Both the position numbers and the translations under genes were made by a program. From assembly GCA_016282855.1 (NCBI GenBank), contig JAEELT010000010.1:1-36111 (forward strand): a stretch of DNA of 36,111 nt. Direction: 5' to 3'. Positions within the stretch are counted from its first letter, which is position 1. Every line of letters begins with the position of its first letter. Shown here one piece after another: positions 1 through 36,111 of this stretch. The stretch is from Clostridiaceae bacterium. Lineage in GTDB: Bacteria > Bacillota > Clostridia > Oscillospirales > Acutalibacteraceae. The notes beneath the pieces are model-generated. The model saw only the letters and a list, made by a program, of their open reading frames with translations. It had not been told where the DNA came from and did no database searches.

Positions 1-2
1 GT

Positions 3-209
3 GTATTCATCGCAATGAAAGGGGCGCAGGGGAGTGAGGAGCTTGAAGAAGCTCTGCGCGCTGTTTCTCTGCTCGGCGCAGAAGTCTGCGAAGACAGAAA
101 GATAAGCCTGACAGACGGCGAGCGCCATCTTGCAGTAATAAAAAAGATTTCCGCGACACCCGCTGTCTATCCCAGAGCAAGCGCAAAAATCAAAAAATCT
201 CCGCTGTAA
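3..209 (+). CDS. rsmG: 16S rRNA (guanine-N7) methyltransferase RsmG, C-terminal fragment
   Basis: The gene is cut by the window edge, and only about 68 C-terminal residues are visible. The frame is open from base 3, and the internal ATG at 15 is not a start. The segment reads AMKGA, then a Glu-rich helix, then a closing strand with VIKKI, TPAVYPR and KKSPL, which matches the end of RsmG (GidB). From family knowledge, RsmG N7-methylates a G in the 530 loop of 16S rRNA using SAM. rsmG followed by parA-parB is a classic origin-proximal order in Firmicutes (mnmE-mnmG-rsmG-parAB). The SAM-binding core lies outside the window, so activity cannot be judged. Confidence 0.88.
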   Translation, partial: VFIAMKGAQGSEELEEALRAVSLLGAEVCEDRKISLTDGERHLAVIKKISATPAVYPRASAKIKKSPL

Positions 210-339
210 TAAGAAGTATCCGCCCCGCGTATTTCACCGCAAGCCCGAAAATCACGCATTTAATGCCGGTTCGTTCCGCTCGCAAAGTGACTTTTGTATT
301 TATTGTATATAATATAATTCCTGAATATTATGCCTACAG

Positions 340-361
340 CCGCTCAGAGAGCGGTTTTTTT
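340..361 (+). terminator. Rho-independent terminator in the rsmG-parA gap
   Basis: A CCGCTC/GAGCGG stem with a 3-nt AGA loop is followed at once by seven T residues. It would end transcripts arriving from rsmG, so parAB depends on its own promoter. AT-rich sequence before it (TATAAT-like at 308-313 and 313-318) has no convincing -35 box. Confidence 0.85.
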
Positions 362-433
362 CATTTGCACAGCGGTTCCTGCTGTATGCTGTGATAAAAA
401 AACGGGTAAAATGTCCGTCATAACAGAGTCAGA

Positions 434-449
434 TGTTTCACGTGGAACA
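434..449. other. parS: parS centromere-like site
   Basis: The 16-mer TGTTTCACGTGGAACA reads on the other strand as TGTTCCACGTGAAACA, an exact match to the consensus TGTTNCACGTGAAACA established for ParB/Spo0J. It lies about 185 bp upstream of parA. By family knowledge ParB loads here, spreads, and recruits SMC for origin segregation. No second full match was found in the window. Confidence 0.92.
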
Positions 450-573
450 TTTATCGGATTTATTTAAAAAATTTTTTTCGCATATATTCAATGCGATTAA
501 AAAAACAGCTACGAAATAGAGGATTTTTGCCTTAATTCAGGCTCTGCGTGCAGAAATCACGGCTTTTTTTCAG

Positions 574-602
574 TTGCTTATTTTATTTACGCGTGATATA
601 AT
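574..602 (+). promoter_or_regulatory. parA-parB promoter
   Basis: TTGCTT (574-579) and TATAAT (597-602) are separated by 17 bp, with a TGn extension before the -10 box. It lies 32 bp before the chosen parA start. The remainder of the 425-bp rsmG-parA gap contains the terminator and parS and nothing else recognised. Confidence 0.8.
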
Positions 603-634
603 CCATTCATATTTATAAAATGGGAGCTGAAACA

Positions 635-1408
635 ATGGCTAAATCCGTTGCAATTGTAAACCAGAAGGGCGGGGTAGGCAAAACGACCACCGCCGTGAAT
701 CTTGCCGCCGCGCTCGGAAACAGAGGATATAAAATCCTGCTCGGCGATATTGACCCGCAGGGCAATTCAACCAGCGGTTTCGGGGTAAACAAGAAAGATG
801 TCAACTACACATCCTACGACATGATTGTCGGCAACTGTCAGGCTAAGGACTGCATAGTTGAGACCGCGTTCAAAAATGTGAGCATTATTCCTTCCGGCAT
901 GGACCTTGCCGGCGCGGAGCTTGAGCTTGCAGATTTTGAAAAAAGGGAGAGCCGCCTTAAAAACGCTCTCGCGTTTGTTAACGGCGACTATGATTTCATT
1001 ATTCTTGACTGCCCTCCGTCACTCGGTCTCATAACTCTCAACTGTCTTTGCGCCGCGGACACACTGATTGTGCCGATTCAGTGCGAGTTCTACGCACTTG
1101 AAGGTCTGTCACAGCTTATCGGCACGGTAAGAACGGTCAAGCGCCTGTATAATCCTTACCTTGAGATTGAGGGCGTTCTGCTGACTATGTATGATGGCAG
1201 ACTCAACCTTACACAACAGGTTGTGGATGAGGTCAAAAAATGCTTTCCCAAAAAGGTTTATGCCTCGGCAATTCCGCGCAACGTGCGCCTTTCCGAAGCG
1301 CCGGGTTTCGGCATGCCCGTAATGTATTATGACAAATCATCCAAAGGAGCCGAAGCATACGACCGGCTCGCCGCGGAATTCCTGAAAGCAAACGGAAAGA
1401 GGGGGTAA
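635..1408 (+). CDS. parA: Chromosome partitioning ATPase ParA/Soj
   Basis: This 257-residue protein belongs to the ParA/MinD family of P-loop ATPases, which form nucleoid-bound dimers and work with ParB-parS in origin segregation. It has the deviant Walker A KGGVGKTTT near residues 11-19, a FIILDCPPS Walker B region, and the IPRNVRLSEAPGFGMPV segment typical of chromosomal Soj. The start at 635 is preferred over an in-frame ATG at 620 because GGGAG lies 8 nt upstream, and the protein then begins MAKSVAIVNQKGG like its homologues. A strong promoter and a parS site lie upstream, and parB follows after 5 bp. Confidence 0.96.
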   Translation: MAKSVAIVNQKGGVGKTTTAVNLAAALGNRGYKILLGDIDPQGNSTSGFGVNKKDVNYTSYDMIVGNCQAKDCIVETAFKNVSIIPSGMDLAGAELELADFEKRESRLKNALAFVNGDYDFIILDCPPSLGLITLNCLCAADTLIVPIQCEFYALEGLSQLIGTVRTVKRLYNPYLEIEGVLLTMYDGRLNLTQQVVDEVKKCFPKKVYASAIPRNVRLSEAPGFGMPVMYYDKSSKGAEAYDRLAAEFLKANGKRG

Positions 1409-1413
1409 ATTAA

Positions 1414-2286
1414 ATGGCAGAGAAAAAAAAGGGCGGTCTGGGCAAAGGGCTCAGCTCACTTCTTATGGATAACGCACCCGAGGACGGCAACGGTGCCTCC
1501 TCTGTAATGCTCAGGCTCACCGATATAGAACCAAACAAGGAGCAGGCAAGAAAGAACTTTGATGATGACGCTCTCTCCGAGCTTGCGGATTCAATCTCAC
1601 AGCACGGCGTGCTTCAGCCGCTGCTTGTAAGGCCGCTCATTGGCGGCGGATATCAGCTCATAGCAGGGGAGAGGCGCTGGCGCGCTTCGAGACTTGCGGG
1701 GCTCACGGAAGTACCGGTGATAATAAAAACTCTCTCAGATGAGGAAGCGGCGGTAATCTCGCTTATAGAAAATCTGCAGAGAGAGGACCTTGACCCCGTT
1801 GAGGAGGCAAAAGGCTACCACAAGCTTATAACAGACTACGGTCTCACCCAGGAGGAAGCCGCTGTCAAGGTCGGCAAATCACGCCCGGCTGTTGCAAATT
1901 CACTCAGAATACTCAAACTGCCCGACGAGGTGCTGGCCCTTATTTCTCAGGGTTCCCTTTCCGCCGGCCACGCAAAGGCTCTTGCCGGCATTGAGGACCT
2001 TAAAACCCTTACCGCGCTTGCAAAGACCGTTGCCGAAAAAGGTCTGTCGGTAAGAGAGACCGAGCGTCTTGTCAAGGCGGCGGGCAAGGTTAAGAAACCC
2101 GCGGAAAAGAAACGCACGGGCAGAGATACATATTTTGATGAGGTGGAGCTCGCCCTGCACAATTCCCTCGGCAGAAAGGCCAGGGTTGTCACCGCGGGAA
2201 AAAAGGAAAGCGGCACACTCGAAATTGATTTTTTCAGCAAAGACGACCTTGCGGATATAGTTAAAGCTCTTTCATCATTGGAATAA
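1414..2286 (+). CDS. parB: Chromosome partitioning protein ParB/Spo0J
   Basis: This 290-residue protein is the parS-binding CTPase clamp partner of ParA. It opens with the basic KGGLGKGLSSLL segment seen in many ParBs, which contacts ParA. The ParB/sulfiredoxin domain follows, with GYQLIAGERRWRAS near residues 89-102 forming the CTP-binding region, then IENLQREDLDPVEEA and a helix-turn-helix (GLTQEEAAVKVGKSRPAVAN). The C-terminal dimerisation region ends the protein. It is co-transcribed with parA, and a parS consensus site lies in the parA upstream region. The length is normal for chromosomal ParB. Confidence 0.96.
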   Translation: MAEKKKGGLGKGLSSLLMDNAPEDGNGASSVMLRLTDIEPNKEQARKNFDDDALSELADSISQHGVLQPLLVRPLIGGGYQLIAGERRWRASRLAGLTEVPVIIKTLSDEEAAVISLIENLQREDLDPVEEAKGYHKLITDYGLTQEEAAVKVGKSRPAVANSLRILKLPDEVLALISQGSLSAGHAKALAGIEDLKTLTALAKTVAEKGLSVRETERLVKAAGKVKKPAEKKRTGRDTYFDEVELALHNSLGRKARVVTAGKKESGTLEIDFFSKDDLADIVKALSSLE

Positions 2287-2296
2287 GGGGTTTGAT

Positions 2297-3667
2297 ATGA
2301 ACAGAAAAACAGCCACGGTGCTGATTATTTGCCTTCTTCTGGTTGCGGTAAGCGTTCTCGGCTTCACTCTGGCAAAAACCCTGCGCTCTCAGGTCCCCGT
2401 GCTCGGCGATTACTCGCCGGGCTCATATAACGATGAAGAGGAAACCGAGCCCGAAACAAAAAAGATAAAGGTGGATTATCAGCGTCTCGCCTATGACCTT
2501 ACTCAAAGTCAGGGGAAGGAGATAACTCACCTCATGCTCGAGAGAGCGGGTGCTCTGACCTCATCGCTTTTAAAAGAGGAGCTTGACGCCGGCACTCTCT
2601 CGCAGGAGCGCTTCAGGGAGATAACCGGCTACACGCTCAACGCCTTCACTGACAAATACGGCACAATGAAAAGCCGCGATATGGGCGACAACGGCACCGA
2701 TTCCTTTACTCTCGGTTTTACCGGCGACATAAATTTCACCGAAACGGGCTATGTTATGACCCACGCCTATAATATGCCAAACCGCGTGCTTGACTGCATT
2801 GACGAAACGTTTCAGAGTGAGATGCGCTCGGCAGACATAATGCTTATTAACAACGAGTTTCCCTACACAGACAGAGGTTCACGCCAGGTTGATAAAAAAT
2901 ATACCTTCAGGGCAAAACCGGAGAATGTGAAATATCTCAATGAATTGGGAGTGGACATTGTTTCCCTGGCCAACAACCATACATACGACTACGGCTACGA
3001 GAGCTTTGTGGACACCCTGAGCACCCTGCGTGACGCGGGCATTACCTATGTGGGGGCGGGTATGACGGCGAGCGAGGCAAACGCGCCCGTCACAATGCTG
3101 ATGAACGGATACAAGATAGCCTATATTGCCTGCTCGGGAGTTGAGGACCCGATCAAAACCCCTGTTGCGACCGAAACATCCTGCGGCATAATGGGCTCAT
3201 ATGATAACGGCGAGGCCGCGCGCGAAGCGGTGGAAAAAGCGAAAGCCGAAAGCGATTATGTTATCGTTTTCCCGCACTGGGGCTTTGAAAACACCACTCA
3301 GCTTACCTCGGCTCAGATTTCCAACTCCCGCAAGTGGATTGACGCGGGCGCTCACGCGGTTATAGGCTGCCACGCCCATATACTTCAGGGCATGGATTAT
3401 TACAAGGGCGCTCCCGTAGCCTACGGACTCGGCAACTTCTGGTTCAACACAAGAGATGTTTACACAGTGCTTTACAAGCTGATTATAAGCCCCTCCGGCA
3501 TTGAGGTTAAGCTCGTGCCCGGCAGGCAGGCGCACAGCGAAACATTTTACCTGGACAGCGAAAGCGAACGCAGGTCGCTTTACAATAAAATCATTTCCTG
3601 GTCACCAAATAACAATGTCGCCATTTCCGACGACGGAACAGTTACGGAGAAAAAATATGACGGATAA
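2297..3667 (+). CDS. CapA-family metallophosphatase-fold protein, membrane-anchored
   Basis: The 456-residue protein has an N-terminal hydrophobic segment (about residues 8-25), an acidic linker rich in Glu, and then a PGA_cap/CapA domain. Visible family landmarks are FTGDINF, INNEFPYTD, LANNHTYDYG, FPHWGFE and IGCHAHILQG, which carry the predicted metal ligands Asp, Asn and His. CapA proteins are linked to poly-gamma-glutamate or capsule polymer synthesis, but many Firmicutes have orphan copies of unknown role. No PgsB/C-type genes lie nearby, so polymer synthesis is not supported by context. It follows parB by 10 bp and overlaps the next gene by 11 bp, suggesting a single operon. Confidence 0.85.
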   Translation: MNRKTATVLIICLLLVAVSVLGFTLAKTLRSQVPVLGDYSPGSYNDEEETEPETKKIKVDYQRLAYDLTQSQGKEITHLMLERAGALTSSLLKEELDAGTLSQERFREITGYTLNAFTDKYGTMKSRDMGDNGTDSFTLGFTGDINFTETGYVMTHAYNMPNRVLDCIDETFQSEMRSADIMLINNEFPYTDRGSRQVDKKYTFRAKPENVKYLNELGVDIVSLANNHTYDYGYESFVDTLSTLRDAGITYVGAGMTASEANAPVTMLMNGYKIAYIACSGVEDPIKTPVATETSCGIMGSYDNGEAAREAVEKAKAESDYVIVFPHWGFENTTQLTSAQISNSRKWIDAGAHAVIGCHAHILQGMDYYKGAPVAYGLGNFWFNTRDVYTVLYKLIISPSGIEVKLVPGRQAHSETFYLDSESERRSLYNKIISWSPNNNVAISDDGTVTEKKYDG

Positions 3668-4805
3668 GCTCTACTATGACGACGCTTATATAAAATCCTT
3701 CAGCGCACAGGTGCTCTCCTGCACCGAAAACGGCGGAAAATACGAAACCGTGCTCAGCCGTACCGCTTTTTTCCCCGAGGGGGGAGGTCAGCCGGGCGAC
3801 AGGGGCACAATCGGCTCCGCCCGGGTGCTGGACACGGTGATAAAAGACGGAGAGATTGTTCATATCTGCTCCTCACCGGTAAACGGGGAGTGCAGCTGCA
3901 CGCTTGACTGGGGCTTCAGATTTTCCAATATGCAGCAGCACAGCGGCGAGCATATTTTTTCCGGCATACTCCACTCGCTCACCGGCTTTGACAATGTGGG
4001 CTTCCACATGAGTGAAAACGAAGTCACAGTGGATTTCAGCGGCCCCGTGACAAGTGAAACCCTGCTTGAGGCAGAAAGAAAAACAAATGAAATCATTTAT
4101 AATAATGCCGCGATAACCTGCTTCTGTCCGCCCGAAAATGAGATTTCAGACTATGACTACCGCAGCAAAAAAGAGGTTGATGGTGCTCTGCGCCTTGTAA
4201 AGATTGACGGCGCCGACCTTTGCGCCTGCTGCGGCACCCATGTTGCCCGCGCGGGCGAGGTGGGGATGGTAAAGGTAATCACAAGCGAAAACTACAAGGG
4301 CGGAGTGCGCATCGTGCTCAAAATCGGCTCTTTTGCCCTTGAGGACTATATTGAGAAAAATAATTCCGTTTTGGAAATATCCGCCTCTCTTTGCGCAAAA
4401 TACGGCGAAGTTGCCGGGGCTGTTGAAAAGCTCAAAGAAAAACAGAATGAGCTGCGCATTGAGCTCAGCGATGCAAAAAAAGAAATAGTCTCTCTTCTTG
4501 CCCGCGACTACAATGAAACCGCGCCATTTGTTATAGACGGCAGGGGAGACGCGGATTTCGCAAGAATGCTCGCGGATGCCGGAACGGCAAAAGTAAAAAC
4601 CGCCTTTGCGTTTTCGGGGGACGACAAAAACGGATACAAATACGCCGCCGCTTCAAGAAGCGAAGACGTGCGCGAAACGGGCAAGGCTCTTAACGCCGCG
4701 CTGCGAGGCAGGGGAGGAGGCAAACCCGAAATGATAATGGGCAGCGTGAGCGCGTCAAAAGAAGAAATCATCCTTTATCTTTCATCCCTTAAACCAAACA
4801 CCTAA
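3657..4805 (+). CDS. Alanyl-tRNA editing hydrolase, AlaX-L type with DHHA1 domain
   Basis: This 382-residue protein resembles the editing half of alanyl-tRNA synthetase without the aminoacylation core. The order is an N-terminal beta-barrel (FFPEGGGQPGD), an HxxxH zinc/catalytic motif in QQHSGEHIFSG, a CxxxH motif in CACCGTHVAR, a coiled-coil stretch near residues 240-275, and a C-terminal DHHA1-like region ending in a Gly-rich GRGGGKPEMIMG loop. AlaX proteins deacylate Ser- or Gly-tRNA(Ala) in trans. The start at 3657 has GGAG 7 nt upstream and overlaps the end of the CapA-like gene. An earlier in-frame start would run deep inside that gene and is unlikely. Confidence 0.88.
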   Translation: MTDKLYYDDAYIKSFSAQVLSCTENGGKYETVLSRTAFFPEGGGQPGDRGTIGSARVLDTVIKDGEIVHICSSPVNGECSCTLDWGFRFSNMQQHSGEHIFSGILHSLTGFDNVGFHMSENEVTVDFSGPVTSETLLEAERKTNEIIYNNAAITCFCPPENEISDYDYRSKKEVDGALRLVKIDGADLCACCGTHVARAGEVGMVKVITSENYKGGVRIVLKIGSFALEDYIEKNNSVLEISASLCAKYGEVAGAVEKLKEKQNELRIELSDAKKEIVSLLARDYNETAPFVIDGRGDADFARMLADAGTAKVKTAFAFSGDDKNGYKYAAASRSEDVRETGKALNAALRGRGGGKPEMIMGSVSASKEEIILYLSSLKPNT

Positions 4806-4823
4806 AATAATTGAATTTTTCTC

Positions 4824-4852
4824 TTGATATCCGTTAAAATATATTATATAAT
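4824..4852 (+). promoter_or_regulatory. SRP RNA promoter
   Basis: TTGATA (4824-4829), a 17-bp spacer and TATAAT (4847-4852) form a near-consensus vegetative promoter. The predicted transcription start is near 4859, about 20 nt before the first paired base of the SRP RNA, so the 5' end may be trimmed. Confidence 0.85.
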
Positions 4853-4878
4853 ATGATATAGTCTATTTTGCGTCAAAA

Positions 4879-5020
4879 CTTTTCTTTGATCATGTGGCGT
4901 GTGGGTCCTGTGCGACAGGACACTGTGAACCATGTCAGGCGGGAGACCGAGCAGCATTAAGCGGACAGTCGTGTGCGCCACAGTTTGCCTGCCGCCATAT
5001 GACCAAGGAAAAGTTTTTTT
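4879..5020 (+). ncRNA. ffs: Signal recognition particle RNA (4.5S-like)
   Basis: The conserved domain IV hairpin is visible at about 4934-4955: GTCAGG, then CGG-GAGA-CCG, then AGCAGCA, with a GNRA tetraloop. GTGTGCGCC downstream matches the conserved 3' side. The ends pair over about 21 bp (4879-4899 with 4993-5013, allowing G-U pairs), and the 3' end runs into T7, so the terminal helix may double as terminator. At about 140 nt it is longer than the roughly 100-115-nt small type. An additional 7-bp hairpin (GTCCTGT/ACAGGAC, 4905-4921) sits in the 5' strand. Location just upstream of dnaX matches Firmicutes scr. Confidence 0.9.
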
Positions 5021-5053
5021 GAAATAAGCTCATAAAGATAAAGAGGTGAGAAA

Positions 5054-6685
5054 ATGTACCTGGCGCTTTACAGAAAATGGAGACCCTCCACCTTTGACGA
5101 GGTTTACGGTCAGCCGCATATAACCGAAACTCTCAAAAAAGAAGTAGCGTCCGGCAAGATTTCTCACGCTTATCTTTTCACCGGCTCAAGAGGCACCGGC
5201 AAAACCTCCTGCGCCAAGATTCTTGCCAAGGCGGTAAACTGCCCCAACGCTGTTGACGGCAACCCCTGCAACGAGTGCGAAATATGCAGAGGCATAGATA
5301 ACGGCTCGCTGACGGATGTTGTGGAAATGGACGCGGCGAGCAACAACGGTGTTGAAGAAATCCGTACTCTGCGCGACGAAATAGTATATGCACCCACAGT
5401 CGCGAAATACAGAGTATATATAATAGACGAAGTGCATATGCTCTCCTCAAGCGCGTTCAACGCCTTTCTCAAGACTCTTGAGGAGCCGCCCGAGCACGCG
5501 ATATTCATTCTTGCTACCACAGATGTCCACAAGGTGCTCCCCACCATTCTCTCAAGATGCCAGCGTTTTGATTTCAGGCGTGTTTCCGCGTCGGATATTA
5601 TAAAACGCCTTAAATATGTGGCAGAAAAAGAAAATGTAACGCTCACCGATGACGCCGCCAACCTTATTGCCGGTGTCGCTGACGGCGGTATGAGAGACGC
5701 GCTCTCCCTGCTTGACCGCTGCTTCGCAATATCCGATAACATAGACTCCGGCGTAGTCAGCTCAGCCGCGGGAGTTACAAGCAACGAAAACCTTTTCAGA
5801 TTTTCGGGTTTCATTGCAGGCGGCGATTTCAAATCCGCCCTTCTGCTTGTTTCGGAGCTTTACTCGGGCTACTGTGATATTTCGGTGCTTGCCAACCGTC
5901 TGCTTGACCATTTCCGCAACATAATGGTGGCAAAATCCGTAAACAACTGCAGCGACCTTATAATCTGCTCCGAAGAGGAGCTCACGGCATATAAAAACAG
6001 AGCAAAAGAAATATCAATGAGCAAAATTCTCGAATGTATCGAGATTCTTTCACAATTCAATTACTCTGTCAGGGAAGCGTCAAACAAACGCATCCTGCTT
6101 GAAACCGCAATTATTAAAATGTGCGGAGTTAAAGACACAGCCGCTTACGCGGCGGCACCTGCCGAATCGCAGGAAAAACAGACATTTCAGATAAAACCTG
6201 AGGCAAAACCCGCGCCTGTCCCCGACTCGCAGCCCGCCAAAGAGCAAACCGGGCCGCGCACCGCTCCCTCACAGGATGCCGGTAATGCGCCCGCCGCCGA
6301 GGCTCAGGCTCCCGCACCCGCCGAAAGCTCTCTCTCCGATGAAGCCTCTTACCCCGACGGTCCGTTTTCGCTCTGGCCCGAAATAAAAGAGCAGCTTAAA
6401 AAATACGATATGGCTCTGTTTGCCGTTTTGTCTTCAACAGACGCTATAATCAAAAACGGCAAGATAGTAATATTCACAAATAACCCCGGTCTTAAAGAAT
6501 ATATCCTCAAAAACAACTATGCCTCCGCTCTCAAAAACGCAATCACCGACATAACCGGCAGAGAGATGAAAGCCGCCATTTCGGTAACCGGAGGCGAGCA
6601 GAAGACCGAAGAGAAACCGCAGGAAAACACAGACAGCAGCCCGCTGAGCAATCTCCTCAGCAAAATCAAAGAGTTCAACGAGTAA
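5054..6685 (+). CDS. dnaX: DNA polymerase III subunits gamma/tau
   Basis: This 543-residue AAA+ protein is the clamp-loader motor subunit. It shows the RKWRPSTFDEVYGQ start, Walker A GSRGTGKT (about residues 44-51), a four-cysteine zinc module with CPNAVDGNPCNECEIC, Walker B VYIIDEVHML, and the SRC sensor in LSRCQRFDF. A Pro/Ala/Glu-rich linker at about residues 370-430 precedes a C-terminal tau-like domain. A GAGGTG ribosome binding site lies 7 nt before the ATG. It is followed by ybaB and recR, the standard dnaX-ybaB-recR operon. No convincing programmed-frameshift signal was identified. Confidence 0.97.
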   Translation: MYLALYRKWRPSTFDEVYGQPHITETLKKEVASGKISHAYLFTGSRGTGKTSCAKILAKAVNCPNAVDGNPCNECEICRGIDNGSLTDVVEMDAASNNGVEEIRTLRDEIVYAPTVAKYRVYIIDEVHMLSSSAFNAFLKTLEEPPEHAIFILATTDVHKVLPTILSRCQRFDFRRVSASDIIKRLKYVAEKENVTLTDDAANLIAGVADGGMRDALSLLDRCFAISDNIDSGVVSSAAGVTSNENLFRFSGFIAGGDFKSALLLVSELYSGYCDISVLANRLLDHFRNIMVAKSVNNCSDLIICSEEELTAYKNRAKEISMSKILECIEILSQFNYSVREASNKRILLETAIIKMCGVKDTAAYAAAPAESQEKQTFQIKPEAKPAPVPDSQPAKEQTGPRTAPSQDAGNAPAAEAQAPAPAESSLSDEASYPDGPFSLWPEIKEQLKKYDMALFAVLSSTDAIIKNGKIVIFTNNPGLKEYILKNNYASALKNAITDITGREMKAAISVTGGEQKTEEKPQENTDSSPLSNLLSKIKEFNE

Positions 6686-6697
6686 GGAGTTAACAAA

Positions 6698-7036
6698 ATG
6701 AAAGCAAGAATACCCGGCGCAAACCAGGGCGGCCAGGCCAACATGATGAAAAGAATACAGGAAATGCAGGAGAATATGGAGAGAATCCAGAAAGAAGTTG
6801 AAGAAACAGAGTTCACTTCTTCTGCAGGCGGCGGAGCTGTTGAAGTAACCGTTACGGGAGCTCATCAGGTCACGGCAATCAAGCTTGAGCCCGAAATAGT
6901 TGACCCCGAAGATATAGAAATGCTTGAGGATCTTATTATTTCCGCCTGCAACGAAAGCATCCGCAAGGCAAATGAAGCTATGGAAAAAGGTATGGAGGAG
7001 GCCAAAGGCGGTCTTTCCATACCCGGTCTGCTTTAA
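6698..7036 (+). CDS. Nucleoid-associated protein, YbaB/EbfC family
   Basis: The 112-residue protein has a Met/Gln-rich amphipathic helix ([19 protein letters not shown]) followed by [29 protein letters not shown], the signature of the YbaB/EbfC DNA-binding family. These small dimers bind DNA with little sequence specificity, and their exact role is unsettled. The gene sits between dnaX and recR as in most bacteria. Its stop overlaps the recR start (TAATG), implying translational coupling. Confidence 0.95.
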
Positions 7037-7635
7037 TGCCGGGCTTTGCTCCGTCTCTTGAAATACTCATAGATAAGCTTGCCTCTCTGCCCTCAATAGG
7101 CAGAAAAAGCGCTCAGAGGCTCGCCTTTCATTTTATGTCTATGAGTGATGCGGAAGCGGAGTCTTTCTCTCAGGCAATCGAAAATGCCCGCAAAAAAGTT
7201 AAAAGATGCACTGTATGCTGCAATTTCTCGGATGATGACATCTGCCCGATATGCTCATCAAAGGAGCGTGACCGCTCGGTAATCTGCGTGGTTGAAGACC
7301 CGCGCGATGTGCTCGCCTTTGAAAGGACACACGAATATCCCGGTCTTTATCACGTGCTTCACGGTGTTATCTCCCCGATGAATGATATAAACCCCGAAGA
7401 TATCTGCATAAAAGAGCTTATTGCCCGCCTTTCGGGCGACGAAGTCAAAGAAGTGATAATGGCAACAAACCCCACAGTTGAGGGCGAGGCCACTTCTATG
7501 TATATCTCAAAGCTCATAAAACCTCTGGGTGTCAAGGTAAGCCGTCTCGCTTACGGAGTGCCCGTGGGAGCTGACCTTGAATATGCCGACGAATTTACTC
7601 TTATAAGGGCAATGGAAGGCAGAAAAGACCTCTGA
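7036..7635 (+). CDS. recR: Recombination mediator RecR
   Basis: The 199-residue protein contains the N-terminal helix-hairpin-helix ([19 protein letters not shown]), a four-cysteine zinc finger ([16 protein letters not shown]), a Toprim domain beginning [14 protein letters not shown], and the conserved end [18 protein letters not shown]. RecR acts with RecO and RecF to load RecA on SSB-coated DNA. The length is typical. It lies last in the dnaX operon, and here it directly precedes the putative origin and dnaN, which is unusual because dnaA normally occupies that place. Confidence 0.97.
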
Positions 7636-7650
7636 TTTCAGTACCGGTGT

Positions 7651-7860
7651 TTTCAACATTTTTTTCACCTTCTCTTCACCCTCATTCACGGTTTTCACAC
7701 CACCTTTTGCTGTTCACTTTTTTAACATTTTACTCACGGTCCGGATGTTAAAAATTCAGCCCCTTTTTTTCAGGTTTTTCAAGCATTTTCAGAGTTGTAC
7801 CACATTTTCACGCCCCCTACTACTACTACTGAATAATGTATAAGAATACACATAATTACC
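7651..7860. other. Putative replication origin (oriC-like) between recR and dnaN
   Basis: This non-coding gap (7636-7915) has four ordered parts. First, TTCAC/TTTTCA-type motifs begin with TCA at 7653, 7665, 7676, 7686, 7695, 7714, 7734, 7770, 7779, 7789 and 7808, mostly 9-12 or 19-20 bp apart, so roughly on one helical face. Second, a CCCCC cluster lies at 7813-7817. Third, CTA is repeated four times at 7817-7828. Fourth, an AT-rich stretch (7830-7857) follows. In B. subtilis the oriC order is DnaA boxes, GC cluster, DnaA-trios, AT-rich unwinding region, then dnaN. No perfect TTATCCACA box was seen and dnaA is not adjacent, so this remains a candidate. Confidence 0.55.
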
Positions 7861-7915
7861 GACGGATAAACTGCAGTTACCCCTGTATCCGCCGAAAATA
7901 CTGGAGGAAGCATTT

Positions 7916-9025
7916 ATGAAGTTCATCTGCAATACTTATGATTTATCTGAGGCCTGTCAGATAGTTCAGAGAGCCGCGTCCGCAAAGACAGCTCTTCCGT
8001 CTGTTGAAGGTATCTTGCTCACAGCGGAAAACAGCAAACTTACTCTGACCGGTTATGATCTTGAAATGGGTATTATAACTGAGATTCCCTGCTCTTCATC
8101 CGAAGACGGCAGTATAGTTATCAACGCCCATATGCTCAGTGAGACTTTAAGAAAGCTTCCCGCGGAAAAAGTTACCGTGGATGCCGATGCCAGGCAGATA
8201 GCCACCATAGAAAGCGGAGAGTTCAAGACCACAATAATCGGAATGAACGCGGAGGATTATCCTGAGCTTCCTTCCGTTACCAGGGGTTATGATGTGGAGA
8301 TAAGCCAGAAGATACTCAAGGATATGATCCGCAAGACTATTTTCTCCGCAGCGGTAAAAGACAGCAAAGTTGTTCACACGGGTGTGAAGTTTGAAATAGA
8401 AACGGGTCACATACGCCTTGTCGCAGTGGACGGCGTACGTCTCGCAATAAGAAATGAAAATATAGATTATTCCGGCGAGGAGCTCACCTTTGTTGTGCCG
8501 GCAAAAACTCTTTCCGAAGTAGTGAAGCTTCTCGGCGATGAGGATGAAAAAATAAAGCTTTCCGTGGGCACAAGGCACATTACATTCTCAATCGGAGCTT
8601 ATTACATTATTTCGAGGCTTCTTGACGGTGAATTTCTTAACTACAAGTCAGCCATTCCCTCGGCGGCAAAGACCATAGCCAAGGTTGAAACGGCAAAGTT
8701 TCTTGACAGTATAGACAGAACATCGCTTATTATCACCGACAGAATCAAGAGCCCCATCAAGTGTGTTTTTGCAGATGACAGCATAGTAATGTCAAGTAAC
8801 GCGTCAATAGGCGCTTCAAACGACAAGATTTCAGCCGAAATCACCGGCGAGGATATTACTGTCGGTTTTAATAATAAATATATGATTGACGCGCTCAGAG
8901 TATGCGACACCGATGAAATAAAAATCATGCTCAACAGCCCGGTTGCTCCCATACTTGTAGTGCCGGTAGAGGGCGATGAATTTATTTTCCTTATTCTCCC
9001 CGTGAGGCTGAAGAATGAAAATTAA
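7916..9025 (+). CDS. dnaN: DNA polymerase III beta sliding clamp
   Basis: The 369-residue protein has the three-fold clamp architecture. The N-terminal MKFICNTYDLSEACQIVQRA, the central GVKFEIETGHIRLVAVDGVRLAIR, and the C-terminal NSPVAPILVVPVEGDEFIFLILPVRL are characteristic. It forms the ring that tethers DNA polymerase and binds partner clamp motifs. GGAGGAAG lies 5-6 nt before the ATG. It heads a dnaN-rlbA-recF block and overlaps rlbA by 11 bp. dnaA does not precede it. Confidence 0.97.
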   Translation: MKFICNTYDLSEACQIVQRAASAKTALPSVEGILLTAENSKLTLTGYDLEMGIITEIPCSSSEDGSIVINAHMLSETLRKLPAEKVTVDADARQIATIESGEFKTTIIGMNAEDYPELPSVTRGYDVEISQKILKDMIRKTIFSAAVKDSKVVHTGVKFEIETGHIRLVAVDGVRLAIRNENIDYSGEELTFVVPAKTLSEVVKLLGDEDEKIKLSVGTRHITFSIGAYYIISRLLDGEFLNYKSAIPSAAKTIAKVETAKFLDSIDRTSLIITDRIKSPIKCVFADDSIVMSSNASIGASNDKISAEITGEDITVGFNNKYMIDALRVCDTDEIKIMLNSPVAPILVVPVEGDEFIFLILPVRLKNEN

Positions 9026-9254
9026 AGTCAGAGTTGCCGAAAAGCAGGAAATACATAAAAAGATAAATACCGAATTTGTAAAGCTTGACGCTTTTCTGAA
9101 GCTCAATGACGCTGTGCAGACCGGAGGCCACGCAAAGCTCGTGATTCAGGGCGGAGAGGTTAAGGTAAACGGAGAAACCTGCCTGCTCAGGGGCAAAAAA
9201 ATAAGAAAAGGCGACAGAGTCGAATTCGAAAGAAAAATCTATATAGCAGAATAA
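9015..9254 (+). CDS. rlbA: S4-domain RNA-binding protein RlbA/YaaA
   Basis: This 79-residue protein is an S4 RNA-binding domain with the signature FVKLDAFLKLNDAVQTGGHAK followed by IQGGEVKVNGETCLLRGKKIRKGDRVEF. The small dnaN-recF intervening gene of Firmicutes (yaaA, now rlbA) belongs to this family and is thought to act in ribosome assembly. Its start overlaps the end of dnaN, so translation is probably coupled. An inverted repeat begins 6 bp after its stop and covers the recF start. Confidence 0.92.
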   Translation: MKIKVRVAEKQEIHKKINTEFVKLDAFLKLNDAVQTGGHAKLVIQGGEVKVNGETCLLRGKKIRKGDRVEFERKIYIAE

Positions 9255-9260
9255 TAAAAG

Positions 9261-9302
9261 AGAGGAATGGTGATATAAATGATAATATTGAACCATTCCT
9301 CT
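9261..9302 (+). promoter_or_regulatory. Inverted repeat enclosing the recF ribosome binding site and start codon
   Basis: AGAGGAATGGT (9261-9271) and ACCATTCCTCT (9292-9302) are perfect 11-bp arms. The 20-nt AT-rich loop holds the recF ATG at 9279. The Shine-Dalgarno-like GAGG lies in the 5' arm, and the 3' arm is inside recF coding sequence (codons for NHSS). In mRNA this would hide the ribosome binding site. The role is inferred from position only. Confidence 0.65.
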
Positions 9303-10373
9303 TTTAATTTCAGAAATATTGAAAAGTGCAGCATTGAGCCGCACACCGAGATGAATATAATCTACGGCGAAAACGGTCAGGGCAAAACAAACCTTATTGA
9401 AAGCATCTGGATGATGACGGGTTTTTACTCTTTCCGCGCGAGAAAAAACATTCAGCTGATAAGACAGGGCAACGAGCAGGCAAAAATACAAACGGAGTTT
9501 TATTCATCCGGCAGAAACCAGAGAGCTGAGCTCATAATCGGAAACAAAAAGGAGCTGACTCTCAACGAAGTGAAAGAGGAGAGCCCGAGAGCGATGATGG
9601 GCACATTTCCCGTGGTTGTTTTTTCACCGTCAACTCTCGGAATTGTCAGAGACGGCCCGGCTGAAAGAAGAAAAATGCTCGACATAGGCATAAGTCAGAT
9701 TAAGCCGAATTATGCCGTGCTTATGAGCAAATATCTGAGAGTGGTTGATCAGAGAAATGTGCTTTTGAAAAAATTCGGGGAAAAAAGCGCCCGGATGGAG
9801 GATTATTTCGCTCCCTGGAATGAAGAGCTTGCCTCTCTCGGAGCAAAAATAATAAAATACCGGCTTGATTACACGGAAAAGCTGTATGAATACGCCTCGG
9901 ATATTTATTCCGGAATAAGCTCGGGCAGGGAGAGTTTCACATTTTATTACAGTTTTTCAAGAGATAATAACGACGAAAACGAAATAAAGGACAGGCTTGT
10001 AAAAGAGATTGAAAAGAGCTTTGAGAGTGATATAAAGAGAAGCTATACGGGAGCCGGACCGCACGCACACGACCTGATACTCAGCCTTGACGGCAGAGAC
10101 GCGAGGATGTACGCCTCACAGGGTCAGCAGCGCTCGTGCGCCCTCGCTCTGAAGCTCAGCGAAGCGCAGATAACCGAAAATGTAACGGGCGAAAGCCCCG
10201 CGGTGCTGCTTGATGATGTTATGAGCGAGCTCGATGAAGGCAGGCAGAAATTCATATTGAATTTTCTTGATAAAAGGCAGGTATTCATCACCTGCTGTGA
10301 GCCGTCAACTTTACTCAGAAAAGAGAGAGGCAAAGTTTTTGAAGTAAAAAACGGCGAAGTAAAAGAGCTGTAA
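9279..10373 (+). CDS. recF: Recombination and repair protein RecF
   Basis: The 364-residue SMC-like ATPase shows Walker A GENGQGKTNLIE (about residues 31-42), the ABC signature ASQGQQRSCALALKLSEAQ, and Walker B VLLDDVMSELD. RecF recognises single/double-strand junctions at stalled forks and works with RecO and RecR. The FNFRNIEKCSIEP N-terminus and length fit the family. It follows rlbA after 24 bp, and its initiation region lies inside the 11-bp inverted repeat described separately, suggesting translational control. Confidence 0.96.
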   Translation: MIILNHSSFNFRNIEKCSIEPHTEMNIIYGENGQGKTNLIESIWMMTGFYSFRARKNIQLIRQGNEQAKIQTEFYSSGRNQRAELIIGNKKELTLNEVKEESPRAMMGTFPVVVFSPSTLGIVRDGPAERRKMLDIGISQIKPNYAVLMSKYLRVVDQRNVLLKKFGEKSARMEDYFAPWNEELASLGAKIIKYRLDYTEKLYEYASDIYSGISSGRESFTFYYSFSRDNNDENEIKDRLVKEIEKSFESDIKRSYTGAGPHAHDLILSLDGRDARMYASQGQQRSCALALKLSEAQITENVTGESPAVLLDDVMSELDEGRQKFILNFLDKRQVFITCCEPSTLLRKERGKVFEVKNGEVKEL

Positions 10374-10388
10374 GAAAGGACGGATATT

Positions 10389-11156
10389 ATGAGTTTTTCA
10401 TTCTTTTTCAAAATGCTGACGGTGATAATTATGTCACTGACAACTGTTTTTTCATCCTCGTCACAGGTAAAAATGATAGGCCACAGAGGTCACAGCATGC
10501 CCTACCCCGAGAATACCGCCATGGCGTTTGAGCAGGCGGCAAAGCACGGATTTGCCGGGGCAGAAACAGATGTGAGAGTGACAAGTGACGGAGTTTATGT
10601 CACAAACCATAACAGCAGCGTGGTGCTTAAGGACGGCACAGAGCTTGAAATTGCCGAAAACACATATAAAGAGCTCACGGCTCAGCCTCTCAAAACGAGC
10701 AAAACCGCAAAGGATGTCTATCTCTGCACATTCAAAGAGTATCTCGAAATTATGCGCGATAATGATATGATATGCTTTATCGAGCTTAAGGGCGAATTTG
10801 ATGACGGGCAGATAAATGAGATATTCACAATGGCGGGTGAAGTTTACAATCTTGAAAAATGTATACTGCAGTCATTTGAGTTTGATAATCTTGTGAAGGC
10901 TCACGAGCAGTTTCCCGATTTGCGCATTATGCTTACATACGACGAAACGGACAAGAGCTATGTGAAATGCTTTGAATACGGTTTTTCAATCGACGCTTCT
11001 TATACGGTTGTTGACGAAGAGATGGTTGAAGCCTTCCACTCAAGAGGGCTTGAGGTTGCGGCCTACACAGCCAACGAATTCTTTGTGCTCAGCTATCTCA
11101 AGGCGCTTGGAGTGGATTATGTTGAATCCGACCTGCTCGGAGGGGCGTTTGCCTGA
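10389..11156 (+). CDS. Glycerophosphodiester phosphodiesterase, exported
   Basis: The 255-residue protein starts with a hydrophobic, signal-peptide-like segment (residues 4-24), then the GDPD barrel: IGHRGHSMPYPENTAMAFEQA carries the catalytic HRG and ENT motifs, ETDVRVTSDG carries metal ligands, and FIELKG, LQSFEFDNL and VDYVESDLLGG mark later strands. The family hydrolyses glycerophosphodiesters to glycerol-3-phosphate and an alcohol, and the N-terminus suggests action outside the membrane. The gene sits between recF and remB, where a housekeeping gene would be expected, and it overlaps remB by 1 bp. Confidence 0.9.
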   Translation: MSFSFFFKMLTVIIMSLTTVFSSSSQVKMIGHRGHSMPYPENTAMAFEQAAKHGFAGAETDVRVTSDGVYVTNHNSSVVLKDGTELEIAENTYKELTAQPLKTSKTAKDVYLCTFKEYLEIMRDNDMICFIELKGEFDDGQINEIFTMAGEVYNLEKCILQSFEFDNLVKAHEQFPDLRIMLTYDETDKSYVKCFEYGFSIDASYTVVDEEMVEAFHSRGLEVAAYTANEFFVLSYLKALGVDYVESDLLGGAFA

Positions 11157-11425
11157 TGTATCTGCATATAGGTCTTGATAAAATAATAACCTACGATGAA
11201 ATAATCGGTATTTTTGACCTTGATACAACAACGGTTGAAAAAAACACAAGGGAGTCGCTTGCCAACGCGGAAAAAGCGGGGATAGTTGAAAATGTCTGCA
11301 ACGACCTGCCCAAGTCCTTTGTTGTATGCGAAAAAAACGGAAAAAGAAAAATATATATCACTCAGCTTTCCGCCCAGACCCTCGCAAAGAGAATAGAAAC
11401 GCCGCTTTCACAGAAACAGCTGTGA
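11156..11425 (+). CDS. remB: RemB-like extracellular matrix regulator (DUF370)
   Basis: The 89-residue protein begins MYLHIGLDKIITYDEIIGIFDLDTTT and later has LPKSFVV and KIYITQLSAQTLAKR, matching the DUF370 family in which B. subtilis YaaB/RemB lies directly after recF. RemA/RemB proteins in Bacillus influence biofilm matrix gene expression, and whether this holds here is unknown. Position two genes after recF supports the RemB assignment over RemA. gyrB-gyrA, which often follow, are absent. The next feature is a convergent terminator. Confidence 0.88.
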   Translation: MYLHIGLDKIITYDEIIGIFDLDTTTVEKNTRESLANAEKAGIVENVCNDLPKSFVVCEKNGKRKIYITQLSAQTLAKRIETPLSQKQL

Positions 11426-11473
11426 TATACATTTGTTAAATAAAAGCGGTTATATAACAGAATAAATAATAAT

Positions 11474-11503
11474 CCGTCCCGCGGCATTACTGCAGCGGGA
11501 CGG
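11474..11503. terminator. Convergent bidirectional terminator after remB
   Basis: CCGTCCCGC and GCGGGACGG form a 9-bp stem with a 12-nt loop, followed on + by AAATTTTTA. It separates the + strand dnaN-remB block from the - strand gene ending at 11523 and may serve both. Confidence 0.85.
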
Positions 11504-11522
11504 AAATTTTTACTTTGCTTAT

Positions 11523-12299
11523 TTATTTTGAGTTTGTTTCATTTTCAATCAGGGCGTTGATGTCATTTTTGCCTCTGTGCCTGTACGGGAAAAAGCGGAG
11601 CACCGCAAACATTATAAAGCCGCCCACAAAGTTCATAACTATATCGCACATTGTGTCCATAAGCGGAAATCTCTGTGCGAAAAGCTCCATATCGGAGAAG
11701 GGGAACATGCAGAATATATTCTCGATTTTTCCGCCGGCTTCCGCAAGGGCGTTCTGCAGATTCCAGTGCTGAGCGTCGCCGCCGAAAAACTGGTCATATA
11801 CAAACTCAAACAGCTCCCAGCCGCTCGCGAGCACAAAGCCGAAGCCGAGCGAGCAGAGCGAGGCAATCTGCGCGGGGCAGGTCTTTTTGATTTTGAGCTG
11901 GGTGGCGCAGACATATTCGTAGCCGATATATACGCCTTCGGCAGTGCCGGTCGCGTGCAGAATTTTATCAAACATCGGCAGCGAATAATAAAGGTTCAGA
12001 TAAGCGCCGCCGAATGAGCCGAGGAGAAAGCCGAGCGCGGTGATATTCTGAAAGCGCGGGGAAAACAGACGAAGCTTGCTGTTTTTCGGGAAAAACTGGA
12101 TTATCTCATAGGCAAACATACCCACGAGGTTGGCCGCAATCTGAATGGGGGGGTTGCTTCCGCTGTAATCCTTGCCGTTTATGATGGTATCAATAAGGGC
12201 GTAAATCATAAGCCCCCTGAGAATCCACCAGTAAACCAGCTCGCTTTTTTTAACATTTTTGAATATGCGTGAAAAGTAGTCTTTGAAGTAGTTTATCAT
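11523..12299 (-). CDS. YjdF-like (DUF2238) integral membrane protein
   Basis: This 258-residue protein has about six hydrophobic segments and the pattern FDKILHATGTAEG, SGWELFEFVYDQFFGG and LMDTMCDIVMNFVGGFIMF, where conserved His, Glu and Asp residues lie at membrane boundaries as in the DUF2238/YjdF family. Its function is not known. The C-terminus is basic and cytoplasmic-looking. It lies 19 bp downstream of the phosphodiesterase-LamG gene on the same strand, so the two are probably co-transcribed. The family assignment rests on motif layout rather than on a search. Confidence 0.7.
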   Translation of the reverse strand: MINYFKDYFSRIFKNVKKSELVYWWILRGLMIYALIDTIINGKDYSGSNPPIQIAANLVGMFAYEIIQFFPKNSKLRLFSPRFQNITALGFLLGSFGGAYLNLYYSLPMFDKILHATGTAEGVYIGYEYVCATQLKIKKTCPAQIASLCSLGFGFVLASGWELFEFVYDQFFGGDAQHWNLQNALAEAGGKIENIFCMFPFSDMELFAQRFPLMDTMCDIVMNFVGGFIMFAVLRFFPYRHRGKNDINALIENETNSK

Positions 12300-12318
12300 T
12301 TTATTTCTCCTTAAAGGA

Positions 12319-13866
12319 TTAGTTGCTGTAATACCTCTTCAGCTTTTCAACCTCCTGCGCGGTGAGCGCCTTACCGGCAATGATAAGGTCGTCCATACGG
12401 AAAGTCAAACCGCGGCTGCGGTTAAAATTCATATAAATATCATCGCCTGCCGCGAAAATACCGCCGCCCGCGAGAGAGTCCGCATACTCCCTGCCGATAA
12501 TGTCGGTGTGAGCGAGGGCAAAATTGAGATAACACTTTGTTTCGCCTGTATCTGTGTCAAAGGTAAGCGTGATATGCACAGGGCCGCTGAAGCCGTCCGC
12601 TCCGAAGGCGGTTACGGTGTCCGTATCATCGCTTCCGCTGCCGTATTGCACTTTTACGGAGTGGTTTCTCAGGATTACGCTGAAGCCTTTTTCCTGATGC
12701 CTGCCGTGCTCCGGGCTCTTTGTGCCCATTACGCAGATATCATCACAGATGTCTTTATCCACAAGCAGCCAGAAAGCGAGCGAAAAGCTGCCGCCGAGAG
12801 GAGCGTTTTCGATAATTATGCCTCCGGTCGCTCCGAATTCGGCAATGCTACCCTCCACACCGTTTGTGTAAAACTTCACGTGGCCGTTTTCGGCAGGGGA
12901 GCAGTTTCCGCTCTCATCGGTAAGGCTGTTTTCAAAGCCCATACGCAGCTTAATGCTGCTGCCGAAGAGCTCACCGAGACCTCCGGGAGCGTCAAACGGT
13001 ATATGCGGCACCTGCTCAATAACGGGAGCGGGCGGGGGAGTGATATACTCCTTTTTATAATCTTCAAACACTCCGGCGGGCACCTGAGAGGTATAGCCTC
13101 CGGGGGTGTATCTGGGTATATCGAGCCCGAAAGCGTAGAGCACAAGGGCGGAAATATCCTTTGTAACCGCATATGGGATGGTTTCTCCGGTAACACCTCT
13201 GCCGGATATGCCGAAGAATATTTTTTTCTCTGTGTCGTGCCAGCCTCCGTGACCGCGTATGTAGCCGCCGTGGTCGGCAAGGCAGATAAACAGCGTGTCG
13301 TCGGCTATGCCGGCGGATACATAGGCGTCATATATTTTACCTACAAGAGAGTCGATTTTTTCAATGCAGTCAAGGTGACCCTGTTCACCGTAGCCGCAGC
13401 TGTGGCCCGCGCCGTCAACATCGTCAAGCTGAACAAAGAGGAAGTCCGGCTTTTTTGCAACGCAGCGCGTGATTTTCTCTGTGAGAGCGGTGTCATCATC
13501 CGCCGTTTCCTTGATTACGCCTATGCCGTCCTCAACTATGCCGATGTTTATCGGGTTCCAGTTTACTATTGAGGCGAGCAACGCCTCCGGGTAAGCATCG
13601 CGTATTCTTCTGAAAACCGAGGGAAAGCGGTCATTATTATAGGGATGAACGCAGATGTAGCCGTTTGTAAGATTGTGAACAGCGGGGTCAACGCCTATGA
13701 GCATGCCTCCCCAGTTTTCCGCGCTGATGGTGGGGTCCATGCTGTAGGCCTCATAGGTCACGGCGCCGTTTGCGAATATACGGTCCATACAGGGGGTGTT
13801 TGCTTCTTTGTTGAAATTGCCCATACCGTCAATTCCGATAACCGCTGTATGAGAAAATCTTTTCAT
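12319..13866 (-). CDS. Alkaline-phosphatase-superfamily phosphodiesterase with C-terminal LamG-like domain
   Basis: The 515-residue protein has an N-terminal type I phosphodiesterase/nucleotide pyrophosphatase-like domain. AVIGIDGMGNF provides a metal Asp, MDPTISAENWGG a candidate nucleophile Thr/Ser, FVQLDDVDGAGHSCGYG and ADHGGYIRGHGGWHD further metal ligands. Residues from about 300 to the end look like a concanavalin A/LamG fold (FSLAFWLLV, VHITLTFDTDTGETKCYLN, MDDLIIAGKALTAQEVEKLKRYY). No signal peptide is visible, which is odd because LamG domains usually act outside the cell. The substrate is unknown. GGCGGTG lies 6 nt before the ATG. Confidence 0.8.
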   Translation of the reverse strand: MKRFSHTAVIGIDGMGNFNKEANTPCMDRIFANGAVTYEAYSMDPTISAENWGGMLIGVDPAVHNLTNGYICVHPYNNDRFPSVFRRIRDAYPEALLASIVNWNPINIGIVEDGIGVIKETADDDTALTEKITRCVAKKPDFLFVQLDDVDGAGHSCGYGEQGHLDCIEKIDSLVGKIYDAYVSAGIADDTLFICLADHGGYIRGHGGWHDTEKKIFFGISGRGVTGETIPYAVTKDISALVLYAFGLDIPRYTPGGYTSQVPAGVFEDYKKEYITPPPAPVIEQVPHIPFDAPGGLGELFGSSIKLRMGFENSLTDESGNCSPAENGHVKFYTNGVEGSIAEFGATGGIIIENAPLGGSFSLAFWLLVDKDICDDICVMGTKSPEHGRHQEKGFSVILRNHSVKVQYGSGSDDTDTVTAFGADGFSGPVHITLTFDTDTGETKCYLNFALAHTDIIGREYADSLAGGGIFAAGDDIYMNFNRSRGLTFRMDDLIIAGKALTAQEVEKLKRYYSN

Positions 13867-13896
13867 TGTTTCACCGCCTTTTTTCTGACAAAGTAA

Positions 13897-13925
13897 ATAT
13901 TAACAGAAAACGGCTTTGCAGTCAA
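13897..13925 (-). promoter_or_regulatory. Promoter of the phosphodiesterase/YjdF-like operon
   Basis: On the - strand, TTGACT (13920-13925), a 17-bp spacer and TAATAT (13897-13902) lie 30 bp before the start codon. Confidence 0.82.
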
Positions 13926-14040
13926 GAAAATCGGCTTTTCTTAACTTATATGTAACATTTGAAAGATTAACGGGAATCGGGTTTTTCCGTGAAACGCTTT
14001 CTCCCCGAGGGGAAGGTTTTATGCACCGCATATCTTTTTT

Positions 14041-14153
14041 GCGGGCGGATAATATCCGCCCCTACGGGTTGTCTGTCATTCCTGGCCTGCCGGGGAATCT
14101 GAAAACCCTGTTTATCATGCCCTTTCGCTCACTTTGCACACTCAGGATGACAG
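14041..14153. repeat. Palindromic intergenic repeat elements
   Basis: Two adjacent elements lie here. GGGCGGAT/ATCCGCCC (14043-14061, followed by CCTACGGG) is an 8-bp palindrome. From 14073 to 14153 a segment starts CTGTCATTCCTG and ends CAGGATGACAG, near-perfect inverted ends with one extra base, around GC-rich sequence. Both have the look of dispersed non-coding repeats found between genes in Clostridia. No coding frame here is credible. Confidence 0.55.
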
Positions 14154-14170
14154 AATAATTCAGAAAAGAA

Positions 14171-14353
14171 AAAACAACGCAATTTGCGAGCGAAGACAGT
14201 ATCGGGATACGGCAAAGGACGGAAAGAGCCGAAAACAGACAAAAAATATATTCCGAAAATTTCACTTAATCAAAGCTGAAAAAAGAAGTACGAGTTTAAA
14301 ACCCGTACTTCATAATTACTCTTTGTCTGTTTGTTTTTCGCCTTTTATGCGAC
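14171..14353. repeat. 183-nt structured repeat unit, copy A
   Basis: The first 43 nt (14171-14213) match copy B except for one G/A change at 14205, and the last 20 nt (14334-14353) are identical to copy B. The middle has diverged but keeps the same length and layout: an imperfect 27-nt hairpin at 14285-14311 (arms GAAGTACG/CGTACTTC), enclosed by ACAGACAAA near 14245 and TTTGTCTGT near 14324. On the - strand the hairpin is followed by T6, so it can act as a terminator for gpmI. Confidence 0.75.
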
Positions 14354-14410
14354 AAGCTAAGATTGCATTAACTCAGAGGCAGCGCGGGAGGTCGGAAGCA
14401 GAAAAGGATG

Positions 14411-14593
14411 AAAACAACGCAATTTGCGAGCGAAGACAGTATCGAGATACGGCGAGCGAGCAAAGGCGTTGAGAAAAGACAAAAACAACTATTCCTTATT
14501 TTAGTTAAATATAAGCAAAAAACAGGACTGCGAGTGTATAATTCGCAGTCCATTAAACTATATTGTCTTTTCGTTTTTCGCCTTTTATGCGAC
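14411..14593. repeat. 183-nt structured repeat unit, copy B
   Basis: It lies exactly 240 bp from copy A. The central 27-nt hairpin (14525-14551) has arms GGACTGCGA/TCGCAGTCC, which differ from copy A by paired substitutions. An outer inverted repeat is also present: GGCG and GAAAAGACAA near 14465-14484 pair with TTGTCTTTTC and CGCC near 14563-14582. The unit begins 7 bp beyond the gpmI stop, and on the - strand the hairpin precedes TGTTTTTT, so it is probably the first gpmI terminator. Confidence 0.75.
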
Positions 14594-14599
14594 GACCGG

Positions 14600-16168
14600 T
14601 CAAATCATAGAGGGAGTCCACGAAGCATAAGGCTCTATTCCGAAAATCTTCGCTACCGTCGGTGCCACATTCGCAAGCCCGTAATTGCCGTCCTTTATCT
14701 TGTATTCGTTCTTTGAAACAATAATAAACGGAACGGGGTTGAGCGAGTGGGCTGTTCTTACCTGAAGCTCACCCTTTTTGTTTTTCTCGAGCATTTCGTC
14801 GGCGTTGCCGTGGTCGGCGGTCACAAGCACGGTGTAGCCTGTTTCTTCCGCAGCCTTGAGAGCTCTGGCGATGCCGAGGTCAACGCTTTCAACCGCGGTG
14901 ATTGTGGCGTCGAGCGAGCCGGTGTGGCCTACCATATCGCCGTTGGGGTAGTTGCAGCGTATGAAATCATATTTGCCGCTCTTCATAGCCTCGATGATTG
15001 CGTCTGTTACTTCTGCACTCTTCATCCAGGGTCTTTCGTCAAACGAAACCTTGTCGGAGGGGATTTCCATAAAGGTTTCAAGCTCTTCGCTGAATTTCTC
15101 TGTTCTGTTGCCGTTCCAGAAATAGGTCACGTGGCCGTATTTCTGAGTTTCCGACACGGCAAACTGAGTCATACCGTGAGAAACGAGAAGCTCCGAGAGA
15201 GTCTCCCTGATTTCGGGAGGAGCAACAAGGAATCTTTCGGGGATTTTAAGGTCGCCGTCATACTGAAGCATACCGGCGTAAACCACATCGGGTTTTTTGC
15301 CCCTGTCAAAGTAAGTGAACTCGTCATAATCGAAAGCCATTGAAATTTCAAGCGCTCTGTCGCCTCTGAAATTGAAGAGAATCACGCTGTCGCCGTCTTC
15401 AATTCTGCCCACGGGCTCGCCGCCGGCCGCAATAACGAAGGGGGGCAGGTCCTGGTCTATGACTCCGGGGTTTTCTTCTCTGTAGGTTTCAATAGCGGTT
15501 TTTGCGCTCTCAAACTGTCTGCCGATACCTTTCACGTGGGTATCCCAGCCGAGCTTTACCATATTCCAGTCCGCCTGATAGCGGTCCATGGTGATTTTCA
15601 TTCTTCCGCCGCCCGATGCGATGTCCGCGCAGAAGGAGCCGTCATTGAGCTTTGCGATTTCCGCTTCGAGAGCGTCAACATAAGTGAGAGCGGAGGTGGC
15701 GGGCACATCTCTGCCGTCAAGCAGGATATGAACGTGGACTTTCTTAATGCCGTCCTCCTTCGCCTTGCCGAGCATGGCGATAAGGTGAGAAATGTTGGAG
15801 TGAACATTTCCGTCTGAAAGAAGGCCGAGGAAATGGAGAGCGGAGCCTTTTGAAACGCAGTTGCCGGTTATATCCTTCCAGGCGTCGGAGGTGTAAATCT
15901 TGCCGGAGGCGATTGACTCATTGACCAGCTTTGCGCCCTGCGAATAAATCTGACCGCAGCCGAGAGCATTGTGGCCGACTTCGCTGTTGCCCATATCGTC
16001 ATCGGAGGGGAGACCTACCGCGTCACCGTGCGCCTTGAGGCGGGTGTTGGGGCACTCCTTGAGAAGACGGTTGAGAGTGGGGGTATTTGCGAGTGTGACA
16101 GCATCGCCGAGCCCTGTTTTGGAGAAACCGACGCCGTCCATAACTATAAGTAAAACTTTTTCAGCCAT
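14600..16168 (-). CDS. gpmI: 2,3-bisphosphoglycerate-independent phosphoglycerate mutase
   Basis: The 522-residue dimanganese enzyme interconverts 3- and 2-phosphoglycerate. It begins VLLIVMDGVGFSKTG (metal Asp), and DDMGNSEVGHNALG holds the catalytic phosphoserine. HILLDGRDVP, RYQADWN, NFRGDRALE, NYPNGDMVGHTG and VTADHGNADEM complete the family motifs. It is the last gene of the pgk-tpiA-gpmI glycolytic operon, 76 bp after tpiA, with AAGGAAG before the ATG. The tpiA-gpmI gap contains a 7-bp hairpin (16193-16216) with no T-run, more likely an mRNA-processing or stability structure than a terminator. Confidence 0.96.
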   Translation of the reverse strand: MAEKVLLIVMDGVGFSKTGLGDAVTLANTPTLNRLLKECPNTRLKAHGDAVGLPSDDDMGNSEVGHNALGCGQIYSQGAKLVNESIASGKIYTSDAWKDITGNCVSKGSALHFLGLLSDGNVHSNISHLIAMLGKAKEDGIKKVHVHILLDGRDVPATSALTYVDALEAEIAKLNDGSFCADIASGGGRMKITMDRYQADWNMVKLGWDTHVKGIGRQFESAKTAIETYREENPGVIDQDLPPFVIAAGGEPVGRIEDGDSVILFNFRGDRALEISMAFDYDEFTYFDRGKKPDVVYAGMLQYDGDLKIPERFLVAPPEIRETLSELLVSHGMTQFAVSETQKYGHVTYFWNGNRTEKFSEELETFMEIPSDKVSFDERPWMKSAEVTDAIIEAMKSGKYDFIRCNYPNGDMVGHTGSLDATITAVESVDLGIARALKAAEETGYTVLVTADHGNADEMLEKNKKGELQVRTAHSLNPVPFIIVSKNEYKIKDGNYGLANVAPTVAKIFGIEPYASWTPSMI

Positions 16169-16244
16169 AAAAATTCTTCCTTTTTATTGTCAGAAGGCTG
16201 CCGCAAAAGAGCCTTCGCTCCGGTGCAGCAGCCCGTAAGGTTGA

Positions 16245-17012
16245 TTATTTGCTTGCCGCGTCAACGATAACGGCAAATTTGTCTGCCTTGAGGGAAGCGC
16301 CGCCGATGAGACCGCCGTCAACATCATACTGAGCAAGAAGCTCAGCGGCATTGGCGTCGTTCATTGAGCCGCCGTACTGAATCACAAACTTATCGGCGTC
16401 TGCCTTGGAGTAAAGGTCTGCGATAAGAGCGCGGATGATTTTGCACACTTCGTTTGCCTGCTCGGGAGTGGCGGTTTCGCCTGTGCCGATTGCCCAAACG
16501 GGCTCATAAGCTATAATGATGTTTGCGAGCTCTTCGGCCTTAACGCCTGAAAGAGCAACCTTGGTCTGCTTGCAGACTGTTTCGGAGGTGATGCCGAGCT
16601 TTCTTTCTGAAAGAACTTCGCCTACGCAGAGAATAACCTTGAGGCCCGCGTTGAGAGCGGCGCGCACGCGGTCACGTACGGTTTCGTCTGTCTCACCGAA
16701 ATACTGTCTTCTCTCGGAATGGCCGATGATAACATAGGGAACGCCGGCAGCCTTGAGCATTTCAGCAGAAATCTCACCGGTGAACGCGCCCTTTTCTGCC
16801 CAGTGGCAGTTCTCGGCACCGATTCTGATGTTGGAGCCCTGCGCCGCTTCCATAGCGGCGAAAAGGTCGATGTAAGGCACGCAGAGCACTACTTCGCAAT
16901 CCGCGTTTGCCACGAGGGGTTTCATTTCTTCAATAAGAGCCTTTGCCTGAGCGGGAGTGTTGTTCATTTTCCAGTTGCCTGCGATAACAGGTCTGCGAAG
17001 TGATTTATCCAT
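16245..17012 (-). CDS. tpiA: Triosephosphate isomerase
   Basis: The 255-residue TIM barrel interconverts dihydroxyacetone phosphate and glyceraldehyde-3-phosphate. It shows the active-site Lys in AGNWKMNN, the electrophilic His in IGHSERRQYFGETD, the catalytic Glu in AYEPVWAIGTGETATPEQ, and the phosphate-binding YGGSMNDANA and GGLIGGASL loops. It sits 17 bp after pgk in the glycolytic operon. Length and all catalytic residues are normal. Confidence 0.97.
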   Translation of the reverse strand: MDKSLRRPVIAGNWKMNNTPAQAKALIEEMKPLVANADCEVVLCVPYIDLFAAMEAAQGSNIRIGAENCHWAEKGAFTGEISAEMLKAAGVPYVIIGHSERRQYFGETDETVRDRVRAALNAGLKVILCVGEVLSERKLGITSETVCKQTKVALSGVKAEELANIIIAYEPVWAIGTGETATPEQANEVCKIIRALIADLYSKADADKFVIQYGGSMNDANAAELLAQYDVDGGLIGGASLKADKFAVIVDAASK

Positions 17013-17029
17013 AATTTACCTCCGTAAGA

Positions 17030-18241
17030 TTATTTGTCGTTAACTGCTTCTATGCCGGGAAGAGCTTTGCCCTCAAGGAATTCGAGGGAAGCGCCGCCGC
17101 CTGTGGAAATGTGGGTCATCTTGTCGCCGAAGCCAAGCTGGTTGACAGCCGCCGCGGAATCGCCGCCGCCGATGATTGTGACTGCGTCTGACTCTGCGAG
17201 AGCCTTTGCCACAGCGAGAGTGCCCTTGTTGAGAACGGGATTCTCAAACACGCCCATGGGGCCGTTCCATACAACGGTCTTTGCGTGCTTGATTTCGAGA
17301 GCAAAATTCTCAGCGCTCACGGGGCCGATGTCAAGGCCTTCCATGTCGGCGGGAATCTCTCTTGAGTCAACCACTCTGGTCTCTATGGGAGCATCGATGG
17401 GGTCGGGGAAGCCGGGGCCGATGACTGTGTCGATGGGCAGAAGGATTCTTACGCCCTTCTCCTGAGCCTTTTTGAGCATATCTCTGCAGTAGTCAATCTT
17501 GGAATCGTCGCAGATTGAAATGCCGATTTCGTAGCCCTTTGCCTTGATGAAGGTGTATGCCATGCCGCCGCCGATAATCAGGGTGTCGGCCTTGTCGAGA
17601 AGATTATCGATAACATTGAGCTTATCGGCTACCTTTGCGCCGCCGAGCACGGTGACAAAAGGTCTGGCGGGGTTTTCAACAGCGTTGCCGAGGTACTTGA
17701 GCTCTTTGCCCATAAGGTAGCCAACGGCTGCTTCGTCAACATAGTTCGCAACGCCGACTGTGGAGCAGTGAGCTCTGTGAGCGGCGCCGAAGGCGTCATT
17801 TACATAGATGTCGCAAAGGCTTGCGAGATCTTTTGAAAACTCTTCGCCGTTTTTGGTTTCTTCGGGACGGAAACGGGTGTTTTCGAGCAGAACAACATCG
17901 CCGTCCTTCATTTCGGCAACAGCGGCTCTCGCGTTTTCGCCCACAACGTTGTCGTCGGCAGCGAACACGACCTCTTTGCCGAGCTTCTCGGAAAGTCTTG
18001 CTGCAACGGGAGCGAGGGAGAACTTTGCCTCGGGGCCGTTTTTGGGTTTGCCGAGATGGGAGCAGAGGATAACCTTTGCGCCGTCGTCAATCAGTTTCTG
18101 AATAGTGGGAAGTGCGCCGTTGATTCTGTTTTCGTCTGTGATGACACCGTCTTTGATGGGAACGTTGAAATCACAGCGGACAAGCACTCTTTTGCCTTTT
18201 GCGTTGATGTCGTCAACCGTTTTCTTGTTAAGTAAGCTCAT
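17030..18241 (-). CDS. pgk: Phosphoglycerate kinase
   Basis: The 403-residue kinase makes ATP from 1,3-bisphosphoglycerate. It shows [64 protein letters not shown] and [14 protein letters not shown]. The start at 18241 (MSLLNKKTV) has GAAAGGA upstream. An in-frame ATG at 18307 would place the promoter -10 element inside the gene and is rejected. It is first in pgk-tpiA-gpmI. gap (GAPDH) is not adjacent. Confidence 0.97.
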
Positions 18242-18278
18242 TGGTATCGTCCTTTCGGGTATATTTTTGACGCTTAAT

Positions 18279-18307
18279 ATTATAAAGTATAGCGGGGCAT
18301 AATTCAA
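18279..18307 (-). promoter_or_regulatory. pgk-tpiA-gpmI operon promoter
   Basis: On the - strand, TTGAAT (18302-18307), a 17-bp spacer and TATAAT (18279-18284) lie 37 bp before the pgk start. It diverges from the tRNA promoter at 18365. Confidence 0.85.
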
Positions 18308-18364
18308 GAAAATTTTTATTGACGAAATACACGAAGATAGACTTTACTGTGACAATTTTTTATC

Positions 18365-18393
18365 TTGACTTTACAACGCGCATTTGGTAATAT
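18365..18393 (+). promoter_or_regulatory. tRNA-Arg promoter
   Basis: TTGACT (18365-18370), 17 bp and TAATAT (18388-18393). The predicted start near 18400 places the truncated tRNA copy and the intact tRNA on one precursor. Confidence 0.8.
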
Positions 18394-18416
18394 ATTGCAA
18401 GGCACAGTGAATTATT

Positions 18417-18443
18417 AAGCCCCCATAGTTAAACGGATATATC
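18417..18443 (+). pseudogene. Truncated 5'-half copy of tRNA-Arg
   Basis: These 27 bp match the first 27 bp of the region starting at 18491 at all but about five positions, covering the 5' acceptor strand and D arm. The similarity stops where a perfect 8-bp hairpin begins (18442-18460, TCAAAGGC/GCCTTTGA), followed by GGCGC-TTC-GCGCC (18469-18481). No anticodon or T arm is present, so it cannot be a functional tRNA. Confidence 0.65.
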
Positions 18444-18492
18444 AAAGGCTCCGCCTTTGATGAATGACGGCGCTTCGCGCCTTATTGAATAA

Positions 18493-18567
18493 GCCTCCTT
18501 AGTTAAATGGATATAACAGACCCCTCCTAAGGGTCAGTTGAGGGTTCGATTCCCCCAGGGGGTGCCA
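18493..18567 (+). tRNA. tRNA-Arg (anticodon CCT)
   Basis: The 75-nt cloverleaf folds as a 7-bp acceptor (GCCTCCT with AGGGGGT, including G-U pairs), a D stem GTTA/TAAC, an anticodon stem GACCC/GGGTC with loop CTCCTAA (anticodon CCT at 18526-18528), a T loop TTCGATT, discriminator G and an encoded CCA. It reads AGG codons. The T stem has one A-C mismatch. A strong terminator follows 4 bp later. Confidence 0.94.
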
Positions 18568-18570
18568 TGG

Positions 18571-18595
18571 AAAAGCACGCTTCGGCGTGCTTTTT
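18571..18595 (+). terminator. tRNA-Arg terminator
   Basis: AAAAGCACGC/GCGTGCTTTT forms a perfect 10-bp stem with a TTCG tetraloop, ending in a T-run. Confidence 0.88.
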
Positions 18596-18598
18596 CAA

Positions 18599-18675
18599 TG
18601 AAATCCGTCCTAGGGACGGGTGAAATATTGCTTCACAATATGAAATCGCTTTGCGGTGAAATCCCGCTTCGCGGG
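18599..18675. repeat. Array of four small hairpins joined by TGAAAT linkers
   Basis: TGAAAT occurs at 18599, 18621, 18641 and 18657. Each copy is followed by a different perfect palindrome: CCGTCC-TAG-GGACGG, ATATTG-CTTCA-CAATAT, CGC-TTT-GCG and CCCGC-TTC-GCGGG. Linkers are conserved while stems vary in sequence and length, so selection or the copying mechanism appears to preserve pairing rather than sequence. Confidence 0.7.
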
Positions 18676-18715
18676 GTGATTGTTATTATCCGATTTGAAA
18701 AGAGGAATATAAAAA

Positions 18716-19018
18716 ATGAAAGCATCGGAAGCGCGTATACGCAGGGTTGAGCGTTATGAAAATTCTTTTGACAGCATCACGGAGGCAGTCCGCAATCTGT
18801 CGCACGCGCTTGACGGGTTTGAGGATATACAGTCCGGAATAGACGCTCTCGAAAAATACTATACGGGCGGTCAATGGCTTAAGGACTTTGAGGCGGACGA
18901 GAAAGGGTTGTTTCCGCCGGATATGAAACGGGGCGTGCTCTCGGAGGATGCAGTGAGCGACTTGCTGGATGAAATCAAGAAGCTTAAGGCGCGCTGTAGC
19001 AGTTTGGGAGAGAAATAA
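18716..19018 (+). CDS. DUF4298 family small protein
   Basis: The 100-residue, mostly helical, charged protein contains RVERYENSFDSI, LEKYYTGGQWLKDFEADEKGLFPPDMKRGVLSEDAVSDLLDE, the conserved body of DUF4298. No signal peptide or membrane segment is visible, so it is probably cytoplasmic. AGAGGA lies 9-10 nt before the ATG. Its function is unknown. It is flanked by the tRNA hairpin array and a shared terminator and seems monocistronic. Confidence 0.85.
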   Translation: MKASEARIRRVERYENSFDSITEAVRNLSHALDGFEDIQSGIDALEKYYTGGQWLKDFEADEKGLFPPDMKRGVLSEDAVSDLLDEIKKLKARCSSLGEK

Positions 19019-19031
19019 GCATAATATTGTA

Positions 19032-19062
19032 AAAACTGCGGGAAATAAAATCCCGCAGTTTT
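19032..19062. terminator. Bidirectional terminator between DUF4298 and radical SAM genes
   Basis: AAAACTGCGGGA/TCCCGCAGTTTT is a perfect 12-bp stem with a 7-nt loop, followed on + by GTTTTTT and preceded by an A-run that serves the - strand. Confidence 0.9.
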
Positions 19063-19076
19063 GTTTTTTATCGGCT

Positions 19077-20117
19077 TTATTTCGTTTGATTTCTTGCGCA
19101 TTGAGGATGGCTGTAAAGATTCCCCGTTGTGAACCAGTTATATGACCTGCAGCCGCCCGCGCAGATTTTGCCGTGAGGGCAGGCCGCGCATTCGCCCGAG
19201 AGCATATCGGGCGTGAATTTCCTGTTATAAGCAAAGGCGTCGGGGTCTGTCCAGATATCAATCAGAGAACGGGCGCGCAGATTTCCCTCGTTGAAGCGGG
19301 GGTCGTAAAGCGATTCGCAGCCGCGCACATTGCCTTCGCTGTCAATTCCGAGCGTAGTCAGCCCTGCGCTGCAGCCGCCGAATACCGCGCCGGTCAAAGC
19401 TCTTGTAAACGGCTCGTCAGATGTAAAATAGCCTATGTTATCCGCCGCGGCTATATAAAAATGCTGCCTGCCCCTGTGCTTTTTTACAAAATCAATCACA
19501 AAACGGGGATCAAAGCTTACATCCACCGCGTTGCGCCCTGCGTTACCCATAGGGGAGCAGGCCTGCAGCTGCCAGGCAAAAATGGGATATTTCAGCAGTG
19601 TTTCATAGAATTCCGGGAGCAGGGGAGTGTTGTCCGCGCGAAGGGCGCTGATAACCGAAACGGGAATTCCGCAGCGTGAAAGAGCTTCTATTGTTTCAAA
19701 GGCTCTCGCGTAGCTTCCCTTCTGACGGAAGGGGTCGTGAACACGCTCCAGGCCGTCAACCGAAACGGCGACGGACTCTGTGACGCAGTTTTTCAGCGAT
19801 GCGAGAATATCCGGAGTCATCCTGTAGCCGTTTGTTATAATGCACACTTTGACTCCGCATGAGGTGAGCGCGCGGGTGATTTCCTCCCAGTCGGGGCGCA
19901 TGAACACCTCGCCGCCGATTAATGAGACGCGTCTGCAGCCGCAACCGGCAAGCTGAGCGGCAACGCTCAGACACTCCTCTGTTGTAAGCTCGTTTTCGCG
20001 TGCAACTCCGCCGGAGGAGCCGCAGTAGGCGCAGCGGAAACAGCAGGCGAGCGTAAGCTCCCATACGGCCGAGTCTATGTGATAAGGAAAACTCCGGTAT
20101 TTTTCAAGCTCAGTCAT
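19077..20117 (-). CDS. Radical SAM/SPASM domain protein
   Basis: The 346-residue protein has the radical SAM cluster motif CxxxCxxC at C25, C29 and C32 (ACCFRCAYC), a GGE motif in LIGGEVFMRPDWEEI, and SVDGLERVHDPFRQKGSY typical of SPASM maturases. The C-terminal third has a SPASM-like cysteine set: GGCSAG, RGCESL, then CAACPHGKICAGGC and a last HPQC, suited to extra 4Fe-4S clusters. Such enzymes often modify peptides (RiPP maturation) or act as anaerobic sulfatase-maturing enzymes; the substrate here is not evident. It overlaps the upstream zinc-ribbon gene by 8 bp, implying coupled translation. Confidence 0.88.
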   Translation of the reverse strand: MTELEKYRSFPYHIDSAVWELTLACCFRCAYCGSSGGVARENELTTEECLSVAAQLAGCGCRRVSLIGGEVFMRPDWEEITRALTSCGVKVCIITNGYRMTPDILASLKNCVTESVAVSVDGLERVHDPFRQKGSYARAFETIEALSRCGIPVSVISALRADNTPLLPEFYETLLKYPIFAWQLQACSPMGNAGRNAVDVSFDPRFVIDFVKKHRGRQHFYIAAADNIGYFTSDEPFTRALTGAVFGGCSAGLTTLGIDSEGNVRGCESLYDPRFNEGNLRARSLIDIWTDPDAFAYNRKFTPDMLSGECAACPHGKICAGGCRSYNWFTTGNLYSHPQCARNQTK

Positions 20118-20913
20118 TCAGCCGTTCCCCGCAGTTTGAGCAGAAATTGCCGCCTTCTGTTTTTGCTCCGCAATTCGGGCAGAATCGCCCCTGCATATCC
20201 GAGCTCTGATTCTCGGGATAACCCGCGGTTTCCGGCTGAGAGCGTTTTTTCGCGCAGCCGGCGCAGTAAGATTCTTCTCCGTCCTCAAGGGATTTGCCGC
20301 AGTCCGCGCAGAACGGTCCGGGCATATAAACGCCCGCAGGGGAAAAAGACGGATTGTTGAAAAACTCGGGGCCCGCGTACACCGCCTGAGGCGAAGATGC
20401 CCTCGGGTCAAAAGCAGGCGGCGCGAAAAACTCCGGACCTGCATAAACGAGCGCAGACATCGGCCCTGCCGGCTTCGCAACCGAAAACACGGCGGGCAGA
20501 CCGGGCGCGGTTTCACCTGTTTTTATGCTTTGAATTATTTCGGGCAGATGTTTTTCAAGCCCTTTTCTCTCCGAAGGTTCAGCAATGCATTTTTTCGAAA
20601 ATACCGCAGGGCTGTCCGGGCTGACGGTGTTTTCGAATGCAAGAGTCAGCACGGCGCAGTCGTCACAGGCGATTTCCTCCGGCGAAAAGGCGGAAGAATC
20701 CTCAGAGAGCGCAGTTTTTTCGATAAAAGCCCACATTTCATCCGAAAGAGGGTATTCGGCGCGCCCCTGTATGCCGGTTACGGTTTCAATCATTGAGGCA
20801 ACGCCGTATTCGCGCACGAATTCGTGTTTCACGCGCGACGGGGAGGCGGGCGCAGAATCGGTGTATACGCAGGAGAGAAGCCTGCCGGGTGAGAAGTTTT
20901 CAGCTGTGTTCAT
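20110..20913 (-). CDS. Zinc-ribbon protein with repeated VYAGPEFF motif; possible radical SAM partner
   Basis: I do not recognise the family. The ATG at 20913 (267 residues) is chosen because GGAG lies 8 nt upstream; a GTG at 20922 abuts that GGAG. Residues 1-130 are mixed alpha/beta with no signal peptide. VYAGPEFF occurs at 156-163 and 178-185, with a weaker VYMPGPF at 195-201. Two zinc ribbons end the protein: CADC...CAGC (202-220) and CPNC...CSNC (245-261). It precedes the radical SAM/SPASM gene with an 8-bp overlap, so the two products probably act together. It could be a substrate, a chaperone, or a sensor. Confidence 0.75.
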   Translation of the reverse strand: MNTAENFSPGRLLSCVYTDSAPASPSRVKHEFVREYGVASMIETVTGIQGRAEYPLSDEMWAFIEKTALSEDSSAFSPEEIACDDCAVLTLAFENTVSPDSPAVFSKKCIAEPSERKGLEKHLPEIIQSIKTGETAPGLPAVFSVAKPAGPMSALVYAGPEFFAPPAFDPRASSPQAVYAGPEFFNNPSFSPAGVYMPGPFCADCGKSLEDGEESYCAGCAKKRSQPETAGYPENQSSDMQGRFCPNCGAKTEGGNFCSNCGERLND

Positions 20914-20940
20914 ATTCAGCACTCCGAATTGTTTTTTATC

Positions 20941-20946
20941 ATTATA
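20941..20946 (-). promoter_or_regulatory. Extended -10 promoter of the zinc-ribbon/radical SAM operon
   Basis: TATAAT on the - strand is preceded by TGTGA, giving an extended -10 (TGnTATAAT). The -35 region (TTACTT, 16 bp upstream) is weak. It lies 27 bp before the ATG at 20913. Confidence 0.7.
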
Positions 20947-20989
20947 TCACAGCGAATCGGAAAAGTAACTCTTTTCGGAAAAATAAAAG

Positions 20990-21015
20990 CCGGCAGAGCG
21001 GAAGAACTCTGCCGG
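20990..21015 (-). terminator. Terminator of the MFS/small membrane protein operon
   Basis: CCGGCAGAG/CTCTGCCGG forms a 9-bp stem with an 8-nt loop, followed on the - strand by CTTTTATTTTT, 8 bp after the last stop codon. Confidence 0.85.
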
Positions 21016-21022
21016 TAATCTT

Positions 21023-21457
21023 TTATTTCGAGAAAATATTGGAGAAAAACATCCCGAGTTTGTAAGCCAGATTCAATAATCCGTAACGCACATTATTGAA
21101 AAGCTGATACGCCAGCCTCTTTAACTGACCAAGCCCGTCTTCAATTTCAGCGGTATAATAATTCACTCCCGGTCCGGAAAGGTCCGAAACCGCCACGATG
21201 TAAGTACTGCCGTTGTATTTGACCTTAAGAGCAGTCACATTGCCGTCTTCATCAGTTTCTGCTACGCCCGTAACCTGAACTTCCGTGCCGTAAGGAAGAA
21301 TCATATCGGGGCTGTCGGTTGCCGCGCCGTTTTCATTTACAACCGTTGCGCTTTTATAATCGGGTCTTTCAGGCGGCAAAACAAGATCCGCAAAAGCGGG
21401 CACGCAGACAGCCGCGCAGATAATAACTGCAAGCAGAACGCTTATGATTTTTTTCAT
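21023..21457 (-). CDS. Secreted small protein with SH3-like segment
   Basis: The 144-residue protein has a clear signal peptide (MKKIISVLLAVIICAAVCVPAFA) followed by a beta-rich region, SATVVNENGAATDSPDMILPYGTEVQVTGVAE then LKVKYNGSTYIVAVSDL, which resembles a bacterial SH3 cell-wall-binding fold. A C-terminal amphipathic or membrane-associating helix pair (LKRLAYQLFNNVRYGLLNLAYKLGMFFSNIF) ends it. Its function is unknown. It overlaps the upstream 84-residue gene by 4 bp (ATGA) and is the last gene of the five-gene operon. Confidence 0.72.
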   Translation of the reverse strand: MKKIISVLLAVIICAAVCVPAFADLVLPPERPDYKSATVVNENGAATDSPDMILPYGTEVQVTGVAETDEDGNVTALKVKYNGSTYIVAVSDLSGPGVNYYTAEIEDGLGQLKRLAYQLFNNVRYGLLNLAYKLGMFFSNIFSK

Positions 21458-21708
21458 ATTGTATCATCCTTTCTTTCGGGTTCTTCTTTTTCTTTATTTC
21501 CTGTTTTGTTTTTTCTGCGGATGCGCACAAGAGCAACTGTGCCGATTATGCAGGCGATAACTGCGGCAATAACACAGCACGCGGCAATCAGCAGAGAGTT
21601 TCCGCCGGAGAGCATATGCTGCATCGGCGAGGCAACATCGGCAAAAGCCGCCTGGGAGAATATGAGGGCGGTCAGCGCAGAAACGACAAGAGCCGACAGT
21701 TTTTTCAT
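21454..21708 (-). CDS. Small single-pass membrane protein with signal peptide
   Basis: The 84-residue protein has an N-terminal signal sequence (to about AFA at residue 23), a short extracytoplasmic segment with a Met/His pair (SPMQHMLSGG), one membrane helix (LLIAACCVIAAVIACIIGTVALV), and a highly charged Lys/Glu tail. GGAGG lies 8 nt before the ATG. The layout is type I membrane topology. I do not recognise the family. It overlaps the SH3-like gene by 4 bp and starts 4 bp after the preceding stop, so expression is tightly linked. Confidence 0.72.
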   Translation of the reverse strand: MKKLSALVVSALTALIFSQAAFADVASPMQHMLSGGNSLLIAACCVIAAVIACIIGTVALVRIRRKNKTGNKEKEEPERKDDTI

Positions 21709-21712
21709 AAGA

Positions 21713-22069
21713 CTACCTCCATATCAGAGCAATCACATACCCCGAGGCGTAGGAAACTGCGTTTAGGATAAGCGAGAGCAGAAAAGGATTGAGTTTTTTG
21801 TGTACGGGTATTTTAAGATATATAATCCCCTCGGTTATCACAGCCGCTATTTCAAGAGCGTATTCAAGCGGCATTCGCACGCTGTTTCCGCAGAAATAGC
21901 CTGTGATGTAAACCGAGCAGACCAGCAGAGGGTTTGTCACGATGTTTGCCAGAGTAACCACGGCAAGCCCCTGCCTGCTTCTCACGCCGAGAGCGAGGGC
22001 AGCAAGCCCCTCAATCAGTATCGTCAGCAGAAGGCATATCACCATCTGCCGGGGAAGGTCCGACAGCAT
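21713..22069 (-). CDS. Small multi-pass membrane protein
   Basis: This 118-residue hydrophobic protein has about four membrane segments (MVICLLLTILIEGLAALALG, TLANIVTNPLLVCSVYITGYF, YALEIAAVITEGIIYL, and PFLLSLILNAVSYASGYVIAL). Conserved-looking polar residues inside the membrane (EGLA, NIVTNP, EGIIY, NAVSYASG) suggest a defined function rather than a simple anchor, but I cannot name the family. The ATG at 22069 is preferred because GGGAGGG is 7 nt upstream; 22075 is the alternative. It overlaps the preceding small gene by 59 bp in another frame, which is unusually long. Confidence 0.68.
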   Translation of the reverse strand: MLSDLPRQMVICLLLTILIEGLAALALGVRSRQGLAVVTLANIVTNPLLVCSVYITGYFCGNSVRMPLEYALEIAAVITEGIIYLKIPVHKKLNPFLLSLILNAVSYASGYVIALIWR

Positions 22070-22235
22070 ACTCATCCCTCCCGTCGTCTGTAATGTTTTT
22101 TGCTTTTCTAAGCTCAATCGCCGTAAAGATTATTGACAGAATAATAATTACGGCGGTGATTGCGGCAAGTATCAGCGTGCCGGGCTTCACCTGCTGCCAC
22201 AGAAAGGCGTCAAGAATAAATCTGAGACTGAGCAT
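22011..22235 (-). CDS. Small single-pass membrane protein with acidic tail
   Basis: The 74-residue protein has a short N-terminal helix (MLSLRFILDAFLWQQ), one membrane helix (TLILAAITAVIIILSIIFTAIEL), a basic stop-transfer RKAK, and an Asp-rich tail. AAGG and AGGA elements precede the ATG. It overlaps the end of the MFS gene by 26 bp and the start of the next gene by 59 bp. I do not recognise a family. The coding call rests on the membrane helix, ribosome binding site and operon position. Confidence 0.55.
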   Translation of the reverse strand: MLSLRFILDAFLWQQVKPGTLILAAITAVIIILSIIFTAIELRKAKNITDDGRDEYAVGPSPADGDMPSADDTD

Positions 22236-23316
22236 TCACCTTCACATCCTTTCTTATTATCAGAGCAAACGCCGCAAGGCACACAACGGTAAACACCGAC
22301 AGAATTACGCTGTTCACCGCGTAGGATGAGCTGCCGAAGAAGAATATCGGAAGCACACCGAGGGTGAGCGCCGTGGTGGTGTAGCCGAATGAGAGTCCGG
22401 GCGCGCTTTTCATAACCGAAACTATCAGCGCGAGCGAAACGGACATCGTCATGCTGAAAAGCATTATTCCCAGAAGGGAAACAAGCATAATCTTATTGCC
22501 GAGCAGCACAAACGGCAGGGATGCCGCCGCGCTTATGAGCGCGGTTTTCTTTACTCCGAAGGCGTCGGCCAATATGCCGCCGGCCGCCTTGCCCGTGCCC
22601 ATCGCCGCGTAGAGAAGCACCGCGTGCAGAGAAGTGGTTTTCCACGCCAGGGGCAGGCAGAAGCCCATATAAGACCTGAGCATAACCACCATGCAGGAGA
22701 GCGCGATTACCGCGGCGGCGGGAACATCCTGCCTCGCGTAATCAAAGCCGGAGCAGAGCTGAGCCGCGCTTTTATCCGGCTCTTTGTATTTCTCCGCAAT
22801 TATGATAAAAGGTATTGCCGTGAGCATAAAGAGAATAACAACGGAGTAAGGCAGCGCCGTTTTGGCAAGCATCGTGCCGGTGATAACGCCGAAAGCCCCG
22901 CCCGCAACGAAAATCGCGGAGTGGGAAAGGCGCCCGCGCGAGCTTCTGATGGTAACCTGCGCGCCGCCCACATGAGTCAGGGCGTTGCCCGCGCACAGCA
23001 GCACCAGAGCAGGGTACCTGCCCGGCAGTATGCCGAGCCGGAAAGAAGCTGCCGCAAGGCACATCATAATCGTGCCCGTAAGAGCCGCGTTGAAACGCGG
23101 AAAACGGTCGTTTATGTAGCCGACAAGGGCCTGAGGCACAAAGGCGAGCACATCATAAGCGAGCGGAAACAGCCAGAGAAACGAGCCCGGCCCCGTCTGC
23201 TGCTTTATGCAGAAATAGCAGAGCACTTCCATTGCAAAGTGAATGTAAAAATACATCCAGCCCGAGCCAATGTTTTTGCCCGTGAGGGCGTATCTTATAC
23301 GGGTAATTGCAATCAC
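22210..23316 (-). CDS. Major facilitator superfamily transporter
   Basis: The protein of about 368 residues has ten to twelve hydrophobic segments (for example AMEVLCYFCIKQQTG, FLWLFPLAYDVLAFVPQALVG, AVLLYAAMGTGKAAGGILADAFG), the last being an MFS-like repeat with GKAAGGILADAFG corresponding to the loop between helices 8 and 9. The substrate is unknown. The start is uncertain: GTG at 23316 lies within its own GAGGTG element, so a later non-ATG start is possible. It is the first gene in an operon with four small membrane or secreted proteins. An inverted repeat at 23335-23348 may regulate it. Confidence 0.78.
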   Translation of the reverse strand: MIAITRIRYALTGKNIGSGWMYFYIHFAMEVLCYFCIKQQTGPGSFLWLFPLAYDVLAFVPQALVGYINDRFPRFNAALTGTIMMCLAAASFRLGILPGRYPALVLLCAGNALTHVGGAQVTIRSSRGRLSHSAIFVAGGAFGVITGTMLAKTALPYSVVILFMLTAIPFIIIAEKYKEPDKSAAQLCSGFDYARQDVPAAAVIALSCMVVMLRSYMGFCLPLAWKTTSLHAVLLYAAMGTGKAAGGILADAFGVKKTALISAAASLPFVLLGNKIMLVSLLGIMLFSMTMSVSLALIVSVMKSAPGLSFGYTTTALTLGVLPIFFFGSSSYAVNSVILSVFTVVCLAAFALIIRKDVKVNAQSQIYS

Positions 23317-23334
23317 CTCGGTTTACCGGTCAAT

Positions 23335-23348
23335 TCACTAATCAGTGA
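23335..23348. promoter_or_regulatory. Candidate operator upstream of the MFS operon
   Basis: TCACT-AATC-AGTGA is a perfect inverted repeat with a 4-bp spacer, 19 bp before the MFS start. This is the sort of site bound by TetR-type repressors. No regulator gene is adjacent and no clear promoter was located around it. Confidence 0.4.
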
Positions 23349-23378
23349 GTAAAAACCGTCAGTCTGTTGCATAAAAAA

Positions 23379-23404
23379 GAAAACGCCCCGAAAAAGGCGT
23401 TTTC
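23379..23404 (-). terminator. Terminator of hom-lysC operon
   Basis: GAAAACGCC/GGCGTTTTC forms a 9-bp stem with an 8-nt loop and on the - strand is followed by TTTTTTATG, 9 bp after the lysC stop. Confidence 0.85.
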
Positions 23405-23413
23405 CCGATTATA

Positions 23414-24625
23414 TTATTGTTCGGGGATAAAAGCGTCGTGAATTGCCGCAACGGCGGCGTCGGCGTCTTTCTTGTCAATAAGCACGGAAATCTTGATTTC
23501 GCTGGTTGAAATCATCTGAATATTTATATCTGCCTCAAACAGAGCTTTGAACATCGTTGCGGCAACGCCGGGGTGGGTTTCCATGCCCGCGCCAACGGCT
23601 GAAACCTTGGCAACGTTTTCGCTGTCGCACTCGATTTTGAGAGAGGATATGATTTCGAGATTGCCGAGTACCTCAAGGGCTTTTTCGGCATTGTCGCCGG
23701 AAACGGTGAAGGTGATATCCTTGGTGTCGTTTCTGCCGACAGACTGAAGAATTATATCAACATTAATGTTTTCCGCGGCGAGCTTACCGAAAATTTTGTA
23801 AGCGATACCGGGCACATTGGGAACACCTATGATTGAGATTCTGGCTACGTTTGTATCTTTTGTAACGCCTCTGACAAGCATTTTTTCCATTTTAACACTC
23901 TCCTTAACTAACGTGCCGGGGGTATTTGTCAGGCTTGACAGCACCTCTACCGTCACATCGTATTTCTTTGCCATTTCAACGCTGCGGTTGTTGAGGACCT
24001 GAGCGCCGAGGGTGGCAAGCTCAAGCATTTCATCATAAGTGATTTCGCTGAGCTTGACCGCGTTTTTGACCTTGCGCGGATCGGCGGTATATACGCCTTC
24101 AACGTCGGTGAATATCTGGCAGCGGTCAGCGTGCATTGCGGCCGCTATTGCCACGGCGCTTGTATCTGAGCCGCCTCTGCCGAGCGTGGTTATATCGTCA
24201 TATTTGTTCAGGCCCTGGAAGCCGGCGACAATAACGATGTTTTTGCGTGAAATCTCCATTTTGATGCGCTCGGCGCTGACCTTCTTTATGCGCGCGGCGC
24301 CGTAAACGGAGTTGGTGGAGAAACCTGCCTGCCAGCCGAGAAGCGAGCATACGGGGAAGCCGAGCTTCTCTATGGCAATGGCAAGCAGAGCTATTGAAAT
24401 CTGCTCGCCTGCGGAAAGAAGCTGGTCCATCTCTCTCTTGGAGGGCTTGCTGCTCAGCTCAGCCGCTTTTGCAATAAGGTCGTCTGTGGTGTCACCCTGC
24501 GCGGAAACTACCACAACCACATCGTTGCCCTTGGAATATGTGTCCGTAACTATACGGGCAACATTCATTACTCTTTCGGCGTCGGCAACGGAGGAGCCGC
24601 CGAATTTCTGTACAATCAATGCCAT
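23414..24625 (-). CDS. lysC: Aspartate kinase
   Basis: The 403-residue enzyme phosphorylates aspartate, the first step toward lysine, threonine and methionine. It opens with VQKFGGSSVADAERV, the ATP/aspartate-binding KFGGS motif, then TTLGRGGSDTSAVAIA and FTDVEGVYTADPRKV. The C-terminal half carries two ACT domains (ARISIIGVPNVPGIAYKIFGKLA and KVSAVGAGMETHPGVAATMFKAL...MISTSEIKISVLID), so feedback inhibition by an end-product amino acid is expected. It follows hom by 11 bp. Pairing with hom argues for a threonine-branch role. Confidence 0.96.
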   Translation of the reverse strand: MALIVQKFGGSSVADAERVMNVARIVTDTYSKGNDVVVVVSAQGDTTDDLIAKAAELSSKPSKREMDQLLSAGEQISIALLAIAIEKLGFPVCSLLGWQAGFSTNSVYGAARIKKVSAERIKMEISRKNIVIVAGFQGLNKYDDITTLGRGGSDTSAVAIAAAMHADRCQIFTDVEGVYTADPRKVKNAVKLSEITYDEMLELATLGAQVLNNRSVEMAKKYDVTVEVLSSLTNTPGTLVKESVKMEKMLVRGVTKDTNVARISIIGVPNVPGIAYKIFGKLAAENINVDIILQSVGRNDTKDITFTVSGDNAEKALEVLGNLEIISSLKIECDSENVAKVSAVGAGMETHPGVAATMFKALFEADINIQMISTSEIKISVLIDKKDADAAVAAIHDAFIPEQ

Positions 24626-24636
24626 AAAACTACCTC

Positions 24637-25857
24637 TTAATAATCTGTGATTCTGATTATCGAGCCCGTTTGCGCTCCCGCGCTTTCAAGCTTCGATTTG
24701 ACACTGCCGCAGGGCATTTCTTCCGTGACGAAGAAGAGTTCGTTCGAGGGCAGACCCGGGGCATTTATGAAACCCACGCCGGGGAATTGTTTTCTGATTT
24801 CGTCTTTGCTTCCCTTTGCCCTTACAAGCCAGCAGGAAACATAATCATCGCCGGACACGATGTTATCGCCGCTGCCCTCATCCCAGGAAGGGCTTCTGTT
24901 TATGCCGAAGTGCTTTGCGCAGTCCGCCATATCGGCGGCCACCGCGCTTGCAGTGGGCAGTTTACCCGCGCCGGGGCCGGAGAAGCTGACCTCGCCTACC
25001 GCGTTGCCTCTTACCGTAACGCAGTTCTGAACGTCATCGGTAACCGACAGAATACTGCCGCTGCGGATGAACGCGGGGGAAACGGTAACAGCCGTTTTGC
25101 CGTCGGGGAGGCGCTTTGCGCTGCCTATGAGCTTTATTACTCCGCCGAGCGCTTTAGCAGCTTCCACATCCGCGAGAGTAATGTTTCTTATGCCGCTCGC
25201 GACAGCGGAATCGGGCGGAGTGTTTTTGCCGAAGCACAGGTCGGAGAGAATGCAGATTTTTCTCAGGGCGTCAATTCCGTCAACATCGGCGGAGGGGTCT
25301 CTTTCGGCATAGCCGAGCTCCTGCGCCTGTGAGAGAGCGGCTTCAAAGGACGCGCCCTGCGTTATCATCTGGGTAAGAATATAGTTTGTGGTGCCGTTGA
25401 GTATGCCGGCAACCTCAGAAAGCTCGTTTGCGCACAGGCACTGATAGATGGGCCTGAGCACGGGGATGCCGCCGCCTACGCTTGCCTCAAAGAGGAAATT
25501 AACGCCGTTCTTTTTTGCCGCCTCAAGAAGCTCTCTGCCCTTAACGGCAACAAGCTCCTTGTTGGAGGTAACAACGCTTTTGCCGGCATTCAGCAAAGCG
25601 AGCACAAAATCATAGGCAGGGTGCAGCCCTCCCATGGTCTCGGCAACGATTTTTATATCGGGGTCATTCAGTATCTCATTGAAATCATCCGTGATAATGT
25701 CTTCAAATTCATCGCCGGGGAACTTGCGTATATCGAGGATTTTTTTAAGTTGAATGTTTTCACAGCCGAATTTGCTGCTTATGGCCTCGCCGTTTTGCTT
25801 TAATACGGCTGCCACACCCGAGCCAACGGTACCGTAGCCCATAACGGCAACAAACAT
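24637..25857 (-). CDS. hom: Homoserine dehydrogenase with C-terminal ACT domain
   Basis: The 406-residue enzyme reduces aspartate semialdehyde to homoserine. It shows the Rossmann VAVMGYGTVGSGVA, GILNGTTNYILTQM, and GYAERDPSADVDGIDALRK with catalytic residues. The C-terminal region (YVSCWLVRAKGSKDEIRKQF...SGSIIRITDY-like end, actually QTGSIIRITDY) is an ACT-type regulatory domain. The start at 25857 is preferred because AAGGAG lies upstream at good spacing; a start at 25914 adds an unrelated tail. It is upstream of lysC in one operon. A weak -10 (TATTAT, 25913-25918) with -35 TTTATT at 17 bp may drive it. Confidence 0.95.
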   Translation of the reverse strand: MFVAVMGYGTVGSGVAAVLKQNGEAISSKFGCENIQLKKILDIRKFPGDEFEDIITDDFNEILNDPDIKIVAETMGGLHPAYDFVLALLNAGKSVVTSNKELVAVKGRELLEAAKKNGVNFLFEASVGGGIPVLRPIYQCLCANELSEVAGILNGTTNYILTQMITQGASFEAALSQAQELGYAERDPSADVDGIDALRKICILSDLCFGKNTPPDSAVASGIRNITLADVEAAKALGGVIKLIGSAKRLPDGKTAVTVSPAFIRSGSILSVTDDVQNCVTVRGNAVGEVSFSGPGAGKLPTASAVAADMADCAKHFGINRSPSWDEGSGDNIVSGDDYVSCWLVRAKGSKDEIRKQFPGVGFINAPGLPSNELFFVTEEMPCGSVKSKLESAGAQTGSIIRITDY

Positions 25858-26045
25858 TCCGGTCATCTCCTTCCAGTCGGCATCTGCCGCAGAATATAAA
25901 AATACAGGATACATAATAACACAATTTGTCTGCTAAATAAAGAGTTTTTTTATTATTTATGAAATTTTTCAAAATTTTGGTCAGTTCCGGTTGTAATGCA
26001 GAGCTCAAAGGTGTAATATTTTTCACAGGATTCAGAGAAAGAGAG

Positions 26046-27296
26046 ATGGTTTGCTTGGATATTACCGAAAAAAGGAGGAGCACGCTCATTTCGTTTGCGT
26101 ATTTTGCTCTTTTCGTGCTGATTTACTACTTTTTCATAAAATACGCTTTCTGGATGCTCTTCCCGTTTATAATTGCCTTTGCCGTTGCGATGGCTCTTCA
26201 GAGACCCATTAAATTCATAGCCCGCAAGACTCCGCTCAAGATGAAGGCTGTGTCGATTGTGCTTGTGCTGCTGGCGCTTATCCTGGTTGCCGCAATACTC
26301 GGAGTTGCGATTTACGCGCTTGTCAACGAGTTCATGAATTTCTTTGATTACCTGAAAGCCAAGCTGTCAAACGGCCCCGAGGTGATTGAAACAATAAAAA
26401 CATACATTGAAAATCTCCTCGTTCACCTGCCCAGAACGGTCAGCAATTATCTGAGGACTACCATAGACAATATGACCGCGAGCGTGCTTAACCTTGCCGA
26501 AAAGACAGAGGAAACGGCGCAGCAGACAAGCTCCTCGGGAGGGCTGAGCCTTTCAATGCTCTCAACCCCTCTCAACGGTATTCTCAGCACGGCGAAACGC
26601 CTGCCCGTTATTTTTGCCGCTCTGCTTGTGGGTCTTGTTTCCTGTGTGTTTATGACCTCCGATTATCCCGCCCTCACAGGGCTCGTCAAAAACAGCATAT
26701 CCGACGAGCACGAGCAGACAATAACAAGAGCCAAACACATTATTACCGGGGTGCTCGGTAAATGGGTAAAATCCTATGCCCTGCTGCTTTTCATCACCTT
26801 CTGCGAGGTTTCCTTAGGCCTTGAAATTCTTAAGCTCACGGGGCTTTATACCGGCGGATATATCATAGTGATAGCAATCTGCACGGCGCTTCTTGATATT
26901 CTTCCGGTGTTCGGCACCGGTACGGTTATGATACCCTGGGCGGTGATAAGCCTTTTCACACATCATATCGGATTCGGTATCGGGCTTGCGGTGCTTTATG
27001 TTATCATCACGGTGCTCAGGCAGGTTCTCGAGCCGAAAATCGTATCGTCAAACGTTGACGTTCACCCCGTGATTACCCTTATGAGCATGTATCTCGGAAT
27101 TCAGGTTTTCGGAGTGCTCGGAGTGTTTATTCTGCCCATCACCGTGGTTGTTATCAAGACCCTCAATTCGGAGGGCATAATCCATCTCTGGCGCGATAAA
27201 AAGAAAGAAAAAGAGCAGGAGCAGGAGCAGGCAGCCCTCGGGGCGGCCGAAGCAGCCGCTGTTGACGACGCCGGAGCGGAAACAGCCGCAAAATAA
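26046..27296 (+). CDS. AI-2E family transporter (TqsA/PerM-like)
   Basis: The 417-residue membrane protein has about eight hydrophobic segments: two close pairs at the N-terminus, a soluble helical region (about residues 100-190) rich in Glu and Ser, and a C-terminal cluster containing LEILKLTGLYTGGYIIVIAICTALLDILPVFGTGTVMIPWA and LEPKIVSSNVDVHPVITLMSMYLG, the family's most conserved motifs. Members export varied substrates, including in some cases Na+ or AI-2; the substrate here is unknown. The C-terminal tail is Glu/Ala-rich. The ATG at 26046 follows AAGAGAG; an earlier in-frame ATG at 25959 has no ribosome binding site. Confidence 0.85.
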   Translation: MVCLDITEKRRSTLISFAYFALFVLIYYFFIKYAFWMLFPFIIAFAVAMALQRPIKFIARKTPLKMKAVSIVLVLLALILVAAILGVAIYALVNEFMNFFDYLKAKLSNGPEVIETIKTYIENLLVHLPRTVSNYLRTTIDNMTASVLNLAEKTEETAQQTSSSGGLSLSMLSTPLNGILSTAKRLPVIFAALLVGLVSCVFMTSDYPALTGLVKNSISDEHEQTITRAKHIITGVLGKWVKSYALLLFITFCEVSLGLEILKLTGLYTGGYIIVIAICTALLDILPVFGTGTVMIPWAVISLFTHHIGFGIGLAVLYVIITVLRQVLEPKIVSSNVDVHPVITLMSMYLGIQVFGVLGVFILPITVVVIKTLNSEGIIHLWRDKKKEKEQEQEQAALGAAEAAAVDDAGAETAAK

Positions 27297-27347
27297 AGAG
27301 CCGACTGTCATTTTTGCCAAACAAGGCAGCTTTCAGTTGTGTAATTT

Positions 27348-27380
27348 GCCCGTGTCGTCAGGCACGGGCTTTGTTTTTTT
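27348..27380 (+). terminator. Terminator after the AI-2E transporter gene
   Basis: GCCCGTG/CACGGGC forms a 7-bp stem with an 8-nt loop, followed by TTTGTTTTTTT. Confidence 0.85.
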
Positions 27381-27400
27381 CGGCGCAGGCAAAAAAATCG

Positions 27401-27429
27401 TTGAAATGCTTATTTATTTATGATACAAT
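27401..27429 (+). promoter_or_regulatory. Promoter of the EF-G-like gene
   Basis: TTGAAA (27401-27406), 17 bp and TACAAT (27424-27429) with a TGn extension. It lies 55 bp before the GTG start. Confidence 0.8.
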
Positions 27430-27484
27430 TCCTAATACTATGCGAATAATTTCGGTTACGAATGTTCATTAAGGAGGAAGTTCT

Positions 27485-29515
27485 GTGAAAGCTTACAGTG
27501 CTAAAGACATCAGAAACATCGCTCTTGCAGGTCACAGCGGCAGGGGCAAGACCACTCTTGCGGAGGCCATGCTTTATCTCGCAAAGGCAACCGACAGGCT
27601 CGGCAGAGTTGCCGACGGCAACACCGTGCTTGACTTTGACGCCGAAGAAAAAAGGCGCAAGGCCACCATCGCCACCGCTATGGCGGCTTTTGAGTGGAAC
27701 AACACCAAAATCAATCTTCTTGACACCCCGGGTCTTTTCGATTTCGCGGGCGGAGTTGCTGAAGGTATCAGAGCCGCCGAGACAGCGATTATCGTTCTGG
27801 CTTCAGGGTCGGGCATAGATGTCGGCGCTGAGAAGGCTTACAAGGCTGCCGACAAGAGAGGCATCGCAAAGATATTCGCGGTTACACGCTGCGACGCCGA
27901 AAACGCCGATTTCGGCAAAACTCTCGCCGCCCTCAAAGAGGAGTACGGCGCACCCGTATGCCCCGTAGTAGTTCACGTTTCGGGCACTACCTATGTTGAC
28001 TTCTCAACAGGTAAGGCTTATTCATACAACAACGGCAAGGCTTCCGAGGTTGCCGTTCCCGACGATCCCGCTCTTGAAGAGATGAAAGCGGAGTTCACAG
28101 AGGCTGTTGCCTCCGCGGACGAAGAGCTTATGGAGAAGTTCTTTATGGAAGAGCCTCTCACCCCCGATGAGATTGCAAAGGGGCTCAAGGCCGGCATAGT
28201 AAACGGTGACATTTACCCCGTATATGCCTGCTCCGGCTACAACACCGACGCCGTTGACCTTCTTCTCAACGGTATTGTTGCTTCCGCTCCCGACGCAACT
28301 CACGCCGCAGAGGGTGACTGCAAGGTTGACGAAAGCGCACCCGTTGCCGCCATCTGCTTCAAGACCATAGACGACAGATTCGGCAAGATGTCCTTCTTCA
28401 AGGTTGTTTCGGGCAAGATTTCAGGCGCGATTCCCGCCTACAACAGCAGAACCGAAAACCAGGAAAAGATAGGCAAGATGATATTCCTCAAGGGCGAAAA
28501 GCAGGAAGACACAAGCGAAATCGTTGCAGGCGATATAGGCGTTGTAACCAAGCTTGACGGCTTCAAGACCGGCGATACCCTCTGCCCGCCCAAGACCGAC
28601 GTGACGCTTGCGGGCGTCAACTATCCCGCTCCCTGTCTCTCAATGGCAATCAGAGCCAAGAAGAAGGGCGAGGAAGATAAAGTCGCCGCAGGCCTCAACA
28701 GAATCATCAGCGAGGATCCCACCGTTTCCTTCGAGAGCAATGTTGAAACTCACGAGCAGATTCTCTCCGGTATCGGCGAGCAGCACATTGACTCCGTTGT
28801 AAACAAGCTCAAGAATAAATTCAACGTTGAGGTTGACCTCTCCGTTCCCAGAGTTGCATACAGAGAAACCATCAGCAAGACAGCGTCCGTACAGGGCAGG
28901 CACAAGAAGCAGTCCGGCGGCAGCGGTCAGTTCGGTGATGTATGGATCAGATTTGAAAAGCTTGACGGCGAAGACTTTGAGTTTGCAGAGGAAGTTGTCG
29001 GCGGCTCCGTTCCCAAGAACTTCTTCCCCGCAGTTGAAAAAGGTCTGCGCGAAGCTATTCTCAAGGGTCCCCTTGCTGGTTATCCCGTTGTCGGCATGAA
29101 GGCCGTTCTTTATGACGGTTCGTCACACCCCGTTGACTCCAACGAAATGGCGTTCAAGACCGCGGCCAAGATAGCGTTCAAGAACGGTATGCCTCTTGCA
29201 GGCCCCAAACTTCTTGAGCCCTACGGCAGACTTGAAGCGTTCATGCCCGGCGACAACCTCGGCGACATCATGGGCGATGTTACCAAGAGACGCGGCAGAG
29301 TGCTCGGCATGGGTCAGAGCGAAGAGGATCCCAAGATGCAGAAGCTTGACGCTGAAGTTCCCATGGCTGAAATGGGCGACTTCGCCACGGTTCTCCGCTC
29401 AGTTACCATCGGCAGAGGCTACTTCTCATTTGTATTCGATCACTATGAGACCGCTCCCGAAAACGTTGCTCAGAAAGTAATCGAAGAGGCAAAGGCAAAC
29501 GCCGAAGAAGAATAA
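27485..29515 (+). CDS. EF-G-like translational GTPase
   Basis: The 676-residue protein has the EF-G domain order: a GTPase domain, domain II, and domains III-V (VAYRETISKTASVQGRHKKQSGGSGQFGDVWI; LGMGQSEEDPKMQKLDAEVPMAEM). The P-loop is GHSGRGKT (residues 16-23). G3 is DTPGLFDF, where Leu84 replaces the His that EF-G uses for GTP hydrolysis, and the G4 site reads TRCD (134-137) instead of NKxD. It belongs to the group of extra EF-G-like proteins in Firmicutes rather than canonical FusA. Dense use of AAG, AAC and TTC suggests high expression. A GTG start follows AAGGAGG at 6-7 nt. Confidence 0.88.
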   Translation: MKAYSAKDIRNIALAGHSGRGKTTLAEAMLYLAKATDRLGRVADGNTVLDFDAEEKRRKATIATAMAAFEWNNTKINLLDTPGLFDFAGGVAEGIRAAETAIIVLASGSGIDVGAEKAYKAADKRGIAKIFAVTRCDAENADFGKTLAALKEEYGAPVCPVVVHVSGTTYVDFSTGKAYSYNNGKASEVAVPDDPALEEMKAEFTEAVASADEELMEKFFMEEPLTPDEIAKGLKAGIVNGDIYPVYACSGYNTDAVDLLLNGIVASAPDATHAAEGDCKVDESAPVAAICFKTIDDRFGKMSFFKVVSGKISGAIPAYNSRTENQEKIGKMIFLKGEKQEDTSEIVAGDIGVVTKLDGFKTGDTLCPPKTDVTLAGVNYPAPCLSMAIRAKKKGEEDKVAAGLNRIISEDPTVSFESNVETHEQILSGIGEQHIDSVVNKLKNKFNVEVDLSVPRVAYRETISKTASVQGRHKKQSGGSGQFGDVWIRFEKLDGEDFEFAEEVVGGSVPKNFFPAVEKGLREAILKGPLAGYPVVGMKAVLYDGSSHPVDSNEMAFKTAAKIAFKNGMPLAGPKLLEPYGRLEAFMPGDNLGDIMGDVTKRRGRVLGMGQSEEDPKMQKLDAEVPMAEMGDFATVLRSVTIGRGYFSFVFDHYETAPENVAQKVIEEAKANAEEE

Positions 29516-29536
29516 TTTCTTAACAGCATAAGATTA

Positions 29537-29569
29537 AGGACTGCAGGTTCATTAAGAGCCTGCAGTCCT
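29537..29569 (+). terminator. Terminator of the EF-G-like gene
   Basis: AGGACTGCAGG/CCTGCAGTCCT forms a perfect 11-bp stem with an 11-nt loop, followed by GTATTTTTTG. Confidence 0.88.
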
Positions 29570-29597
29570 GTATTTTTTGTTATGTTTTTTACATTGT

Positions 29598-30878
29598 TCA
29601 GAGCTTTGCGGGGGCCTGGCGGTTGCTGCGGTCCTTTTCCTTCGGCTTCGCGGTGATATCGCCCGAAGCGATAAGAGCTCTTTTGGTAAGAGCGGGGCCG
29701 ACAAGCTCGTAAATCAGCACCGAGAAAAGAATAATGTTTCTTACAATTGAGCCTATACCTTCAAGCTCGGTAACGGTTGCCGCCATTCCGAGGGCAACGC
29801 CCGCCTGGGGAAGCAGAGTGATGCCGAGGTTTTTCTTGATTTTCGGCTCACATTTTGTAATGGCGGAGCCGGATAGCGCGCCTAAGTATTTGCCTGCCGA
29901 ACGGGCTATTATGTAGGCGATGCCTATGCCGACAACAGCGGGGCTTTTAAGCACGTCAAGCTCAAGCTCCGCGCCGCTGAGAACGAAGAAAAGCACGAGC
30001 AGCGGCTGGGTCCAGCGGTCGGTCTTTTCCATGATTTCGGGGGAGAAATCACAGAGGTTGCAAAACATCGTGCCGAGCATCATAAGAGTGAGAAGGGTGG
30101 AAAAGCCGATGGTGAGCGATCCGATATGAAACTCTGCCTTTGAAATGGCGACCGAGAGAAAAACCACCATAACAGAAAGGCTCAGACGCTTTGAGTTTGA
30201 GGAGAACATACGCTCCGCGAAGGTAAAGAGCGCGCCCATAAGCGAGCCGAGGACGAGCGAGAGCACAATCTCAAGCAGGGGCTCCGCTACTATGCCGATA
30301 ATATTGAATTCACCGCTCTCGAGCGCACCTGCCGCGCCGAATGACACTGAGAAAATAATCAGACCCACGGCATCGTCAATGGCGACTATCGGCAGAAGCA
30401 GGTCGGTGAGCGCTCCTTTTGCCTTATACTGCCTTACAACCATGAGGGTCGCGGCGGGGGCCGTGGCGGCGGCGATTGCGCCGAGCGTGATTGCCATTGA
30501 AATGGGGAGCTTGTCGCCGAGCACAAAGTGAAGGACTACGAGCACGGTGTCAACACAGACGGTTGCGATAACAGCCTGCCATACGCCGATAAAAGCCGCC
30601 TTGCCGCCGATTTCCTTGAGCTGTGAAAGGCGGAATTCATTGCCTATCGCAAACGCGATGAAGCCCAGAGCCACATCGCATATGAGTGAATATGATTTTA
30701 CATCTTCGGTTGAAACAAAGCCCAGGCCGGGTATGCCGAGGCGCCCGAGCAGATAAGGGCCTATCACTATGCCCGCCACGAGATATGCCGTTACCGAGGG
30801 CAGGCCGAGCGGCTTTGAAAGACGCGAGGCAAAGAGGCCTGCGGCAAGGGCTATTGATATTGCAAAAAGAGGTACCAT
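29598..30878 (-). CDS. Cation:proton antiporter, CPA2 family
   Basis: The 426-residue protein has about twelve membrane segments starting VPLFAISIALAAGLFASRLSKPLGLPSVTAYLVAGIVIGP, the usual opening of Kef/NapA-type exchangers. VAIDDAVGLIIFSVSFG carries the paired aspartates of electrogenic CPA2 antiporters. No TrkA-N or RCK domain follows, so it is not a full Kef system. The cation (Na+ or K+) cannot be told from sequence. The gene is monocistronic with its own strong promoter, divergent from the GH51 operon. Confidence 0.88.
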   Translation of the reverse strand: MVPLFAISIALAAGLFASRLSKPLGLPSVTAYLVAGIVIGPYLLGRLGIPGLGFVSTEDVKSYSLICDVALGFIAFAIGNEFRLSQLKEIGGKAAFIGVWQAVIATVCVDTVLVVLHFVLGDKLPISMAITLGAIAAATAPAATLMVVRQYKAKGALTDLLLPIVAIDDAVGLIIFSVSFGAAGALESGEFNIIGIVAEPLLEIVLSLVLGSLMGALFTFAERMFSSNSKRLSLSVMVVFLSVAISKAEFHIGSLTIGFSTLLTLMMLGTMFCNLCDFSPEIMEKTDRWTQPLLVLFFVLSGAELELDVLKSPAVVGIGIAYIIARSAGKYLGALSGSAITKCEPKIKKNLGITLLPQAGVALGMAATVTELEGIGSIVRNIILFSVLIYELVGPALTKRALIASGDITAKPKEKDRSNRQAPAKL

Positions 30879-30920
30879 TTAATACACCTGCGGTTCGCTT
30901 AATATTTTTTGACTCAGCAA

Positions 30921-30949
30921 ACTATACCACAACGGCGAGAAAGTGTCAA
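30921..30949 (-). promoter_or_regulatory. Antiporter promoter
   Basis: On the - strand, TTGACA (30944-30949), a 17-bp spacer and TATAGT (30921-30926) lie 43 bp before the start; the -35 box is consensus. Confidence 0.85.
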
Positions 30950-31037
30950 TCGAAATATAGAGAAAGCCAAAACAACAATATATTGGGGTTTAATTTCAAA
31001 AAAACCGAACATTTTGTAATTTTCTGTGTGAAAACTA

Positions 31038-31066
31038 TTTATTTATGTGTAAATATATGTTATAAT
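31038..31066 (+). promoter_or_regulatory. Promoter of the GH51 operon
   Basis: TATAAT (31061-31066) is preceded by TGT, giving an extended -10, with a weak -35 TTTATT (31038-31043) at 17 bp. It lies 56 bp before the ATG. Confidence 0.68.
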
Positions 31067-31121
31067 ACATCGATTATAAAATCGGCGCTCTGCAACCCGG
31101 AGCGAAATATGGAGGTAAAGC

Positions 31122-32600
31122 ATGGAAAAATATCTCATCAATCCCAACGAAAAGAAATCCGAAATCTGCAAGGACATTTACGGCAACTTTTCCGAGCATC
31201 TCGGCAGATGTATTTACGAAGGCCTTTATGTGGGTGAAAATTCCGACATACCCAATGAGAACGGACTGAGAACCGATATGATTGAAGCTCTCAGGGAAAT
31301 GGGGCTTCCCGTGCTGCGCTGGCCGGGCGGCTGCTTTGCCGACGAATATCACTGGAGAGACGGCATAGGGCCCAAAGAGGGCAGGAAAAAGATGATTAAC
31401 ACGCACTGGGGCGGAGTGGTTGAGGATAACTCCTTCGGCACACACGAGTTTTTTGACCTGTGCGAGCGCATCGGATGTGACGCTTACATCACCGGCAACC
31501 TCGGCAGCGGCACGGTGCAGGAAATGAGCGAATGGGTTGAGTATATGACCTTCGGGGGAGACAGCCCGATGAGCAACCTGCGCCGCAAAAACGGCAGACA
31601 GGAGCCGTGGAGGCTCAGATATTTTGCCGTAGGCAACGAGAACTGGGGCTGCGGCGGCAATATGGATCCCTACTATTACGCCAACACCTATAAGAAATAT
31701 GCCACTTATGTGCGTCAGTACGATTCGGATAAGCCGGTTTACAAGGTTGCCTGCGGACCCAACAGCGAGGACTACCACTGGACCGAGGAGCTGATGAAAA
31801 ACGCCCGCTGGATGATGAACGGCCTTGCTCTCCACTATTACACTGTAACGCACAGCTGGGGGCAGAAGGGCTCCGCAACCGAGTTTGATGAGAATGAATA
31901 CTATATCTGCCTGCGCAAGGCTTATAAGATTGAAGAAATAATACGCAGGCATCTCGAGATAATGAACAGGTATGACCCCGAAAAGAGAGTTGACCTTATA
32001 GTTGACGAATGGGGCACCTGGCACGATGTGGAGCCGGGCACGAATCCGGGCTTCCTTTATCAGCAGAATACAATGAGGGACGCGGTTGTGGCCGCGCTCA
32101 GCCTGAATATATTCAACAAGCACAGCGACAGAATAAAAATGTGCAACATAGCGCAGACCGTGAATGTGCTTCAGGCCGTTGCCCTTACGGACGGGGCCGA
32201 TATGCTCCTCACACCGACCTACCACGTATTCAGAATGTTCAAAGACCATCAGGGCAACACCCTGCTCGGCTCACATATCACCACGGATATGTCGGGCACC
32301 GAAAATGACAGCCTGCCCACACTTATCGAGAGCGCGTCCGAGGACGCAGACGGCGTGATTTATTCCACCGTTGTCAACACAAACGCCGAAGAGAGCAGGC
32401 AGATAAAATGCCAGATAGCAGACACCGCGGTAAAGAGCGTGAGGGCCGAAATTCTCACCGGCGCCATTGACGACTACAACAGCTTTGACAACAAAGATAA
32501 AGTCAGGACCGCCGCTTTCACGGACTTTGAGACAACAGCCGACGGCTTTGTTGCCGAAGTACCCGCCTGCAGCATAGTAAAGTTTGTTATAGAGAAATGA
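31122..32600 (+). CDS. Alpha-L-arabinofuranosidase, glycoside hydrolase family 51
   Basis: The 492-residue enzyme is a retaining arabinofuranosidase releasing arabinose from arabinan or arabinoxylan oligomers. It opens with [20 protein letters not shown], then [20 protein letters not shown], then [16 protein letters not shown] with the acid/base Glu173, and [20 protein letters not shown] with the nucleophile Glu296. A beta-sandwich closes the C-terminus. No signal peptide is seen, so it likely acts on imported oligosaccharides. GGAGG lies 9 nt before the ATG. Its stop overlaps the next gene by 4 bp. No arabinose transport or regulatory genes lie nearby. Confidence 0.93.
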
Positions 32601-32848
32601 GCGAAAACATCCGCCCGTGCCGCTGCCTTCTGGCGCAGACCGGCAAAGAGGAAACAGCCGCCGACATAAAAGCGCGGATAGAGCGGCTCAGCGAAAAAGA
32701 AAGAGCGGACAGCGAGTTATATAAGAAAAGACTTGAGGTGTGCACGGCGTGCGACTTCCTTGCCGACGGCACCTGCCTCAAGTGCGGCTGCTACCCGGAA
32801 TTCAGGGCGGCCTTCGCCAAAAACAGATGCCCGGCAAAAAAATGGTGA
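32597..32848 (+). CDS. Cysteine-rich DUF6171-type small protein
   Basis: The 83-residue protein has a charged helix ([27 protein letters not shown]) followed by [35 protein letters not shown]. The CxxC, CxxCGC and CP spacing with a terminal Trp suits zinc or iron-sulfur binding and matches the DUF6171 layout. Function unknown. Its ATG overlaps the GH51 stop (ATGA), so it is translationally coupled. Confidence 0.78.
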
Positions 32849-32907
32849 CACCCGGGCAATACCGTTGCCGCAAATCAAAGCACAGATTAAAGCGAGGAAT
32901 ACACACA

Positions 32908-33927
32908 ATGATTAAAAAAACACTGATACTCGGAGCGGTTATCGCATTGATTATATCTTTTTCAGCGTGCGCCGTACCTTTCTCAAAGGTTGAGAAGGCG
33001 AGCGAAACCGAAACCGGGCAGTCGAATGAAAGCGAAGAGAGCTTAATTACATCCCGGACCGAAACTCAGACGCAGACACAGCCCGGCGAAGAGACCGGCA
33101 CCGTGCCGGACAGCACCGCAGTGATGCCGGATATGACCTCTGTTACCGAAAAGACAACCTTCGGCGGCTATCCGAGCGGCCTTATTGAGCCTGTCAGCAC
33201 CGAGGTACAAACAATTGTAATAACAAAACCCGTGAAGAGCACGACAAGGGCTGCCACCAAAGCGCCCACAACCACAAGAAGGCCGACAACCACCGCGAGA
33301 CCCGCGACCACGGCAAAGTACGAGGGCGAAACGAGAGTACAGAGCGTCAATGTAAATGAAAATCTCAAATACGGCGTCAGGAAAACCGGCACGAGAAATG
33401 ATATTTACGCCGTGAATGCCGACGGCACCGTCACTAAAATCGCCGTAGGCAGCGAGGATGTCACATACAACAGAGTGGGCTACTCCGCCGGTTACGGCGA
33501 CCTGCTCCCCGCCGCAAAGGATAACGCGGCGGCTTACGGCGACCTGATTAAAGAGGTGCTTCGCCTTACAAACAAAATGAGAACCGATAAGGGGCTTGCC
33601 CCGCTGACCCTCAATGACAGGCTCGTAGAGCAGGCGAGCGTGAGAGCTGAGGAGATTGCCTGGAGCGGTCTGCACAGCCACAGAAGACCGGGCAACAAAT
33701 ACTACACCTCAATATTCAGGGAAAACGGGTTTAACAGCGGCACAGCGGGCGAAAACATCGGCTGGGGCTATGACAAACCCATTGATGTATGCAACGCATG
33801 GAGAAACTCCGAAACCCACTATGAGAATATAATCAACGGGGATTTCAAGAGCATAGGCATCGGTATCGCTCCGGACTGCGACCCCGAAAGGAAGCTGTGC
33901 TGGGTGCAGCATTTCTACAGCGAATGA
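32908..33927 (+). CDS. CAP-domain (SCP/PR1-like) surface lipoprotein
   Basis: The 339-residue protein starts with a lipoprotein-type signal (MIKKTLILGAVIALIISFSAC), with Cys21 as probable lipidated residue. An acidic Ser/Thr/Glu-rich spacer and a low-complexity Thr/Arg/Pro stretch (KAPTTTRRPTTTARP) follow, then a short unknown domain (about residues 145-195) and the CAP domain: LRLTNKMRTDKGLAPL, GLHSHRRPG, TAGENIGWGY, WRNSETHYENIIN and CWVQHFYS. CAP proteins of bacteria are mostly of unknown function. The ATG has GAGGA 9 nt upstream. Family: same operon side as GH51, 59 bp after the DUF6171 gene. Confidence 0.86.
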   Translation: MIKKTLILGAVIALIISFSACAVPFSKVEKASETETGQSNESEESLITSRTETQTQTQPGEETGTVPDSTAVMPDMTSVTEKTTFGGYPSGLIEPVSTEVQTIVITKPVKSTTRAATKAPTTTRRPTTTARPATTAKYEGETRVQSVNVNENLKYGVRKTGTRNDIYAVNADGTVTKIAVGSEDVTYNRVGYSAGYGDLLPAAKDNAAAYGDLIKEVLRLTNKMRTDKGLAPLTLNDRLVEQASVRAEEIAWSGLHSHRRPGNKYYTSIFRENGFNSGTAGENIGWGYDKPIDVCNAWRNSETHYENIINGDFKSIGIGIAPDCDPERKLCWVQHFYSE

Positions 33928-33937
33928 GAGGAAAAAT

Positions 33938-34129
33938 ATGGATATCCGGATAGGCGACGAGCTTATTATGAAAAAGAAACACCCCTGCGGCTCCAACAGG
34001 TTTGAGGTGACGCGTATAGGCGCGGACCTGCGCATAAAATGCCTCGGCTGCGGCAGAGAGATTCTGCAGGAGAGAATAAAGATAGAAAAGAATATCAGGA
34101 AAGTAATGCGTGACGGAGATGCTGGATAA
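33938..34129 (+). CDS. DUF951 family small protein
   Basis: The 63-residue protein reads [40 protein letters not shown], which is the DUF951 signature (YyzM in Bacillus) with two Cys motifs (HPCG and CLGCG) likely to bind zinc. Its role is unknown. It overlaps the start of prfA by 20 bp. Confidence 0.88.
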
Positions 34130-35192
34130 ACTGAAAGAGGTGGAAAAGAGATTTGAATATCTCAACAGCCGCCTTTGCGAGAGCGATATTTCCTCCGACA
34201 TAGAGGAATACAAGAGCATAATGAAGGAGATAAAGTCCCTTACGCCCGTCGTGGAAAAATACAGGGAGTATAAGAAGTGCGAGGAAAACCTGACCGAGGC
34301 AAAAGAGCTGCTTGACGCCGGAGGTCTCGAGCCCGATTTCAGGGATATGGTCCAGGAAGAGCTTAAGGAAAGCACGGCGGCGGCCGAAGCCCGCCTCGAG
34401 GAGCTTAAGGTGCTCCTGCTGCCAAAGGATGAAAATGACGATAAGAACATCATCGTCGAAATCAGGGGCGGCGCAGGCGGGGAGGAGGCGTCTCTCTTTG
34501 CCGGAGTGCTTTTCAGGATGTATTCCATGTATGCCGAAACAAAGGGATGGAAAACCGAAATCATTTCATCCAACCCCACGGAGCTCGGCGGATTCAAGGA
34601 AATCAGCTTTATGATAGAGGGGGAGGGAGCCTATTCCCGCCTCAAGTTTGAAAGCGGAGTCCACAGGGTGCAGAGAGTGCCCGAAACAGAGAGCCAGGGC
34701 AGAATTCAGACCTCAACCGCAACGGTGGCGGTGCTGCCCGAGGCCGAGGACGTGGATATTGACATAAACCCGACCGACCTGCAGATAGACACTTTCCGCT
34801 CGAGCGGGGCAGGCGGTCAGCACATAAACAAAACCGAAAGCGCCATCAGAATCACGCACCTGCCGACAGGCACCGTTGTTGAATGTCAGGATGAAAGAAG
34901 CCAGTATAAAAACAAGGACAAGGCAATGAAGGTGCTTCGCTCAAAGCTGCTTGAGGCGGAGCGCAGCAGGCAGCAGAGCGAAATAGCGGGCGAGAGAAAA
35001 GCGCAGGTCGGCACAGGCGACAGAAGCGAGAGAATACGCACATATAATTTTCCGCAGGGCAGAGTGAGCGACCACCGCATAAACCTCACCCTTTACAAGA
35101 TAGACTCAATAGTAAACGGAGATCTCGACGAAGTGATAGACGCCCTGATTACCGCGGATACGGCGGAAAAACTGAAGGCGGCGGAGCAGTAA
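34110..35192 (+). CDS. prfA: Peptide chain release factor 1
   Basis: The 360-residue protein terminates translation at UAA and UAG. It shows [19 protein letters not shown], the PxT-like codon-recognition segment following [29 protein letters not shown], and the peptidyl-hydrolysis GGQ loop [29 protein letters not shown] at 34110 has AGGAAAG upstream, and ATG at 34119 (MLDKL) is an alternative start with GGAG abutting it. It overlaps DUF951 by 20 bp and is followed 2 bp later by the threonylcarbamoyl-AMP synthase gene. Confidence 0.96.
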
Positions 35193-35194
35193 AA

Positions 35195-36111
35195 ATGAAC
35201 ACACTTTATATTGACGCGGGTCAGCCCGGCGCCTGTAAGACGGCGGCGCGCATACTGCGGGAGGGCGGTATAGTCGCAATCCCGACGGAAACGGTTTACG
35301 GCCTTGCCGCGAATGCGCTCAATCCGGACGCGGTTGCAAAAATATTCAGGGCAAAAGGAAGGCCTCAGGATAACCCGCTTATAGTCCATGTTTCATCGCT
35401 TGATGAAATACCACCCCTCGTGAGCGAGGTAAAGCCGGAGCTTTATGCCCTTGCCGAAAAATTCTGGCCGGGACCGCTCACGGTGATAATGAAAAAATCG
35501 GCTCTTGTACCCGACGAGGTCACGGCGGGGCTTGACACGGTAGCAATCCGTATGCCATCCCACCCGGCGGCAAGAGAAATAATAAAGGAAAGCGGGCTTC
35601 CTCTCGCGGCGCCGAGCGCCAACGCGTCCGGAAGGCCGAGCCCGACAAAGGCAGAGCATGTCAAAGCCGACCTTGACGGCAGAATAGACGCCGTCATAGA
35701 CGGGGGCGACTGCTCGGTGGGCGTGGAGTCAACGGTTATTTCGCTCGTGAGCGACCCGCCCGTGCTGCTCAGACCCGGAGGAATTTCCCCGGCTCAGCTT
35801 GAGCAGGTTCTCGGCAGGGTTGAAATATCGCACGCCGTGTTTGAAAAGCTTGAAAAAGGCGAAAAAGCACAGTCCCCGGGCATGAAATACAAGCATTACG
35901 CCCCAAAGGCAAAGGTCACTGTAATCAAAGGGAGTTTTGAAAGCTACAGCAGATTCCTGCTGGCTCAGAAATACAGGACCTGCGCGGTATGTTTTGACGG
36001 GGAGGGCAGCGCGTTTGAATGCGCCGTGGAGTACGGAGCGAAGGACGACGCGGCATCGCAGGCAGAGCATATCTTTGACGCGCTTCGCAGGGTTGACGGA
36101 ACCGGCTGCGA
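35195..36111 (+). CDS. L-threonylcarbamoyladenylate synthase (TsaC/Sua5), truncated by window end
   Basis: About 305 residues are visible before the window ends. The YrdC fold is clear: GGIVAIPTETVYGLAANALNPDAV, IFRAKGRPQDNPLIVHV, FWPGPLTVIMKK, APSANASGRPSPT and GGDCSVGVESTVISL. The C-terminal Sua5-type region begins near residue 195 (SPGMKYKHYAPKAKV). The enzyme makes threonylcarbamoyl-AMP for the t6A37 modification of ANN-decoding tRNAs. Its ATG lies 2 bp after the prfA stop, a common Firmicutes pairing. The stop codon is outside the window. Confidence 0.93.
   Translation, partial: MNTLYIDAGQPGACKTAARILREGGIVAIPTETVYGLAANALNPDAVAKIFRAKGRPQDNPLIVHVSSLDEIPPLVSEVKPELYALAEKFWPGPLTVIMKKSALVPDEVTAGLDTVAIRMPSHPAAREIIKESGLPLAAPSANASGRPSPTKAEHVKADLDGRIDAVIDGGDCSVGVESTVISLVSDPPVLLRPGGISPAQLEQVLGRVEISHAVFEKLEKGEKAQSPGMKYKHYAPKAKVTVIKGSFESYSRFLLAQKYRTCAVCFDGEGSAFECAVEYGAKDDAASQAEHIFDALRRVDGTGC

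Follow-up and report, generated by a model that had tools for sequence, protein, structure and literature searches.

The 280-bp gap between recR and dnaN described here is very probably an active oriC that opens by a Bacillus-type BUS, is unlinked from dnaA and, in the subclade to which it belongs, carries DnaA boxes shifted to T at position 5 (T5). The support that we observed comes from the anatomy of the gap, its conservation, gene order, parS, the symmetry of inversions and, in part, GC skew. An earlier note, made from the sequence alone, had proposed an active or relic origin split from dnaA. The split and the active origin are upheld, but a relic is much less well supported than an active origin, because the box and trios are conserved genus-wide and because parS, inversions and, less uniformly, skew mark dnaN and not dnaA. 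The window (the whole stretch of 36,111 nucleotides that was analysed) is one contig (G000:C100) of a draft genome of 2.32 Mb in 140 contigs, and the same-genus genomes compared with it are all fragmented draft assemblies. Herbivore guts are the source of many of the relatives.

The order in the window is parS, parA, parB, two more genes, dnaX, ybaB, recR, the gap (7636-7915), dnaN, an S4-domain gene and recF (Table 1). The parS site is an exact pattern match on both strands, where 0.12 matches with up to two mismatches are expected in the window. A second parS lies at G000:C74:11910-11925 (L297), within an mnmG/gidA gene and ~1 kb from the contig end; this position suggests that contig G000:C74 abuts the left end of the window, where the first bases resemble the end of what we take to be rsmG/gidB. 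The N-terminal, AAA+ and HTH domains are all present in the DnaA of this genome, which also encodes a DnaD/DnaB-type protein (PF07261) that would suit Bacillus-type helicase loading. The locus G000:C17:6562-8090 carries a DnaD/DnaB_2-type gene and, after it, an AAA+ frame that weakly matches the DnaA family (1e-10) and is probably a DnaI/DnaC-type helicase loader.

Table 1 Features of the window around the proposed origin
Feature	Position	Strand	Remarks
parS centromere site TGTTTCACGTGGAACA	434..449	.	about 7.4 kb from the unwinding element
parA (Soj-type ATPase)	620..1408	+	Pfam AAA_31 4.3e-66, CbiA/MinD/ParA family
parB (Spo0J-type)	1414..2286	+	Pfam HTH_ParB 9.9e-37, ParB_N 7.4e-34
dnaX, clamp loader gamma/tau	5054..6685	+	Pfam
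ybaB	6698..7036	+	Pfam YbaB_DNA_bd 6.5e-32
recR	7036..7635	+	Pfam RecR domains; directly upstream of the proposed origin, dnaA's place in relatives
Array of eight DnaA-box-like sites, one orientation	7649..7738	+	core TTCAC in five; 9-mers start at 7649, 7661, 7672, 7682, 7691, 7710, 7719, 7730 (9-19 bp apart)
Candidate upstream box of the unwinding element, TGTACCACA	7796..7804	+	3 mismatches to TTATCCACA; putative box
Trio-proximal DnaA box (predicted), ATTTTCACG	7804..7812	+	core at -10 from the first trio genus-wide
GC-rich spacer GCCCC	7812..7816	+	read from the sequence
Five DnaA-trios CTA CTA CTA CTA CTG, CTACTACTACTACTG	7817..7831	+	3'-GAT-5' type, lower strand
AT-rich stretch	7832..7860	.	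putative site of unwinding
dnaN, sliding clamp	7916..9025	+	Pfam
S4-domain gene (yaaA/rlbA position)	9015..9254	+	Pfam S4_2 3.3e-23
recF	9279..10373	+	Pfam SMC_N (RecF/RecN/SMC) 2.2e-17; exact name probable from position

Six plus-strand TTCAC cores start in the gap at 7664, 7675, 7685, 7694, 7713 and 7807 (spacings of 11, 10, 9, 19 and 94 bp), with weaker sites inside the array at 7652 (TTCAA), 7722 (TTAAC) and 7733 (CTCAC). Six cores in 200 bp make the gap the densest plus-strand TTCAC cluster of the window. The triple TTCAC-N6-TTCAC-N5-TTCAC, a pattern derived from the window sequence itself, occurs once in the window and in none of 100 shuffles. With up to two mismatches, CTACTACTACTACT gave two overlapping matches in the window, both in the gap, against 0.05 expected, and one of 100 shuffles reached the same number. 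The box-plus-trio expression has one match in the window and one in the whole 2.32-Mb genome, at the same site, and the sequence AGTT.TACCACA around TGTACCACA is well conserved in the alignment of window-clade gaps. The phased TTTTCA-type motifs, C-rich spacer, CTA repeats and AT-rich DNA of the earlier note were read directly and measured, with shuffles for the triple array and the trio run, and its parallel with B. subtilis oriC holds, as boxes, GC-rich spacer, CTA-type trios and AT-rich DNA lead to dnaN in the same order and orientation. According to the published description of the BUS (PMC8287927), at least three DnaA-trios with a central A (3'-NAN-5', lower strand) are accompanied, within 16 bp, by a box with up to two mismatches to TTATCCACA or to a species-specific motif. 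Five such trios are present at 7817-7831, whereas ATTTTCACG and TGTACCACA have four and three mismatches to TTATCCACA, so that the box agrees only if the lineage motif TTCAC is used. No site with zero or one mismatch to TTATCCACA lies in the gap, and the five across the window are at chance level (5.9 expected); the boxes had therefore rightly been called poor matches to TTATCCACA. In order, orientation and spacing, the elements predicted in the gap fit the BUS.

To assess conservation, we read the gaps of 34 same-genus dnaN loci (L007-L036, L067-L070). In all 34, dnaN is preceded by a box and four or more trios, with a generally GC-rich spacer of 5 bp between them, and throughout the genus a core TTCAC, TTAAC, TCAAC or TCCAC starts 10 bp before the first trio. 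recR stands ahead of the gap in all of these loci but G016 (33 of 34). When 27 gaps, from the window clade and its sister clade, were aligned, T[TC]CAC at -131 to -133 and the core at -10 from the first trio were found in 27 of 27. Other sites recur in part, at about -165, -153, -142, -123, -104, -95 and -84 in the window clade and at about -165, -147, -124 and -83 in the sister clade. Much of the gap sequence diverges in this alignment, but the key boxes and trios hold their position, and the CTA repeats and, in part, the phased motifs are thus conserved in relatives, as the reading of an origin had anticipated. From the 34 gaps we derived the pattern TYMAC-N5-CTAHTRHTRHTR, which in 45 genomes gave 44 matches, 41 of them just upstream of dnaN and three elsewhere (one each in G016, G029 and G061), with one match in the window's own genome. 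It stands just before dnaN in 41 of the 42 same-genus genomes with a dnaN match and was not matched in the three genomes without one. Seven of the eight genomes with dnaN beyond the 34 match at dnaN, and the eighth, G061, fails there solely because one trio reads CAA. The reversed control gave 32 matches in the 45 genomes, counted without their locations, so the number of matches is weak by itself and it is the location at dnaN that carries weight. At the dnaN locus of G016 (C25, L133), dnaX lies directly before the origin gap and ybaB after a fast-evolving dnaN, with no recR match and no dnaA found.

The absence of dnaA from the recR-dnaN neighbourhood, seen in the earlier note, extends to the genus: dnaA and dnaN are on different contigs in all 39 same-genus genomes with both (45 searched). 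The window genome's own dnaA was located on a separate contig, flanked by ftsY and, in the opposite direction, by rpmH, rnpA, yidC and jag (Pfam; rpmH from its translation). In 20 dnaA loci, taken with flanks of about 10 kb where available, ftsY follows dnaA in 20, rnpA is divergent and within 1.5 kb of dnaA in 17, and dnaN is within about 10 kb of dnaA in none. At 40 named dnaN loci of the genus, dnaX (40/40), recR (39/40) and ybaB (39/40) are upstream, and dnaA is absent from all 40; the 80 named loci overall comprise 39 with recR, 38 with dnaA, two with neither and one without recR (L133, G016). Most relatives outside the genus keep dnaA linked to dnaN, and L141-L145 and L148 have parA/parB, a reversed jag-yidC-rnpA and then dnaA-dnaN-recF, which is presumably the ancestral order. 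We infer from this outgroup order that the jag-yidC-rnpA-rpmH-dnaA block moved out and that the unwinding element kept its place with dnaN and par. recR does stand directly upstream, in dnaA's place as previously noted, but this is no simple swap, as that whole block left and dnaX-ybaB-recR now lies upstream. On the DnaN tree, with G016 scored as recR although dnaX precedes its gap, the fewest changes that account for the split are three (G036 and L135 are weakly placed), and with the same scoring an AU test did not reject a single clade (p 0.075); the split may have arisen once or several times. In L146 and L149, a box-CTA-trio element precedes dnaN, and neither dnaA nor recR was found in the 8.7 and 6.7 kb of sequence available upstream, so these may be further independent splits of origin and dnaA. 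G047 belongs to a different family of the order; there, dnaX-ybaB-recR-dnaA form one uninterrupted series (G047:C17:1285-4999, L094), and dnaN is on a different contig (G047:C10, L093) with TTATCCAC sites before it. Among the matches listed in literature searches on an origin-dnaA split in Clostridia or near dnaN, and on the effect of dnaA position, none concerned this genus.

Since unwinding of the C. difficile origin in vitro requires both oriC1 and oriC2 (PMC7561715), boxes at dnaA and at dnaN might still cooperate over a distance as a two-part origin. Upstream of dnaA, the window genome has six box-like sites against 1.4 expected, and five or six also occur in G004 and G031. However, 15 of 21 genus genomes have two or fewer such sites there (about one by chance), and the median is 2 in the genus compared with 3.5 in 20 outgroup loci. 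Moreover, contig extents place dnaA and dnaN at least about 287 kb apart in G021 and 295 kb apart in G017, assuming one chromosome and correct assembly. We consider such cooperation improbable. A proposal that the region upstream of dnaA had been stripped of boxes and the two-part origin fully lost was dropped in view of the six sites in the window genome, which may serve autoregulation or some origin-like function.

parS usually lies near oriC, as reported in PMC7022226. With up to one mismatch, it was matched in 43 of the 45 genomes, compared with two matches in total for the reversed control. Placement was read in the 35 genomes among the matches listed: parS shares a contig with dnaN in 27, at a distance of about 5-26 kb, and is found only on other contigs in eight, whereas none of the 33 genomes with dnaA among the matches listed has it on the dnaA contig. 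The 20 dnaA loci likewise contain no parS, and some genomes have a few sites elsewhere, mostly with one mismatch. Both the site at 434-449 in the window and this placement across the genus put parS close to the proposed origin.

Origin-symmetric inversions have been described as the dominant form of structural variation in bacteria (PMC9584773). We counted ortholog pairs more than 3.5 kb away at 27 dnaN loci (the window included) and 20 dnaA loci. The dnaN loci gave 420 pairs on the same side and strand, 190 on the opposite side and strand, 45 on the same side but opposite strand and 37 on the opposite side but same strand; the corresponding numbers at dnaA loci were 532, 9, 3 and 2. Mirrored pairs, which were counted on short flanks and are not independent of one another, thus make up 190 of 692 at dnaN loci and 9 of 546 at dnaA loci, so that inversion symmetry is found at the former and rarely at the latter. 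Fisher values for the pooled pairs were set aside because of this non-independence. As flank length limits off-centre pairs, these counts locate the inversion axis only roughly, but the difference from dnaA is unaffected. Among the long contigs, the blocks that lie at -23 to -8 kb in G023 and G020 are found in inverted orientation at +7 to +21 kb in G017.

GC skew, proposed earlier as a check, agrees locally and in part over longer distances. With 10-kb flanks, 26 of 40 dnaN loci had at least 7 kb per side, and in all 26 the left skew is below the right, with a sign change in 17; at dnaA loci the left is below the right in 11 of 20, with a sign change in three. To the left and right of the proposed origin in the window the genes are all on the plus strand, and the skew step there is therefore not accounted for by the direction of transcription; around dnaN, coding-strand bias showed no consistent trend. 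On the 350-kb contig G023:C11, the skew minimum is 1.1 kb from the dnaN start and the V-fit break 0.7 kb away. On G017:C5 (240 kb), the minimum is 6.3 kb and the V-fit break 15.5 kb from dnaN, with skews over 50 kb of -0.051 and +0.047. G027:C3 has its V-fit break 1.4 kb from dnaN, a nearly flat right side and its cumulative minimum at the far end, and G021:C25 and G036:C30 have no clear long-range flip at dnaN. The minimum of G020:C29, 75 kb from dnaN, contradicts the dnaN site. From about 18 to 80 kb beyond dnaN, this contig has few orthologs in related contigs and a skew partly opposite to expectation; about 60 kb there shares few orthologs with the contigs of G023 and G017 and is possibly an island, inversion, insertion or misassembly. 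In a split-point scan, six of 15 dnaN tests fell in the top 5%, and no sign change coincides with dnaA on any of three dnaA contigs. GC skew alone is not decisive, as it is weak in the genus and one long contig disagrees.

The skew of G020, together with the excess of box-like sites before the window genome's dnaA, is what would be expected if the gap were a relic, its boxes and trios left over and replication beginning elsewhere, for example in the rpmH-dnaA gap. This is very unlikely, given that the key boxes and trios are fixed in place in diverging gaps, that the box-plus-trio pattern is so regularly found at dnaN, and that parS, inversion symmetry and the local skew step track dnaN and not dnaA. 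Still less probable is that the array, because it directly precedes dnaN, merely makes a DnaA-regulated promoter region: trios are not parts of promoters, the origin markers centre on the gap, and relatives with dnaA-dnaN (L134, L136, L138 and L140) carry a box/trio-like element at the same place before dnaN. That the split is an artefact of fragmentary metagenome assemblies is barely conceivable despite the fragmentation of all same-genus genomes, as the upstream gene order without dnaA recurs within single contigs of many independent assemblies and ftsY follows dnaA at all 20 dnaA loci.

The predicted DnaA boxes of the window subclade mostly have T at position 5 (core TTCAC). All 13 gaps of the window clade contain three to nine TTCAC and at most one TCCAC on the plus strand, whereas 19 of the other 21 contain at least two TCCAC, the exceptions being G016 (a TTCAC array) and G013 (TCAAC-rich). 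Position 5 is C in the conserved candidate TGTACCACA, unlike in the TTCAC boxes. The deep-branching members G013, G030 and G031 have four to seven TCAAC-core sites per gap, perhaps a third box dialect. The suspicion that box specificity may have drifted is thus supported, mainly as C to T at position 5, but T5 was already described for Epsilonproteobacteria, where it occurs in all 33 mapped boxes (PMC5043019). The DnaA recognition helix is DRT[TA]IHYA in 11 of 11 window-clade genomes with a readable DnaA, DRTTIL[YH]S or DRTTVFHS in the sister clade, DHTTVMHA in G013, G030 and G031, and mostly of DHST type in outgroups. Aligned with B. subtilis DnaA (8btg), the window genome's protein has H414 changed to R, T416 to A, I418 to H and H419 to Y, positions that correspond to E. 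coli 434, 436, 438 and 439 (motif described in PMC5043019). G016, basal to the window clade, combines TTCAC boxes with the helix DRTAILYS, so H438 is not needed for the TTCAC box type, and T436A may have come first.

According to PMC5043019, E. coli DnaA is largely indifferent to whether position 5 is T or C, and its authors tentatively tied the Epsilonproteobacterial T5 to helix-5 positions 435 and 438-439. The T5 clade is one group on the DnaN tree (14 rows, support 98/93). The box change therefore counts as one event, and the link between box and helix rests on one contrast and the Epsilonproteobacterial parallel, which is not statistical proof; a causal link would be consistent with both. 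It is a tentative proposal, to which we give slightly less than even credence, that DnaA and origin changed specificity together within the genus (C5 to T5; L438H and partly T436A, atop H434R and H439Y, which are older) and so arrived at the box type of Epsilonproteobacteria once dnaA had been unlinked. If true, the genus holds two partly orthogonal initiator-origin pairs.

In the BUS model, box-bound DnaA feeds an ATP-dependent filament onto the trios (PMC8287927, PMC10721633). By analogy, DnaA would bind the phased boxes and the trio-proximal box, and a filament of ATP-bound DnaA would extend onto the lower-strand DnaA-trios and open the AT-rich DNA for helicase loading. In the evolutionary scenario that we favour, the ancestral jag-yidC-rnpA-rpmH-dnaA block would have been relocated elsewhere on the chromosome and the unwinding element would have remained with dnaN-recF and parS/parAB, so that initiator gene and origin became unlinked. 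In the subclade, the boxes may then have shifted to T5 (core TTCAC) along with the changes in the DnaA recognition helix.

Compared with B. subtilis oriC, the window has recR-ybaB-dnaX instead of dnaA upstream, and its boxes are mostly of TTCAC core and not TTATCCACA. The oriC1-dnaA-oriC2 region of Clostridioides difficile likewise has an array of trios, CACCTACTACTATTACTACTATGA, ahead of its unwinding region and of dnaN (PMC7561715), but rnpA-rpmH-dnaA-dnaN are contiguous there and both halves are needed in vitro, whereas the dnaA half is unlinked here. Cyanobacterial origins also adjoin dnaN and are not directly beside dnaA (PMC4674748, PMC6323995), but their box is TTTTCCACA and the lineage is distant, so theirs is presumably an independent arrangement. 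The Epsilonproteobacterial boxes share T at position 5 and the TTCAC core (PMC5043019) with most of the boxes predicted here. However, their origin is typically ruvC-dnaA-dnaN, unlike that of the window, and their DnaA often has serine 438 and lysine 439 (epsilon and delta counted together), compared with H438, Y439, R434 and partly A436 here.

In the Firmicutes, the rnpA-rpmH-dnaA-dnaN context appears conserved, and the cases studied have a two-part origin around dnaA (PMC7561715). This genus is an exception, with no dnaA upstream of the unwinding region at any of the 40 named loci. Origin finders that rely on dnaA or on TTATCCACA are likely to miss such an origin. With its T5 boxes and altered recognition helix, the subclade lends itself to probing DnaA-box specificity in vitro by simple exchanges of domain IV and of boxes (TTATCCACA, TTTTCCACA and TTTTTCACA). 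Taken together, our results indicate that, across a whole genus, the unwinding element probably stayed with dnaN and parABS while dnaA left, which would show which half can mark the origin and makes the genus a natural test of the need for dnaA near oriC.
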